Source: Deltaproteobacteria bacterium (lineage in GTDB: Bacteria > Desulfobacterota > DSM-4660 > Desulfatiglandales > Desulfatiglandaceae). From it: a DNA stretch of 52,261 bases. The stretch covers positions 1 through 52,261 of the forward strand of contig JAIPDI010000038.1 in the NCBI GenBank assembly GCA_021737785.1. Reading direction: 5' to 3'. Made by a program: the position numbers and the translations under genes. Under the pieces are notes generated by a model. That model saw nothing but the letters and a program-made list of their open reading frames with translations. It did not search any database and was not told the DNA's origin. Of this stretch, positions 1 through 52,261 are shown one piece after another (position 1 is the stretch's first letter; each line of letters opens with the position of its first letter).

Positions 1-17
1 CTCAAGGAGGAAACATC

Positions 18-1077
18 ATGGCTGGGAGGAGATTATCCATGCGAAAGATCAAAGAAGTCCTTAGGCTGAAGTGGCTCTCTGAGCATTCGGATCGGCAGAT
101 TGCCAAGAGCTGTAACATTGCCAGAAGTACCGTTCAGGAGTACCTGAAACGGGCAGAACAGGCAGGTCTCACATGGCCGAATGCCTGTGACCTTGACGAC
201 ACCGCGTTGGAGGCCCTTCTTTACCCTCAAAATGAATCTATTGAGCCTTCCCGCGCTTCAATGCCTGCGATGGATTCCCTTTACAGGGAACTGCGCAGGA
301 AGAAGGGGGTCACCCTTCAGCTTCTCTGGTATGAATACAAAGAACACCATCCCGACGGCTACCAGTACAGTTTCTTCTGCGAACAATACCGCAATTGGGT
401 CAAAAATCTTGATGTGCCGTTGCGGCAAAACCACCTGGCCGGGGAGAAGATGTTTGTGGACTTTGCCGGTCAGACGGTTGATATCGTCAAGGCCACATCG
501 GAGAGATCAGAAATGCTCAGCTTTTTATCGCTGTTCTCGGCGCCAGCAATTACACATACGCCGAGGCCACCTTATCTCAGGACCTTCCCAGTTGGATCAA
601 TGCCCATGTCCATGCCCTGGAATACTTTGGCGGCGTTCCCCAGATCATCGTCCCGGACAACCTCAAAGCAGGCGTCACCAAATCCTGCCGCTATGAGCCG
701 GATATCAACCCCACTTACCAGGACTTCGCAGAGCATTATGGGATCACTGTCATCCCTGCCCGTCCATTCAAACCCAGAAAGCAAAGGTCGAAACCGCTGT
801 CCTCTTGGCAGAACGCTGGATTTTGGTCCCATTAAGGGTTCCGATCCTCCTTAGGCATCATCCGTTTGGCTGGTCACTATACCCCTGAGCGTCTTGAAAA
901 TGCATGCACCCGTGCCCTGGCAATCAACGGGTTCTCTTACAAAAGCGTCAAGTTCATTCTCAAAAACAATCTAAATCAACAGCCGTTGCTCTTCCCTGAA
1001 GACGCGGCATCTCCTCTCTATCATAATATCCGAGGCAGGGATATTACCAGGGAAAGGAGGAAGAGGATGATTCATGA
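18..1077 (+). pseudogene. istA: IS21-family transposase IstA, frameshifted and internally deleted
   Basis: The first roughly 160 codons read as an IstA N-terminus, with a helix-turn-helix (near SDRQIAKSCNIARSTVQEYL) and the start of the DDE integrase core (MFVDFAGQTV). Near 500 the frame shifts by one: the next frame continues the core through an [10 protein letters not shown] segment and a PDNLKAG motif. After a WIL segment near 820 the reading joins directly to sequence resembling the IstA C-terminus (HYTPERLE, KSVKFIL), so part of the core is deleted. A further one-base shift near 1035 separates the main C-terminal frame from the original end, which would read GYYQGKEEEDDS and stop at 1075-1077. 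Good ribosome site before 18 (aaggaggaa). Not a functional transposase. Confidence 0.85.
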
Positions 1078-1126
1078 ACAAACCATCGACAAGCTCTGGG
1101 CCATGAAAAAAATGAAGATCTGGTAA
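1067..1126 (+). pseudogene. istB: IS21 helper ATPase IstB, 5' fragment only
   Basis: A short reading frame starts at ATG 1067 behind a strong ribosome site (ggaaaggagg). It encodes about 19 residues (MIHEQTIDKLWAMKKMKIW) that match the start of IstB proteins and then stops. In intact IS21 elements istB starts overlapping the end of istA; here the ancestral istA stop at 1075-1077 overlaps this ATG by a few bases, so the junction is preserved. The ATPase domain is gone, so the element was truncated on its right side. Confidence 0.7.
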
Positions 1127-1576
1127 GGCAATCGGATGTTTTTTTCTTGACACAATACGCTTTTTGGAGTATTTTGTTATGTATTACTTCGCCTTTTTGT
1201 AAATTTTATTAACAAAAGTATTTTTTTTGCGGCCCTCTTCTGTTCCATCCGATCCTCTGAGGAGCCGGTGGATACGGATAAAAAGCAGCCGCAGCATGGT
1301 TTCCTCCGGAGATACACTGACCTCTCTGCGGCCCAAGGCCCAGGAGCAGTCGTTCCGGAAAATGATCGTGAGATAGCTTAGTTCAGGGATGGCCCATTGT
1401 TGCGGGGTGGCCAAGGTGGTAAGGCCGCGGGATCCCACGCCTGCACAGCAAGAATGATGGCTGGAAAGCTTTAATGTTGAAGCCGCAATGTACCCTGATG
1501 TTGGAATGAATACATGTTTTTATTCACAAGGAGCACCGATTTTGAATAATTGGCAAAATAATCAGGTTGATGGAGA
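1127..1576. other. Non-coding remnant between IS21 fragment and integrase module
   Basis: No convincing gene. A minus-strand open frame at 1184-1438 (84 codons) has a possible start, but its protein matches no family I recognise and it may be a fragment of an older element. The sequence is AT-rich from 1130 to 1225. The part before 1577 contains no ribosome site better than a weak gatggag just upstream of the TTG at 1577. Confidence 0.4.
1147..1175 (+). promoter_or_regulatory. Candidate sigma-70 promoter
   Basis: A TTGACA box at 1147-1152 and a TATTTT box at 1170-1175 are separated by 17 bases. It lies just past the broken end of the IS21 remnant and points rightwards, but the nearest plus-strand gene starts 400 bases away. 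It may be a chance or IS-derived promoter. Confidence 0.35.
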
Positions 1577-1942
1577 TTGAAACCCTTGACAACCGCCGCT
1601 GCAAATGCTTTCAATGACCAAGGACAGAATCCTTTTGAGTTGCCAAGGCCACTGTCCGTTAAAGAGGTCGCTGATTATCTTGGAAAATCGAAAAAATATG
1701 TGTATATTCATGCGGCGGAATTAGGCGGTAAAAAGATCGGGAATTGGCTTTTTACTTGGGAAGGTTTGAAAAATGCCCTACAAGGAGAGGGGCGGATACA
1801 GAGCCCAGATTTACCGAAACCTCAAGCGACATTCAAAGTGGTTTCCGACAAGAAAAGCCGCAAAAGCATGGGAAGCTGCCAAAGCCGAAGAATTAGACCA
1901 ATTGGAACGGCAGACGACCCACACGGGCTCTTATCTACTTGA
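1577..1942 (+). CDS. Excisionase-like helix-turn-helix protein
   Basis: The N-terminal half carries a HTH_17/excisionase-type domain at about residues 25-65 (PLSVKEVADYLGKSKKYVY, then KIGNWLFTWEGL), a fold used by recombination directionality factors and element regulators. The start is a TTG at 1577 with a weak ribosome site; an in-frame stop lies just upstream and no ATG precedes the domain. The last 56 codons overlap the integrase gene in another frame and look non-conserved, so the ancestral stop was probably near 1780 and has been lost. Position directly before the integrase supports a role in excision or its control. Function is inferred. Confidence 0.65.
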   Translation: MKPLTTAAANAFNDQGQNPFELPRPLSVKEVADYLGKSKKYVYIHAAELGGKKIGNWLFTWEGLKNALQGEGRIQSPDLPKPQATFKVVSDKKSRKSMGSCQSRRIRPIGTADDPHGLLST

Positions 1943-2816
1943 AATATCCACGAAATACCTTGATTATGTTAAAGTCCAATACCACAAGGGGACATATTCC
2001 AATAAAAAATTAGCGCTCAAACAATTGATAGCAACAGTAGGGGATATTCCGGCTGATGAGGTTCAGCCTGCAATGATTCTTCACGAAATTCTCCTTAAAC
2101 AACCGACCGCACAACTCTACAACCATCGCAGAAAAGACTTGTCAACATTTTTTGATTACGCGGTGGATTTCCATGGTGTAAAGTTCAATCCGGTAAAAGC
2201 CATTAAAAAATTGCCTTCGGATAGAGCCAACCAGCCCGTACCAACTCAAGGGGAATATGCCAAGCTGCTTTTAATCCTTGGCCCGGGGCAGGACCGGAAT
2301 TTAATAATTACCTTGGCCGAGGCAGGTCCTAGACGGTCGGAAGTGTTTCGGATCACATGGTCGGATGATGTTGATTTTCGCAATCGGTTGCTGCGCCTGG
2401 GGAGTCGCAAAAATCAAAAACGGGAGCTGCGGTATCGGTATATTCCCATGTCCAACAATCTATACAAGGCTCTTCAGGATCAATTTCGGCGCCGGCTTTC
2501 ACATTCGGATTATGTGTTTCAAAATCGGGCTGAATGGATTGATAAGAATGGCAATGTTACCCGCAGACATCCGAACTATGGTCAGAAGTTTACAGCCCGA
2601 CGAAAATTCATACGGGGTTTGTGTAAAAAAGCCGGAATAAAGCAATTTGGATTTCATGGTCTGCGACGCTATTACGCTTCAAAATTGGTCTCGGAAGGCC
2701 TGGACCTGGAAACCATCCGGGACCGTATGGGTCACCATGCAGTCAGCGTAACAGACAAATACATCAAACGAATAAAAGAGGATTTGGGACCAATGTTTGA
2801 GGCGGGTGCATTTTGA
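1773..2816 (+). CDS. int: Tyrosine recombinase (phage-type integrase)
   Basis: A 347-residue site-specific recombinase. The N-terminus (MPYKERGGYRAQIY, then WFPTRKAAKAWEAAKAEE) resembles an AP2-like arm-binding domain, followed by a SAM-like core-binding domain (about 55-140) and the catalytic domain. The catalytic set is visible: Arg187 (GPRRSE), a lysine near 213, His295 and Arg298 (HGLR), His321 (MGHH) and Tyr330 (TDKYIKR). ATG 1773 has an aaggtttg-type weak ribosome site and overlaps the upstream HTH gene by 170 bases. Five copies of a GGTGTAAAT motif and a tRNA 3' end follow immediately, as expected for its attachment site. It appears intact and may still be active. Confidence 0.92.
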   Translation: MPYKERGGYRAQIYRNLKRHSKWFPTRKAAKAWEAAKAEELDQLERQTTHTGSYLLEISTKYLDYVKVQYHKGTYSNKKLALKQLIATVGDIPADEVQPAMILHEILLKQPTAQLYNHRRKDLSTFFDYAVDFHGVKFNPVKAIKKLPSDRANQPVPTQGEYAKLLLILGPGQDRNLIITLAEAGPRRSEVFRITWSDDVDFRNRLLRLGSRKNQKRELRYRYIPMSNNLYKALQDQFRRRLSHSDYVFQNRAEWIDKNGNVTRRHPNYGQKFTARRKFIRGLCKKAGIKQFGFHGLRRYYASKLVSEGLDLETIRDRMGHHAVSVTDKYIKRIKEDLGPMFEAGAF

Positions 2817-2866
2817 AAATGGATTCCAATGCGACGGATTTTGCTGGCTCTTTCGAGCCGATTTCG

Positions 2867-2950
2867 TGGTGTAAATCGTGGTGTAAATCTGGTGTAAATC
2901 GCCCCGAAAAAGGCCTCCAGAAGGGTATTTTTTACACCAAAATTTACACC
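2867..2950 (+). repeat. Integrase arm-type repeats (GGTGTAAAT family)
   Basis: TGGTGTAAATC occurs three times in direct orientation at 2867-2877, 2879-2889 and 2890-2900, with 12 and 11 base spacing. Two inverted copies follow: an imperfect one at 2930-2938 and a perfect ATTTACACC at 2942-2950. Clustered short repeats in both orientations between an integrase gene and its tRNA core site are typical of arm-type binding sites. The assignment is inference from layout. Confidence 0.65.
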
Positions 2951-3025
2951 GGCTGTTTTTGCCTATACGTTGTAAAGTATTAGAATAATGGGGATTTTCG
3001 ATATATTTGGCATCCCGTGTTATTT

Positions 3026-3071
3026 CCCTCTCACGGCGGAGACACGGGTTCGAGTCCCGTTGGGACTACCA
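3026..3071 (+). other. attR-type site: 3' fragment of tRNA-Glu(CUC)
   Basis: The sequence contains the 3' part of a tRNA from the anticodon loop onward: loop CTCTCAC with anticodon CTC, stem strand GGCGG, T-arm ACGGG-TTCGAGT-CCCGT, acceptor strand TGGGACT, discriminator A and CCA. The bases left of 3026 (gtgttattt) do not continue the tRNA, so the 5' half is absent. Such a fragment is the direct repeat left at one end of an island that integrated into a tRNA gene. Identity as tRNA-Glu rests on the resemblance to bacterial Glu tRNA 3' halves. Confidence 0.75.
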
Positions 3072-3082
3072 GAGAGAGATAA

Positions 3083-3115
3083 GGGGGGTCAGCCGGAATC
3101 GGCTGCCCCTTTTTT
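3083..3115 (+). terminator. Rho-independent terminator behind the tRNA-Glu fragment
   Basis: A GGGG(T)CAGCCG / CGGCTGCCCC hairpin with a one-base bulge is followed by a T-run (3110-3115). It sits 12 bases after the CCA end, where a native tRNA terminator would be. This marks 3026-3115 as the original chromosomal 3' end of the tRNA gene. Confidence 0.75.
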
Positions 3116-3212
3116 CGTTGTGTGATTTGAAATACATCACCTTGTAACCCCACAGACAGGATGCACAGATCCTTTGAAATACCGTAATTCATGGACATAG
3201 AAGGAATCCTTC

Positions 3213-3656
3213 ATGGAAGACATGTTTGAATTGATGACCATAGCAGAGACAGGCGACGGCAAGGTTTCGGTCCGGCTGGGCATACGCCTGAAGGTCGCCG
3301 GCCATGAAACCGTGTGCCCCGTCATCAGGCCATGTGACGACTTCGAGGCATTTGAGCAGGAATCCCAGTTCCTGATTCAGAGGCTTGAACAGATGAAGCA
3401 GAAAGCCCGGACCCTCTTCAAGGCCCCGTCGTCCGCCGCAGGGCTTCAGATAGGTCCTGACATGCCGGCAGAAGAGATCTGGGGCGTCCTTTCCACCATG
3501 GCGGACGAAACCATGTGGGTCTCCGCCTTCAATGAGCTCAGCGTATCCCAGAGGCAGGCGGTGGCTGAACACGTCCTGACCCGATGCAACGTCTTTTCCG
3601 GCAAGGCGGCCGTCTTTTCCAGACGCTATGACAGTGAAACAGGTCTCATGACCTAG
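3213..3656 (+). CDS. Hypothetical protein, 147 residues
   Basis: I do not recognise this family. The start ATG 3213 has a gaagga ribosome site, and codon use (third-position GC) fits the core genes. The product is soluble, without signal peptide or membrane segments, and is mildly acidic. Residues 45-65 (EQESQFLIQRLEQMKQKA) look helical and may form a short coiled coil. A minus-strand open frame covers the same interval but has no comparable ribosome site. It is the first gene right of the island junction, and its neighbours do not suggest a role. Confidence 0.6.
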   Translation: MEDMFELMTIAETGDGKVSVRLGIRLKVAGHETVCPVIRPCDDFEAFEQESQFLIQRLEQMKQKARTLFKAPSSAAGLQIGPDMPAEEIWGVLSTMADETMWVSAFNELSVSQRQAVAEHVLTRCNVFSGKAAVFSRRYDSETGLMT

Positions 3657-3748
3657 CCCCGCCATCCCCAATCGCATTCCATGAAACTCGTTACGGGTTG
3701 CTTTGGGCTTTCAGATTTGAACTTCCTCACTCCCTGCCGGGCTCTCAT

Positions 3749-3771
3749 ACTTTAGGCACTTTAGGCACTTA
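3749..3771. repeat. Short-period repeat, CTTTAGGCA family
   Basis: Two and a half tandem copies of a 10-base ACTTTAGGC-type unit. The same unit fills spacers near 30.83, 33.96 and, in inverse orientation, 42.07 kb. Confidence 0.8.
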
Positions 3772-3774
3772 ACC

Positions 3775-4170
3775 TCACAGGGTGTCTTCTTCCCTTCCGG
3801 CGCCGATGAGCGGAAGGACCTTTTCCAGTTCAAAGAAAACCAGAAAACGGGGGCCTTCCCCCTCCCTTTTTGACGGAGACTTATGCCGGCGCAGCGCATA
3901 CAGTCTATCGGTATCTTGTTCTTCTCCGATTTTCTTGAGAAAAAGACGCTGTCCCGTGTATCCCGCACCTTCCTCCATAAACAGATACACCGCATGGGGA
4001 TTGGATTGAAGATTGTGATGGGTCAACCGGTCGGCCATGATGAATGCCAGGGTGCCGTCTTCCATGAAATGAGGTCTGGAATATACCGCGGCATCCACCT
4101 TCCCGTCGCCATCCGAGGTCGCCAGTATCCCCCTCCCTTTGACCGTGTCGAAGTATTCTTTTGGTTTCAT
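3775..4170 (-). CDS. Pyridoxamine 5'-phosphate oxidase-like (FMN-binding split barrel) protein
   Basis: The 131-residue product matches small split-barrel flavoproteins: GRGILATSDGDGKVDAAVYSRP at the start, then GTLAFIMADRLTHHNLQSNP and a conserved AVYLFMEE strand. Family members bind FMN, F420 or haem and often act as reductases or general stress proteins; the substrate cannot be read from sequence. I chose ATG 4170 because a very strong ribosome site (aaggaggagg) precedes it; an ATG eight codons upstream lacks one. It runs on the minus strand, separated from the DUF3783 gene by about 170 bases. Confidence 0.8.
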   Translation of the reverse strand: MKPKEYFDTVKGRGILATSDGDGKVDAAVYSRPHFMEDGTLAFIMADRLTHHNLQSNPHAVYLFMEEGAGYTGQRLFLKKIGEEQDTDRLYALRRHKSPSKREGEGPRFLVFFELEKVLPLIGAGREEDTL

Positions 4171-4341
4171 ATCCTCCTCCTTATGATGCTCCAAGACGCT
4201 AAGGGTCTCGCAATTTACAACATATTGCAGATCAGGATCTCGGGTGTTCCCGTGGCGGGGGAATTTGCCGATCCCGTATGCGCGGAACCGAAACCTGAAC
4301 CCCTGGCGACCAGTTTAGTTGCCCCTCTTTCAGAAGGGCCC

Positions 4342-4794
4342 TTATTGCTTCTCCGCCTCCTTTTCCTCCTGTCTCTTCCTGAATGCCTCTGCCTCGGCGG
4401 CAATCTCTTTCAGCAAGGCCTTGAGGGTCCAGCCTTCAGAGGTTGGGGTTAAGGTGGCCCAGAGCTGCCGGGTCAGGTTTTGGGTTCGATAGGCGCTAAG
4501 AAGTAAATGGATTTCCCTTTCAGTCAGTCCGGACATAATGATCGCTCTTGCAAGCCCGGAAGAGAGCCCCCTCCCCTTTCCCGATTCGGCCTGAACCATG
4601 TCTCTGAGGATCGCGTCTTCATCATCTGTTCCGGCGAAAACCACCGCGTGCCCGGAAAGCCCGCAGGTCTCGATCAGGGAAAGGATCTGATCCTGCTCAT
4701 CGGCCCTGTATCCGCAGATGAGAAGGCAGGGCGGTCCGAACATCCGCTTTTCCGATTTTCCCACCTTTTTAAAAGTCGAATCCGTCATATCCAT
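4342..4794 (-). CDS. DUF3783 domain protein
   Basis: The 150-residue product has a GPPCLLICGYRADEQDQI start, a central region with SGLTEREIHLLLSAYR, and a TPTSEGWTLKALLKEI segment, which together match the DUF3783 family seen in anaerobes. The C-terminal 25 residues are a highly charged helix (AEAEAFRKRQEEKEAEKQ). No catalytic motif is evident and the function is unknown. Ribosome site aaggagg lies three bases from ATG 4794 and nine from a second ATG at 4788, so either may be used. The MATE transporter gene ends 30 bases upstream on the same strand, so the two may be co-transcribed. Confidence 0.75.
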   Translation of the reverse strand: MDMTDSTFKKVGKSEKRMFGPPCLLICGYRADEQDQILSLIETCGLSGHAVVFAGTDDEDAILRDMVQAESGKGRGLSSGLARAIIMSGLTEREIHLLLSAYRTQNLTRQLWATLTPTSEGWTLKALLKEIAAEAEAFRKRQEEKEAEKQ

Positions 4795-4824
4795 AAACCT
4801 CCTTCTGTCAATCCCCGGCAGTCC

Positions 4825-6234
4825 TCAGCCCGGAAATGCCCCTGCCTGGGAGAGATCGGGCACTTCCTCAATGACGCGCATTCTCTTCCAACTGCCCTGG
4901 CGGTAGCGGAGCATGAATGCCACCCCCAAGGCGCAGGCGTAAATCGTGGCGAACGTCCAGACCGTATAGAGTCCGGCCCCCGCTATTTCTACTGCCACAT
5001 ATACCGGAAGGATCATCAACCCGATGCAGACCCCGCCGATGGTCCACATGATGAACCGGGTATCGCCTGCTCCTTTAATTGCCCCCGAATAGATGAGATT
5101 GAGTGCATCAAAAAAACAGAAAACCGCTACGAATCGCATGAGGATAATACCTTTCTCCACGATTTCCCTGTGCTGGGCCGGATGTTGCCCCGCTGTCTCG
5201 AAAAGGGAGAGGAGAGGCTCTGGCATGAATATGAAGAGGGCTGCAAGGGGCATCATGTAGGCCAAGGTAATGTGGAGGGCGCTGGTCGTCGCTTCCACGC
5301 CTCCCTCAGGCTGCTCGCGCCCGATGGCCTGGCCCACCAGGGTGGCGTTTCCGATGTGAAATCCCACCATGGGAAGAAACGCCAGGGCCTCGATGGAGAG
5401 CACGATGTTGGAAACCGCCAGTTCCAGGTCACCCAGTCTCCCCAGCATCAGGATAAAAAAGGTAAACCCGAATACCTCGAGAAAAAACTGAACGCCGCTG
5501 GGGAGGCCATAGCGCATGAGGCGTCCGAAAAGCTCCCTGTCGAACCCCCTGTTTTTCCAGGTGCCGAACCGGATCCGGTTCTTCCTGCTGAAGATGAGGA
5601 GCCCCAGGGTCAGTACGATGGTGCTGTAAGCCACGACCGTGGCGATGGCCGCCCCCATGATCCCCAGCTCGGGAAAAGGCCCTGCGCCGTTAATCAGGCA
5701 GTAATCCAGAGGGATGTTGACGACCGCCCCGGTCATATGGACCAGCATGACGGTCCATGTCAATCCCCGGCCCGTGTAGAAGCACGCCAAGGTGGAACCG
5801 AGGACCGCAAGACCGGCGCCCAGGGTCAGTATATTGAAGTAGGTGACCTCGAGAGAGTAAATCGCGGGGGAGTGCCCGATAAGGCTGAAGAGGTCCTCAG
5901 ACACAAAATAGAGGAGGGCCAGCAAGGCCCCTGAAAGGATGGAGAACCAAATTCCCTGCCAGAGGGCCGCGCCGATGCGGTGAAAGGCCTTTGCCCCGCT
6001 ATACTGCGCCACAAAGGCATTGGTGTAATTGGCCACCCCCATAAAAAATGAGATGAATGTAAACGATGCGATTCCGGCCGGCAGCGCGGCCGCGATGGCA
6101 TCCACCGAATAATTGGCCAGGAATATGCGGTCCGTGAACTGCATGAGCGTGATAGAGCCCATGGAAGCCACCAGCGGAAGGCTGATGGCCATGACTTCAC
6201 GGTAGCCGTATGGTTTTGACCAACGTTGAAACAT
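4825..6234 (-). CDS. MATE-family multidrug/cation efflux transporter
   Basis: The 469-residue product has about twelve hydrophobic helices in two MatE halves. It starts with EVMAISLPLVASMGSITLMQFTDR, a typical MATE TM1/TM2 pattern, and the second half opens near LMRYGLPSGVQFFLEVFG. These inner-membrane proteins export cationic drugs or metabolites using a Na+ or H+ gradient; substrate and coupling ion are not deducible. The length is normal. ATG 6234 has only a weak GAAGA ribosome site. The gene lies downstream of dapA but beyond the dapA terminator, so it probably has its own promoter. Confidence 0.9.
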   Translation of the reverse strand: MFQRWSKPYGYREVMAISLPLVASMGSITLMQFTDRIFLANYSVDAIAAALPAGIASFTFISFFMGVANYTNAFVAQYSGAKAFHRIGAALWQGIWFSILSGALLALLYFVSEDLFSLIGHSPAIYSLEVTYFNILTLGAGLAVLGSTLACFYTGRGLTWTVMLVHMTGAVVNIPLDYCLINGAGPFPELGIMGAAIATVVAYSTIVLTLGLLIFSRKNRIRFGTWKNRGFDRELFGRLMRYGLPSGVQFFLEVFGFTFFILMLGRLGDLELAVSNIVLSIEALAFLPMVGFHIGNATLVGQAIGREQPEGGVEATTSALHITLAYMMPLAALFIFMPEPLLSLFETAGQHPAQHREIVEKGIILMRFVAVFCFFDALNLIYSGAIKGAGDTRFIMWTIGGVCIGLMILPVYVAVEIAGAGLYTVWTFATIYACALGVAFMLRYRQGSWKRMRVIEEVPDLSQAGAFPG

Positions 6235-6242
6235 GAATCGTC

Positions 6243-6285
6243 TTCAGGTTCAGGGGTGAAGGGTTCAAAGGCTCAGGGGTTCATG
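6243..6285. repeat. Degenerate GGTTCAGGG repeat
   Basis: The spacer carries imperfect tandem copies of a GTTCAGGGG-like unit of about 10 bases. It resembles in style, though not in sequence, the other short-period repeats in core spacers. Confidence 0.5.
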
Positions 6286-6304
6286 AGAGCGTATATCATG
6301 CCCT

Positions 6305-6351
6305 AAAAAAGGCGTCTTTGCCGTTCTCGCGATTGGCCAAGACGCCCTTTT
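6305..6351 (-). terminator. Terminator of the lys/arg gene run
   Basis: On the minus strand GGCGTCTTGG pairs with CAAAGACGCC across an 18-base loop and is followed by TTTTTT. It lies 30 bases after the dapA stop and ends the minus-strand biosynthetic run. A weaker T-run on the other side could make it partly bidirectional. Confidence 0.8.
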
Positions 6352-6381
6352 GTTGAAGTTGCCGTCACCAGGGAATATCGC

Positions 6382-7254
6382 CTAGATCAAACCATAATCT
6401 GTCAATGCCTTCTTCAGGCGATCGAGATTGCCCGGCGACATGGGGCAGAGCGGCAGCCGCATCTCATCCTGAATTTTGCCCATCAGGGCGAGGGAAGTCT
6501 TTATCGGAATCGGATTTGTCTCGAAAAACATAGCCTGACACAGGGGAAATAATTTGAAGAATAGGGCCTTGGCCTCCGCTACCTTCCCCGCTTCCCAAGC
6601 CTTGATCAGATCGGCCGAATCCTTGGGCGCGATATTGGCCACTACGGAAATCACTCCCTTTCCACCCAGGGAAAGCACCGGCAAAGTCACATTGTCATCG
6701 CCGGACAGGAGGGTGATATTGTCCCCTGCCAATCGGACAATTTCAGCCATCTGACCGATGTTCCCCGAGGCCTCCTTGATCGCCACCACTTCGGGCAGCT
6801 CGGCCAGACGGGCCACTGTCTCGGGCAACATGTTGACGCCGGTGCGACCCGGCACGTTATAGAGGACCTGGGGCAAGGGCACCGCCTTTGCAATGGCCCT
6901 GAAGTGCTGATACAATCCTTCCTGGGTGGGTTTGTTATAGTAGGGCGTTACCTGCAAGGAGGCATCCGCTCCGACCTTCTTGGCATGTTCCGTCAGTTCA
7001 ATGGCCTCGCTGGTGCTGTTTCCGCCTGTCCCGGCAATCACCGGGACCCTCTTGTTGACGGCCTCCAGAGCGATATCGATCACCCGGGCATGTTCTTCCA
7101 CATTCAGGGTGGCGGACTCACCGGTAGTACCGCAAGGTACAATGGCGCTCGTGCCGTTTGTAATCTGAAACTCGATAAGTTGACGATACGCCTCTTCATC
7201 CACCTGCCCGTTTTTAAAAGGCGTCACAATTGCGACAATAGATCCACTAAACAT
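6382..7254 (-). CDS. dapA: 4-hydroxy-tetrahydrodipicolinate synthase
   Basis: DapA condenses pyruvate with aspartate semialdehyde, the first committed step of the diaminopimelate/lysine pathway, in the cytosol. The 290-residue length is typical. Key residues are visible: the CGTTGE loop at 41-46 with Thr43/Thr44, Tyr106 (TPYYNKPT), Tyr132 and Arg137 in LYNVPGR, and the Schiff-base Lys160 in AIKEASGN. ATG 7254 has an agggagg ribosome site five bases away. The gene is last in the minus-strand run, 147 bases after dapF, and is followed by a terminator. No dapB follows in this window. Confidence 0.97.
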   Translation of the reverse strand: MFSGSIVAIVTPFKNGQVDEEAYRQLIEFQITNGTSAIVPCGTTGESATLNVEEHARVIDIALEAVNKRVPVIAGTGGNSTSEAIELTEHAKKVGADASLQVTPYYNKPTQEGLYQHFRAIAKAVPLPQVLYNVPGRTGVNMLPETVARLAELPEVVAIKEASGNIGQMAEIVRLAGDNITLLSGDDNVTLPVLSLGGKGVISVVANIAPKDSADLIKAWEAGKVAEAKALFFKLFPLCQAMFFETNPIPIKTSLALMGKIQDEMRLPLCPMSPGNLDRLKKALTDYGLI

Positions 7255-7400
7255 GGTAACCTCCCTTTGCGTCTATTTTGAGATTGGAATTTGGGGTTTC
7301 CCGGCCGTACGGCAATGCTTTTGACTGACAGGTTTCTGCTCTTGGACAACCAGCCATTGATTATCTTTCCGATCATATTTTACAAAAAAATGGCATCTTG

Positions 7401-8231
7401 TCAAAGGTTCAGGGCCTCCGGATTGAGCCGCCCCTCATAGATGACCGCCGTATTTCCCTCGAGCCATGCCCTTTCAAAGACATCCCCGTTTCGCTCAAAA
7501 TGGATAACCAGCTCCTCACCCCCCAGGGTCTCGACGGTCACCGGAGAGTCCACCATCCCCCGGATTGCGGCCACCAGGGCGGATGCAATGGCTCCTGTTC
7601 CACACGCCAGGGTCTCATCTTCCACCCCGCGTTCGTACGTCCTTACACGGAGGCGATCAGGCCCGATTCTCATCATGAAGTTGGCATTGGTTCCTTCCGG
7701 CGAAAACCGGTCGTGGCGGCGAATGCGCCTTCCCTGTTCCTTTACCGGATAATCTGTAAGTGTTTCGACCCCCACCACCACGTGGGGGACCCCTGTATTG
7801 ATAAAATCGCAATTTACCCGGCCTTCCTGGAATTCCAGGTCGATGTTCAGGGAGGCCGGGCCGGGCTTAGGCATCAGGATCTTCACCCTGCGTCCCTTGA
7901 CCTCGGCAGAAATCGGCCCGGCCAGGGTCTCAAAGGTCATCTGGGCACCCGCAATCTGCTTGATGTAGGCGAAACGGGAGACGCAACGCCCTCCGTTGCC
8001 GCACATTTCCACCTCCCCGCCATCGGCATTGAAAAAGCGCCATCCAAAGTCATACCTCTCCGATGGAACAACAAAAATGACGCCGTCTGCGCCCACTGAT
8101 ATGCGCCGCCGGCATGCCCTCTCAACCAACCGGGCCATGTCATTTTCTCTTATACGCCCATCCCGGTTGTCAATCAGGATGAAGTCATTGCCGCTCCCGC
8201 TCATCTTCCAGAATTCGATCGGCGCCATCAT
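7401..8231 (-). CDS. dapF: Diaminopimelate epimerase
   Basis: DapF interconverts LL- and meso-diaminopimelate by a two-base mechanism. Both catalytic cysteines are present, Cys77 in MCGNGGRC and Cys210 in TLACGTGA; the N-terminal KMSGSGNDF motif is intact. With the start at ATG 8231 the protein has 276 residues, the usual length. That ATG overlaps the lysA stop (ATGA) and has an aggggag ribosome site, which indicates translational coupling with lysA. Longer upstream readings would intrude into lysA. Confidence 0.97.
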   Translation of the reverse strand: MMAPIEFWKMSGSGNDFILIDNRDGRIRENDMARLVERACRRRISVGADGVIFVVPSERYDFGWRFFNADGGEVEMCGNGGRCVSRFAYIKQIAGAQMTFETLAGPISAEVKGRRVKILMPKPGPASLNIDLEFQEGRVNCDFINTGVPHVVVGVETLTDYPVKEQGRRIRRHDRFSPEGTNANFMMRIGPDRLRVRTYERGVEDETLACGTGAIASALVAAIRGMVDSPVTVETLGGEELVIHFERNGDVFERAWLEGNTAVIYEGRLNPEALNL

Positions 8232-9520
8232 GACTCTCCCCTCATCCTGTCCGGTTCCCCATCGGCGCACAAAAAGTCGGGAAGGCGCTCCCCCCGGATT
8301 AGATCTTCAAACCCTTCCCTCTCCCTTATGATATGAAAACAATCTCCCTTGACCATCACCTCACAGACCCTCGGGCGTGAATTGTAGGTGGAAGACATAC
8401 TGAAACCATAGGCCCCGGCACTCATGACCGCCACGAGGTCCCCCGGCTCAAGCCTCTCCACATCCCTCCCTTTTGCCAGAAAATCGCCGGACTCGCAGAC
8501 AGGTCCGACGATATCGGCCCTGATGGTTTCACGGCCGGTGATCGTCACAGGCTGGATCGCATGATACGAATGATAGAGACTCGGCCGCATCAGATCATTC
8601 ATGGCCGCATCCACCACAAAAAACATCTTCTCCCGGGTGGGCTTGGTGTAAAGGACCTTGGCAACCAGAATTCCGGCATTGCCCACGATGACACGACCCG
8701 GTTCCAGGATCAGGGTCACATCCATGGTCCCCATTTCCTCCTGGACCTTCCGGGCATAATCCTCAGGGAGGGGCGGAGTCTCTGTATCATAGGTGATCCC
8801 CAGGCCCCCCCCCAGGTCCAGATACGAGATCGTAATACCCATATCACTCAGGCGTTGGATGAATTCCTTGAGCTTTCGAAGGGCATCCACAAAGGGACTC
8901 ACCTGGGTGAGCTGAGAACCGATATGGCAGGAAACCCCGGTGACATCCAGTCCATTGAGTCCGTCGGCAACCGCATACTGCTCCAGGGCCTCGTCAATAT
9001 CGATGCCGAACTTGTTTTCCTTCAGGCCGGTGGAGATATAGGGATGGGTTTTCGGGTCCACATCCGGATTGACCCGAATGGCCACCCTCGCCCTCTTGCC
9101 GACCCGTTCAGCGATCTCATTGAGCGTCCGGATCTCCTGGGCGGACTCCACATTGAACATGAGGATGTCCGATTTCAGCGCATATTCGAGATCGGAAGTC
9201 CCTTTCCCCACGCCTGAATAGACAATTCTTGAGGGGTCCACCCCTGCCTTCAAGGCCCGGTACAGCTCTCCCCCCGATACGATATCGACGCCGCCTCCCA
9301 ACTGTGCGAAGAGCCTCAGGATGGCCATATTGGAATTGGACTTCATGGAAAAGCAGGTCAGGTGCTTCATGCCGCTGAATGCCCCGTCAAAGGCCTTGAA
9401 GTGTCGCGTCAGAGTGGCATGGGAATAGAGGTAGAACGGGGTGCCCACTTGCCGCGCAATATCTGCCACAGGCACGTCTTCACCATATAATGCGTTGTTT
9501 CTGTACTGAAAGTGATGCAT
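8228..9520 (-). CDS. lysA: Diaminopimelate decarboxylase
   Basis: LysA is the PLP-dependent enzyme for the final step to L-lysine. It is a fold-III decarboxylase with an alanine-racemase-like barrel: PLP lysine Lys60 in FSMKSNSN, the glycine-rich phosphate loop (LDLGGGLGI), and the CESGD motif that contributes to the neighbouring active site. I chose ATG 9520, giving MHHFQYRNNALYGEDVPV and 430 residues, because the open frame upstream of it is spacer-like and contains short repeats. No strong ribosome site precedes this ATG. It overlaps dapF by four bases. Confidence 0.94.
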   Translation of the reverse strand: MHHFQYRNNALYGEDVPVADIARQVGTPFYLYSHATLTRHFKAFDGAFSGMKHLTCFSMKSNSNMAILRLFAQLGGGVDIVSGGELYRALKAGVDPSRIVYSGVGKGTSDLEYALKSDILMFNVESAQEIRTLNEIAERVGKRARVAIRVNPDVDPKTHPYISTGLKENKFGIDIDEALEQYAVADGLNGLDVTGVSCHIGSQLTQVSPFVDALRKLKEFIQRLSDMGITISYLDLGGGLGITYDTETPPLPEDYARKVQEEMGTMDVTLILEPGRVIVGNAGILVAKVLYTKPTREKMFFVVDAAMNDLMRPSLYHSYHAIQPVTITGRETIRADIVGPVCESGDFLAKGRDVERLEPGDLVAVMSAGAYGFSMSSTYNSRPRVCEVMVKGDCFHIIREREGFEDLIRGERLPDFLCADGEPDRMRGES

Positions 9521-9697
9521 CTGAATATATCGGCAATTGAAAATTGATGACAAACGCCCATTTCTCCATGAGAAAAGGGCACGCTGGATCGCGCTTGACT
9601 CACCCAGCGCATCCGGCTCCACGACCCTCGATTGAAAACTCAATATTGAAGGAATGGGTTCAGAGGGCACCTCCGCCCCATGGGCAATCCTCAATGA
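9521..9697. repeat. Spacer with AATTTTCAAT-type repeats
   Basis: The lysA upstream spacer holds several variants of CAATTGAAAATTGA and TCAATATTGA on both strands. The same AT-rich unit recurs at 9691-9710 and 23967-23998. No gene is seen. Confidence 0.5.
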
Positions 9698-10192
9698 TCA
9701 ATTTTCAATCTGCACTCTGATCCTTTCCGATGGGGGACCTACAGCGTCCCGGCTGCCGATCAGACGAACTTCAAAAAACCATATCCCCTTTTTTTCCGGG
9801 ATGGAAATATCACAGGTGAAACGGTTCCCTGAGATAGTGGTTTCCACGGTATCTGTAAAAGCCGTCATCTCGATGGGGCACCCCTCACAGGGCGGACGGT
9901 CCTGAGGATACCACGCATGATAAATCCTGCAACCGGCGATATCAGCTCCCTTATCGGCGGCCTCCAGGGTTCCCTCCAGCCTGATCCGTCCATCCACCCA
10001 CGTTCCGGTCAATCCATCCACCCTGGCCGCAAGCTTCTTCTCCGGGAGAAAAGGAGGACCCTTCTTTCCGCACGCAGGAAAGAGTGCTGATAGAACTGTC
10101 AAAAGTAATGAGAGCAGTAAAATCGCCGGTATTCGGTTCAGGGTGGCCGGCCCTCTTTCATAGGGGTTAGGTCCGTTCGAATCCCTTTTCAT
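9698..10192 (-). CDS. Lipoprotein with LptM-like N-terminus
   Basis: The protein has a hydrophobic stretch (IPAILLLSLLLTVLSALFPA) ending at Cys41, followed by GKKGPPFLP. This resembles LptM/YifL-type lipoproteins (CGxKGPLxLP), which in enterobacteria also sit next to lysA/dapF and assist LptD maturation. Unlike the short LptM, it continues for about 120 residues with a likely beta-rich domain and two Cys near DRPPCEGCPIE. ATG 10192 overlaps the argH end by 26 bases, suggesting coupling. The lipobox is imperfect (Phe at -3) and the n-region is long, so the true start may be a little later. Confidence 0.75.
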   Translation of the reverse strand: MKRDSNGPNPYERGPATLNRIPAILLLSLLLTVLSALFPACGKKGPPFLPEKKLAARVDGLTGTWVDGRIRLEGTLEAADKGADIAGCRIYHAWYPQDRPPCEGCPIEMTAFTDTVETTISGNRFTCDISIPEKKGIWFFEVRLIGSRDAVGPPSERIRVQIEN

Positions 10193-11573
10193 TATCCATT
10201 CCCAGCTCTCGCTTTGCCCCGTCAATCTCTATCTTGACCCTGTCCGGGCTGGTTCCGCCCGGGCTGTTCCTTCTCGCCGGGGACAACAGCGGATCCAGCC
10301 ATTCGTAAACATCCTCGTCGATCTGCCTCGCAAATCCTTTCATATCGCTGAGCGTGAGTTCATGGAGTTCCTTTTTCTCCTCCACGGCAAGGAGCACCAT
10401 TTTCCCCACGGTCTCGTGGGCCTGTCGGAAGGTAATCCCCTTTCGCACCAGATAATCCGCCAAATCCGTCGCCACCAGAAAACCGCTGTGTATGGCCTCA
10501 TTTAATCGTTCTTTGTTGAAGGTGATCTCTCCCAGAAGCCGACACATCACCTCAAGACAGATGTGCACGGTATCGAAGGCATCAAACAAGGCCTCCTTGT
10601 CTTCCTGCATGTCTTTGTTATAGGTGAGGGGAAGACCCTTCATGGTGGTCAGCAGGGACATGAGATGGCCATATACACGGCCGGTTTTTCCCCGGATCAG
10701 TTCCGGCAGATCCGGATTCTTTTTCTGCGGCATGATACTGCTGCCCGTACAGAACGCGTCGGAAATGCGGACAAATCCATATTCCTGGCTTGACCAGATC
10801 ACCAGTTCTTCGCTCAACCGGCTCATGTGCATCATCAGGACCGAGGCATTGAAGAGAAATTCCAGGACAAAGTCCCTGTCGCTGACCGCATCCATACTGT
10901 TTCGAGAGATATGATCAAACCCCAGTTCCCTCGCAACCATTTCCCTGTCCAGGTTAAAGGTGGAACCGGCCAGGGCGGCGCTTCCCAGGGGCATGACATT
11001 TGCCCGTTCGAGGCTTTCAATAAACCGCTCACGGTCCCTCCCGAACATCTCATAGTAGGCTAGGAGATGATGAGACAGGAGCACAGGCTGGGCCCTCTGC
11101 AGGTGAGTGTATCCGGGCATGATGATATCCAGACTTTCCTCAGACAGCTTCACCAGGGCCCGCTGGTTCTCTTTAATCAGTTCAATGACGCCCTCGCTCA
11201 CATCCCTTACATAGAGCCGCACATCAAGGGCGACCTGATCATTGCGGCTTCTTCCGGTGTGGATCTTTTCCCCCAAGGCCCCGATTTTTTGGACAAGGGC
11301 CTTTTCCACGAGGCCGTGGATGTCCTCGTAATCGTCTTCAAAAGAAAACTCTCCATGGTCCAACTCACGCTGGATCTTTCCGAGGGCCTCCACAATCCGG
11401 GTGGACTCTTCATCTTTGATGATCCCCTGTGCCGCCAGCATCCGGCAGTGCGCAATGCTCCCCCGAATGTCATAGGAGTAAAGACGACGATCAAATTCGA
11501 TCGACGCATTGAATCGATTCACCAGGGCATCTGTATCCTGCTTGAAACGCCCCCCCCATAGTTTTTTTGTCAT
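10167..11573 (-). CDS. argH: Argininosuccinate lyase
   Basis: ArgH cleaves argininosuccinate to arginine and fumarate, the last step of arginine synthesis. The 468-residue length and the fumarase-superfamily signature GSSIMPQKKNPD are diagnostic; HTGRSRNDQVALD and the YTHLQRAQP motif with its catalytic His are also present. It begins with the canonical MTKKLWGGRF. It lies 87 bases after argG in the same run and overlaps the lipoprotein start. Confidence 0.97.
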   Translation of the reverse strand: MTKKLWGGRFKQDTDALVNRFNASIEFDRRLYSYDIRGSIAHCRMLAAQGIIKDEESTRIVEALGKIQRELDHGEFSFEDDYEDIHGLVEKALVQKIGALGEKIHTGRSRNDQVALDVRLYVRDVSEGVIELIKENQRALVKLSEESLDIIMPGYTHLQRAQPVLLSHHLLAYYEMFGRDRERFIESLERANVMPLGSAALAGSTFNLDREMVARELGFDHISRNSMDAVSDRDFVLEFLFNASVLMMHMSRLSEELVIWSSQEYGFVRISDAFCTGSSIMPQKKNPDLPELIRGKTGRVYGHLMSLLTTMKGLPLTYNKDMQEDKEALFDAFDTVHICLEVMCRLLGEITFNKERLNEAIHSGFLVATDLADYLVRKGITFRQAHETVGKMVLLAVEEKKELHELTLSDMKGFARQIDEDVYEWLDPLLSPARRNSPGGTSPDRVKIEIDGAKRELGMDNEKGFERT

Positions 11574-11660
11574 GGAAAATCCTTTTTGAGATTCAATTGC
11601 ATCCCCATTCAGCGGGACAAAAGATCCTCATGGCATGCTCGACATCAGATTTGCTTTCTC

Positions 11661-12869
11661 TCATGACTTGCGCTTCAGAAGCTGCGCGATCTTGAGCCGA
11701 AGACCGTTCAGTCGTATGAATCCTTCGGCATCCGCCTGTCTGTAGACCTCATCTTCTTCAAAGGTGGCAAAATCAGGATCATACAGGGACAGTGACGACA
11801 TCCTTCCGACCACCATGCAATTCCCTTTATAGAGCTTCAATCGCACCACGCCGGTGACATTTTTCTGCGATTCGTCGACCAGGGCCTGGAGCATTTCTCT
11901 TTCAGGGGAGAACCAGTATCCATTGTAGATCATGTCTGAATATCTCGGAATCAGCCCGTCCCGGATATGCATCACTTCCCGATCCACAGTAATGGATTCC
12001 ATGGCAATATGGGCCTTTCTGAGGATGGTGCCCCCTGGTGTTTCATAAACCCCCCGAGACTTCATCCCCACATACCGATTCTCCACCATATCGATGCGGC
12101 CGATGCCGTTTTTGCCTCCCAGTTCATTCAGGCGTGCCAGGAGCCCGGCAGGCGACAGGGTCTCGCCGTTCACAGAGACCGGGTTTCCTTTGTCAAACGC
12201 GATCTCCACATACTCCGCCAGGTCGGGCGCGTTCTCGGGCGAAACCGAGAGCACAAACATATCTTCAGGCGGCTCAGCCCATGTATCTTCCAATATCCCG
12301 CCTTCAAAGCTGATGTGCAGCAGATTCCGGTCGCTGGAATAGGGCTTTTTTTTGGTTACCGGCACCGGGATATTTCTGGACCGGGCATACGCCATGAGGT
12401 CTTCCCGTCCCTTGAAATCCCATATACGCCACGGCGCAATGATCTTGAAACCCGGCTCGAGCGCCATAAACGCCAGTTCGAACCTCACCTGGTCGTTCCC
12501 CTTTCCTGTGGCGCCGTGACTGACCGCATCGGCCCCCACACGCCTGGCTACCTCTACCTGACCACGTGCAATAAGCGGTCGTGCCAGTGAGGTCCCTAAC
12601 AGATAGGTCGATTCATACACCGCGTTTGCCCGCAGCGCAGGCCATACAAAATCCCGTACGAATTCCTCCTTCAGGTCATCCACCACCACATCATCGGCCC
12701 CGGTGCTCAAGGCCTTCTCTCTAATGCCTTCCACCTCGTCGCCCTGCCCCAGGTCCGCGGCATATGCCACCACAGGGCAGCCATAGGTCTCTTTAAGCCA
12801 GGTCAGGATGACGGAGGTATCCAATCCTCCGGAATATGCCAAGACGATTTTCTTGATCTCTTCGCTCAA
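11661..12869 (-). CDS. argG: Argininosuccinate synthase
   Basis: ArgG joins citrulline and aspartate using ATP. The N-terminal PP-loop [10 protein letters not shown] is present, followed by [15 protein letters not shown] and the SDRNLLHIS segment. I chose TTG 12869: it has a GGAG ribosome site seven bases away and gives 402 residues starting [15 protein letters not shown], the normal family length. ATG candidates further upstream (12917, 12980) add spacer-derived residues, including part of a dispersed repeat. It is separated from argD by about 225 bases containing repeats. Confidence 0.94.
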
Positions 12870-12954
12870 TTCACTTCTCCGTCCGTTGATGTTGTCAAAG
12901 CCTCTATTGATATCCATTCCACAGGATTCCGCACTAACGCGAAACAGCCGCAAC

Positions 12955-13095
12955 CCCAAAAAGATCTCACACAGAGACACAGGGACACGGAGATCTTATC
13001 AAAGAAATAGGGTTGTCCTGGTTTTCTTCCCTGGCTCCGATTCCCCGTTAAACCTCAATCCCGAAATTTTCGAATTCCTGAATTCCCGAATCTTT
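12955..13095. repeat. Spacer with CTCTGTGTGAGATCTT and GAATTCCCGAAT repeats
   Basis: The argD-argG spacer contains aagatctcacacagagacac, a unit found again at 37970 and 41985, and a run of CGAATTCCTGAATTCCCGAAT. A palindromic AAGATCT / AGATCTT pair brackets the first block. No promoter is obvious. Confidence 0.55.
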
Positions 13096-14303
13096 CAGTC
13101 TTCCATCCCTTCAAATATCCTGTCAAGCGCTTCGATCAATCGGTCCACCTCATCCTCCTGCACGATCAGTGGCGGGACGAAACGGAGCACCTTTTCCTGG
13201 GCGCAATTGATCAAAAATCCGCTTTTCAGACATGCCTCCACCACCGGCGCGCCGGGTCGTTTCAGCTCCATGCCGATGATCAGGCCCAGACCCCTGACCT
13301 CCTGAACAAAATCATATTTCCGGCCGAGGCCCTCCAGCCTTTCTTTGAAATAAGCGCCTGTTTTTTCTGCATGGGAGATCCATCCGTCCTCCAAAAGGCT
13401 GCTCACCACGGCCTTTGAGACGGCTGTCAAAAGGGGCGTCCCGCCAAAGGTGGTGGCATGGCTTCCAGGCCCGAAGGCCGGGCTCAGCTCCTCAGTGGCA
13501 AGCATGGCGCCGATCGGAACCCCGTTCCCAAGTGCCTTTGCGAGTGTCATGATATCAGGCGTAACGCCGTAATGTTCGTGGGCGAACAGTCTCCCGGTCC
13601 TTCCCATTCCCACCTGAACCTCATCAAAGATCAACAGCACCCCCCGCTCACTGCACAGCTTCCTGACCCCATTGAGATACTCAGGATCCGGGCAAACAAC
13701 GCCCCCCTCTCCCTGGATCGGCTCGAGCATGACCGCGCATACAGAAGGATCCACGGCCTGTTCAAGGGCCTCCATATCATTGAATGGGACGAACCGGAAT
13801 CCCTCAAGCAGGGGATCGTAACCGGCCTGGATCTTGGTCTGGCCGGTCGCCGAAAGGGTCGCCATGGTCCGGCCGTGGAACGAATTGATCATTGAAACGA
13901 TTCCATGGCGGTTTGATCCGGACTTTTCATGGGCATAACGGCGTGCCAGTTTCAAGGCTGCCTCGTTCGCCTCGGCCCCGCTGTTGCAGAAAAACACCCG
14001 GTCGGCAAAGGAGTTCTCCACCAGGAGTTGCGCCAGTTCCACCTGAGGTCGCGTATAATAAAGATTAGACACATGGACCAGTTTTTTTGACTGTTCCTCC
14101 AGAACACGGGTCACCAGAGGCGAGCTGTGTCCCAGGGCGCAGACGGCAATCCCGCCCACAAAATCCAGATATTCCTTACCATCCTCGTCCCAGACCCGGC
14201 ATCCTTCCCCTTTCACCAGCACGATCGGAAATCGGCCGTAGGTCCGAAACATGTATTTGTCTGCCAGTTCCATGGTTGATCCGTCTTCTCTTATATCGTT
14301 CAT
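13095..14303 (-). CDS. argD: Acetylornithine aminotransferase
   Basis: This class-III PLP aminotransferase makes N-acetylornithine and in many bacteria also serves the diaminopimelate pathway. The 402-residue length is typical. Motifs include FCNSGAEANEAALKLAR, FHGRTMATLSATG, FDEVQVGMGRTG and the PLP lysine in MTLAKALGNG. ATG 14303 has a GAGGAAG ribosome site. It follows argB by about 40 bases. Assignment to ArgD rather than ornithine or GABA transaminase rests on family features and the arg-gene context. Confidence 0.93.
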   Translation of the reverse strand: MNDIREDGSTMELADKYMFRTYGRFPIVLVKGEGCRVWDEDGKEYLDFVGGIAVCALGHSSPLVTRVLEEQSKKLVHVSNLYYTRPQVELAQLLVENSFADRVFFCNSGAEANEAALKLARRYAHEKSGSNRHGIVSMINSFHGRTMATLSATGQTKIQAGYDPLLEGFRFVPFNDMEALEQAVDPSVCAVMLEPIQGEGGVVCPDPEYLNGVRKLCSERGVLLIFDEVQVGMGRTGRLFAHEHYGVTPDIMTLAKALGNGVPIGAMLATEELSPAFGPGSHATTFGGTPLLTAVSKAVVSSLLEDGWISHAEKTGAYFKERLEGLGRKYDFVQEVRGLGLIIGMELKRPGAPVVEACLKSGFLINCAQEKVLRFVPPLIVQEDEVDRLIEALDRIFEGMED

Positions 14304-14342
14304 TCACGTCTTCCTCTTTCAAAGCTGTCGAAGTTTTCCCAA

Positions 14343-16701
<2,359 letters not shown>

Positions 16702-16867
16702 TCCCACCTCATGATTGGTACGCCCGCACCCTGCGGTTTACGGACGGCTACAGTTTTGTCGTATGAAAAAATTACGGCTGATTCCCGCCCACCTCAATAT
16801 ATCAAAGGAAAGGCGTTCAGGTCCCTATCGTCCGAGAGACCCGAAGTCGCCGAGGTGGTCAGGAGAT

Positions 16868-17422
16868 CTATGCATCCAGCTCGAAGACCGTAATCTGATC
16901 GTTGGTATAGAGGCAAATGGAGGCCGCGATCTTCATGGACTCAGCGGCAATATCGGCCGGGTCCAGTTCGGAGTGTGCCACCAACGCCTGTGCAGCGGAG
17001 AGGGCGTAAGGGCCTCCCGAACCTATCGCTGCGACCGATTGGTCCGGTTCAATGACATCCCCGGTTCCGGATATTATCAGGATATGTTCACTGTCCATGG
17101 CCAGCAGGAGGGCCTCCAGCTTTCGTAATATTTTGTCGGTTCGCCAATCCTTTGCCAGTTCTACCGCGGCCCTAACCAGGTTTCCGCTGTAGGCCTCCAG
17201 CTTTCCTTCCAGTCGCTCGAATAAGTTGAAGGCATCGGCGGCCGCCCCCGCAAATCCGACCAGGACACTGTCGTTGTACATGCGCCGGATCTTTGAAGCC
17301 TTGTGTTTCATAATCGTTTCTCCAAGGGTAACCTGGCCGTCGGCAGCCATGACGCATTTCCCCTCTTTTATGACAGCAAGGACTGTTGTAGCCCGTAGCG
17401 TATTTGAATGATCTCGTGTCAT
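16868..17422 (-). CDS. hslV: ATP-dependent protease proteolytic subunit HslV
   Basis: HslV is the threonine peptidase of the HslUV (ClpQY) protease. The catalytic TTVLAV start is at residue 12 behind an 11-residue leader, longer than the single Met seen in many species, and no in-frame start lies closer. [11 protein letters not shown] and [16 protein letters not shown] are typical, and the 184-residue length fits the family. It lies 28 bases from xerC and is followed by hslU; the xerC-hslV-hslU order is widespread in Gram-negatives and Firmicutes. Confidence 0.96.
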
Positions 17423-17450
17423 GGTAAATCCTTACCTAAAACTTCTCCTG

Positions 17451-18422
17451 TTAACTCCTGGGATGGGCCTTATCGTACACCGCCATGAGCCTGTCCATGC
17501 TGACATGGGTGTATCTTTGGGTGGTTGACAGGCTTGCGTGCCCCAACAATTCCTGTACCGAACGAAGGTCGGCCCCGCCGTCCAACAGGTGGGTGGCAAA
17601 CGTATGGCGCATGGAATGAGGGCTGATCTCACTGGTCAGTCCTGTTTCCTTCACATATCGTTTAACAATTCTCCCGATGCTCCGGACCGAAAGACGCCCT
17701 CCCCGAAAATTAATAAACAGGGGACTTTGCGCCGATAGACCTCCTCCTGCCTTTTTCCTCATTTCGACAGTCGCGTGAAGGTAGTTCTTGAGGGCAGTCA
17801 ACGCCTGACGTCCCACCGGGACGATCCTCTCCCGATCGCCTTTCCCTCTAACCTTGATCAGCCGTTGATCAAAATCGACACTGGCCCTGTTGAGGCCCTG
17901 GAGCTCTCCGGCCCTGATCCCGCATGAATACAGCACTTCCAGGATAGCCAGATCTCTCAGGCCCAGGGTCTTCTTGCGATCAGGACGTTCAAGCAATCTG
18001 AAGACATCATCCACCTGAAGATATGCGGGAAGATACTTTTCCAGCTTGGGTGTCGCGATATCGGCTGCCGGATTCCTGGAGTTTAAGCCCTGCCTTTCCA
18101 GAAAAAGGAAGAATGTGCGGACAGCAGAGAGTTTGCGGGAAATCGACGACCGCCGAAGCCTGCCGTAGAAGCTCCCCACATATTCCCGTACTGTCAAAGC
18201 ATCGATGGAATCTACGGCGATATCGCCCATGGTGTCTTGAGACGACGATACCCCTTTTGAGGACAAAAATTCCCAAAACTGGCCCAGGTCAGTGATGTAA
18301 CTCTTCACGGTATGTTGAGAATATCCCTTTTGATCTCTCAGGTAACTCTCGAAAAGCGCTATTCCGTCGTGAAGCAGCAAGGTGGGTCTATTCCGCCTTT
18401 CCCGGATAAAAGCGTTTGGCAA
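17451..18422 (-). CDS. xerC: Tyrosine recombinase XerC
   Basis: XerC resolves chromosome dimers at dif together with XerD. The full catalytic set is present: Arg170 (CGIRAGEL), Lys194 (GKGDRER), His269 and Arg272 (HSMRHTFATH), His295 (LGHASLSTTQ) and Tyr304 (RYTH). The core-binding domain covers about residues 20-120. The only usable upstream start is a TTG at 18422 behind a run of G. Length (323) and its place before hslVU support XerC over a phage integrase. Confidence 0.93.
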   Translation of the reverse strand: MPNAFIRERRNRPTLLLHDGIALFESYLRDQKGYSQHTVKSYITDLGQFWEFLSSKGVSSSQDTMGDIAVDSIDALTVREYVGSFYGRLRRSSISRKLSAVRTFFLFLERQGLNSRNPAADIATPKLEKYLPAYLQVDDVFRLLERPDRKKTLGLRDLAILEVLYSCGIRAGELQGLNRASVDFDQRLIKVRGKGDRERIVPVGRQALTALKNYLHATVEMRKKAGGGLSAQSPLFINFRGGRLSVRSIGRIVKRYVKETGLTSEISPHSMRHTFATHLLDGGADLRSVQELLGHASLSTTQRYTHVSMDRLMAVYDKAHPRS

Positions 18423-18845
18423 CCCCCATCCGGTTTGATGACCTTGTAAACGCCTGATTCGCGATTCTATGATAACCCTTTGTTTTTACTGTACGGCAGT
18501 CCTGTTTTGGTGACTATTGCGCGTCTTTTGCGGCTGACATAAGTGTTTAAGATAACATATTTCTTGAAATTGGCAATTAAAAAAATACCCCTTAAATTCT
18601 TGACTTGACTTTGATTCGACTGTTGGTGTAATTCTAATTTTTTCTCAGTTTCGACACCCAGGCATGCCTGATGTTGCAGCCGGGGCATTTGTTCCTCACC
18701 AATGCACCTGTTTTGCGGCATAACGCGCTCAATGGATGGACCATGCCCCATCGGGGTCAACGGCGCCTGCGAAAGAGTCGGTAATTGCCCCATCCACACG
18801 GTTACAACCGCCAATATTATATATATAACGAAAGGGTTTCTGACT
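18423..18845. other. Divergent promoter region between xerC and the EF-G paralogue
   Basis: This 420-base spacer separates the minus-strand biosynthetic run from the plus-strand EF-G gene. It is AT-rich from 18540 to 18650. A candidate plus-strand promoter is listed separately. The 5' leader from 18660 to 18845 is GC-richer and stays open in the EF-G frame, but its encoded residues do not resemble EF-G. No known riboswitch was recognised. Confidence 0.5.
18605..18634 (+). promoter_or_regulatory. Candidate promoter of the EF-G paralogue
   Basis: TTGACT at 18605-18610 and TAATTC at 18629-18634 are 18 bases apart, in the AT-rich part of the spacer. A second TTGACT overlaps at 18600-18605. It would give a leader of about 200 bases. 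Confidence 0.4.
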
Positions 18846-20924
18846 ATGGAAAGAAAGAGTGAGCAATTGAGGAACATCGCTCTCATCGCGCATGGGGGCT
18901 CGGGGAAAACCTCTCTGGCTGAAGCCATCCTGTTCAATGCAAAGGCAACCACGAGGCTCGGCAAGGTAGACGACAGCACCTCCCATTTTGATTTTGAGCC
19001 GGAGGAAATCAAAAGAAAGGCAACCCTGAGCACCGCCTTCCACGACTGCACCTGGAAAAAGCATATTATTAACGTGATTGACACTCCGGGCGATGACAAC
19101 TTCCTCTCCGACACCAAATTTTCCCTTCAGGCGGCCGACGGCGCCGTCGTCGTTATTGACGCCACCGCAGGTGTGAAGGTCGGTACGGAAAAGGTATGGG
19201 CCTTTGCAGATGAGCAGCGACTCCCAAGGATCATCTTTGTCAACAAAATGGATAGGGAGCGGGCTGATTTCTTCAAAGTCGTTGAAGACATATCCCGTGT
19301 TTTTGAGATCAAAACAACCCCCCTCTTCCTGCCGATTGGGGCAGAAGCGAACTTTTCGGGAGTGGTCGATCTCGTCAGGAAGAAGGCAGTTGTCTTTGCC
19401 AAAGATGGGAGCGGCAAATCCGATGCTGCTGACATCCCTTCTGATATGGAGGAAATTGTCGCTGAATGGCGGGAGACAATGATTGAAAATATTGTAGAGG
19501 TGAACGACGATCTCATGGAAAAATACCTGGAAGGAGAGACCTTGTCAGACCAGGAGGTCGAAGCAACCCTCATTCAGGGGATCAAATCCGGTGCGGTCAT
19601 CCCGATTGTCTGCGGCGCCGCCCTGCCGAACATAGGTGTCCCACAGTTGATGGACTTGATTGTCCAGGGGATCCCCTCGCCCCTGGAGAGACCGCCTAAG
19701 GAGGGCTCTGTACCGGGAAAAGAAGAGACTATCGAACGGATCCCGGCTGTGGATGCCCCTTTTTCGGCCCTTGTCTTCAAGACGGTTGCAGACCCCTTTG
19801 CAGGCAAACTCACCCTCATGCGGGTCTTCTCCGGTACGGTCGAATCCGATTCCACCGTGTACAATGCAAATAAGGAGATCAAAGAAAAACTGGGACAGAT
19901 CCTCATACTCCAGGGCAAGAAGCAACACCCCATTGAATCGGCCGGCCCCGGGGATATTGTCGCCGTTGCCAAACTCAAGGAAACCACCACCGGAGATACC
20001 CTCTGTTCTGCCGGCGATCCCGTTATTTATACGCCCACCCAGGGGCTCCCGGCGGTCATCTCCTATGCGGTGGAGGCAAAGGTCAAGGGAACCGAGGATA
20101 AGGTCTTTGGCTCTTTTGCCAAACTCCTTGAAGAAGATCCCACCCTTAAACTGGACAGAGATCAGGCCTCAGCCGCGGTGATCCTGTCTGGGACGGGGCA
20201 AATACATTTGGAAACCGCCTGCGAACGATTGGCAAGGAAGTTCGGCGTTGAGGTCAATCTGAAGCCGGTGAGGGTGCCTTACAGAGAGACGATCAAAAAG
20301 CCGGCGAACGGGGTCGTCTACCGGCACAAGAAACAGTCCGGCGGCAGAGGGCAGTTTGCCGAGGTCCATTTCGATGTCTCTCCATTGGAACCGGATACGG
20401 GCTTTGAGTTTGATGAGGCCCTGACAGGGATGAACGTGCCCCGGAACTTTGTCCCGGCAGTTGAAAAGGGCCTGCATGAAGCGCTCACGAGCGGCACACT
20501 GGCAGGTTATCCGGTGGTGGATTTGAAGGTGCGTTTCTACGATGGAAAATCCCATGAAGTGGATTCCTCGGAAATGGCCTTCAAGATCGCAGCGAGCATG
20601 TGTCTGAAAAAGGCCGTACAGCTGGCAAACCCGATCCTTTTGGAGCCCATCATGAAGATGGAAATTACCGTGCCTGAGGATGTTATGGGCGATGTTATGG
20701 GGGATCTCAACGGACGGAGGGGAAGGGTCCTTGGGATGGATTCCCAAGGTAAATATCAGATTATCAAGGCCCAGGTGCCCATGTCCGAGGTCCTCAAGTA
20801 TGCACTGGATTTGAATGCCCTGTCCGGGGGCCGGGGGACATTCCGCATGGAGCATTCTCATTACGAAGAAATGCCCGCCCAGTTGGCAGAAAAGGTTATC
20901 GCTGCGGCCAACGAAGAGGATTAG
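18846..20924 (+). CDS. Elongation factor G paralogue (EF-G2 type)
   Basis: A 692-residue translational GTPase with all EF-G domains: GTPase (about 1-280), domain II, and domains III-V containing FEFDEALTGMNVPRNFVPAVEKG. The P-loop reads AHGGSGKTSL instead of the AHVDHGKTTL of canonical EF-G, and the G3 motif reads DTPGDDNF, so the histidine after DTPG is Asp. G4 is normal (NKMD). These changes mark the EF-G2-like subgroup, whose role is uncertain (possibly recycling or stress). ATG 18846 has a gaaaggg ribosome site. Neighbours carry no other translation factors. Confidence 0.9.
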   Translation: MERKSEQLRNIALIAHGGSGKTSLAEAILFNAKATTRLGKVDDSTSHFDFEPEEIKRKATLSTAFHDCTWKKHIINVIDTPGDDNFLSDTKFSLQAADGAVVVIDATAGVKVGTEKVWAFADEQRLPRIIFVNKMDRERADFFKVVEDISRVFEIKTTPLFLPIGAEANFSGVVDLVRKKAVVFAKDGSGKSDAADIPSDMEEIVAEWRETMIENIVEVNDDLMEKYLEGETLSDQEVEATLIQGIKSGAVIPIVCGAALPNIGVPQLMDLIVQGIPSPLERPPKEGSVPGKEETIERIPAVDAPFSALVFKTVADPFAGKLTLMRVFSGTVESDSTVYNANKEIKEKLGQILILQGKKQHPIESAGPGDIVAVAKLKETTTGDTLCSAGDPVIYTPTQGLPAVISYAVEAKVKGTEDKVFGSFAKLLEEDPTLKLDRDQASAAVILSGTGQIHLETACERLARKFGVEVNLKPVRVPYRETIKKPANGVVYRHKKQSGGRGQFAEVHFDVSPLEPDTGFEFDEALTGMNVPRNFVPAVEKGLHEALTSGTLAGYPVVDLKVRFYDGKSHEVDSSEMAFKIAASMCLKKAVQLANPILLEPIMKMEITVPEDVMGDVMGDLNGRRGRVLGMDSQGKYQIIKAQVPMSEVLKYALDLNALSGGRGTFRMEHSHYEEMPAQLAEKVIAAANEED

Positions 20925-20987
20925 GCAGGGATCATGGACAAGAAGATCAGGGCAGGGATCATGGACAAGAAGATCAGGGCAGGGATC
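20924..20987 (+). repeat. 27-base tandem duplication at the start of the MogA-like gene
   Basis: GGCAGGGATC recurs at 20924, 20951 and 20978, exactly 27 bases apart; the two full units are identical by eye. Each carries the ATG and the codons for DKKIRAG, so the duplication adds nine in-frame codons and a second ribosome-site/ATG pair. Confidence 0.95.
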
Positions 20988-21503
20988 CTGACCATCAGCG
21001 ACAAGGGGGCCAGGGGGCGTCGCGAGGATGAGAGCGGGAAGACCGTCCTCCGCATTCTGGTGGGCCATGGTTTTGATGTCGTAAACCGGGACATTGTCCC
21101 CGACGAACGCCAGAAGATTGCGGATATCCTTGTCAGATGGACGGACGTAGACCGACTCTCCCTGATCGTCACTTCCGGCGGCACCGGGCTCAGCCCCACT
21201 GATGTAACCCCCCAGGCCATGGAACAGGTAATCGATTACCAGGTGCCGGGGATGGCAGAGGCCATGCGTGCGGAAAGCCTCAAAAAGACCCCCCATGCCA
21301 TGATTTCCCGGGCCATGGTCGGGGTCAGAAAGGCCTCTCTCATCATCAATCTCCCCGGCAGCCCCCGCGGGGCTGAAGAGAACCTTTCCGTGGTGCTCCC
21401 TGCCCTGGATCATGCCCTGTCAAAACTGGCAGGAGACCCCACGGACTGCGCCGAGACCCCTTCACCGTCCCTTCCCGATGCGCAAGACAAGGAGACCCCC
21501 TGA
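20934..21503 (+). CDS. MogA/MoaB-like molybdopterin adenylyltransferase
   Basis: The core is a MoCF_biosynth domain: GILTISDKGARGRREDESG, then the SGGTGLSPTDVTPQA motif that binds molybdopterin, and INLPGSPRGAEENL. Family members adenylylate molybdopterin before molybdate insertion, relevant to Mo/W enzymes of anaerobes. Two starts are possible because of a 27-base duplication: ATG 20934 or ATG 20961; the second gives the more usual N-terminus. The C-terminal 20 residues are a low-complexity tail. It follows the EF-G gene by 9 bases and overlaps the DUF3795 start by one base, so the three probably form an operon. Confidence 0.88.
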   Translation: MDKKIRAGIMDKKIRAGILTISDKGARGRREDESGKTVLRILVGHGFDVVNRDIVPDERQKIADILVRWTDVDRLSLIVTSGGTGLSPTDVTPQAMEQVIDYQVPGMAEAMRAESLKKTPHAMISRAMVGVRKASLIINLPGSPRGAEENLSVVLPALDHALSKLAGDPTDCAETPSPSLPDAQDKETP

Positions 21504-22024
21504 TGAAAGGCTGGACCGAGGAAGAATTGGCCAACAGGAATCTGATGGCCCCGTGTGGTCTGTATTGCGGGACGTGCGGCGTCTACATCTCCACAAGAGA
21601 CAGGAACGAGAAATTCAGGACCGTCATGGGAAACCTGTACGGGACACCGCCGGAGAAGACCAAATGCCTCGGCTGCATGCAACCGGATCCGCCGGAAATG
21701 CTGTACGGCTTTTGCACCCAGTGCACCATACGGGATTGCGTACGATCAAAAGGATTTTACTCGTGTCATCAATGCCAAGAGTGGCCGTGCAGCATGATCG
21801 AGAACTTCGCGTTTGCCACCGGCGTCCGGGTCATGAAACGGGCCATTCCCTTGTGGCGTGAAAAGGTGGCCGAACAGGGCGACGAAAAGGGGAGTGTTGA
21901 GTGGGCACGGGCTGAATGTGAACGATATCACTGCCCTTCCTGCGGCGAACCTCTCTTCAGGGGGGCCCAGCGGTGCCGGGCCTGCAAGCAACCTGTCGCC
22001 GACGTGTTGGATGGATCTCTGTAA
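21503..22024 (+). CDS. Cysteine-rich DUF3795-type protein
   Basis: The 173-residue protein has many paired cysteines: APCGLYCGTCGVY near the start, CLGCMQ, FCTQCTIRDC, YSCHQCQEWPC, then a C-terminal zinc-ribbon-like CPSCGEPLFRG-AQRCRACKQP. The first part matches DUF3795, common in anaerobes and methanogens and thought to bind metal. Function unknown. ATG 21503 overlaps the preceding stop (TGATG) and has an aaggaga ribosome site, so it is co-translated with the MogA-like gene. Confidence 0.82.
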   Translation: MKGWTEEELANRNLMAPCGLYCGTCGVYISTRDRNEKFRTVMGNLYGTPPEKTKCLGCMQPDPPEMLYGFCTQCTIRDCVRSKGFYSCHQCQEWPCSMIENFAFATGVRVMKRAIPLWREKVAEQGDEKGSVEWARAECERYHCPSCGEPLFRGAQRCRACKQPVADVLDGSL

Positions 22025-22123
22025 ATCCCATACATCCCAACTTTATTGACTTCACATTGCGGTACGCTCATGGATTCCCGTGAGGAGCAGGAGCGCGCCC
22101 GCGATCTCAACGAAGCACGGCGA

Positions 22124-23251
22124 CTACCCCGTAGCTTCCCGGAAGTGGTCCCACAGCCTGCGGAGATGGGTCGCGGGATCGGTCAGATACTCCTGCTGAT
22201 CGATATCGATAAAATCGATGGCACTACTTTGGTGCGGGTTGGATCGGATCTCTTTAATAAGGGCCTCAACCCCCTTCTTCGGCTCTCCCCCCCAATCCAG
22301 CAACCCTGTTTTTTCATATCCGGGCTGCACATTCCAAGGCGGCCGGGAATGGAGGTGCTTTTCCGGGTCTATCAGATTGAGCCATGTCAGGCCTGCCCCT
22401 CCCTGGCGTCCGAAGACCGAAACCGACGCAAGGGTTTCTTCCCGGACGTCCATATCCGACATCATGGCCCAGCCGATCTCCGGGGAGACCTGTTTTCCAA
22501 ACAGCCAGTGTGCCATTGAACAGAGGTAGGATGCCAGTGATACTTCTTCTGTCAGATCATCACGCCGCTTCCATTCCTTGAAATCGGCGTCCATCCCTCT
22601 CAGATATAGCGCATCCACCTGCCGGGCCAGCATTCGAATCAATTGGGGATACAGAAGCCCGGACATATCAAGGCTGAGACATATCTCTCCGGCTTCATCG
22701 TGGGCTCTGATCTCGGCGCAATAGGATTTCAGGATCAAATCCGCTGATTGAGACTCGGGTTTCGACCATTCAACAATGCGGTCCATGATGACCCACCCGG
22801 CCAATGCAGGATGTCCACCAATAGCAGCCACCAGTTCCCGAAAACATTCGAGCCGTTTCCTGACAATGGAAGGATCGGCCCACCACGTAAAAGGACGCAG
22901 GGGTCTCATGGCGCCATCAACAAATACCGGGGTGCTCCTTGAATCCAGAGATCCCCTTACCAGATAGGGCGCCACCCATTCCACGCCCAGAATCCGCTGA
23001 GCCGGGGCCAACAGCCAGACCTTGATCCCTGCATCCTCGACCTGGTCCAACCCCTGAATGAGTCCATCCAGAAATCGTACTTTATGCCGGTTCGCTCTCA
23101 ATAAAGATTCCTCTAATACCGGAATCATCAGACGATCCAAACCAAGACTTCGGGCAATCCCGGCGGTCCGGCCCAAATAGACCGGATGAGGCGGTTCAAG
23201 GTCCGCCAATCCCCTCACCGGACAGATATATATGGCTGAAGCCCACATCAT
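22124..23251 (-). CDS. Conserved protein, possible TIM-barrel glycoside-hydrolase-like fold
   Basis: I do not recognise a named family. The 375-residue protein alternates strands and helices in a pattern that suggests a (beta/alpha)8 barrel: KVWLLAPAQR, HPALAGWVIMDRIVEW, ICLSLDMSGLL and VDALYLRGMD are strand ends with acidic residues. The HPALAGW segment resembles the fourth strand of clan-A glycosidases, but the usual Asn-Glu is replaced by Met-Asp, so catalysis is doubtful. No signal peptide or membrane segment is seen. The start ATG-ATG at 23251 lacks a strong ribosome site. It converges with the DUF3795 gene. Confidence 0.65.
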   Translation of the reverse strand: MMWASAIYICPVRGLADLEPPHPVYLGRTAGIARSLGLDRLMIPVLEESLLRANRHKVRFLDGLIQGLDQVEDAGIKVWLLAPAQRILGVEWVAPYLVRGSLDSRSTPVFVDGAMRPLRPFTWWADPSIVRKRLECFRELVAAIGGHPALAGWVIMDRIVEWSKPESQSADLILKSYCAEIRAHDEAGEICLSLDMSGLLYPQLIRMLARQVDALYLRGMDADFKEWKRRDDLTEEVSLASYLCSMAHWLFGKQVSPEIGWAMMSDMDVREETLASVSVFGRQGGAGLTWLNLIDPEKHLHSRPPWNVQPGYEKTGLLDWGGEPKKGVEALIKEIRSNPHQSSAIDFIDIDQQEYLTDPATHLRRLWDHFREATG

Positions 23252-23276
23252 CTCAAAAAGTGTCTCTTACAGACTT

Positions 23277-23714
23277 TCATTCCAGCCTTTCCAATTCGGC
23301 TTTTCTGAGCGCAATTCTGGCCTTTGCAAGCCGTGAATAGTATTCGCGGATTTTCTTCGACCGACCTTGGGCCACCGCCCTGAGAAGGTCCCCCTCCAGC
23401 TCTGCGACTTCCAGGAGCTTGTAATAGTCCAAGGACTCCTTGAGGTGGGCAAGCACGATGAGCCCGGTGAGCAGGGGATGATTGTTGGTCACATTGGCAT
23501 CCGTAAACCGCATCCCGTGCTCCAGTTCCACCTCAAGGCCTGCCTGGAACTCTTTGGGATCGATCGCCATCTTGCGTGGGTTTATTTCCGAAAGGATGAT
23601 CTTTGCCTCCTTTAACGAGACTTTGGACTCCTTCTTTTGAGTCCAATCACTGATCTTGACCTCCTTGCAGACCCGTTTTACCTCCTCCTCAGTAACATAA
23701 CAGGGGATTTTCAT
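23277..23714 (-). CDS. DUF5661-like protein
   Basis: The product (145 residues from ATG 23714) contains FQAGLEVELEHGMRFTDANVTN followed by HLKESLDYYKLLEVAELEG. This arrangement of an ELEHG motif and an AHLKE-x-x-YY motif resembles the small alpha-helical DUF5661 family, whose function is unknown. The C-terminus is a basic, probably coiled-coil helix. An ATG at 23729 is possible, but GGAGG lies better placed for 23714. It sits 25 bases before the preceding gene on the same strand, so both may be co-transcribed. Confidence 0.65.
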   Translation of the reverse strand: MKIPCYVTEEEVKRVCKEVKISDWTQKKESKVSLKEAKIILSEINPRKMAIDPKEFQAGLEVELEHGMRFTDANVTNNHPLLTGLIVLAHLKESLDYYKLLEVAELEGDLLRAVAQGRSKKIREYYSRLAKARIALRKAELERLE

Positions 23715-23729
23715 GCCTTTCTCCTCCAT

Positions 23730-24376
23730 AACTGTTTAGAGACTTTGTTTGTAATCCCGCCTTGCGGGACACCATGCAGAGAAGTTGGCGCCTTATCAGT
23801 CAGCGCGTGGGGGTCTCTGAAAATCTTCGGGCTTTGCACCCATGCCTTTTTGGCTGCGGCTGTCAGGCCGCCTTGGGGTTCATAATTAGTACCCGAACGG
23901 AAACCCGGAAAATCAAGAAACGGTGAAATATGAGAAGAGGTTCTGTTAATGTTGATTTTGTTCCATCAATTTTCAATTTTCAATTCTTGAATATTCAATA
24001 GTGCCTGAATCACGCCAAGGCGTGATTTTCGTTCAGGCACTAATTACAAGCATACCAGGCCCTTTCGGTCTCAGGCAAGAAAATTCCCTTAGGATTCCCC
24101 AAAAAAACGTTTTTCATTTCTACCAATGTCTTTTGCCTTCCATCCATACCTCTTGTGGCTCAAATACCGCCAACTAAAAATCCTGGGTGTCCCTCACCGA
24201 CTTGATTTTTGATATTGACCTTGGTAGGGTCATTATCTAAATTATCCAAGAAATCCCCAGAGCGGCCGAATAACCGCCTGCCGGAGAGGCCAGTGGACCT
24301 CACAAGTCGAAGTGTTTCTCACCAGGGCGGGGAGACGTTAAGATTCTAAACGCACATAAGATTAAGGAGTTTCACC
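23730..24376. other. Long spacer with repeats and a cruciform-like hairpin
   Basis: This 640-base spacer has no convincing gene. It holds a CCCGCC-TT-GCGGG mini-hairpin near 23757, an AATTTTCAATTTTCAATTC repeat at 23967-23998, the double inverted repeat listed separately, and a GC-rich stretch (24255-24335) before the nitroreductase. No known riboswitch was recognised. Confidence 0.5.
24000..24041. repeat. Nested perfect inverted repeat
   Basis: An outer pair AGTGCCTG / CAGGCACT encloses an inner palindrome AATCACGCC-AA-GGCGTGATT, giving a 42-base structure with a 2-base loop. No T-run follows on either strand, so a terminator is unlikely. It could be a protein-binding palindrome, an RNA structure or a REP-like unit. 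Confidence 0.8.
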
Positions 24377-24916
24377 ATGTTTCTTTCCCTTATTCGAAAA
24401 CGCCGGAGCATTAGAAGATATACCCAAGAACCGGTGGAGGCCGAAAAGCTGGACCTGCTGGTTGAGGCGGCCCTTCGATCCCCGTCTTCCATGGGGAACA
24501 CCCCGTGGGAGTTTGTCATTGTCACCGATCCGGAGGTCCTCGAGAGGCTTTCCGCGGCCAAACCCCACGGGGCCGCCTTCCTGAAAAATGCGCCGTTGGC
24601 GATAATCGTCTGCGCAGACCCCGAAAAAAGCACTGTATGGATCGAAGACGCGTCTATTGCCGCCATCTTCATCCATCTGGCAGCCGAATCCTTAGGTCTG
24701 GGAAGCTGTTGGATACAGATCAGGGACAGGATGCACAATGAGAATAAGCCCGCGGGGGCGTACATTTCCGAGATCCTGGACATCCCCGGTCATCTGCAGG
24801 TGGAGGCCATGATCGCCATCGGTTATCCGGCCGAAAAAGCGGTGCCCCATCCAGGAGAAGCGCTTCTCTACGAAAGGGTATTTTCCGGCGCTTATGGAAG
24901 ACCTTACCGGAAGTAA
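24377..24916 (+). CDS. Nitroreductase-family flavoprotein
   Basis: The 179-residue protein has the family pattern: RKRRSIRRYTQEPVEAEKLDLLVEAALRSPSS-type start with the FMN-phosphate-contacting Arg-Arg-Ser, then NTPWEFVIVTD, and AAESLGLGSCWIQ near the C-terminal half. Family members are FMN-dependent NAD(P)H oxidoreductases acting on nitro-compounds, quinones or other substrates; the specificity here cannot be told. ATG 24377 has an aaggag ribosome site. The MFS gene follows after 70 bases. Confidence 0.88.
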   Translation: MFLSLIRKRRSIRRYTQEPVEAEKLDLLVEAALRSPSSMGNTPWEFVIVTDPEVLERLSAAKPHGAAFLKNAPLAIIVCADPEKSTVWIEDASIAAIFIHLAAESLGLGSCWIQIRDRMHNENKPAGAYISEILDIPGHLQVEAMIAIGYPAEKAVPHPGEALLYERVFSGAYGRPYRK

Positions 24917-24987
24917 TTCACCTCTTGCGCCCCTGGAATCCTCCGGGTACAGCCGATGGCTGGTCATTCCCAGGGAGTAAAAAACAC

Positions 24988-26397
24988 ATGAACGCCGCAC
25001 CCGCCATGGAAAAGAGAGACGACCCGACCGACCCCTCCCTTAAGGCCTCCATGCACGATGGGGTTTCCCATGCGGTCATGCTGGGGGCGGGCGAAATCTA
25101 TCTGGGACCTTTTGGCATATACTTACAGGCCACCACGCTTCAAGTGGGCATTCTGGCCAGCCTTCCACAACTCTTAGGGGCCGTAATGCAATGGGCAAGC
25201 GCCATCTCAATGGACCGTTTTACGGGTCGTCGGCGCATCATTGTGGCAGGGGCTCTTTTCCAGGGGCTTGTTTGGCTCCCGATCTCGCTTCTCCCCTTTG
25301 CCTTTAAAAGAGGAGAGATGACGGTCTGGCTCCTTATCGCCCTGGCGATCCTTTATCATGGAGCCAACGGGGCGGTTGTGCCGGTTTGGAACAGCCTGAT
25401 AGGCGATCTGGTGCCTTCAGACATCAGGGGAAGGTTTTTCGGAAACCGAAACCGATTCAGCGGCATGAGCACCTTTCTCGCGCTTATCGCTGCCGGCGGG
25501 ATTCTGCAGATGTTTTCCGGACAGAATCAGGTCGCGTGGGGATATCTGATCATCTTTTTCGCAGCATTGACAGCCAAGTTGAACTCAGTGCGGTGGCTTG
25601 CCAGGTATGCGGATCCCGCTTTCCATCTCTCGCCGGAACAGGTATTCACCTTCCGGCAATTTATAAGGCGTTCACCCCGTTCCAATTTTGCCAAGTTCGT
25701 ATTTTTTGTGGGGGCGGTCAATTTCGGCGTTTCCTTTTCAGGTCCCTATTTCGCCCTGTATATGCTCAGGGACCTGGGTTTTTCATATCTTCAATTCACC
25801 ATTGTGACTGCAGTGGCTACCATCGCTCAATTCCTCACCTTCCGATACTGGGGCGGCCTGACCGATCGTTTCGGCAACAAAAAAATCCTCAATCTCTGCG
25901 GGTGGGGGATCGGACTCGTCCCCATGCTCTGGCTGGTGTCCACCCATCCAGGATATCTGATCGTCATCCAGGCCTATGCCGGGCTCATATGGGCAGGATT
26001 CAGCCTTTCGGCCGCCAATTTTCTCTTTGACGCAGTCACTCCCGCTAAACGGGCCCGGTGCGTCGCCTATCAAGGGTTGATAAACGGCCTCTGCGTTTTT
26101 TTCGGTTCCCTGTGCGGCGGTCTCGTGGCAAATGAGCTGCCGGAATCCTTCTCTCTCGGGCAATGGACGTGGACGCCGATCTCGGCCCTGCCGGTGATCT
26201 TCCTGATATCGGGTCTTGTCCGCTTTGTCTCGGCCGGCTTCTTCTTAATGAAATTTCGAGAAGTTCGCACTGTGGAGCCCATCAGCCACGGTGAACTGAT
26301 ATTCAGAGTGAGTCAGATTCGACCCATTGCAGGGGCCACCTTCACCCTCTTCACCGATTATCTTCGACAGTCGCGAACCAGAAAAAAAGGGCCGTAA
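24988..26397 (+). CDS. MFS transporter
   Basis: The 469-residue inner-membrane protein has about twelve hydrophobic helices, with a DRFTGRRR loop after TM2 and a matching GGLTDRFGNKK loop in the second half, the signature loops of the major facilitator superfamily. The substrate cannot be inferred. I chose ATG 24988 with a GGAG ribosome site ten bases upstream; an open frame begins earlier at 24925, but that extension is spacer-like. The C-terminus ends in a basic tail (SRTRKKGP). Confidence 0.88.
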   Translation: MNAAPAMEKRDDPTDPSLKASMHDGVSHAVMLGAGEIYLGPFGIYLQATTLQVGILASLPQLLGAVMQWASAISMDRFTGRRRIIVAGALFQGLVWLPISLLPFAFKRGEMTVWLLIALAILYHGANGAVVPVWNSLIGDLVPSDIRGRFFGNRNRFSGMSTFLALIAAGGILQMFSGQNQVAWGYLIIFFAALTAKLNSVRWLARYADPAFHLSPEQVFTFRQFIRRSPRSNFAKFVFFVGAVNFGVSFSGPYFALYMLRDLGFSYLQFTIVTAVATIAQFLTFRYWGGLTDRFGNKKILNLCGWGIGLVPMLWLVSTHPGYLIVIQAYAGLIWAGFSLSAANFLFDAVTPAKRARCVAYQGLINGLCVFFGSLCGGLVANELPESFSLGQWTWTPISALPVIFLISGLVRFVSAGFFLMKFREVRTVEPISHGELIFRVSQIRPIAGATFTLFTDYLRQSRTRKKGP

Positions 26398-26463
26398 GCC
26401 GGATCGGGCCTTCATGGTTCGACAGGATTTTTCCGCACATATGGGAGTTGCAGACAAAAGACG

Positions 26464-27411
26464 CTAGTATCCCCTTTTGAAGTCGACCACATGCATGAGG
26501 GGAAGGCCGGCCGTAAACCGGCGATAATTTTCAGCGAAAATCGGCACGACATCCTTCGGGAAACTGATTGCGGAATGGTGCGGGGTAATGAAGACATTCG
26601 GCAACTCCCAGAGCCGGCTCTCTTTCGGGAGAGGTTCCTGTTCAAATACATCGAGAACCGCCCCCCGTATCCGGTGTTGCGTCACGGCACGGACCAGCGA
26701 ATGCTCCGAAACGACCGTTCCTCTCCCCACATTGATGAGCACGGCCGACGGCTTCATGGCCTGAAACGCCGTATCGTCAAAAATATGTACGGTTTCCATG
26801 GTATGGGGAAGGGTGACCACCACATAATCCGGGCCTGAAAGAAATTCCGTGAACCCGGAACGGCCGAAGACACGGTCGACACCGGGAACGGGTTCCCCTG
26901 AACGTCTGTATCCCCACACCTTCATGCCGAAACAGTCTGCGGTGCGCGCAATCTCCATGCCGATCGATCCGAGTCCACAGATGCCGAGGAGCAAACCGGT
27001 CAAGGACCGGTAGGGCATATCCGACCATTCCCTGTTCTTCTGATACTCATGGGCCTGAAAGAGGTTCCGTTCCAGGGCAAGGATATAAGCGAATACATAT
27101 TCGCTCATGAGCGTCCCGAATATCCCCTCAACACGGGTAAGGACATAATCGCTACGTGGAGGAGGGGCGACCAGCGCCTCGACGCCTGCAAAGGCGGACT
27201 GAATCCACTCGAGGCATCCGGCATGGGCCATCAGCGGAACGATCCGTTTCGGCTCCCCCAGGATGATATTACAGGAATCAACATAAGTGGCCGCCTCCCT
27301 GGGTGTTCTGCAGGCGTTGACATCCAGGTCAGGGAGATCCAGTGCTGCGATCAAGCGGACATAGGGATCCGGATCCCGGGTCAGGATAAGAACACGATTT
27401 TTTTTCATCAT
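26464..27411 (-). CDS. D-isomer-specific 2-hydroxyacid dehydrogenase family protein
   Basis: The 315-residue product has an N-terminal substrate domain and a Rossmann domain: ICGLGSIGMEIAR binds NAD(P), and the catalytic residues appear as Arg in NVGRGTVV, Glu in FEQEPLP and His in TPHHSA. Such enzymes reduce 2-oxoacids (glyoxylate, hydroxypyruvate, phosphoglycerate types); which one is not clear, and it lacks the ACT domain of full SerA. Start ATG 27411 follows a gaggtgatgg ribosome site. It converges with the MFS gene and is divergent from the receiver gene. Confidence 0.9.
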   Translation of the reverse strand: MMKKNRVLILTRDPDPYVRLIAALDLPDLDVNACRTPREAATYVDSCNIILGEPKRIVPLMAHAGCLEWIQSAFAGVEALVAPPPRSDYVLTRVEGIFGTLMSEYVFAYILALERNLFQAHEYQKNREWSDMPYRSLTGLLLGICGLGSIGMEIARTADCFGMKVWGYRRSGEPVPGVDRVFGRSGFTEFLSGPDYVVVTLPHTMETVHIFDDTAFQAMKPSAVLINVGRGTVVSEHSLVRAVTQHRIRGAVLDVFEQEPLPKESRLWELPNVFITPHHSAISFPKDVVPIFAENYRRFTAGLPLMHVVDFKRGY

Positions 27412-27571
27412 TTTCCATCACCTCAAGAGGCGTACCCCATACGCTGCGGCTGCACTGTTTTTCTGATTTCATGATCACCAATACAATTACATCAAGTCCT
27501 CTGTTTTTTCAAGTGTGGTTACCTGGATCTGCGGTCAGATGGGTGGAGGGAAGGCCCCCTGCGGAAAAAGG

Positions 27572-27600
27572 TTGACAAGGATGGAACTGCGGCGTACAAA
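27572..27600 (+). promoter_or_regulatory. Promoter upstream of the two-component/antiporter run
   Basis: TTGACA at 27572-27577 and TACAAA at 27595-27600 are separated by exactly 17 bases. It lies 70 bases before the response regulator ATG and is the best sigma-70-type match in that spacer. Confidence 0.55.
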
Positions 27601-27669
27601 ATGGAAGGAATTTTAGCGTCTTCTATTCAACACATCTGTATCAAAACTTGCCAATCCAAGGAGCCAGCC

Positions 27670-28173
27670 ATGAATGATAAACCCAATATACAGGATATAA
27701 GAGTGTTGCTGATTGACGATGAAGAAACCCTTGTCGAATACCTCTCAAAACGCCTCCTGAGGGAAGGATTCACTGTTAAGGCCTCTTTTTCGGGAGAGGA
27801 AGCGATCGAAGTGGCCAGTAACGATGACTTTGATGTGGCTGTCGTCGATCTTAAAATGCCGGGGATGGATGGTGTTGAGACACAGAAGAGACTGAAGAAG
27901 ATCCAGCCATTCCTCCAGAGCATTGTCCTCACGGGCCACGGGACCCTCGATTCCGCTCTTGAAAGCGGCAAGCACGATGCCTTCAAATATCTCCTCAAAC
28001 CGATCGAATACGAAAATCTGGTGGAAACCATTCGAGAAGCATACGAGACAAAGGTACAGTTGCAGAACGCCAAATTCCGAGAGGAAGTTGAAAATATTTA
28101 CCGGTCCGGCCTTGGGGCTAGAGGGATTAAGAAGGCGATGAACAAAGTGCGAAAGATCTATGGAATTGACTGA
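27670..28173 (+). CDS. Single-domain response regulator receiver protein
   Basis: The 167-residue protein contains a complete receiver domain: acidic pair Asp16/Asp17, phosphoacceptor Asp60 (VVDLKMPGMDG), Thr88 (VLTGHG) and Lys110 (LLKPIEY). Residues 125-167 form a short helical tail without a recognisable DNA-binding or enzymatic output domain. I chose ATG 27670 with an aaggag ribosome site; an earlier ATG at 27601 lies inside the promoter region. Its end overlaps the histidine kinase start by 14 bases, so the two are a cognate pair. Output is probably by protein contact. Confidence 0.9.
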   Translation: MNDKPNIQDIRVLLIDDEETLVEYLSKRLLREGFTVKASFSGEEAIEVASNDDFDVAVVDLKMPGMDGVETQKRLKKIQPFLQSIVLTGHGTLDSALESGKHDAFKYLLKPIEYENLVETIREAYETKVQLQNAKFREEVENIYRSGLGARGIKKAMNKVRKIYGID

Positions 28174-29314
28174 CCCTTTCTGCTGCCTTTCAAATGAAAC
28201 TACACAGGAGGTCTCGATACATAAAAGGGAACTTCTGCAGATGAGGAAGTATTTGCAGTTCCTCCTGCAGAACATCGATGATATGATTTTCGCCACGGAT
28301 CTCGACGGCATCCTGGTCTCATTCAGCAGCGGGGGAGAAAAGGCACTGGGTTACTCCTGGGCGGAGATCGCAGGTAGAGCCGTCAGGGAGCTGGCTGTTG
28401 ACCCATCGGAATTTGACAGACTGGCGGCCGTTTCTCAAAAGGAGGGGAGCGCTATCCGTCCGGAGTTTCCATTTCAGCACAAGACCGGCCGCACCATCTA
28501 CTGCGAGGTCTCTCTGAACGCCCTTACCAATACTCAAGGACAACCCGTCGGAACCGTAGGGGTTTGTCGGGACATCACCCAGTGGAAAGAGATTCAGGAG
28601 GATCTCATACGGGTCGACAGGCTGGCCGAAATCGGCCGGACATCATCGGGCATCATCCATGAGATCAATAATCCGATTGCGGTTATCGGTGAAATTGCAG
28701 GTTGGATCGAAGCGGTGGCAGCGGACGCCAAGGGACTCAATCCTGAAGATCGAGAAGAGATAGAAACAGCCGTGCAGCATATCAGGGAACAGACGAGACG
28801 CTGCCGGAGCATCACCCATCAAGTGTTGAGCTTTGTAAGGGATTCAGGGCCTTCGAAGACATCCATAGACATCCACCAGCTCCTGGAAGAAACCGCTTCT
28901 TTTTTGCATCCCGATCTGAAATATAAGGAGATCGAGGTAGTGCTGAATCTTATGGATGGTCCGCTCCTGATGGATTCAGACAAGCAGCTGCTGGAACAAG
29001 TCCTGGTCAATCTCATGTCAAATGCTGTCTATGCCGTTAAGGAAAAGAAGGAGACGGGGGGGCGGATCCAGATTGAAACCGTGCGTGATGAATCCATGAT
29101 CGAGATCAGGATTTCCGACAATGGCATCGGCATTTCCGAAGAAAATCAGAAACGGATGTACGATCTTTTTTTTACCACCAAACCCCGTGGCAAAGGGACG
29201 GGCCTCGGCCTTCCCATCTGCCGGAACATCATCGGTAAACTGGGAGGTAGTCTGGCTTTTAAAAGCGAAGCAGGAGAAGGAACGACCTTTTTCATCAGAC
29301 TCCCTGCCTCTTAA
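28160..29314 (+). CDS. PAS-domain sensor histidine kinase (NtrB-like)
   Basis: The 384-residue protein has a PAS domain (about 31-145, ILVSFSSGGEKALGYSWAEI), a dimerisation domain with phosphoacceptor His167 (GIIHEINNPIAVI), and a HATPase domain with Asn288, the DNGIGI G1 box at 320-325 and GTGLGL at 346-351. No membrane segment is seen, so it is probably a cytoplasmic sensor. It overlaps the receiver gene by 14 bases. The antiporter genes start about 130 bases downstream, which suggests but does not prove that this pair controls them. Confidence 0.93.
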   Translation: MELTDPFCCLSNETTQEVSIHKRELLQMRKYLQFLLQNIDDMIFATDLDGILVSFSSGGEKALGYSWAEIAGRAVRELAVDPSEFDRLAAVSQKEGSAIRPEFPFQHKTGRTIYCEVSLNALTNTQGQPVGTVGVCRDITQWKEIQEDLIRVDRLAEIGRTSSGIIHEINNPIAVIGEIAGWIEAVAADAKGLNPEDREEIETAVQHIREQTRRCRSITHQVLSFVRDSGPSKTSIDIHQLLEETASFLHPDLKYKEIEVVLNLMDGPLLMDSDKQLLEQVLVNLMSNAVYAVKEKKETGGRIQIETVRDESMIEIRISDNGIGISEENQKRMYDLFFTTKPRGKGTGLGLPICRNIIGKLGGSLAFKSEAGEGTTFFIRLPAS

Positions 29315-29442
29315 TTGTTATACGCTGTTATGGACGTGAATGTCCGGTTTTGGTCACGCCTCCTTTCGGGTCATCAAGGACCGGGCATCGAGCATGTGCA
29401 GGAGTAGCTGTTCTCAAGGAATCTCTTGAAAGGAGCGGATAC

Positions 29443-30021
29443 TTGGAGGTCCATGCCCAGATAGACACCCCCCGTCGCCCACGGCGAAAGGCCTCTGCAT
29501 CCGGAGCTGCCCGGTCCCACCGGCCTGGCCTTGAGATTCTTCCCCGCATCCTGACCTTCTTCATTCTGTTCTTCCTCTGGCTCATTCTTTCCGGCCAGTT
29601 TGACTCCTTCCACATCACCTTAGGGGTCATCTCATGTCTCATGGTCACCTATTTTTCCGGCGATCTTCTCTTTCCGGGGACGAGGAAAACGGGGCTGATC
29701 CGGCTCGGCTTCAGGGTCGCCCTATATGTGCCGTGGCTGCTTTATCAGGTTCTCATGGCCAATTTCCATATCCTGTATCTGGTATTTCACCCCAGGATGA
29801 TGGATCTCATCGATCCGAGTATCATCCGATTCCAAAGCAGGCTCAAAGAAGAACTTCCCCTGGTTATCTTCGCCAACTCCATTACCCTGACGCCGGGCAC
29901 CATCACTGTTTATGTATCCGTGGATGGAGATTTCCAGGTCCATGCTATCGACAGGAAATCGGGAGAACCCCTTCCGGGGGAAATGGAGGCCCGGATCATC
30001 AGGGCATTCAAGGAGGTCTGA
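29443..30021 (+). CDS. mnhE: Multisubunit cation/H+ antiporter subunit E
   Basis: The 192-residue product matches MrpE/MnhE: two hydrophobic segments (ILTFFILFFLWLILSGQ, then RVALYVPWLLYQVLMANFHI), followed by a soluble domain with LVIFANSITLTPGTITVYV, the family hallmark. E subunits are needed for assembly of Mrp Na+/H+ antiporters. I chose TTG 29443 because a strong AAGGAG site lies seven bases before it; an open frame begins earlier at 29350 without such support. The stop overlaps the F-subunit ATG (TGATG). Confidence 0.92.
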   Translation: MEVHAQIDTPRRPRRKASASGAARSHRPGLEILPRILTFFILFFLWLILSGQFDSFHITLGVISCLMVTYFSGDLLFPGTRKTGLIRLGFRVALYVPWLLYQVLMANFHILYLVFHPRMMDLIDPSIIRFQSRLKEELPLVIFANSITLTPGTITVYVSVDGDFQVHAIDRKSGEPLPGEMEARIIRAFKEV

Positions 30022-30302
30022 TGTCGAACGTCTTTCTCTATACGGGTCTATATCTCTGTCTGTTGATGATTGCATCGCTGTATCGCGCCATCTTCGGCCC
30101 CACGGTCCTGGATCGTCTGATCGGCGTCAATGCCATCGGAAGCAAGACGGTCATCCTCCTTTTGCTGATCGGTCTGATCTACGGCAGAGTGGATATGTTC
30201 GTGGACATCGCCCTGGCCTATGCCCTTCTCAATTTCACGGCCGTATTGGCTGCGTCCAGGTATTTTCAGAAAAAGAAGGGCCTTTACGAAGAGTCGTCAT
30301 AA
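30021..30302 (+). CDS. mnhF: Multisubunit cation/H+ antiporter subunit F
   Basis: A 93-residue, three-helix membrane protein matching MrpF: SLYRAIFGPTVLDRLIGVNAIGSKT is the conserved DRL-x-G-x-N loop. ATG 30021 shares a base with the mnhE stop and has a strong aaggagg site, so translation is coupled. The E-F-G order is that of Mrp operons. Confidence 0.93.
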   Translation: MSNVFLYTGLYLCLLMIASLYRAIFGPTVLDRLIGVNAIGSKTVILLLLIGLIYGRVDMFVDIALAYALLNFTAVLAASRYFQKKKGLYEESS

Positions 30303-30421
30303 CGGCAATTGCGGTTTTTGTCGGGTTTATTGGGTTCGCGAATGAAAATAATGAGTTCCAAGTTTCAAATGTCAGGTTCTCTGGATCATCAATCGATAAT
30401 CATCAATCTCTGAGGGCGCTC

Positions 30422-30742
30422 ATGTTGGACATCATTGTAATTTTTCTCCTTATCAGCGGCCTGATCTTTTTTACGGGCGGGGCAGTGGGGATCTTGCGAC
30501 TCCCCGACTTTTACACGCGGCTCCATCCGGCCGGCAAAATGGATACACTTGGATCTCTTCTCATGGTACTGGCCGTGGCACTGTTCAACCTTCATGATTT
30601 CACATGGAACCAGCTTATTACCAGCCTGAAAATAATGTTGATTGTGCTCTTCGTCTTTGTCCTGAGCCCTACGGCCACCCATGCCATTGTCGATGCAGGC
30701 GTCAGGGCCGGCCTCAAGCCCTGGACAAAGGAGAAGAAATGA
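30422..30742 (+). CDS. mnhG: Multisubunit cation/H+ antiporter subunit G
   Basis: A 106-residue, three-helix protein matching MrpG: GAVGILRLPDFYTRLHPAGKMDTLG is the family signature, and the C-terminal part ends with VLSPTATHAIVDAG. ATG 30422 has a GAGG ribosome site. It is separated from mnhF by a 120-base spacer with repeat-like sequence, unusual within an otherwise tight cluster. Confidence 0.93.
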   Translation: MLDIIVIFLLISGLIFFTGGAVGILRLPDFYTRLHPAGKMDTLGSLLMVLAVALFNLHDFTWNQLITSLKIMLIVLFVFVLSPTATHAIVDAGVRAGLKPWTKEKK

Positions 30743-30825
30743 ACGTCGAACATCCAACGTCGAATGAAGAACACGAAATCTAATCCAAGGCTTCAGGCGC
30801 CTGCAATTTCAGGCACTCGTAACTT

Positions 30826-30900
30826 CAGTCACTTTAGCTCACTTTAGTCACTTTAGCTCACTTTAGGCACTTTAGCTCACTTTAGTCACTTTAGTCACTT
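30826..30900. repeat. CACTTTAG tandem repeat block
   Basis: Seven consecutive 9-10 base units of the form CACTTTAGT, CACTTTAGG or CACTTTAGCT lie between mnhG and the next antiporter gene, followed by a degenerate one. The block mixes the two unit lengths, so the period drifts. Upstream (30740-30780) lies another spacer repeat of the CGTCGAACATCCAACGTCG type. Confidence 0.9.
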
Positions 30901-30916
30901 CCAAGAGGACCTCCTC

Positions 30917-31162
30917 ATGATCTGGCAACTGGACCTTGCGATTCTGACACTGGTCATCTTTACCGCCATTGCCGCCATCTCAGTAAAAGATCTACTCGGT
31001 TGCGCCATCCTGTTCGGGGCCTACAGTTTTCTCATGTGCCTCCTCTGGGCCATCATGGCGGCTGTGGACGTGGCCTTCACAGAGGCGTCTGTCGGGGCCG
31101 GGGTGAGCACCGTCTTTTTTGTAGCGGCCGTATTCCGCACGACCCGGAGGACTCGAGATTGA
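30917..31162 (+). CDS. DUF4040/MbhD-like antiporter subunit
   Basis: An 81-residue, three-helix protein that corresponds to the MbhD-like part of MrpA: KDLLGCAILFGAYSFLMCLL, then MAAVDVAFTEASVGAGVST, which matches the conserved PDVAFTEA-x-VGAG motif except that the proline before Asp is Val. In Mrp of other bacteria this unit is fused at the C-terminal end of MrpA, whereas here it stands alone, as in Mbh/Mbs complexes. Start ATG 30917; the stop overlaps the next start (TTGA). Confidence 0.88.
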   Translation: MIWQLDLAILTLVIFTAIAAISVKDLLGCAILFGAYSFLMCLLWAIMAAVDVAFTEASVGAGVSTVFFVAAVFRTTRRTRD

Positions 31163-31983
31163 AGGCGGCAGGACTTATCATCGTTCTATTGACCGGGGGG
31201 CTCCTTCTCTATGCCACCCAAGATTTTCCCCCGTGGGGAGCGCCTGACTCGCCCGCCAGCACCCATGTGTCCCCCCGGTATCTTCAGAAGGCCACGGAAG
31301 AGACTGCCGTCCCCAACATCGTCACGGCAGTGTTAGCCGATTACCGGGGCTTTGACACCATGTTTGAAACGACTGTCATCTTCTGCGCCGGTATCGGCTG
31401 TTTCGTACTCCTGAGGATATTCAGGCAGAAGCCGGAGGACCGCTATTACCGACACATTGCCACCGAAATTACCCTTCACATCAAGGGTGGAAGGCTCCCG
31501 AACAAATCCAGGGAGTTCGAAAGAATCGACACCCTGTGGACCCCCTATGACCTGGTCATCAAGACCGTCTGCCGGATACTGGCCCCTTTTATCCAGCTCT
31601 TTGCCCTCTATGTCATCGCCCATGGTCACCACAGCCCCGGAGGCGGTTTTCAGGGGGGGGTCATCCTGGGCGCCAGCATCATTCTGATCGCCATTTCCCA
31701 CAACATGCGGACCGCCATTGCCCGCATCAGCGAAAAAGTCGACAACCTCCTCATGGCCGTCGGCGTATTCATATACGCTGGAATCGGGGCCGTGTGCGTC
31801 ATGTTAGGAGCCGCATTCCTGGATTACGGCAATCTCTCCGTGATTCTTTTTGCAGATGAGATCATGGCCCGTTCACACGGGATCTTAGGTGTCGAGATCG
31901 GCGTGGGGATTACGGTCATGGCCGTCATGATCTCCATCTACAACAATCTGGCCTCGGCCGGAAAACAGGATGAGGGGTTATAG
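31159..31983 (+). CDS. mnhB: MbhE-MnhB fusion subunit
   Basis: The 274-residue protein has two parts. Residues 1-100 resemble MbhE (hydrophobic helix, then GFDTMFETTVIFCAGIGCFVLLR). Residues 150-270 are MnhB: FIQLFALYVIAHGHHSPGGGFQGGVILG is the hallmark of that subunit. Start TTG 31159 overlaps the previous stop by four bases, and no ATG is available near it. The fusion replaces the C-terminal end of MrpA plus MrpB. A stretch of about 50 residues between the two parts is hydrophilic. Confidence 0.88.
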   Translation: MKAAGLIIVLLTGGLLLYATQDFPPWGAPDSPASTHVSPRYLQKATEETAVPNIVTAVLADYRGFDTMFETTVIFCAGIGCFVLLRIFRQKPEDRYYRHIATEITLHIKGGRLPNKSREFERIDTLWTPYDLVIKTVCRILAPFIQLFALYVIAHGHHSPGGGFQGGVILGASIILIAISHNMRTAIARISEKVDNLLMAVGVFIYAGIGAVCVMLGAAFLDYGNLSVILFADEIMARSHGILGVEIGVGITVMAVMISIYNNLASAGKQDEGL

Positions 31984-31986
31984 GCG

Positions 31987-32382
31987 ATGTCTGATCTCAT
32001 TCCCATTCTAGTGGCCAAGTACAATTACTGGCTCTACATTGTTTTGATGATGATCGGGCTCTATGCCATGATCGCCAAGAACAACTTGGTCAAGAAACTG
32101 GTGGGGATGAACATCTTTCAGACCTCCATCATCCTTTTTTATGTCTCCATCGGTTGCAAAAAGGGGGCAACCATCCCCATCATCCAGCACGGAATGGCCG
32201 CCGGCCATCATGCCATCGATCCTTCCCATTATGTCAATCCGCTTCCCCATGTGCTGATGCTTACGGCCATCGTGGTTTCTGTTTCCACCTTCGGCGTGGC
32301 CCTGGCGCTGGCAATTAAGACCTATCACCAATACAAGACGTTGGAAGAAGATGAAATCCTCGCGCGATTGAGGCCCAGATGA
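31987..32382 (+). CDS. mnhC: Multisubunit cation/H+ antiporter subunit C (NuoK-like)
   Basis: A 131-residue, three-helix protein homologous to NuoK: GLYAMIAKNNLVKKLVGMNIFQTSIILFY-type first half and DPSHYVNPLPHVLMLTAIVVSVSTFGVALAL. The central loop is extended with a His-rich segment (QHGMAAGHHAID). It lies 3 bases after the B gene and overlaps the next D-type gene by four bases (ATGA), so it is translationally coupled. Confidence 0.92.
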   Translation: MSDLIPILVAKYNYWLYIVLMMIGLYAMIAKNNLVKKLVGMNIFQTSIILFYVSIGCKKGATIPIIQHGMAAGHHAIDPSHYVNPLPHVLMLTAIVVSVSTFGVALALAIKTYHQYKTLEEDEILARLRPR

Positions 32383-33872
32383 ACGACCATTACCCTGCCC
32401 TTTTGATCATTTCACCGCTCCTGTTCGCATTCCTCGTCAGCGGCATGGCATGGATCAGAAAGGGCCTGTGCTACCCGTTGGCGCTTGTCGGATCGGGCCT
32501 GTGCACCTGGTTTTCAGTCCGGCTCCTGGCCGATGTCCTTCAAAAGGGCGTGGTTCAGTACCGATTGGGAGGATGGGAAACGCCCTGGGGTATCGGGTAT
32601 CATGTGGATACCCTCAACGGCATGGTGCTGGCGGTGGTATCTGTTCTGGCCTTCATCAATCTGGTGGCAACCCGCAGGAGCGTGTCAGCTGAATTTCCTG
32701 AAAAAGAAGGCGCCTTTTATACCCTCTATCTCCTCTTTATTGTGGGTCTCGTAGGCATGGTGGTGACCGGAGACCTGTTCAATCTCTACGTCCTGCTGGA
32801 GGTGGCCTCCCTGACCAGTTACGCCCTGATCGCCCTGGGAGGCCCCCGTGCCCCCCTGGCCAGCCTCAACTATCTCTTCATGGGGACCATCGGCGGCTGT
32901 TTCTATCTCCTGGGCGTAGGCTACCTCTATATCATGACCGGTTCCCTCAACATGGCGGACGTGGCCTCCCTCCTCCCTGGGATATATTCTTCAACCGCCA
33001 TATGGGCGGCCTTTACCTTCTGCATGGTGGGGATAGGCATTAAAATGGCTTTTTTCCCCCTCCATGGTTGGCTTCCCAATGCCTACACCTTTGCACCGTC
33101 CTCGGTGAGCAGTCTCATGGCGCCCCTCATGACCAAGGTCATGGTCTATGTGATGATCCGCCTCATGCTCTCGGTCTTCACCATCGATTTCACCTTTTCG
33201 GTTCTGAGCCTGGGGACTGCGATGGTCTGGCTGTCTATCCTGGCCATTGTCACGGGGGCCTTGCTGGCCCTGGCCCAGAAAAACCTCAAAAGGATGTTCT
33301 GCTATATCATTGTCTCTGAAATCGGGTACATGGTGGGAGGGGCATGGCTCGGCAATGCCGCGGGCATGACAGGGGCGATCCTTCACATTCTCAATGACGC
33401 GCTCATGACCATCTGTCTCTTTCTTACTGCAGCCAACGTCCATTACCGAATCAGCGGCCTGGAACTCCACCAGCTGCGGGGGCTCTTTCACCGGATGCCC
33501 CTGACCATGGCCTGTTTTGTGGCGGCCGGCCTGAGCATCATCGGGGTGCCGCCCACCTGCGGATTCTTCAGCAAATGGTACCTCATCACCGGGGCCCTTC
33601 AGGCAGGGCAGTACGGCTTCGTGGCAGCGCTCCTGTTCAGCAGCCTGGTTAACGTTATCCTCTTTTTCAGGGTGATTGAAATAAGCTACTACGGGGACAT
33701 GCAACACCCTCACGGACATGGATCTCCGGCCGGGCCAAGGACAGAGGCCCCTGCAACCATGCTGGCCCCGCTCTTAATTGTCTCAGCAGGACTGGTGATC
33801 ATCGGCGTGTATACTGGGACGATCGTAACGACCGTCATCGATCCCATCATCCCCGCGACCCTGGTGCGGTAG
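32379..33872 (+). CDS. mnhD: Antiporter subunit D, first NuoL/M/N-type paralogue
   Basis: The 497-residue, roughly 14-helix protein belongs to the proton-translocating NuoL/M/N family. Key residues are in place: Glu141 in LLEVASLTSYALI (TM5), Lys222 and His229 in KMAFFPLHGWLPNAY (TM7 region), Lys253 in TKVMVYV (TM8), and a lysine in FFSKWYLI (TM12). It starts at ATG 32379 overlapping mnhC. It is the closest of the three D-type genes to a canonical MrpD and probably forms one half of the ion path. Confidence 0.92.
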   Translation: MNDHYPALLIISPLLFAFLVSGMAWIRKGLCYPLALVGSGLCTWFSVRLLADVLQKGVVQYRLGGWETPWGIGYHVDTLNGMVLAVVSVLAFINLVATRRSVSAEFPEKEGAFYTLYLLFIVGLVGMVVTGDLFNLYVLLEVASLTSYALIALGGPRAPLASLNYLFMGTIGGCFYLLGVGYLYIMTGSLNMADVASLLPGIYSSTAIWAAFTFCMVGIGIKMAFFPLHGWLPNAYTFAPSSVSSLMAPLMTKVMVYVMIRLMLSVFTIDFTFSVLSLGTAMVWLSILAIVTGALLALAQKNLKRMFCYIIVSEIGYMVGGAWLGNAAGMTGAILHILNDALMTICLFLTAANVHYRISGLELHQLRGLFHRMPLTMACFVAAGLSIIGVPPTCGFFSKWYLITGALQAGQYGFVAALLFSSLVNVILFFRVIEISYYGDMQHPHGHGSPAGPRTEAPATMLAPLLIVSAGLVIIGVYTGTIVTTVIDPIIPATLVR

Positions 33873-34000
33873 GGGTGCTGGATACTGGATGCTGGATGCT
33901 GGATACTGGATGTTCATCGCTTTCAGCTTTGAGCTTTGAGCCTTCAACTTCATCAACCTTTAGGCACTTTAGGAACTTTAGCTCACTTTAGGCACTTAAT
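33873..34000. repeat. Spacer built of GGATGCT and CTTTAGGCAC repeats
   Basis: The whole 128-base gap between two D-type genes is repetitive: GCTGGATACTGGATGCTGGA-like units (33877-33912), then CTTTGAG units, then CTTTAGGCACTTTAGGAACT units (33959-33999). The next gene starts immediately at a TTG with no ribosome site. Confidence 0.85.
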
Positions 34001-35476
34001 TTGGAACCCATCATCTCCATAAAGCCATTCATCGCCGTGCTGGTGTCCATCGCCGCGATCCCGCTTCTGGTCCTCAGCAAGAGGGCCAATATCCGGGAGT
34101 CCTGGACATTCATCGCCGCCGTAGCGAAATTCCTTATTGTCCTCTCCATGCTCCCCGCTATACTCAAGGGACACCAGATGGTCTTTACCCTGGCAGAGGT
34201 GGTTCCGGGGGTCGCCATCCGGTTCCGGGTCGATTCCCTGGGGATGCTCTTTGCGCTGGTGGCCTCCTCTTTGTGGATCATCACCAGCGCCTATTCCATC
34301 GGATATATGCGGGGGCTCGATGAACACAGCCAGACCCGGTATTTCTGTTTCTTTGCCCTGGCCCTTTCAGCCACCATCGGGGTGGCCTTTTCGGCCAACC
34401 TCCTGACCCTTTATCTCTTTTACGAGATGCTCTCTCTGGCCACCTATCCCCTGGTGACCCACCATCAGGACGCAGAGGCACGGACTTCGGGCCGGAAGTA
34501 CCTGACGTACATCTTGGGCGCATCCATCGGACTGGCCCTTCCGGCCATGTTGATCTGCTATACCCAGGCCGGGACCCTGGAATTCTCGAGTCATGGATTC
34601 CTGACCGGGACCTCTTCCAAAGGGCTGGTGACGCTCCTCCTCCTGATGTTTCTCTTCGGCTTTGCCAAGGCCGCCATCATGCCGTTTCACGCGTGGCTCC
34701 CTGCGGCCATGGTGGCCCCCACGCCGGTGAGCGCCCTCCTCCATGCCGTGGCTGTCGTGAAGGTGGGCGTTTTCAGCATTGTCCGCGTGTTGACAGGGGT
34801 ATTCGGCATCGATCTGTTATCGACCCTTCACCTGGACACCCTCATCTGCATCATTGCCTCTTTCACCATCATTGCAGGGTCCCTCATCGCCCTTTCTCAG
34901 GATAATCTGAAACGCCTCCTGGCGTTTTCCACCATTGCCCAGTTATCCTACATCGTATTGGGGGTGGGTCTCCTCTCCCCCAAGGGGATGACCGGCGGGA
35001 TGCTCCATATCGCCATGCATGCCTTTGGAAAGATCACCCTTTTTTTCTGTGCCGGGGCCATCTTTGTGGCCACCGGAAAACGGAATATCAGCGAGATGAA
35101 AGGGCTGGGGAGAAGGATGCCCCTGACCATGATGGCATTTTTCTTTGGGGCGTTGAGCATTATCGGGCTGCCCCCCACCGGCGGGTTCCTGAGCAAGTGG
35201 TACCTGGTCTTAGGCTCGCTCCAGGCCGGACAGAAAGCCGTCCTCGTCGTCCTCCTGACCAGTTCCCTCCTCAATGCCGCCTATTTCATGCCCATCGTCT
35301 ACCGGGCCTTTTTCAGTCGCCCGGAGACGCAGGGCGCGGAATCCCGGATACAGGAGGCCCCCTTGTTCTGCGTGGCCCCGCTGACGATCACCGCCCTGAT
35401 ATCCATCATCCTCTTCTTCTATCCCCAGCCCTTTTTCCGGCTGGCGCAGATGGCGGTCAAGGCAATTGGAGGGTGA
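34001..35476 (+). CDS. Antiporter subunit D, second NuoL/M/N-type paralogue
   Basis: The 491-residue, roughly 14-helix protein has the full charged-residue set of NuoL/M/N subunits: Glu142 (YEMLSLATYPL), Lys223 and His230 (KAAIMPFHAWLPAAM), Lys254 (VVKVGVFSIV) and a lysine in FLSKWYLVLG. It most resembles the NuoM/NuoL-like half of MrpA or MrpD. The upstream boundary is uncertain: the first usable start is a TTG at 34001 directly after the repeat spacer, without a ribosome site; GTG codons 12-14 residues later are alternatives. Confidence 0.9.
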   Translation: MEPIISIKPFIAVLVSIAAIPLLVLSKRANIRESWTFIAAVAKFLIVLSMLPAILKGHQMVFTLAEVVPGVAIRFRVDSLGMLFALVASSLWIITSAYSIGYMRGLDEHSQTRYFCFFALALSATIGVAFSANLLTLYLFYEMLSLATYPLVTHHQDAEARTSGRKYLTYILGASIGLALPAMLICYTQAGTLEFSSHGFLTGTSSKGLVTLLLLMFLFGFAKAAIMPFHAWLPAAMVAPTPVSALLHAVAVVKVGVFSIVRVLTGVFGIDLLSTLHLDTLICIIASFTIIAGSLIALSQDNLKRLLAFSTIAQLSYIVLGVGLLSPKGMTGGMLHIAMHAFGKITLFFCAGAIFVATGKRNISEMKGLGRRMPLTMMAFFFGALSIIGLPPTGGFLSKWYLVLGSLQAGQKAVLVVLLTSSLLNAAYFMPIVYRAFFSRPETQGAESRIQEAPLFCVAPLTITALISIILFFYPQPFFRLAQMAVKAIGG

Positions 35477-35636
35477 TGGCTCTGGATACTGGTTTCTGGA
35501 TACCGGATGCTTGATGATCGGATGCCTTGTCTTCTGATCTCCGGCCTCCGATGGCGGGCGATCCACACCGCTCATTGGGTCTTTTGGGTCGTCCGGGTCC
35601 CTTTTTCAGAGTATTAACCCATGGAGGAGTTGCAGC

Positions 35637-35765
35637 ATGAGCGAGCAAACCGGAGAGAAGATGGAGCTGACGCACGAGCCGGTCCCGGGATACCGGACCG
35701 TCTTTTTCATCGCCATCACCATCGGCGTCCTGTATCTGGGTCTCATCCTCTTCAAGACCCTTTGA
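35637..35765 (+). CDS. Small single-span membrane protein, 42 residues
   Basis: ATG 35637 follows a strong GGAGGA site and opens a 42-codon gene: a charged N-terminus (MSEQTGEKMELTHEPVPGY) and one hydrophobic helix (TVFFIAITIGVLYLGLILF), ending KTL. Position between two D-type antiporter genes, same strand and strong ribosome site argue that it is real. It may be an accessory subunit, as small single-helix subunits are common in complex-I-like machines. No homologue is known to me. Short length makes it easy to miss. Confidence 0.7.
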   Translation: MSEQTGEKMELTHEPVPGYRTVFFIAITIGVLYLGLILFKTL

Positions 35766-35812
35766 ATCCCGAACCTCAACATGAAAAACCCATTTAGAAA
35801 AGGGATATAATC

Positions 35813-36109
35813 ATGCAAGATCAAAATGTAAATCATACGAATCCAGCATCCAGCATCCAGCATCCAGCATCCAAGCGCTATCTCTTCGACAATCCGCGGA
35901 ATGTGAAGATCCTCCTCGGGTGCTTTTACGCATCGCTGCTGGTCCTCCTAATTATCGAGTGGTTCGTGCACAAACATCCCCACTTCGATTGGGAGGCATG
36001 GCCTGAATTCTATGCCGTATACGGCTTTGTGGCATGCGTGGTCCTTGTGGTGGCCGCAAAATACATTTTGAGGCCCCTCGTAAAGAGACGAGAGGATTAT
36101 TATGACTGA
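35813..36109 (+). CDS. Two-span membrane protein of the antiporter cluster, 98 residues
   Basis: The protein has two hydrophobic helices (ILLGCFYASLLVLLIIEWF and FVACVVLVVAAKYIL) with a conserved-looking EWFVHKHPHFDWEAWPEFYAVYGF loop, and a basic C-terminus. Start ATG 35813 has an aaaaggg site. Residues 7-22 (VNHTNPASSIQHPASK region) are encoded by the GCATCCA spacer repeat, so a repeat has entered the coding sequence between start codon and the conserved part. It overlaps the third D-type gene by eight bases. Role unknown; probably an accessory subunit. Confidence 0.8.
   Translation: MQDQNVNHTNPASSIQHPASKRYLFDNPRNVKILLGCFYASLLVLLIIEWFVHKHPHFDWEAWPEFYAVYGFVACVVLVVAAKYILRPLVKRREDYYD
35836..35873 (+). 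repeat. GCATCCA tandem repeat inside a coding start
   Basis: CCAGCATCCAGCATCCAGCA is a 7-base tandem unit repeated about five times, the inverse complement of the TGGATGC units in the spacers at 33.88 and 35.48 kb. It is in frame with the 98-residue membrane protein. Confidence 0.9.
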
Positions 36110-37874
36110 ACCGCTCCCTCCGTTCATTATATTCATATTGGGTGCCCTGCTTGTGCCCCTTCTTAAAGGGAGATGGAAATCCGGACTTCTCCTCCTGATT
36201 CCAGTGCTCGGATTCATCAATCTGGTCCATATGGAAGAAGGGACTTACTGGATCGTCCCATTCCTGGACTATCACCTGATCTTCGGCAGGGTAGACCGGC
36301 TCAGTCTTCTTTTCGGATATATATTTCATATCATATCCTTTATCGCAATCCTCTACGCCCTCCATGTAAAGGACGACATTCAGCATGTGGCAGGGCTGGT
36401 CTATGCGGGAAGCGCATTGGGGGCGGTCTTCTCAGGAGAGCTTTTTTCCTTTTTTGTCTTCTGGGAGATGCTGACCATATCCTCCATCTTTCTGATCTGG
36501 GCAAGGCGCACCGGGGCATCCCTGGGCGCCGGGTATCGGTACCTCCTGGTCCATGCGGCCGGGGGGCTGTGTCTCCTGGCTGGGATCGTGCTCCATGTGA
36601 ATCAGACCGGATCCATTGAGCTGGGGTATCTGGGCCTGAACGGCCCGGGGACCTACCTCATCTTCTTCGGGTTCGGTCTCAACTGCGCCTGGCCGGTCCT
36701 CCACCCCTGGCTCACGGACGCCTATCCCGAGGCCACCATTACCGGAACCATATTCCTGAGCGCCTTTACCACCAAGGTGGCGGTCTATGCCTTGGCCAGG
36801 GCCTTTCCCGGCACACAGGCGCTCATATGGATCGGGGCGGTCATGACCTCCTTTCCTATTTTTTACGCGGTAATCGAGAACGATCTCAGGAGGGTGCTGG
36901 CCTACAGCCTCATCAACCAGGTGGGATTCATGGTCTGCGGGATCGGCATCGGGACTGCCCTGGCCATCAACGGGGCCGTATGTCACGCCTTTAACGACAT
37001 CCTGTTCAAGGCCCTCCTTTTCATGTCCATGGGCGCGGTCATGTACCGCACCGGCAAGATCAACGGCACGGACTTGGGCGGGCTTTACCGGACCATGCCG
37101 CTGACCTGCATTTTCTGCATGGTGGGCGCCGCCTCCATCTCCGCCTTTCCCCTTTTCAGCGGTTTTGTCAGCAAATCCATGGTCATGGACGCGGCGGGCG
37201 CAGGGCATATGAGGATCATCTGGTTCATGCTTCTCTTTGCCTCGGCCGGCGTGTTCCATCATGCCGGGATCAAGATCCCCTATTTTGCGTTTTTTTCCCA
37301 CGACTCGGGCATGCGTCCCAAAGAGGCCCCGGTCCACATGCTCCTGGCCATGGGCATCGCCGCGGGTTTATCCATATTCATCGGTGTCTATCCGGCCCCC
37401 TTGTACAGCCTGCTTCCTTATCCGGTGGAATACGTCCCTTACACGGCCCCCCACATCCTCGGCCAGACCCAGCTCCTTTTTTTCTCGGCCCTGGCCTTCA
37501 CCCTCCTTCTCCTTTCCGGCATCTACCCGGCGGAGATCCGGTGTATCAACCTGGATGTAGACTGGTTCTACCGCAAGGGGGGCAGGCTCTTTTATCGTGT
37601 CATGGCCAGGACCCTCAACCCCATCAACGCGGCCTCTGAGCGGCTTTTTGTCAAAGGAATCGTCCGAAGCATCGCCCATCTGTCCAAGGACATCATCGCG
37701 AGGCTTTCTGTTTTCGTGATGGTCACCTTCTGGATGCTGACAGGATTACGCGGGGAACGACTGCGAATGAGAAAACTCAACCTCTATGCCGATGTAATGG
37801 GGGGGACATGCCCCGTCGGGCTTGGGGCAGGCGCCGCCACGGCATTCCTTGTACTGGTCTTTGTTCTGATGTAA
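36102..37874 (+). CDS. Antiporter subunit D, third paralogue with altered TM7
   Basis: A 590-residue, roughly 14-16-helix NuoL/M/N-family protein with a longer C-terminus than the two other copies. Glu122 (FWEMLTISS), His201 (LHPWLTDAYPEATITG), Lys225 (FTTKVAVYALAR) and a lysine in FVSKSMVMDA are kept. The TM7 lysine that precedes the PxHxWL motif is Asn194 (LNCAWPVLHPWL). The C-terminal 130 residues include an amphipathic segment (FYRKGGRLFYRVMARTLNPI), which recalls the lateral helix of NuoL. ATG 36102 has a GAGAGGA site and overlaps the 98-residue gene. Confidence 0.9.
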   Translation: MTEPLPPFIIFILGALLVPLLKGRWKSGLLLLIPVLGFINLVHMEEGTYWIVPFLDYHLIFGRVDRLSLLFGYIFHIISFIAILYALHVKDDIQHVAGLVYAGSALGAVFSGELFSFFVFWEMLTISSIFLIWARRTGASLGAGYRYLLVHAAGGLCLLAGIVLHVNQTGSIELGYLGLNGPGTYLIFFGFGLNCAWPVLHPWLTDAYPEATITGTIFLSAFTTKVAVYALARAFPGTQALIWIGAVMTSFPIFYAVIENDLRRVLAYSLINQVGFMVCGIGIGTALAINGAVCHAFNDILFKALLFMSMGAVMYRTGKINGTDLGGLYRTMPLTCIFCMVGAASISAFPLFSGFVSKSMVMDAAGAGHMRIIWFMLLFASAGVFHHAGIKIPYFAFFSHDSGMRPKEAPVHMLLAMGIAAGLSIFIGVYPAPLYSLLPYPVEYVPYTAPHILGQTQLLFFSALAFTLLLLSGIYPAEIRCINLDVDWFYRKGGRLFYRVMARTLNPINAASERLFVKGIVRSIAHLSKDIIARLSVFVMVTFWMLTGLRGERLRMRKLNLYADVMGGTCPVGLGAGAATAFLVLVFVLM

Positions 37875-37959
37875 AAGAATAATTCTGGTTGAATCGCAAA
37901 ATGACCAAAGACGCAAAAAAAGTCTTGGGGAAATTCGCCAATCGTCTATTGAAACAAAA

Positions 37960-37998
37960 CCCTTTGCGACTCTGTGCCTCTGTGTGAGATATTTTTAG
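37960..37998. repeat. CTCTGTGCCTCTGTGTGAGAT repeat
   Basis: The spacer before the cNMP-binding gene carries TTTGCGACTCTGTGCCTCTG followed by TGTGAGATATTTTTAGG. Variants occur at 12960 and, inverted, at 41985-42025. The spacer 37875-37960 is also repeat-like (ACCAAAGACGCAAAAAAAGTC). Confidence 0.75.
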
Positions 37999-38015
37999 GT
38001 AGTGGAGGAAATCCC

Positions 38016-38501
38016 ATGGTCCCGTTTAAAGAGCTGAGGAAAATCCATTTGATGGAAAACCTGACGGATTCCATGCTGGGGAGGATGTCGCCCCTGTTGC
38101 AGATGCGGCTGTTCGGGGCCGGCGATACCATCTTCCAACAGGGAGATGCTGCGAGATTTTTCTATATGCTCAAGGAGGGAAAGGTGCTCCTGGAGGTGGA
38201 TGCCTCAGAGTCCATCAGCGTCTCCATGGGCGTGGTCAAGTCCGGCTTCTGCTTTGGCTGGTCTGCCCTCCTTCCCGGCTCTCAGTATACCTCCACCGCT
38301 GTGTGCGTGGAGCCATGCGAGGTGATGAGCATACCGGGAGAGGATTTCTTAAATCTGCTGGAAAAGGATCACAGCATGGGATATCGGGTCATGCAGATTA
38401 TCGCCAGCATCCTCAAGAGCCGCCTGGAGCGACGAACCGAGCAATTCCTGAAGGCCATCGAAAACCACCCGGACATCCAGCAACTGTTTCAACAGGGATA
38501 A
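38016..38501 (+). CDS. Cyclic-nucleotide-binding-domain protein
   Basis: The 161-residue protein is essentially one cNMP-binding domain (about 10-130): FGAGDTIFQQGDAARFFYMLKEGKV is the classical first part, and FGWSALLPGSQYTSTAVCVEPCEVMSIP includes the phosphate-binding cassette, although the usual Arg-Thr/Ser-Ala is replaced by YTSTAVC, so the ligand may differ. There is no DNA-binding domain; the C-terminal 40 residues are helical (SRLERRTEQFLKAIEN). ATG 38016 has a GGAGGAA site. Its place just after the third D gene suggests a regulatory subunit of the antiporter, an inference. Confidence 0.85.
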   Translation: MVPFKELRKIHLMENLTDSMLGRMSPLLQMRLFGAGDTIFQQGDAARFFYMLKEGKVLLEVDASESISVSMGVVKSGFCFGWSALLPGSQYTSTAVCVEPCEVMSIPGEDFLNLLEKDHSMGYRVMQIIASILKSRLERRTEQFLKAIENHPDIQQLFQQG

Positions 38502-38642
38502 TCCCATAAAGCCGGCCTGAACCCTTTCAGTACGCCACGGTTAAAATACCTCACCAGGGTCTTCTCTTACGGCCAACACAGAACAAAGAGACGGTTTCCA
38601 GCAAATCACCGTAGAGAGACCGGCATCAAGAAGGTGGACATC

Positions 38643-38810
38643 ATGAAATTCAAGACCAAACTTTCAATTGGACTCGTGGTCCTCGCCATGATGGATATGG
38701 TCATTCCCATTCCATTTACGGCCCTGCTGCTGCTCTATGTGGTCCTTGAAAAGCCACCCTGGTTCCACGCATGGGTTTCGGAGCTGTATGGGGGGACCGG
38801 TAACCGGTAG
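38643..38810 (+). CDS. Small membrane protein, 55 residues
   Basis: ATG 38643 has a good AAGGTGG ribosome site and opens a 55-codon gene. The product has one or two hydrophobic helices (LSIGLVVLAMMDMVIPIP and FTALLLLYVVLE) followed by KPPWFHAWVSELYGG. I believe similar short proteins occur in other Desulfobacterota but cannot verify it here. It follows the cNMP-binding gene on the same strand and closes the antiporter region, just before the convergent rpe gene. Confidence 0.7.
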   Translation: MKFKTKLSIGLVVLAMMDMVIPIPFTALLLLYVVLEKPPWFHAWVSELYGGTGNR

Positions 38811-38831
38811 CGAGCACACCCCCTGTGGTCT

Positions 38832-39494
38832 TCACGAAAACGGCGTCATCCGCTCCCGCATCAGGCGGATGGTATCTTTATAATCTTCACTGTAGTAGAT
38901 CGCAGAACCCGCCACAAAAACGTTCGCCCCCGCAATCGACACCTGACTGATGGTGTCCGGACCGATCCCCCCGTCCACCTCAATCTCCACGTTGAGACCT
39001 TGATCATCCACCATCCGTCTCAGTTTCCTGATCTTCGGAATCACTTCCGGGATAAAGGCCTGGGCCTCGAAGCCTGGATTTACAGTCATCAGGAGAACCA
39101 TGTCCAGGTGGTTCAGCACATACTCCAGTGCGTTCAGAGGGGTAGCCGGATTAAGGGCCACGGCCGGCCTGGCGCCGTGATCCCGAATAAACTGGACGGT
39201 CCTGTGAAGGTGCGTTGCCGCTTCTGCATGCACGGTGATAATGTCTGCCCCGGCCTTGGCAAAATCTGCTATAAAGTCGTCGGGATCGGAGATCATCAGA
39301 TGCACGTCCAGTGGAAGATCGGTAACGCGTGCGGCCGCTTTTACGATCATGGGGCCGATGGTGATATTGGGTACAAAATGCCCGTCCATGACGTCCACAT
39401 GGATGTAGTCGGCACCCGCCTTTTCCACTTTCCGGATCTCTTCACCCAGGCACGTGAAGTCCGCTGACAAGATCGACGGCGCGATCTTTCCCAT
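38832..39494 (-). CDS. rpe: Ribulose-phosphate 3-epimerase
   Basis: Rpe interconverts ribulose-5-P and xylulose-5-P in the pentose phosphate pathway. The 220-residue TIM barrel shows APSILSADF at the start, [16 protein letters not shown] with metal-binding His/Asp, [18 protein letters not shown] and [14 protein letters not shown] 39494 has a strong GGAGGAG site. It is the last gene of the minus-strand run that includes rsmB. Confidence 0.97.
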
Positions 39495-39508
39495 ATCATC
39501 TCCTCCAG

Positions 39509-39730
39509 TTACTCGTTTGTCATTAAAATGTGCTCAACCCACGAATCCGCATCAACCAAATCCATTAGTTGTTCTTCTGTGAAAAAGGCTTTCCAGCCGC
39601 GAAAAATCGCGGCAAGATGCCGCTCTCGCAGGGCTTTTTTGCGCGGGAATTTCGTGCTCGTCTTTCCCCTCGTCCCCCGAACCTGTGTGCAGACGCGCCT
39701 CCGGAGGCCCTGCGTCTTCTCCAACTTCAA
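39509..39730 (-). CDS. Doubtful ORF between rsmB and rpe
   Basis: An open frame of 73 codons from TTG 39730 ends in an acidic stretch ([20 protein letters not shown]). It lacks a convincing start and matches no family I know. The interval also holds a GCCGCGA-AAAA-TCGCGGC hairpin (39596-39613). It may be a remnant rather than a gene. Confidence 0.25.
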
Positions 39731-39733
39731 CTG

Positions 39734-41089
39734 TCAAATTTTCGATTTTTGAAAAAGCGCCCCAAAAAATCCTTCCATCCCATGGACATGGGGAAACGTC
39801 CTGAAGAATCCGTCATCATCCATCAGATCCACCCCCCATGGGGGCATAATCTTTTTGAGATCGCCTCGGACCACCCCCCGGTTTTCCCTGGTAATGCCCT
39901 CCGCCACCTCCTCATTCTCTTCCCGCGAAATCGTGCAGGTCGTATACAACAGTCTCCCCCCCGGTTTCAGGAGGCGAATCGCCTGATTCAGAATCACCTT
40001 CTGCAACATGGCCAGACGTTGAATGTCCGTCTTTTTCTTGGTCAACTTTATATCCGGATGTCGCGATATCACTCCGAGACCCGAACAGGGGCCGTCCACC
40101 AAGATTCTGTCGAAAGAAGCGGTTATCCAGGCGGAAAGCGCCCCGGCTGCATCTGCGGCCACGGGCAGGACAATCTCTGTTCCCAGACGACCGGCACTCT
40201 CCATAAGGTCCATCAGCCGGCCTGGCTGCCTATCAAGGGCAACCACCCGCCCCCTGTTTTTCATGAGCGCAGCAAGATGGGTGGACTTGCCTCCCAGACC
40301 TGCACATACATCCAGCACCATATCCCCTTCACGGACACCCAGCAGATGGGAACAGATCTGTGCTGCCTCTCCTTGCACCTGGAAAAGTCCCTCCCTGAAG
40401 GCCTTCAACCGGGTTAAAGGTCCTTTGCAATCCGTTATGCGCAGGGCTTCAGGGGAATAGGCACACCGGGTCGCAGAGACGCCCTCGTGATTCAGCCGCG
40501 AGATCAGGCCCTCTTGATCAATCTTCAGGGTATTGACCCTGACGACACGGTCCGGGATGCGGTTTCCGGCCTCCAGAAGATGCTCTGTTGCCTGGGGGCC
40601 TAACTCCCTGATCCATTTTCTCACCAGCCAGAGCGGATAGGAATAATAAACAGAAAGATAGCGGTCTCGGTCGCCCACCGGGTCCGGAAACCGGATCGCC
40701 GCCCTCTCCCTGCAGATATGTCTCAGTATCCCGTTCACAAAACCCGCCACATGCCGATTGACCGGTCCGCCGGCCTGCTTGACCGCCTCATCGACCGCAG
40801 CACGATCAGGGACCCGATCCATGAAATATATCTGGTAGAGGGCCAGCCGGAGAATATTCAGGGTGGCGGGCTCGATCTTTTTGAAGGAAAACCGGACGTT
40901 TTGTTGAATGATCCAGTCCAGACGGATCCGCCACCGCAGGACCCCCTGGACCAGATGGACGACAAATGCCCTGTCCCTTTCATCGAGGCCCGATCCCTTC
41001 TCAAAAGCCGCCTCCACATATCGTTCAAAAAAACCGGGAGAATCATCCGTGCGGTTGAGTGCGGCTAATGCGAGGTCCCTCGGTGTCAC
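39734..41089 (-). CDS. rsmB: 16S rRNA (cytosine-967-C5)-methyltransferase
   Basis: RsmB (Sun/Fmu) methylates C967 of 16S rRNA. The protein has an N-terminal NusB-like RNA-binding domain (about 1-135) and a Rossmann methyltransferase domain with SAM motif VCAGLGGKSTHLA, the catalytic pair Cys335 (DGPCSGLG) and Cys385 (TTCTISREENEE). I chose GTG 41089 with a GGAG site: it starts 4 bases after the DUF116 stop and gives 451 residues. The longer open frame upstream overlaps the DUF116 gene and is not family-like. Confidence 0.94.
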   Translation of the reverse strand: MTPRDLALAALNRTDDSPGFFERYVEAAFEKGSGLDERDRAFVVHLVQGVLRWRIRLDWIIQQNVRFSFKKIEPATLNILRLALYQIYFMDRVPDRAAVDEAVKQAGGPVNRHVAGFVNGILRHICRERAAIRFPDPVGDRDRYLSVYYSYPLWLVRKWIRELGPQATEHLLEAGNRIPDRVVRVNTLKIDQEGLISRLNHEGVSATRCAYSPEALRITDCKGPLTRLKAFREGLFQVQGEAAQICSHLLGVREGDMVLDVCAGLGGKSTHLAALMKNRGRVVALDRQPGRLMDLMESAGRLGTEIVLPVAADAAGALSAWITASFDRILVDGPCSGLGVISRHPDIKLTKKKTDIQRLAMLQKVILNQAIRLLKPGGRLLYTTCTISREENEEVAEGITRENRGVVRGDLKKIMPPWGVDLMDDDGFFRTFPHVHGMEGFFGALFQKSKI

Positions 41090-41093
41090 GGGC

Positions 41094-41930
41094 TTATGGC
41101 TCCAGAAAGGTCCGTATCCCCTTCTCCACGAGTTCCATATCCACATCCGTATCAAAACAGGGGCCGAACGGTCTTCTATTAAATATGCCGAAGACAGGTA
41201 TCGGGTAGCTGTCCTGGATGCCGCTGGAAAGGTCCCGCTCGCACGCCACAGCGATAATGACTTTGGGTTTTTTCTCCACCACAATCCTCCTCGCCAGGGT
41301 CCCGCCCGTGGCCACCGCAATGGGCACATGGTAGGTTTCCGATAGTGTCGCCAGATCTTTTATCTTGCACTTGCCGCACTTTTTGCAGTTCTCCACCTTA
41401 CCGGTAATTCTGACCGTGCAGTCGTGATTCTGGAGACAGTGGGGGAGAAGGATAAGAAGCTGGTTCGGCTTAACCTTCTTGGCCTCAGCCAGAACCAGTT
41501 TGTTGTTGATGGCCACAAAGGATCTTCGGATGGCCTGTTTACTGATACCGAAGCATCTGCCCACACCCACCAGCAGGGGGAAGAGTTCCCGTATCACCAC
41601 CCCGCGGATACGCCGGTTGAAAAAAAGATTTTTCCCCCGAAGGATGGTCAATACAAGGGTCAATGCGCCGCCGAGGCCGAAGAGGACCAGACAGGCCAGG
41701 GCGATGGCCAGAATGAGGGGAAGGCTCGGGTGGATATTTGCAAGGCCTACATAGGGGACCCACCAAAGGAGGAAGGCCACCCCCACCAGCACCACACAGG
41801 AAACCAAAAGCAGAAAGATGAAGATGCGCTTTTTCGGCCTGTCCACATTGGGATCGTCCGCCACCCTCCCGGTTGCCAAGGGGAAGGGGCGCTCCTCCTG
41901 TGACTTCTCGACTCCTTCCAAACCTTTCAT
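41094..41930 (-). CDS. DUF116 membrane protein
   Basis: The 278-residue protein starts with two hydrophobic helices (about 37-60 and 68-95) and continues with a cytoplasmic DUF116 domain containing clustered cysteines (LLPHCLQNHDC, then CKKCGKCKIKD), which could bind a metal or cluster, and ATGGTLARRIVVEKKPKVIIAVACERDL. Function unknown, but the gene recurs next to rsmB and fmt in anaerobes. ATG 41930 is preferred over a TTG three codons upstream. rsmB begins four bases downstream, so the two are co-translated. Confidence 0.87.
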   Translation of the reverse strand: MKGLEGVEKSQEERPFPLATGRVADDPNVDRPKKRIFIFLLLVSCVVLVGVAFLLWWVPYVGLANIHPSLPLILAIALACLVLFGLGGALTLVLTILRGKNLFFNRRIRGVVIRELFPLLVGVGRCFGISKQAIRRSFVAINNKLVLAEAKKVKPNQLLILLPHCLQNHDCTVRITGKVENCKKCGKCKIKDLATLSETYHVPIAVATGGTLARRIVVEKKPKVIIAVACERDLSSGIQDSYPIPVFGIFNRRPFGPCFDTDVDMELVEKGIRTFLEP

Positions 41931-42469
41931 ATGATCCAACGCCTGAAGTTAAAAATGACTAAAGTTTCTATGGGCCGCAACCCAAAATATCTCACACTGA
42001 GGCACAAAGGCACAAAGATTTTTTTGGTTATTGACATTTGACGACCAAAGAATTATCGCCCAGAAGTGACTAAAATGTCTAAAGTGATCTAAAGTGCCTA
42101 AAGTTAAGGAATTCTGGCAATTAAATGAAAAACTCTGAGGACTATGCCCTGGCGCGGTCCAACCACCGCACCCAAGACACAAAGATCTCTTTTATTCAAA
42201 GGCCATTACCGAATAACGAACGACGGCTCGGCAGAGCCTGCTGTGTTCTGATCCTGAATCTTTCTTTCAGGATCAGAATAAACCCATCAAGACCTCTTCG
42301 CGTCCTTTGCGCCTTCGCGGTTCACCAAAACTTCTCCGCACGTTGCGTAAAAGTTACAGTCAAAGAGCCTAAAGCAAAACAAAACAACGCGCCCTCGCGT
42401 CCTTGCGGTTCAACAATATTTTTCGCAAATGGTCCCGGACCGCGAAATTACAGATAAAGATTCAGATTA
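41931..42469. other. Repeat-rich spacer between fmt and the DUF116 gene
   Basis: No gene is supported in these 540 bases. They contain ACTAAAATGTCTAAAGTGATCT-type units (42067-42110, inverse of the CACTTTAG family), an inverted copy of the CTCTGTG repeat (41984-42025), CGCGTCCTTTGCGCCTTCGCGG-like units at 42299 and 42392, and a perfect hairpin listed separately. Nearly every segment belongs to one of the repeat families seen elsewhere in the core. Confidence 0.6.
42246..42278. repeat. Perfect 13-base inverted repeat
   Basis: TTCTGATCCTGAA and TTCAGGATCAGAA are exact complements with a 7-base loop. No T-run of terminator length follows on either strand. It may act as an RNA stem or be part of a repeated element. 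Confidence 0.75.
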
Positions 42470-43459
42470 TCATTCCAGGACGGTTCCCTCATCTATTTGA
42501 AATCCCAGGAGAAACTTGGCGGCAGGCAGTCTTCGCCGACCGGGAGCCTGAAGCTCCCTGATCCGTACCGTCCCCTCCCCTGTCTCCACCAGCAGACCGT
42601 CTTCAGAACGGCCTGCGACTCTGCCCGGGTTACGGGTCACGGGAATACCGGAACTGTTGGCTTCTTCAACCCTGGCGGAAAAAAGCTTTATCTCTTTACC
42701 CCCGGCAAGGGTCGATGCACCGGGCCATGGATCCAGGCCACGGATCAGGGCCGACACTGACCGGGCCGATCGCGCCCATTCCACTCTGGAGATGCTCTTG
42801 TCGATCTTGGGTGCATAGGTCGCGAAATTATCGTCCTGCGCCTTTTCCATCAGTTCATGGCTTATCAACTTCTTAATCGTTTTCACCAGCACGTCCCCTG
42901 AAAGACGTGAAAGCCGGTCATGGAGTTCCCCCCATGTCTCCTCCGGACCGATGGGCACCGCCTCCTGGAACAGAATGGGCCCGGTGTCGAGACCTTCATC
43001 CATGTGCATGGCGGTCAGGCCGGTCTCTCTTTCGTCATTGATGACGGCCCACTGGATCGGAGCGGCCCCTCGATATCTGGGTAAGAGTGACGCATGGATA
43101 TTGAGTGCTCCCCAATGGGGGATATCCAGGAGATCCTTTTTGAGAACCTGGCCGAATGCGACCACGACCAGGAGATCAGGACCCAAATCCTGAATAATCT
43201 TGCAAAAATCCTTGTCCGACACATTTTCAGGTTGAAGAACAGGAAGGCTGAACCGTCTGGCGGCCTCTTTGACCGCCGGGAAAATCGATTTCCTGCCCCG
43301 GCCCTTGGGCCGGTCCGGTTGCGTCACAACAGCCAGGAGGGAATACCCGTGTTCGACCAGTTTTTCCATCGAAGGCACGGCATATTCTGGGGTGCCCATG
43401 AAGATGATCGTGGGATCGGCGGGAAACCCTTCTATCGGGTGGTGCTTGGTGTATTCCAC
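42470..43459 (-). CDS. fmt: Methionyl-tRNA formyltransferase
   Basis: Fmt formylates initiator Met-tRNA. The 329-residue protein shows IIFMGTPEYAVPSM, GRGRK, and the catalytic LNIHASLLPRYRGAAPIQWA with Asn and His, followed by a C-terminal OB-like domain. Start GTG 43459 has an AGGTTA site and lies 5 bases after the def stop; the N-terminal extension of about 16 residues before the first strand is slightly longer than usual. def and fmt form the usual pair. Confidence 0.96.
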   Translation of the reverse strand: MEYTKHHPIEGFPADPTIIFMGTPEYAVPSMEKLVEHGYSLLAVVTQPDRPKGRGRKSIFPAVKEAARRFSLPVLQPENVSDKDFCKIIQDLGPDLLVVVAFGQVLKKDLLDIPHWGALNIHASLLPRYRGAAPIQWAVINDERETGLTAMHMDEGLDTGPILFQEAVPIGPEETWGELHDRLSRLSGDVLVKTIKKLISHELMEKAQDDNFATYAPKIDKSISRVEWARSARSVSALIRGLDPWPGASTLAGGKEIKLFSARVEEANSSGIPVTRNPGRVAGRSEDGLLVETGEGTVRIRELQAPGRRRLPAAKFLLGFQIDEGTVLE

Positions 43460-43464
43460 GTAAC

Positions 43465-43983
43465 CTATTGTTCTTTAAGCGTTTTCATCACTTTTTTCTT
43501 ATACAGGGCCCGTTTGAGAGTGCTGAGATGATCGATAAAAAGGGTTCCGTTCAGATGATCCACCTCATGTTGGAGGCATACGGCCAGCAGATCTTCGGCT
43601 TCGATATCTATTGGATTGCCGTTGCGGTCAAGCCCCTTCACCTTTACCTGGGCCTTCCGGACTACCTCGGCGGAAAAATCAGGGACGCTCAAACAGGCCT
43701 CCTCCCACCTTATCTTATCCTCTCCCAAGATCACCTCAGGATTGATCAGAACTGCGGGATCCCTCCCCTTCTCCCTCGGCCGGCAGTCGAATACAATGAC
43801 CCGCTTGAGAAGGCCCACCTGGTTGGCAGCAAGCCCGATGCCAGGGGCGGCGTACATGGTTTCTATCATCCAGTCGATCTGGTGCTGCAGGTCTTCATCA
43901 ATCTCCCGTATCGGTTCAGCCGGGGTCTTGAGAACCGGATCGGGATAGGTATATATTCTCATCTCACGTTCAGTATCTTCCAT
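43465..43983 (-). CDS. def: Peptide deformylase
   Basis: Def removes the formyl group from nascent proteins. All three motifs are present: GIGLAANQVG at 48-57, EEACLSVP with metal ligand Cys97, and HEVDH with His139/His143. With ATG 43983 the protein has 172 residues; ATG 43962 (MRIYTYPDPVL) is an alternative that better matches usual N-termini. It leads into fmt. Confidence 0.96.
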   Translation of the reverse strand: MEDTEREMRIYTYPDPVLKTPAEPIREIDEDLQHQIDWMIETMYAAPGIGLAANQVGLLKRVIVFDCRPREKGRDPAVLINPEVILGEDKIRWEEACLSVPDFSAEVVRKAQVKVKGLDRNGNPIDIEAEDLLAVCLQHEVDHLNGTLFIDHLSTLKRALYKKKVMKTLKEQ

Positions 43984-44185
43984 CAGCCGTTCACCCGCTC
44001 TGTTTCCATTCCATTTGTTACGGCAGGGACGGCACGATCCGCGTCACGCAAGGGGTCGCAGCTTCCCTCCATATGGTTCTCATATATACGCTTTGCCGGA
44101 ATAAATCAAGAAGGTGCCGTGATAAAAGCGACAGATCCCTCAGCTAACCCCTTGACTTTTGCATATGCCCTGCCTATCAAGGGAC

Positions 44186-44785
44186 ATGCTGAAACGAATG
44201 GTGGAATTCATGTTTGAGATGGGCATGCTCAAGAGGACCCCTCGCACCGGATACCAATTCTTGGGTTCCGGCCGGGAATCTGTGGCAGACCACACTTTCC
44301 GGACGGCCGTTATCGGATATGCGCTTGCATCCATGGAACCCGAGGCCGATCGGGAAAAGGTGATTCTCATGTGCCTGTTTCACGATTTTCCGGAGGCCAG
44401 GACCGGCGATCATAATTATGTAAACAAAAAATATGTGACGGTTGATGAAGAAAAGGCCGTCCAGGATCAGGTGCAGGGGCTTCCCTTTGGAGATGAGGTC
44501 TCACGGCTGATTCAGGAATTCAATGGGCTGGAAACCCTTGAAGCCAGGCTTTCAAAGGACGCAGACCAGCTCGATCTCATTCTTGAACTCAAGGAACAAC
44601 TTGACCTGGGCAATACCCAGGCTGAGGAGTGGCTCTCATTTGCCCTGAAAAGGCTGCTCACCGCGAGTGGAAAGCAGCTGGCCCAGGAAATCATGACCAC
44701 AAAAAGGGACTCCTGGTGGTTTGACAAAAAGACAGACTGGTGGATCAACGGCCCTAAAAACAACCACTCCCTCAATCAGGGTTAA
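44186..44785 (+). CDS. HD-domain hydrolase, HDDC2/YfbR-like nucleotidase
   Basis: The 199-residue protein carries an HD domain: His36 (VADHTFRTA), His66-Asp67 (LFHDFPEAR) and a late Asp near 124-126 (DADQLDL) form the metal site. This arrangement resembles YfbR/HDDC2 5'-deoxynucleotidases. I chose ATG 44186 because homologues start near MLKR-x-VEF; a TTG at 44159 and ATG 44165 are further upstream without ribosome sites. It stands divergent from def and converges with the acyl-CoA dehydrogenase gene, overlapping it by four bases. Confidence 0.82.
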   Translation: MLKRMVEFMFEMGMLKRTPRTGYQFLGSGRESVADHTFRTAVIGYALASMEPEADREKVILMCLFHDFPEARTGDHNYVNKKYVTVDEEKAVQDQVQGLPFGDEVSRLIQEFNGLETLEARLSKDADQLDLILELKEQLDLGNTQAEEWLSFALKRLLTASGKQLAQEIMTTKRDSWWFDKKTDWWINGPKNNHSLNQG

Positions 44786-46587
44786 TCTTTGAAAAACGCC
44801 TCCTGCATTTCAACGGTCAGACCGTCGCCATTCATAAGCCGCTCTGCCAGACCGCCCATTTTGGGCAATTCATAGGCGAAGAAAAATCGTAGGGCATACA
44901 GCTTGCCCTGATAGAAATTCTTTTCCTTCTCCAACGCAGCCCCGTCCAGGCCCTTCACCAGGATGACCCCCTGTTTGAGCCACTGCCAGGCTATCGCCAC
45001 GATTCCGAAAAGCTTCAGGTACAAGGTCGCGTCGGCCAGAAAAAGTGCCGGGCCCCCTTTGGCAGCCACATTTTTGAGATGCTTGGTCACTTCCTCCAAC
45101 AGGATCAGTGCCTGTTCAAGCGCATCGGCATGGGGGCGTAGAGGTTCTTCCCCTATGGCCTGGGAGATGGTCTTGCGCACCTCCTCGCCAAAGAGTCCGA
45201 ATGCCTTACCCCCCCTCATCATGACCTTCCGGCCCAGCAGGTCCAGGCCCTGGATCCCGGTGGTCCCCTCATGAATGGGATGTATCCGTGCGTCCCGGTA
45301 GTACTGCTCCAGGGGGTAATCATCACAATAACCGGAACCCCCGAGGCACTGAAGTCCCTGACTGATGGACAGGATGCCGACCTCGGATGGATAGGATTTG
45401 GCCACAGGGGTGAGAAGATCCAGCAAAAGGGAATACTTCTCTGCCTCTTCATCGCTCCCCACCCTTTTCAAATCCACATACTTGCTGCATTGCAGCAGCA
45501 GGGAAAGAGACCCTTCCACCACTGCACGCTGGAACAGCAGCATACGTTTCACGTCGGCGTGTTCAATAATGGGCACCGGGGGAAGAGAAGGGTCCTTCTC
45601 AGTAATCATCCGCCCCTGTTTTCGGATTCTCGCATACTCAAGGGAAGCATAGTAGGCCGCTGTGGCCATGGCAGCAGCCCCGATGCCGACACCGATCCGC
45701 GATTCATTCATCATCTGAAACATATACCGGAGGCCGTTATGAGGCTCTCCCACCAGATAGCCCCGGCAGTCATCTTTGTCTCCGATGCTGAGCTGTGCAA
45801 TGGGGCATCCCCGGTAACCCAGTTTATGAAAAATTCCCGAGGTGATGACATCATTGGAGACCAGATCCCCTGTTTCGGTAATCCGCTTTTTCGGCACCGC
45901 AAATAAGGAGATGCCCTTGACCCCGGCAGGCGCCCCCTTGATTTTGGCAAGCATCAGGTGCACCACATTTTCGACCCCGTCGTGATCTCCTCCCGAGATG
46001 AAAATTTTCTGCCCCCGGATCCTGAAATATCCCTCCTCGGTGGGTTCAGCTGTTGTGACAATATCGGCAAGAGAACTGCCCGCCTCCGGTTCTGTCAGGG
46101 CCATGGTCCCCTGCCATCGGCCGCTTCGCATGTTGGGAACAAAGACGTCGTACAACGCCTTGTTTCCAAAATTTTCAATGAGCCGCGCGGCCCCATCGGA
46201 GAGTCCGGGATAGACGGCCGCCGAGTAATTGGCCGAGCAGAAGATAAAATGGCAAGTGTCCGCCATGATCTGGGGAAGCTGCTGTCCGTCCAGCTCTTCG
46301 GGAACCGTCATGGCGATCCATCCCCCTTGGCCGAATGTTCTCATCACCTCTCTCACCGATGGGTGGACCTTTACCACTTCACCCACCAGTTCCGGAGGGT
46401 TTCGGTCCATTTCCTGGAAATGGGGCCACAGGAGTCCTTGAGCCAATTCCCAGGCAGCCTGAAGCACCATGTCCAGCATCTTTTGATCGTATTCTTCGTA
46501 GTACCCATACCGGGTCAGCGAGGCCGCATCGAATACCTCGTACAGGAGAAATTTCAGGTTCCTCATGCTCATGAACTTCTCAGCCAA
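44782..46587 (-). CDS. Acyl-CoA dehydrogenase, ~600-residue family
   Basis: The 601-residue flavoenzyme has the acyl-CoA dehydrogenase core (GTMALTEPEAGSSL and IRGQKIFISGG for FAD and substrate, SRIGVGIGAAA) and an extra C-terminal domain of about 130 residues, as in the DmdC-like long family. The likely catalytic Glu is in IHEGTTGIQGLDLLGRK. Such enzymes oxidise acyl-CoAs in beta-oxidation or related routes. I chose TTG 46587, which has an AGGAGG site seven bases away; an ATG six codons earlier overlaps that site. It points toward the HD gene, overlapping it by four bases at the 3' ends. Confidence 0.9.
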   Translation of the reverse strand: MAEKFMSMRNLKFLLYEVFDAASLTRYGYYEEYDQKMLDMVLQAAWELAQGLLWPHFQEMDRNPPELVGEVVKVHPSVREVMRTFGQGGWIAMTVPEELDGQQLPQIMADTCHFIFCSANYSAAVYPGLSDGAARLIENFGNKALYDVFVPNMRSGRWQGTMALTEPEAGSSLADIVTTAEPTEEGYFRIRGQKIFISGGDHDGVENVVHLMLAKIKGAPAGVKGISLFAVPKKRITETGDLVSNDVITSGIFHKLGYRGCPIAQLSIGDKDDCRGYLVGEPHNGLRYMFQMMNESRIGVGIGAAAMATAAYYASLEYARIRKQGRMITEKDPSLPPVPIIEHADVKRMLLFQRAVVEGSLSLLLQCSKYVDLKRVGSDEEAEKYSLLLDLLTPVAKSYPSEVGILSISQGLQCLGGSGYCDDYPLEQYYRDARIHPIHEGTTGIQGLDLLGRKVMMRGGKAFGLFGEEVRKTISQAIGEEPLRPHADALEQALILLEEVTKHLKNVAAKGGPALFLADATLYLKLFGIVAIAWQWLKQGVILVKGLDGAALEKEKNFYQGKLYALRFFFAYELPKMGGLAERLMNGDGLTVEMQEAFFKD

Positions 46588-47084
46588 AATACCCCCTCCT
46601 CTCATGTGAGCCTATTTTTTTTGCCATTATTAAATTGTTTTCCGGCCATGCAAAGTTAATTGACAAGGCACTCAATGGGGATTCCGCCATCAGGTGACCC
46701 TCAGGTTTAGGGCGGAATGGTCCATGATTCGGCCTTGCGCGTAAGATGGATCAATCTACAGCGATTAGCAACAAGATGCCAAATAAAAAAATCGAAACGT
46801 GCGGGTATTTCTCATGCAAATACGGTTTTTACCCCATTGTCCCTGGATTGAGAAATGAACATAGTATCTCTGAAACTCACAGGAAATACAGCTCTCACAA
46901 TAGATGGTTGGCAGAGGAACAGTTCAAATCTTTGCTGAAGGACACCGGTGATATCTTTGTCTTGTGGGTCCCGCTCTCCCACTGGGCAAGAAGACCAGCG
47001 TCCCCTGCGCTGGTGGGGGGAGTGTGGTGTAACCGTGAGGCCACCTGAGAGCTTTGCCTGCGTCGCTCTTCTCGGCACTCCTTC
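46588..47084. other. Spacer with a doubtful ORF
   Basis: An open frame at 46746-47048 (100 codons, plus strand) has no ribosome site and an unconvincing composition; it contains a short Cys-containing stretch (CGYFSCKYGFYPIVPG). I would not call it a gene without homologues. The rest of the spacer shows no feature apart from AT-rich sequence upstream of the acyl-CoA dehydrogenase. Confidence 0.35.
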
Positions 47085-47141
47085 AAAAACCCTGAACCTT
47101 GTCGTTTTCCTCCAACGATAAGGTCCAGGGTTTTCTTTTTT
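47085..47141. terminator. Bidirectional terminator-like hairpin
   Basis: AAAACCCTG-A-ACCTT-G-TCGTT pairs with AACGA-T-AAGGT-C-CAGGGTTTT around a short loop; a T-run (TTTTCTTTTTT) follows on the plus strand and a shorter one on the minus strand. It closes the core region before the tRNA-Arg remnant. Confidence 0.75.
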
Positions 47142-47186
47142 GCCGACAAGGATGTATTGACCGATATGGACTCCGATCTGTCGCCT

Positions 47187-47214
47187 AAAAAAAGGACCTA
47201 GCCGAGATCGGCTA
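47187..47214 (-). terminator. Terminator behind tRNA-Arg 3' fragment
   Basis: On the minus strand TAGCCGA-TC-TCGGCTA is followed by GGTCC and seven T. It lies 15 bases past the CCA of the tRNA-Arg fragment, the place of a native tRNA terminator, which marks this copy as the chromosomal end. Confidence 0.7.
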
Positions 47215-47228
47215 AGCCCTTAATTTTC

Positions 47229-47268
47229 TGGCGCGCCTGGGAGGATTCGGACCCCCGATTTGCGGATT
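47229..47268 (-). other. att site: 3' fragment of tRNA-Arg, copy 1
   Basis: Read on the minus strand the 40 bases run from the anticodon loop/stem (AATCCGC) through the T-arm (GGGGG-TCCGAAT-CCTCC) to acceptor strand and CCA (CAGGCGCGCCA). This matches the 3' half of bacterial tRNA-Arg genes. No 5' half is adjacent. With the terminator next to it, it represents the displaced chromosomal end of a tRNA-Arg used as integration site, so an island extends to the right. Confidence 0.75.
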
Positions 47269-47826
47269 GGAACTCGGCTCCTTGAAGCATCCGTGGGAAG
47301 GTATGGGAATAAATCAAGCATGTTATAGGTTGTAGATCACATCAAATTGTGCGGGAATGAATCCGTGGTTTGCACCCTATACATGGGCGCAGGATAAGGC
47401 ATGGACCTGGATCTCAGGGCACAGGGCCAGGCGCGACGTGTAAGAGTCAAGGAAACATGGGCGCGAAACCTTTTTCGAGAGGCCGTACAAATGACGGTTT
47501 GCAACCAGCTCTGCAGGTGAATGCCTTGGCATTCTGATGGACCATTGGGTGGGATCGCTTCCCTCATGTATCAGCGATTGATCCCAGGCTTCTCTTCCTA
47601 AAATAAGTCCAGGCTTTCTAAATTTAGTGAATCAAGCCACCAAATCCCTTGACTCAATAAGATATTTTTTTGTATAGGTCCATAGCGCTTACAGGTGAAT
47701 TCACACTGGATTGACGCTTGAAGATGAATCCCTTTCCAGCATTCACAAAATCGGTAAAGCAAAATATTCCCAGAACCTTGATATAAGTGTCCACATATCA
47801 TTTGTGAGCCTGTGAACGTTCTTTGA
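47269..47826. other. Island left margin without recognisable genes
   Basis: About 560 bases with no supported gene. Minus-strand open frames at 47337-47567 and 47598-47801 have no ribosome sites and encode sequences I cannot match. This may be decayed cargo. Confidence 0.4.
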
Positions 47827-48027
47827 CTTGAACATGATATCCGCGCACAGATACTGCCGGGCGATGCGGCGCTGGTTAGAAAGACGCCTTATGGAGATCT
47901 TTTTAGAATTCGTGGTGACCTCATTGGCCCGAATGGCGTCAAACTTCGTGTTGTTGCCATCTGGATGACGGAGGAAGTGTCCGGTGAAACCAAACTTATC
48001 ACTCTGTTCCCGGACAAGGAGGTATAG
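47827..48027 (+). pseudogene. DUF6883-like protein, 5'-truncated
   Basis: The open frame reads LEHDIRAQILPGDAALVRKT, then PYGDLFRIRGDLIGPNG, RVVAIWMTEE and ITLFPDKEV before a stop. The second half matches the C-terminal part of the small DUF6883 family. A TGA precedes the frame and there is no start codon before the conserved part, so the N-terminal third is missing. DUF6883 genes often precede a DUF4926 gene, as here with a 2-base gap. Function of the pair is unknown; a toxin-antitoxin-like role has been considered for such pairs but is not shown by this sequence. Confidence 0.6.
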
Positions 48028-48029
48028 AA

Positions 48030-48284
48030 ATGAATTATGAATTATTTACCCGTGTATCTTTGGCGGTAGATCTGCCTGAATATGGTCTCAAAAAAGGAGA
48101 TATCGCCACCATTGTGGACCGGCACGAAGGTGGTCCCGGCCAGGAGGCAGGCTATTCTCTGGAAGTATTCAATGCTGTGGGGAATACCATCGCTGTCGTT
48201 GTTGTGGAGGAGTCAAAGATCTTTCCTGTTCACGAGAATGAGATCCTTCAGGTTCGACAGTTTGACAACATCTCTGCGATATAA
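48030..48284 (+). CDS. DUF4926 protein
   Basis: The 84-residue product matches DUF4926: VSLAVDLPEYGLKKGDIATIV, then YSLEVFNAVGNTIAVVVVEES and a final PVHENEILQVR. It is a small beta-barrel-like, soluble protein of unknown function. ATG 48030 has an aaggagg site located in the end of the DUF6883-like frame, so the two were co-translated. The gene looks intact although its partner is truncated. Confidence 0.8.
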   Translation: MNYELFTRVSLAVDLPEYGLKKGDIATIVDRHEGGPGQEAGYSLEVFNAVGNTIAVVVVEESKIFPVHENEILQVRQFDNISAI

Positions 48285-48364
48285 CCACCTGCACTGCCAG
48301 AAACTGCATGCTGACTCTTCCTGCCTCTATTTTTTTGAGCGAGGTGAACCTTATTCCAGGGAGC

Positions 48365-48404
48365 TGGCGCGCCTGGGAGCATTCGGACCCCCGATTTGCG
48401 GATT
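48365..48404 (-). other. att site: 3' fragment of tRNA-Arg, copy 2
   Basis: This 40-base segment repeats 47229-47268 with one mismatch (T-stem base at 48380 region), giving direct repeats 1.1 kb apart that enclose the DUF6883/DUF4926 pair. There is no terminator next to this copy. It looks like an internal junction of two neighbouring integrations or the end of a small element. Confidence 0.72.
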
Positions 48405-48551
48405 ATAAGTTAGATTCATGATATGCTTTAGTGTATAAGTTGTTGTTATTATTGACTTTCGATTTTTAAAAATCTATATTTTTGGTCGTTTTTGGGTACG
48501 ACACTCCCCGACACTCCTAGCTTGGCATTCCGTTCGCCATGGCGATCCTCC

Positions 48552-48803
48552 TTACGAATACGACAATGTGGCCCGATCGCCCCACACCTGATTGTAATCG
48601 TTGGTCCCGCCGGCGAATTTTCTGGCCGTCTCATTTTTGGATCCATCATAGAGGAATTTCCGGATCTGCGACGCGGCCGCACTGGTGGGCGTGCCGGGCG
48701 GTGCCCGGCCTTGGTAAAGAGCCAGGTTACTCCCATCGTACTCGATCAGGCGCGTCAGATCGGATTCTTCAAAGGGATACTGGATGGTTCTGGAGTTGAT
48801 CAT
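48552..48803 (-). CDS. Small phage-type protein
   Basis: The 83-residue product starts MINSRTIQYPFEESDLTR behind a near-perfect AAAGGAGG site. Its pattern (a YDGSN turn, PGTPTSAAASQIRKFLYDG, then a final NDYNQVWGDRATLSYS) recalls short proteins encoded in tailed-phage genomes, often in structural regions; I cannot assign a function. It stands alone, between a minus-strand terminator upstream and the tRNA-Arg fragment downstream, so it is probably a prophage remnant. Confidence 0.6.
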   Translation of the reverse strand: MINSRTIQYPFEESDLTRLIEYDGSNLALYQGRAPPGTPTSAAASQIRKFLYDGSKNETARKFAGGTNDYNQVWGDRATLSYS

Positions 48804-48852
48804 GGATGGGACCTCCTTTCGTTGGTTCGTTGGGTTTATCCAAGAGGCATGG

Positions 48853-48894
48853 AAAAACAAAAAGGCCGGTACGGATTGCCTCCATACCAGCCTT
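48853..48894 (-). terminator. Rho-independent terminator
   Basis: On the minus strand AAGGCTGGTA pairs with TACCGGCCTT, followed by TTTTGTTTTT. It would end a transcript arriving from the right, 50 bases before the phage-type gene, which therefore needs its own promoter or read-through. Confidence 0.7.
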
Positions 48895-48989
48895 ATCTCT
48901 CGCCCCGGGCGGATCAGGCCCGGACGCCTTTTATCTCAATATTTTTGATATTATCTTTCCCAATTAAGGCAAATGTCAAGTAAAAATCC

Positions 48990-49018
48990 TTGACAATGGA
49001 AAAAATCGGATACATAAA
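48990..49018 (+). promoter_or_regulatory. Candidate promoter reading into the cassette array
   Basis: TTGACA at 48990-48995 and CATAAA at 49013-49018 with 17-base spacing. It lies about 150 bases before the first attC-type site and could express cassette genes, as a Pc promoter does in integrons. Confidence 0.35.
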
Positions 49019-49164
49019 AACCCTATCCAACAATTCGGCAACTCTTCACCTCACAGCCAAACAGCTACCGCAGCTTAGGCACCTCCTCAATGCATCATCT
49101 TTTCCCGTAACAGCGATGATTCGAAAGCGATTGGCAAAGTTCAGGAATATGTTAGGGTGACGGT

Positions 49165-49275
49165 ATCCAACAATGAGATGGCCAAAAGAGATGGATTATA
49201 TCAACTCTTATGTCGTTTTTTTGGATTCCAATATGAAACCTGTTCAATAATGCTGTCGGATAATACTATTTAGGC
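49165..49275 (+). repeat. attC-type recombination site 1 (long, VCR-like)
   Basis: The 111-base element starts with an RYYYAAC box (ATCCAAC, 49165) and ends at ACTAT-TTAGGC, where the next cassette begins; the expected G before TTAGGC is missing. It is homologous over its whole length, about three quarters identical by eye, with site 4 at 51323-51435. Both copies keep an imperfect inverted symmetry. An attI identity is the alternative. Confidence 0.6.
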
Positions 49276-49286
49276 ACCGTTAGATC

Positions 49287-49514
49287 ATGCAAGAAGAGGA
49301 ACCAGATCTAGAGTATTTGATCTCGTATATCCCGCCTATCCCCAGGCCGGAACTGGACGCTATTCAGCGGGTGCTGAGCAAGGCGGATCCGTTCGTCCCG
49401 GGTGTGGCCTTGGAGGATCAGGAGGTGTCGTCAAGTATTGCCGCGGCAGATGCTGTACCGGGAGGAGTACATCCTTCTGGTGGATCTAAACATTGTCACG
49501 CGTTGGGTCGGTGA
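49287..49514 (+). CDS. Cassette A hypothetical protein, possibly frameshifted
   Basis: The frame from ATG 49287 gives 75 residues (MQEEEPDLEYLISYIPPIPR start, then PELDAIQRVLSKADPFVPG). After about residue 42 the +1 frame looks more protein-like (QMLYREEYILLVDLNIVTRW, ending GESLVRS at about 49530), so one base may have been lost or gained near 49410. No ribosome site precedes the ATG. It is the only gene between attC sites 1 and 2. Family unknown to me. Confidence 0.45.
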   Translation: MQEEEPDLEYLISYIPPIPRPELDAIQRVLSKADPFVPGVALEDQEVSSSIAAADAVPGGVHPSGGSKHCHALGR

Positions 49515-49551
49515 ATCTCTTGTTCGGTCGTGAGTGCCTTCTGAAGCGGGG

Positions 49552-49616
49552 GCCTAACAAACGAGGCGTTGCACCTGACAGCGCCTCGTGCGCCGCAGGT
49601 GAACGCCAGTGTAGGT
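49552..49616 (+). repeat. attC site 2
   Basis: R'' box GCCTAAC at 49552 is the exact complement of the cassette start (G)TTAGGC. The arms GGCGTT-G-CACCTG-A-C and GCAGGTGAACGCC pair almost perfectly with two unpaired bases on one side, the extrahelical bases typical of attC. The end box GTGTAGGT deviates from GTTRRRY by an inserted G, which may weaken recombination here. Confidence 0.8.
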
Positions 49617-49631
49617 AATACAGAATATACA

Positions 49632-50627
49632 GTGGAATCACAACAAAATATAATTTCAGCAGCAGCGAATTATCTATCAGATGAACCAGATAAATGGCAT
49701 CTGTTCATCATGACATTGATAGAAAATATTTGTCGTGGTGATAAACTACATTTGGAATCTAATATACATACATTTTCTGATGATGCCAGAGATCTGCTTT
49801 CGGATACACTAATAGAGGTCCTTATGGATCCACAGATGGCATACTCAATTGAATTATGTAGAAACGAAAGTGATGCGCGGGATTTGATTATAGACAGCCT
49901 CTGCCAAAATCTCGATGATTTTTATATTCCGGATAGTGAATTAGATAAAAGTTATGGGCCTATAGTTGATTTGATGGATGTCGCTTACGATGGCACGAGT
50001 TATGATTTAAGGCCAGGGGATGCTCCGGATGTGTTTACAAACTTTGGTCATAATCGTTCGAGTAGTGGGTATCATTCTTTTGAACCTTTCCTTATTAAAT
50101 ATGTACCCAGTGACATAAAAACAATTGTTGATAAGTCATTTCTTTATACCAAATCCAATGTGAATCAGGTTTCTTCACCTCTTATTCGCTTAGATGTTAT
50201 AAGTAGTGATTTATATAAATCTTTAATAGAGCATCCAGACTTACTAAAGGCATTAAACTGGAGAGCTTTTGAGAAATTATTAGCAGACATTCTCACTTCA
50301 ATGGGGTTCTCGATAGAATTACAAAGCGGAACTAAAGACGAAGGTATAGATTTATTTGCAATAAAGAAAGATAGCACATTAGGTGAACATAGATATCTTC
50401 TCCAAGCTAAGCGCTATAAAAATAAAGTCGGTGTTGAACCTGTAAGACAGCTTTTATTCTTACATAACCATTATCGTGCAACAAAATCATGTATCGCAAC
50501 TACTTCGGAATTCACGAAAGGTGCTTGGCAGCTGGCAAGGCAATATCGTTGGCAACTTGAATTGAGAGATATACATGGCATTACGGAATGGTTGAAATCT
50601 GCCACTCCCTTTAAGGATATTTTCTGA
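49632..50627 (+). CDS. Cassette B: Mrr-like restriction endonuclease-fold protein
   Basis: The C-terminal 130 residues match the Mrr_cat/PD-(D/E)xK nuclease fold: NWRAFEKLLADILTSMGF, then GTKDEGIDLFAIKK with the catalytic Asp, and LLQAKRYKNKVG with the Q-x-K pair, followed by ATTSEFTKGAWQLARQ. Mrr-type enzymes cut modified DNA and act in phage defence. The N-terminal 200 residues are of unknown fold and may sense the target. The base composition is far more AT-rich than the core, a sign of recent transfer. The start is probably GTG 49632, just past attC site 2; the frame is open through the attC. Confidence 0.8.
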   Translation: MESQQNIISAAANYLSDEPDKWHLFIMTLIENICRGDKLHLESNIHTFSDDARDLLSDTLIEVLMDPQMAYSIELCRNESDARDLIIDSLCQNLDDFYIPDSELDKSYGPIVDLMDVAYDGTSYDLRPGDAPDVFTNFGHNRSSSGYHSFEPFLIKYVPSDIKTIVDKSFLYTKSNVNQVSSPLIRLDVISSDLYKSLIEHPDLLKALNWRAFEKLLADILTSMGFSIELQSGTKDEGIDLFAIKKDSTLGEHRYLLQAKRYKNKVGVEPVRQLLFLHNHYRATKSCIATTSEFTKGAWQLARQYRWQLELRDIHGITEWLKSATPFKDIF

Positions 50628-50633
50628 ATAATA

Positions 50634-50697
50634 AACTAACATTGCATAAGCGGATTGGCTAAAAATTAACCAAACAGCTTATGTAAAGCGTCATATC
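50634..50697 (+). repeat. attC-type site 3, degenerate
   Basis: AACTAAC is followed by TTGCATAAGC-G-GATTGG, which pairs with CCAAACAGCTTATGTAA across a short AT-rich loop, again with an extra unpaired G. The terminal box GTCATAT departs from GTTRRRY. The structure fits attC, but the core boxes are eroded. Confidence 0.6.
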
Positions 50698-50718
50698 CGG
50701 ATGTAAGGGGTTCTTTTT

Positions 50719-51162
50719 GTGGTTAAGGGGTGGCAGAGGGGGTTGGGTAGGATTGCCGTTTTGACGGTTGTGTTTGTCGGGATGGGGGGTTTTGTTCTTT
50801 GGGACTAAGACAGGGTGAAAAGGGACTTTTCGGGGCTTAAGGCCTTGCTTTAGGATTTGCGGCATCGGGCGATCAGCGGGGATCAGGTGTTGGCTGTCCG
50901 GTTTGTCGACAAGCAGGCGATGGTCGAAGATGGGAAGACCGGAAAAATCATCAGGGAGCTGGACATATCCACACTGGATCAGGTGAATTACGACATGACC
51001 CTTGGCGATGACATGATCATATTCGACGGGCACGGCACCTCGGCATATAACAGACGCGAGCATGGGGGCGATGTGAGGTTGAAGTCCTGGTTGGGTTTCC
51101 GGAAACATCTCGCTGTGAATTGTACGGGCCTGGTGACGGAGGGGGTGTATCCGGAGGGATAG
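50719..51162 (+). pseudogene. Cassette gene: pseudopilin-like protein with two in-frame stops
   Basis: One frame runs from GTG 50719 (AAGGGG ribosome site) to 51162: a hydrophobic helix (RIAVLTVVFVGMGGFVLWD), TAA, DRVKRDFSGLKALL, TAG, DLRHRAISGDQVLAVRF and a C-terminal part with MIIFDGHGTSAYNRREHGGD and VNCTGLVTEGVYPEG. The layout of one N-terminal helix plus a soluble domain resembles GspH/FimT pseudopilins. Both stops are one C-to-T change away from Gln codons, and the frame is otherwise intact, so this is a young pseudogene unless the stops are read through. The part after the second stop could still be translated from a TTG at 50857. Confidence 0.65.
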
Positions 51163-51322
51163 GATATCTTTAACAGAGGGAGTGTGGGAGGAGACTGGCA
51201 AAGGCGTAAGATTTGGGAGGGCCGCAAATAAAGCAGACTCTTTTAGCCTTGCTAAGGGCTAAAAAATTATACTGAAGGCAGGACCACGATGCGGCATATC
51301 AACAATATGTCACATCGACGAT
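51163..51322. other. Spacer before attC site 4
   Basis: It contains a TTTTAGCC-TTGCTAAG-GGCTAAAA hairpin (51241-51264) without a following T-run on either strand. No gene is seen. It probably belongs to the 3' part of the pseudopilin cassette. Confidence 0.4.
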
Positions 51323-51435
51323 ATCCAACAATGAAAGGACTAAAAAGAGCTGGTTCTTGTTCTTTTGCATGTCGTTTTTTTTCGTTCTAATATCAAATCA
51401 GCTCAATAATACTGTCGGATAATACTATGTTGGGC
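51323..51435 (+). repeat. attC-type recombination site 4 (long, VCR-like)
   Basis: ATCCAAC (51323) fits RYYYAAC and GTTGGGC (51429) fits GTTRRRY exactly, 113 bases end to end. GAGCTGGTT and AATCAGCTC lie symmetrically inside. It is homologous to site 1, including the terminal CTGTCGGATAATACTAT. Cassette C begins at TTGGGC (51430). Confidence 0.7.
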
Positions 51436-51464
51436 TAAAGTCGAAGCAAAAGAGGAGGTCAGAA

Positions 51465-51851
51465 ATGATCAATCAGAATGGGGGCGCAAGCCTTGAAGTG
51501 CTCAAGTGGGTTTTAGGCGTAGCAGTGGCAGCCTTCGTAGCTGGCTTTGGCGTCGTCGCAGTCTTAGATAGGCGGATTGATGACAGGACAGCTGAGACTA
51601 CAACACAGGTCAAATTGTTAAAGGACAAGGTTTCCAAAATCCAGCAGCAACTGGCTGACAAAGACGGCCTGCTTGAACTCAACAGGAAAGTTTCTATCCT
51701 CGCTGGCAAGCAACTACGCTGCACGGCATATCCTGTTGAAGAGAAAGTTGCCCAGCCAAAATGCGGAAACGGCCAGTACCAACTAGCAGCGTGGTGTTCC
51801 GGCGACTGCAGCGGAGATGATGCAAGAGTTACAATTTGCTGCGATAAATGA
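51465..51851 (+). CDS. Cassette C: membrane-anchored protein with Cys-rich tail
   Basis: The 128-residue product starts at ATG 51465 behind a strong gaggagg site. It has one hydrophobic helix (about 13-32, WVLGVAVAAFVAGFGVVAVL), a charged coiled-coil-like segment (VKLLKDKVSKIQQQLADKDG), and a C-terminal domain with six cysteines (LRCTAYP, KCGNGQ, WCSGDCSG, ICCDK), which in the periplasm could form disulfides. No family recognised. It occupies a complete cassette between attC sites 4 and 5, with 38 bases between stop and attC. Confidence 0.75.
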   Translation: MINQNGGASLEVLKWVLGVAVAAFVAGFGVVAVLDRRIDDRTAETTTQVKLLKDKVSKIQQQLADKDGLLELNRKVSILAGKQLRCTAYPVEEKVAQPKCGNGQYQLAAWCSGDCSGDDARVTICCDK

Positions 51852-51888
51852 AATGCTCTGAACTGAGAGCTACCTTTCAACGGTTCGA

Positions 51889-51954
51889 GCCCAACATTCG
51901 CCTGTACGCGGACGCGCGGAAGACCGCCGCGCGCCGGTAAGGCGTTCGTTCGGC
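51889..51954 (+). repeat. attC site 5
   Basis: R'' GCCCAAC (51889) is the exact complement of the cassette C start (G)TTGGGC. CGCCTGTACGCGGACG and CGCCGGTAAGGCG pair with bulges, around a GC-rich spacer (GCGCGG-AAGA-CCGCCGCGC), and the end box GTTCGGC (51948) is close to GTTRRRY. This is the clearest attC of the window. Confidence 0.85.
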
Positions 51955-51974
51955 CTATATAAGGAGTCTTCTTA

Positions 51975-52142
51975 ATGACAAGTTCAACAAATATTGATGA
52001 GTTAGTCAAGCGATTACATCAGAAAAAAGAAGAATACTCTATCCTTGGAAAAGAGATTGAAAATTCTGCAAAAGAAGTTTGCGTATTGTTTGTAGATCTA
52101 AGCGATTCAACATCCATGAAGAATCGGCGCGTGTCAAGATAG
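51975..52142 (+). pseudogene. Cassette D: nucleotidyl-cyclase-domain gene cut by an insertion
   Basis: ATG 51975 has an aaggag site. After a helical lead (DELVKRLHQKKEEYSILGKE) the frame enters VCVLFVDLSDSTSMKN, the first strand of class III adenylate/guanylate cyclase domains with a metal-binding Asp and the conserved Ser-Thr. The similarity ends at about 52130, and the frame stops at 52140 in sequence that belongs to an insertion sequence. The rest of the domain is presumably on the other side of the insertion, outside the window. Confidence 0.65.
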
Positions 52143-52261
52143 TTGTCGGACGAGGTGACTATGCAGCTTTTTTCATTTCGTCCTTCAGCTGCGGATTCAG
52201 CCGCACCGTTGGTATTGGATTCCAGTTACGAGTCTTCCCGGACCAACGCTCGGGATGCCGC
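52132..52261. mobile_element. End of an insertion sequence, truncated by the window
   Basis: The cyclase frame breaks at the sequence TGTCAAGATAGTTGTCGGAC, which then leads into the transposase C-terminus on the minus strand. A TG-starting terminus about 27 bases from the transposase stop fits an IS3-like end. The inverted-repeat partner and target duplication are outside the window. Confidence 0.5.
52159..52260 (-). CDS. Transposase C-terminus, IS3-like (partial)
   Basis: Read on the minus strand the last 33 codons give RHPERWSGKTRNWNPIPT, then VRLNPQLKDEMKKAA and a stop at 52159-52161. The HPERWSG-x-TRNW and LNP pattern resembles the C-terminal end of IS3-family OrfB transposases, just past the DDE catalytic core. 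The gene continues beyond the window edge. Family assignment is from this tail only. Confidence 0.5.
   Translation of the reverse strand, partial: RHPERWSGKTRNWNPIPTVRLNPQLKDEMKKAA

Follow-up and report, generated by a model that had tools for sequence, protein, structure and literature searches.

CALINs as degraded integrons, intI pseudogenes, a clade of long IntI proteins and attI-ORF-attI units are already known, and they are the systems against which the locus described here is best read. A CALIN is a cluster of attC sites lacking an integron-integrase, proposed to be a degraded integron (IntegronFinder, PMC9024848), and surveys of integrons and CALINs score intI and attC, but attI in class 1 only (PMC9024848). 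Because attI goes unscored outside class 1, remnants that have kept attI with few attC are invisible to such surveys. It has also been reported that intI pseudogenes are frequent and that one clade of IntI exceeds the others in length by about 120 aa (PMC2426708), and that attI-ORF-attI units are unstable under an active IntI in the laboratory (PMC12901181).

The window analysed here, 52,261 bp long, spans contig C38 from end to end, one of the 96 contigs of a draft genome (G000) of 5.33 Mb, so that the array discussed below sits at a contig end. This right-hand end consists of integron remains: two tandem attI sites, cassettes after each, and no adjoining integrase. Like a CALIN, it has attC-bearing cassettes with no intI nearby, but it keeps two recognisable attI and has just one or two firm attC. 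It resembles the class 1 and class 2 attI-ORF-attI units and delta-attI cassettes (PMC12901181) in having attI copies within an array, downstream of a gene; unlike these, its attI are full-length, belong to an environmental clade with long IntI and are chromosomal, intI is absent in cis, and in attI-1, the upstream copy, the crossover G is missing. It has in common with previously described integrons (PMC2426708) a loss of integrase function, frequent there, and an association with long IntI, but here intI is wholly gone rather than a pseudogene, and attI has been kept. Finally, the host genome carries on contig C54 a sedentary integron that shares the attI type and has cassettes whose first six bases complement the R'' box of their attC (the first-six rule), but differs from the window in having a single attI and, divergently placed as is canonical, an intI with one premature stop. 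As far as our searches reached, a tandem pair of orphan attI in one chromosomal remnant is new, as is the recurrent retention of attI after loss of intI in one family.

Table 1. Features at the right-hand end of the window (positions are those of the window; site numbers are those of the initial annotation; a slash marks the crossover).
Feature	Position	Strand	Remarks
attI-1 (site 1)	49133..49269	+	orphan attI, long-IntI clade; no crossover G (..ACTAT/TTAGGC)
Cassette A	49270..49609	+	starts TTAGGC; exact partner of R'' at 49552
ORF of cassette A	49287-49514		75 aa, no family match (Pfam)
attC of A	49552..49615	+	R'' 49552-49558; poor R' GTGTAGG 49609-49615
Gene B	49569..50627	+	Mrr-type restriction endonuclease-like; PF04471 Mrr_cat E 7e-27
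Hairpin 3' of B (site 3)	50645..50683	n/a	fold z -2.5
Pseudogene	50743..51153	+	two stops (one TAG, one TAA); 64% identity to 158-aa gene
attI-2 (site 4)	51291..51429	+	orphan attI, crossover G/TT intact
Cassette C	51430..51948	+	starts TTGGGC; R'' partner at 51889; start = attI crossover
ORF of cassette C	51465-51851		128 aa, no family match
attC of C	51889..51954	+	canonical; covariance model and fold
Cassette D, start only	51949..52125	+	TTCGGC..; ORF from 51975 cut by right-hand element
Repeated element, end	52126..52261	+	probably mobile; truncates cassette D, terminates contig

Between 8 and 47 kb the window carries chiefly housekeeping genes, and since synteny with a sister species ends at ~46.6 kb, the region from there rightwards is variable. 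The proposal in the initial annotation that the array lies on a tRNA-anchored island found no support, as ARAGORN finds 0 tRNA genes in the window and there is no Rfam match in it either, though its right-hand part is indeed variable. The segment with gene B has a GC content of 35.6%, against 53.5% for the window, and the only plasmid relative of the array that we found was one weak 214-bp match, to a restriction endonuclease gene. The final 136-141 bases of the contig recur, as 99-100% copies, where C59 and C20 terminate, the sequence to their left differing between contigs. Near the left contig end (1773-2816), apart from the array, is a gene for a phage-type integrase (PF00589). Integrons are common in the GTDB family Desulfatiglandaceae, to which the host belongs: intI scores above the curated cut-off in 25 of its 46 genomes.

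The array had been described as containing five attC sites, but the sites that begin the two units proved, by homology, to be attI and not attC. A profile built from four attI sites from elsewhere, with no window sequence included, finds both (51294-51431, E 1.6e-16; 49141-49269, E 2.1e-7; next match in the window, E 4), and the bottom strands of sites 1 and 4 show no attC fold (z +0.4 and +1.6). The gap between intI and the first cassette in the C54 integron is laid out like these sites and ends as they do (..TGTC..ATAATATTATG/TT). In a DNA search of the 46 family genomes they matched attI sequences at two loci, G021:C130 and G016:C373, at the second of which the match stands upstream of an intact 470-aa intI, 15 bases away; over 138 bp, attI-2 and the attI of that intact G016:C373 integron are 70% identical. 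Since two of the five sites are attI, the anatomy becomes that of two tandem attI-plus-cassette units, in the same orientation and with ORFs between them as in an attI-ORF-attI layout. The predicted crossover in attI-2 (G/TT) coincides with the start of cassette C given by the attC rule (51429/51430); cassette A also starts where predicted, but the crossover G is absent there. Other complete attI copies have ATG or CTATG at the crossover, that at G024:C443 without the following TT, and the missing G in attI-1, a single base in a draft assembly, might stem from an error in assembly or in sequencing. The two window copies are 71-83% alike, depending on the alignment, and in a tree they group as sisters (support 0.91). 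The next to join them is a partial attI from contig C2 of the same genome, followed by that of C54.

The sites at 49552 and 51889 are attC. For both cassettes the complementarity of the first six bases to R'' that had been noted is exact: TTAGGC (49270-49275) pairs with GCCTAAC (49552-49558) in A, and TTGGGC (51430-51435) with GCCCAAC (51889-51895) in C. Of the TTNNNN starts elsewhere in the window, a fraction of only 8e-4 has, by chance, an exact R'' partner 150-1500 bp downstream with a bulged stem of at least 10 pairs after it. The bottom strands of both sites (49552-49617 and 51889-51954) fold into long stems with extrahelical bases (z -4.0 and -3.4), as had been claimed of sites 2 and 5; at site 3, for which the same claim was made, the fold is weaker. 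A covariance model of the R and L stems, made from 32 aligned attC sites of intI-linked arrays in other bacteria, gave a sole hit in the entire 52-kb window, at 51889-51954 (35.3 bits, E 6e-7), and the attC of A, for which a model hit had also been anticipated, scored just 6.1 bits (E 1.3), so that its support lies in the fold and the first-six rule. This model is insensitive for the host lineage: it recovered just 1 of ~5 attC sites in the C54 array, and because it misses most genuine sites there, the lack of a hit says little against a site. Set beside the definition of a CALIN as at least two covariance-model attC with no intI nearby, the window has one firm hit with our in-house model and one site recognised by fold and rule. 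The ORF that begins cassette D resembles the N-terminus of a nucleotide cyclase by eye only and has no Pfam match.

What lies between cassette A and attI-2 is less clearly of cassette type. The true start of gene B is probably downstream of the attC of A. The hairpin behind it has no matching R''/R' pair, no significant covariance-model hit and no first-six relation; it may possibly be a degraded attC, which leaves segment B only a candidate cassette. Gene B is also matched by PADLOC type IV restriction models. Considered as a syntenic partner of an Mrr-like gene on C2, it shares just 30% identity over 87 aa with that gene. The 158-aa gene to which the pseudogene is related has its sole other copy in the genome on C2, likewise directly left of an attI fragment.

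A canonical integron has its cassettes on one side of attI and intI on the other. The advice to seek intI to the right of the array was thus misplaced, as the canonical side is the left, which is within the contig, and a contig break therefore offers no explanation for its absence. Searches with an integrase model and with IntI-clade protein and DNA sequences found no intI or remnant near either window attI, in agreement with the initial annotation's description of cassettes without an integrase; on C38 the integron-integrase model picks up nothing but two other tyrosine recombinases, at ~2.5 kb and 17.5-18.3 kb. The host genome has two intI genes elsewhere, on C54 and C48. The C54 gene (G000:C54:26461-27868; L019 9458-10868, minus) scores above the cut-off, encodes a protein 77% identical to the intact G016 IntI and is of the right clade for the window attI type. 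It has a TGA at codon 44, directly followed by GTG, and a frame that is otherwise intact, so that the protein may still be active in trans. The C54 cassettes obey the first-six/attC rule, and a DDE transposase gene (L019 14047-15216) splits their array. The C48 gene (G000:C48:10365-11303) is of another clade, In0-like, with no attC detected in the surrounding 40 kb. Judged by sequence, the window attI type is tied to a single clade of IntI, long proteins of about 470 aa: it occurs at three loci (C54, G026:C970 and the query, G016:C373) whose IntI are 71-77% identical to the reference and is missing at 13-14 others whose IntI are 35-67% identical. The long IntI of this clade contain two SAM-like stretches.

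We favour, with a probability of roughly three in four (0.74), the reading that the locus is a relict chromosomal integron that has lost intI and kept two tandem attI, each followed by cassettes, in the order attI-1, A, B and the pseudogene, attI-2, C, D; the array would then probably be a frozen, CALIN-type remnant. Cassettes A and C would have been put into attI by an IntI of the long clade, since the attI crossover matches the cassette start, and with the later loss of intI the array would have become frozen and immobile. As the two attI are each other's closest relatives, the pair would have arisen by duplication or by attI transfer in the host lineage, and since the pseudogene's counterpart on C2 also lies left of an attI fragment, attI-2 seems to have been copied, left flank included, when intI was already missing. 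The missing crossover G of attI-1, the pseudogene between the units and the truncation of cassette D by a mobile element would all be signs of decay. By analogy with integrons in general, the attI promoter might still drive the first cassettes; neither attI contains a Pc consensus, and promoter matches in total are not above chance. Against the relict reading count the failure of the attC of A in the covariance model, the want of a firm attC for B, the shortness of an array with two real attC sites at most, the C54 intI frame with its single stop, and the draft state of the assembly.

Several other readings deserve consideration. The 2.16-kb segment between the attI could be one mobile attI-ORF-attI unit that IntI inserted and copied, rather than what the decay of a platform left behind, since IntI1 recombines known units of this sort as well as delta-attI cassettes (PMC12901181), the direct repeat consists of attI alone with no flanks, and the two copies are sisters. 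We consider this unlikely, as the reported delta-attI units are mostly of 14-18 nt and the window copies are full attI, attI-1 has no crossover G, and the association of the pseudogene with an attI fragment on C2 as well suggests that attI-2 was copied with a chromosomal-type flank. It is less likely still that the locus is part of a living, distributed integron in which the C54 IntI serves both attI and their cassettes in trans: the attI type, the clade, the closeness to the intact G016 protein and the rule-abiding C54 array would all suit such a role, but the in-frame TGA and the absent crossover G of attI-1 would not, and an active IntI should, by analogy with IntI1 (PMC12901181), quickly excise a direct-repeat pair of attI.

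The remaining two readings concern how the array was assembled and annotated. Draft assemblies are known to inflate CALIN counts (PMC9024848), and the contig does end in a repeat common to three contig ends, but the idea that a complete integron was split over contigs, with its intI on another, is very improbable when that gene is expected to the left of attI, where the contig runs unbroken for 49 kb, and when the C54 intI already has an attI and array of its own. The single array of five attC sites originally envisaged can draw on R''-like (ATCCAAC) and R'-like (GTCGGAT) boxes within sites 1 and 4; given that neither site has an attC fold or a covariance-model hit and that both are homologous to attI, we give it hardly any credence. 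We likewise tried sites 1 and 4 as long attC, and rejected this on the absent folds and the attI homology.

Orphan attI are not confined to this genome. A sequence-only attI model (a 140-bp profile), run over 85 genomes of the order, which are also the class-wide set, found eleven sites, all within the GTDB family Desulfatiglandaceae. Three adjoin intI (C54, G016:C373 and G026:C970) and eight, seven full and one partial, do not: the window pair, the partial site on C2, one each in G021 and G025, two in G024 and a second site in G026. This 8:3 ratio is indicative only, because the genomes are drafts on short contigs and, of the six with an attI hit, only three combine completeness of 90% or more with contamination of 5% or less. 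No intI was found in G021, G024 or G025 at E < 1e-60. The orphan attI at G024:C103 nonetheless has approximately the first 35 codons of intI beside it, and those at G024:C443 and G021:C130 have the intI start region alone, at junctions that enter an interspersed repeat which in G016 lies directly 3' of the intact intI. These remains indicate that intI was lost in place at all three sites, by deletion at G024:C443 and G021:C130, and suggest that retention of attI after loss of intI recurs in this family. We had considered a mobile element carrying attI to account for the left flank shared by G021 and G024, and rejected it when that 70-95-bp flank turned out to be the interspersed repeat, with 11 copies in G024 and six in G021; deletion of intI into the repeat is the better account because the repeat also stands 3' of the intact gene in G016.

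Recurrent retention of attI provides a direct route to asking if first cassettes persist as ordinary genes once shuffling has ended, and the window pair, one member of which has no crossover base, offers a parallel from nature to the unstable attI-ORF-attI units of the laboratory (PMC12901181). It is tempting to speculate that orphan attI in this family are a maintained state and not merely debris, forming dispersed sockets that retain their first cassettes after intI has gone, often next to restriction or DNA-modification genes, and that are possibly served in trans by an IntI from another part of the genome, but we regard this as doubtful.

Genes follow the orphan attI in cassette orientation, and several of them are restriction or DNA-modification genes. 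Such genes lie near orphan attI at L152 (G024:C103), L155 (G025:C287), L022 and 49569-50627 of the window; the types are an N6/N4 methylase, an HNH gene with a C5 methylase, a type II pair and Mrr. At 184.7-190.8 kb of C2 (L022 4754-10829) the partial attI has the 158-aa gene on its left, and at some distance on its right come a DpdB-like gene and a type II pair of methyltransferase and restriction genes. Each of the genomes G024, G021, G016, G025 and G000 contains 1-11 copies of the interspersed repeat of 70-95 bp (consensus GGACAAACACCTCAAAATGTGCCC..GGAGCCTTTTTGTCCTG). Group II introns lie downstream of two of the orphan attI arrays (L153 5053-5226 and L152 1-609), that in L153 following an attC-like model hit at 4917-4965.
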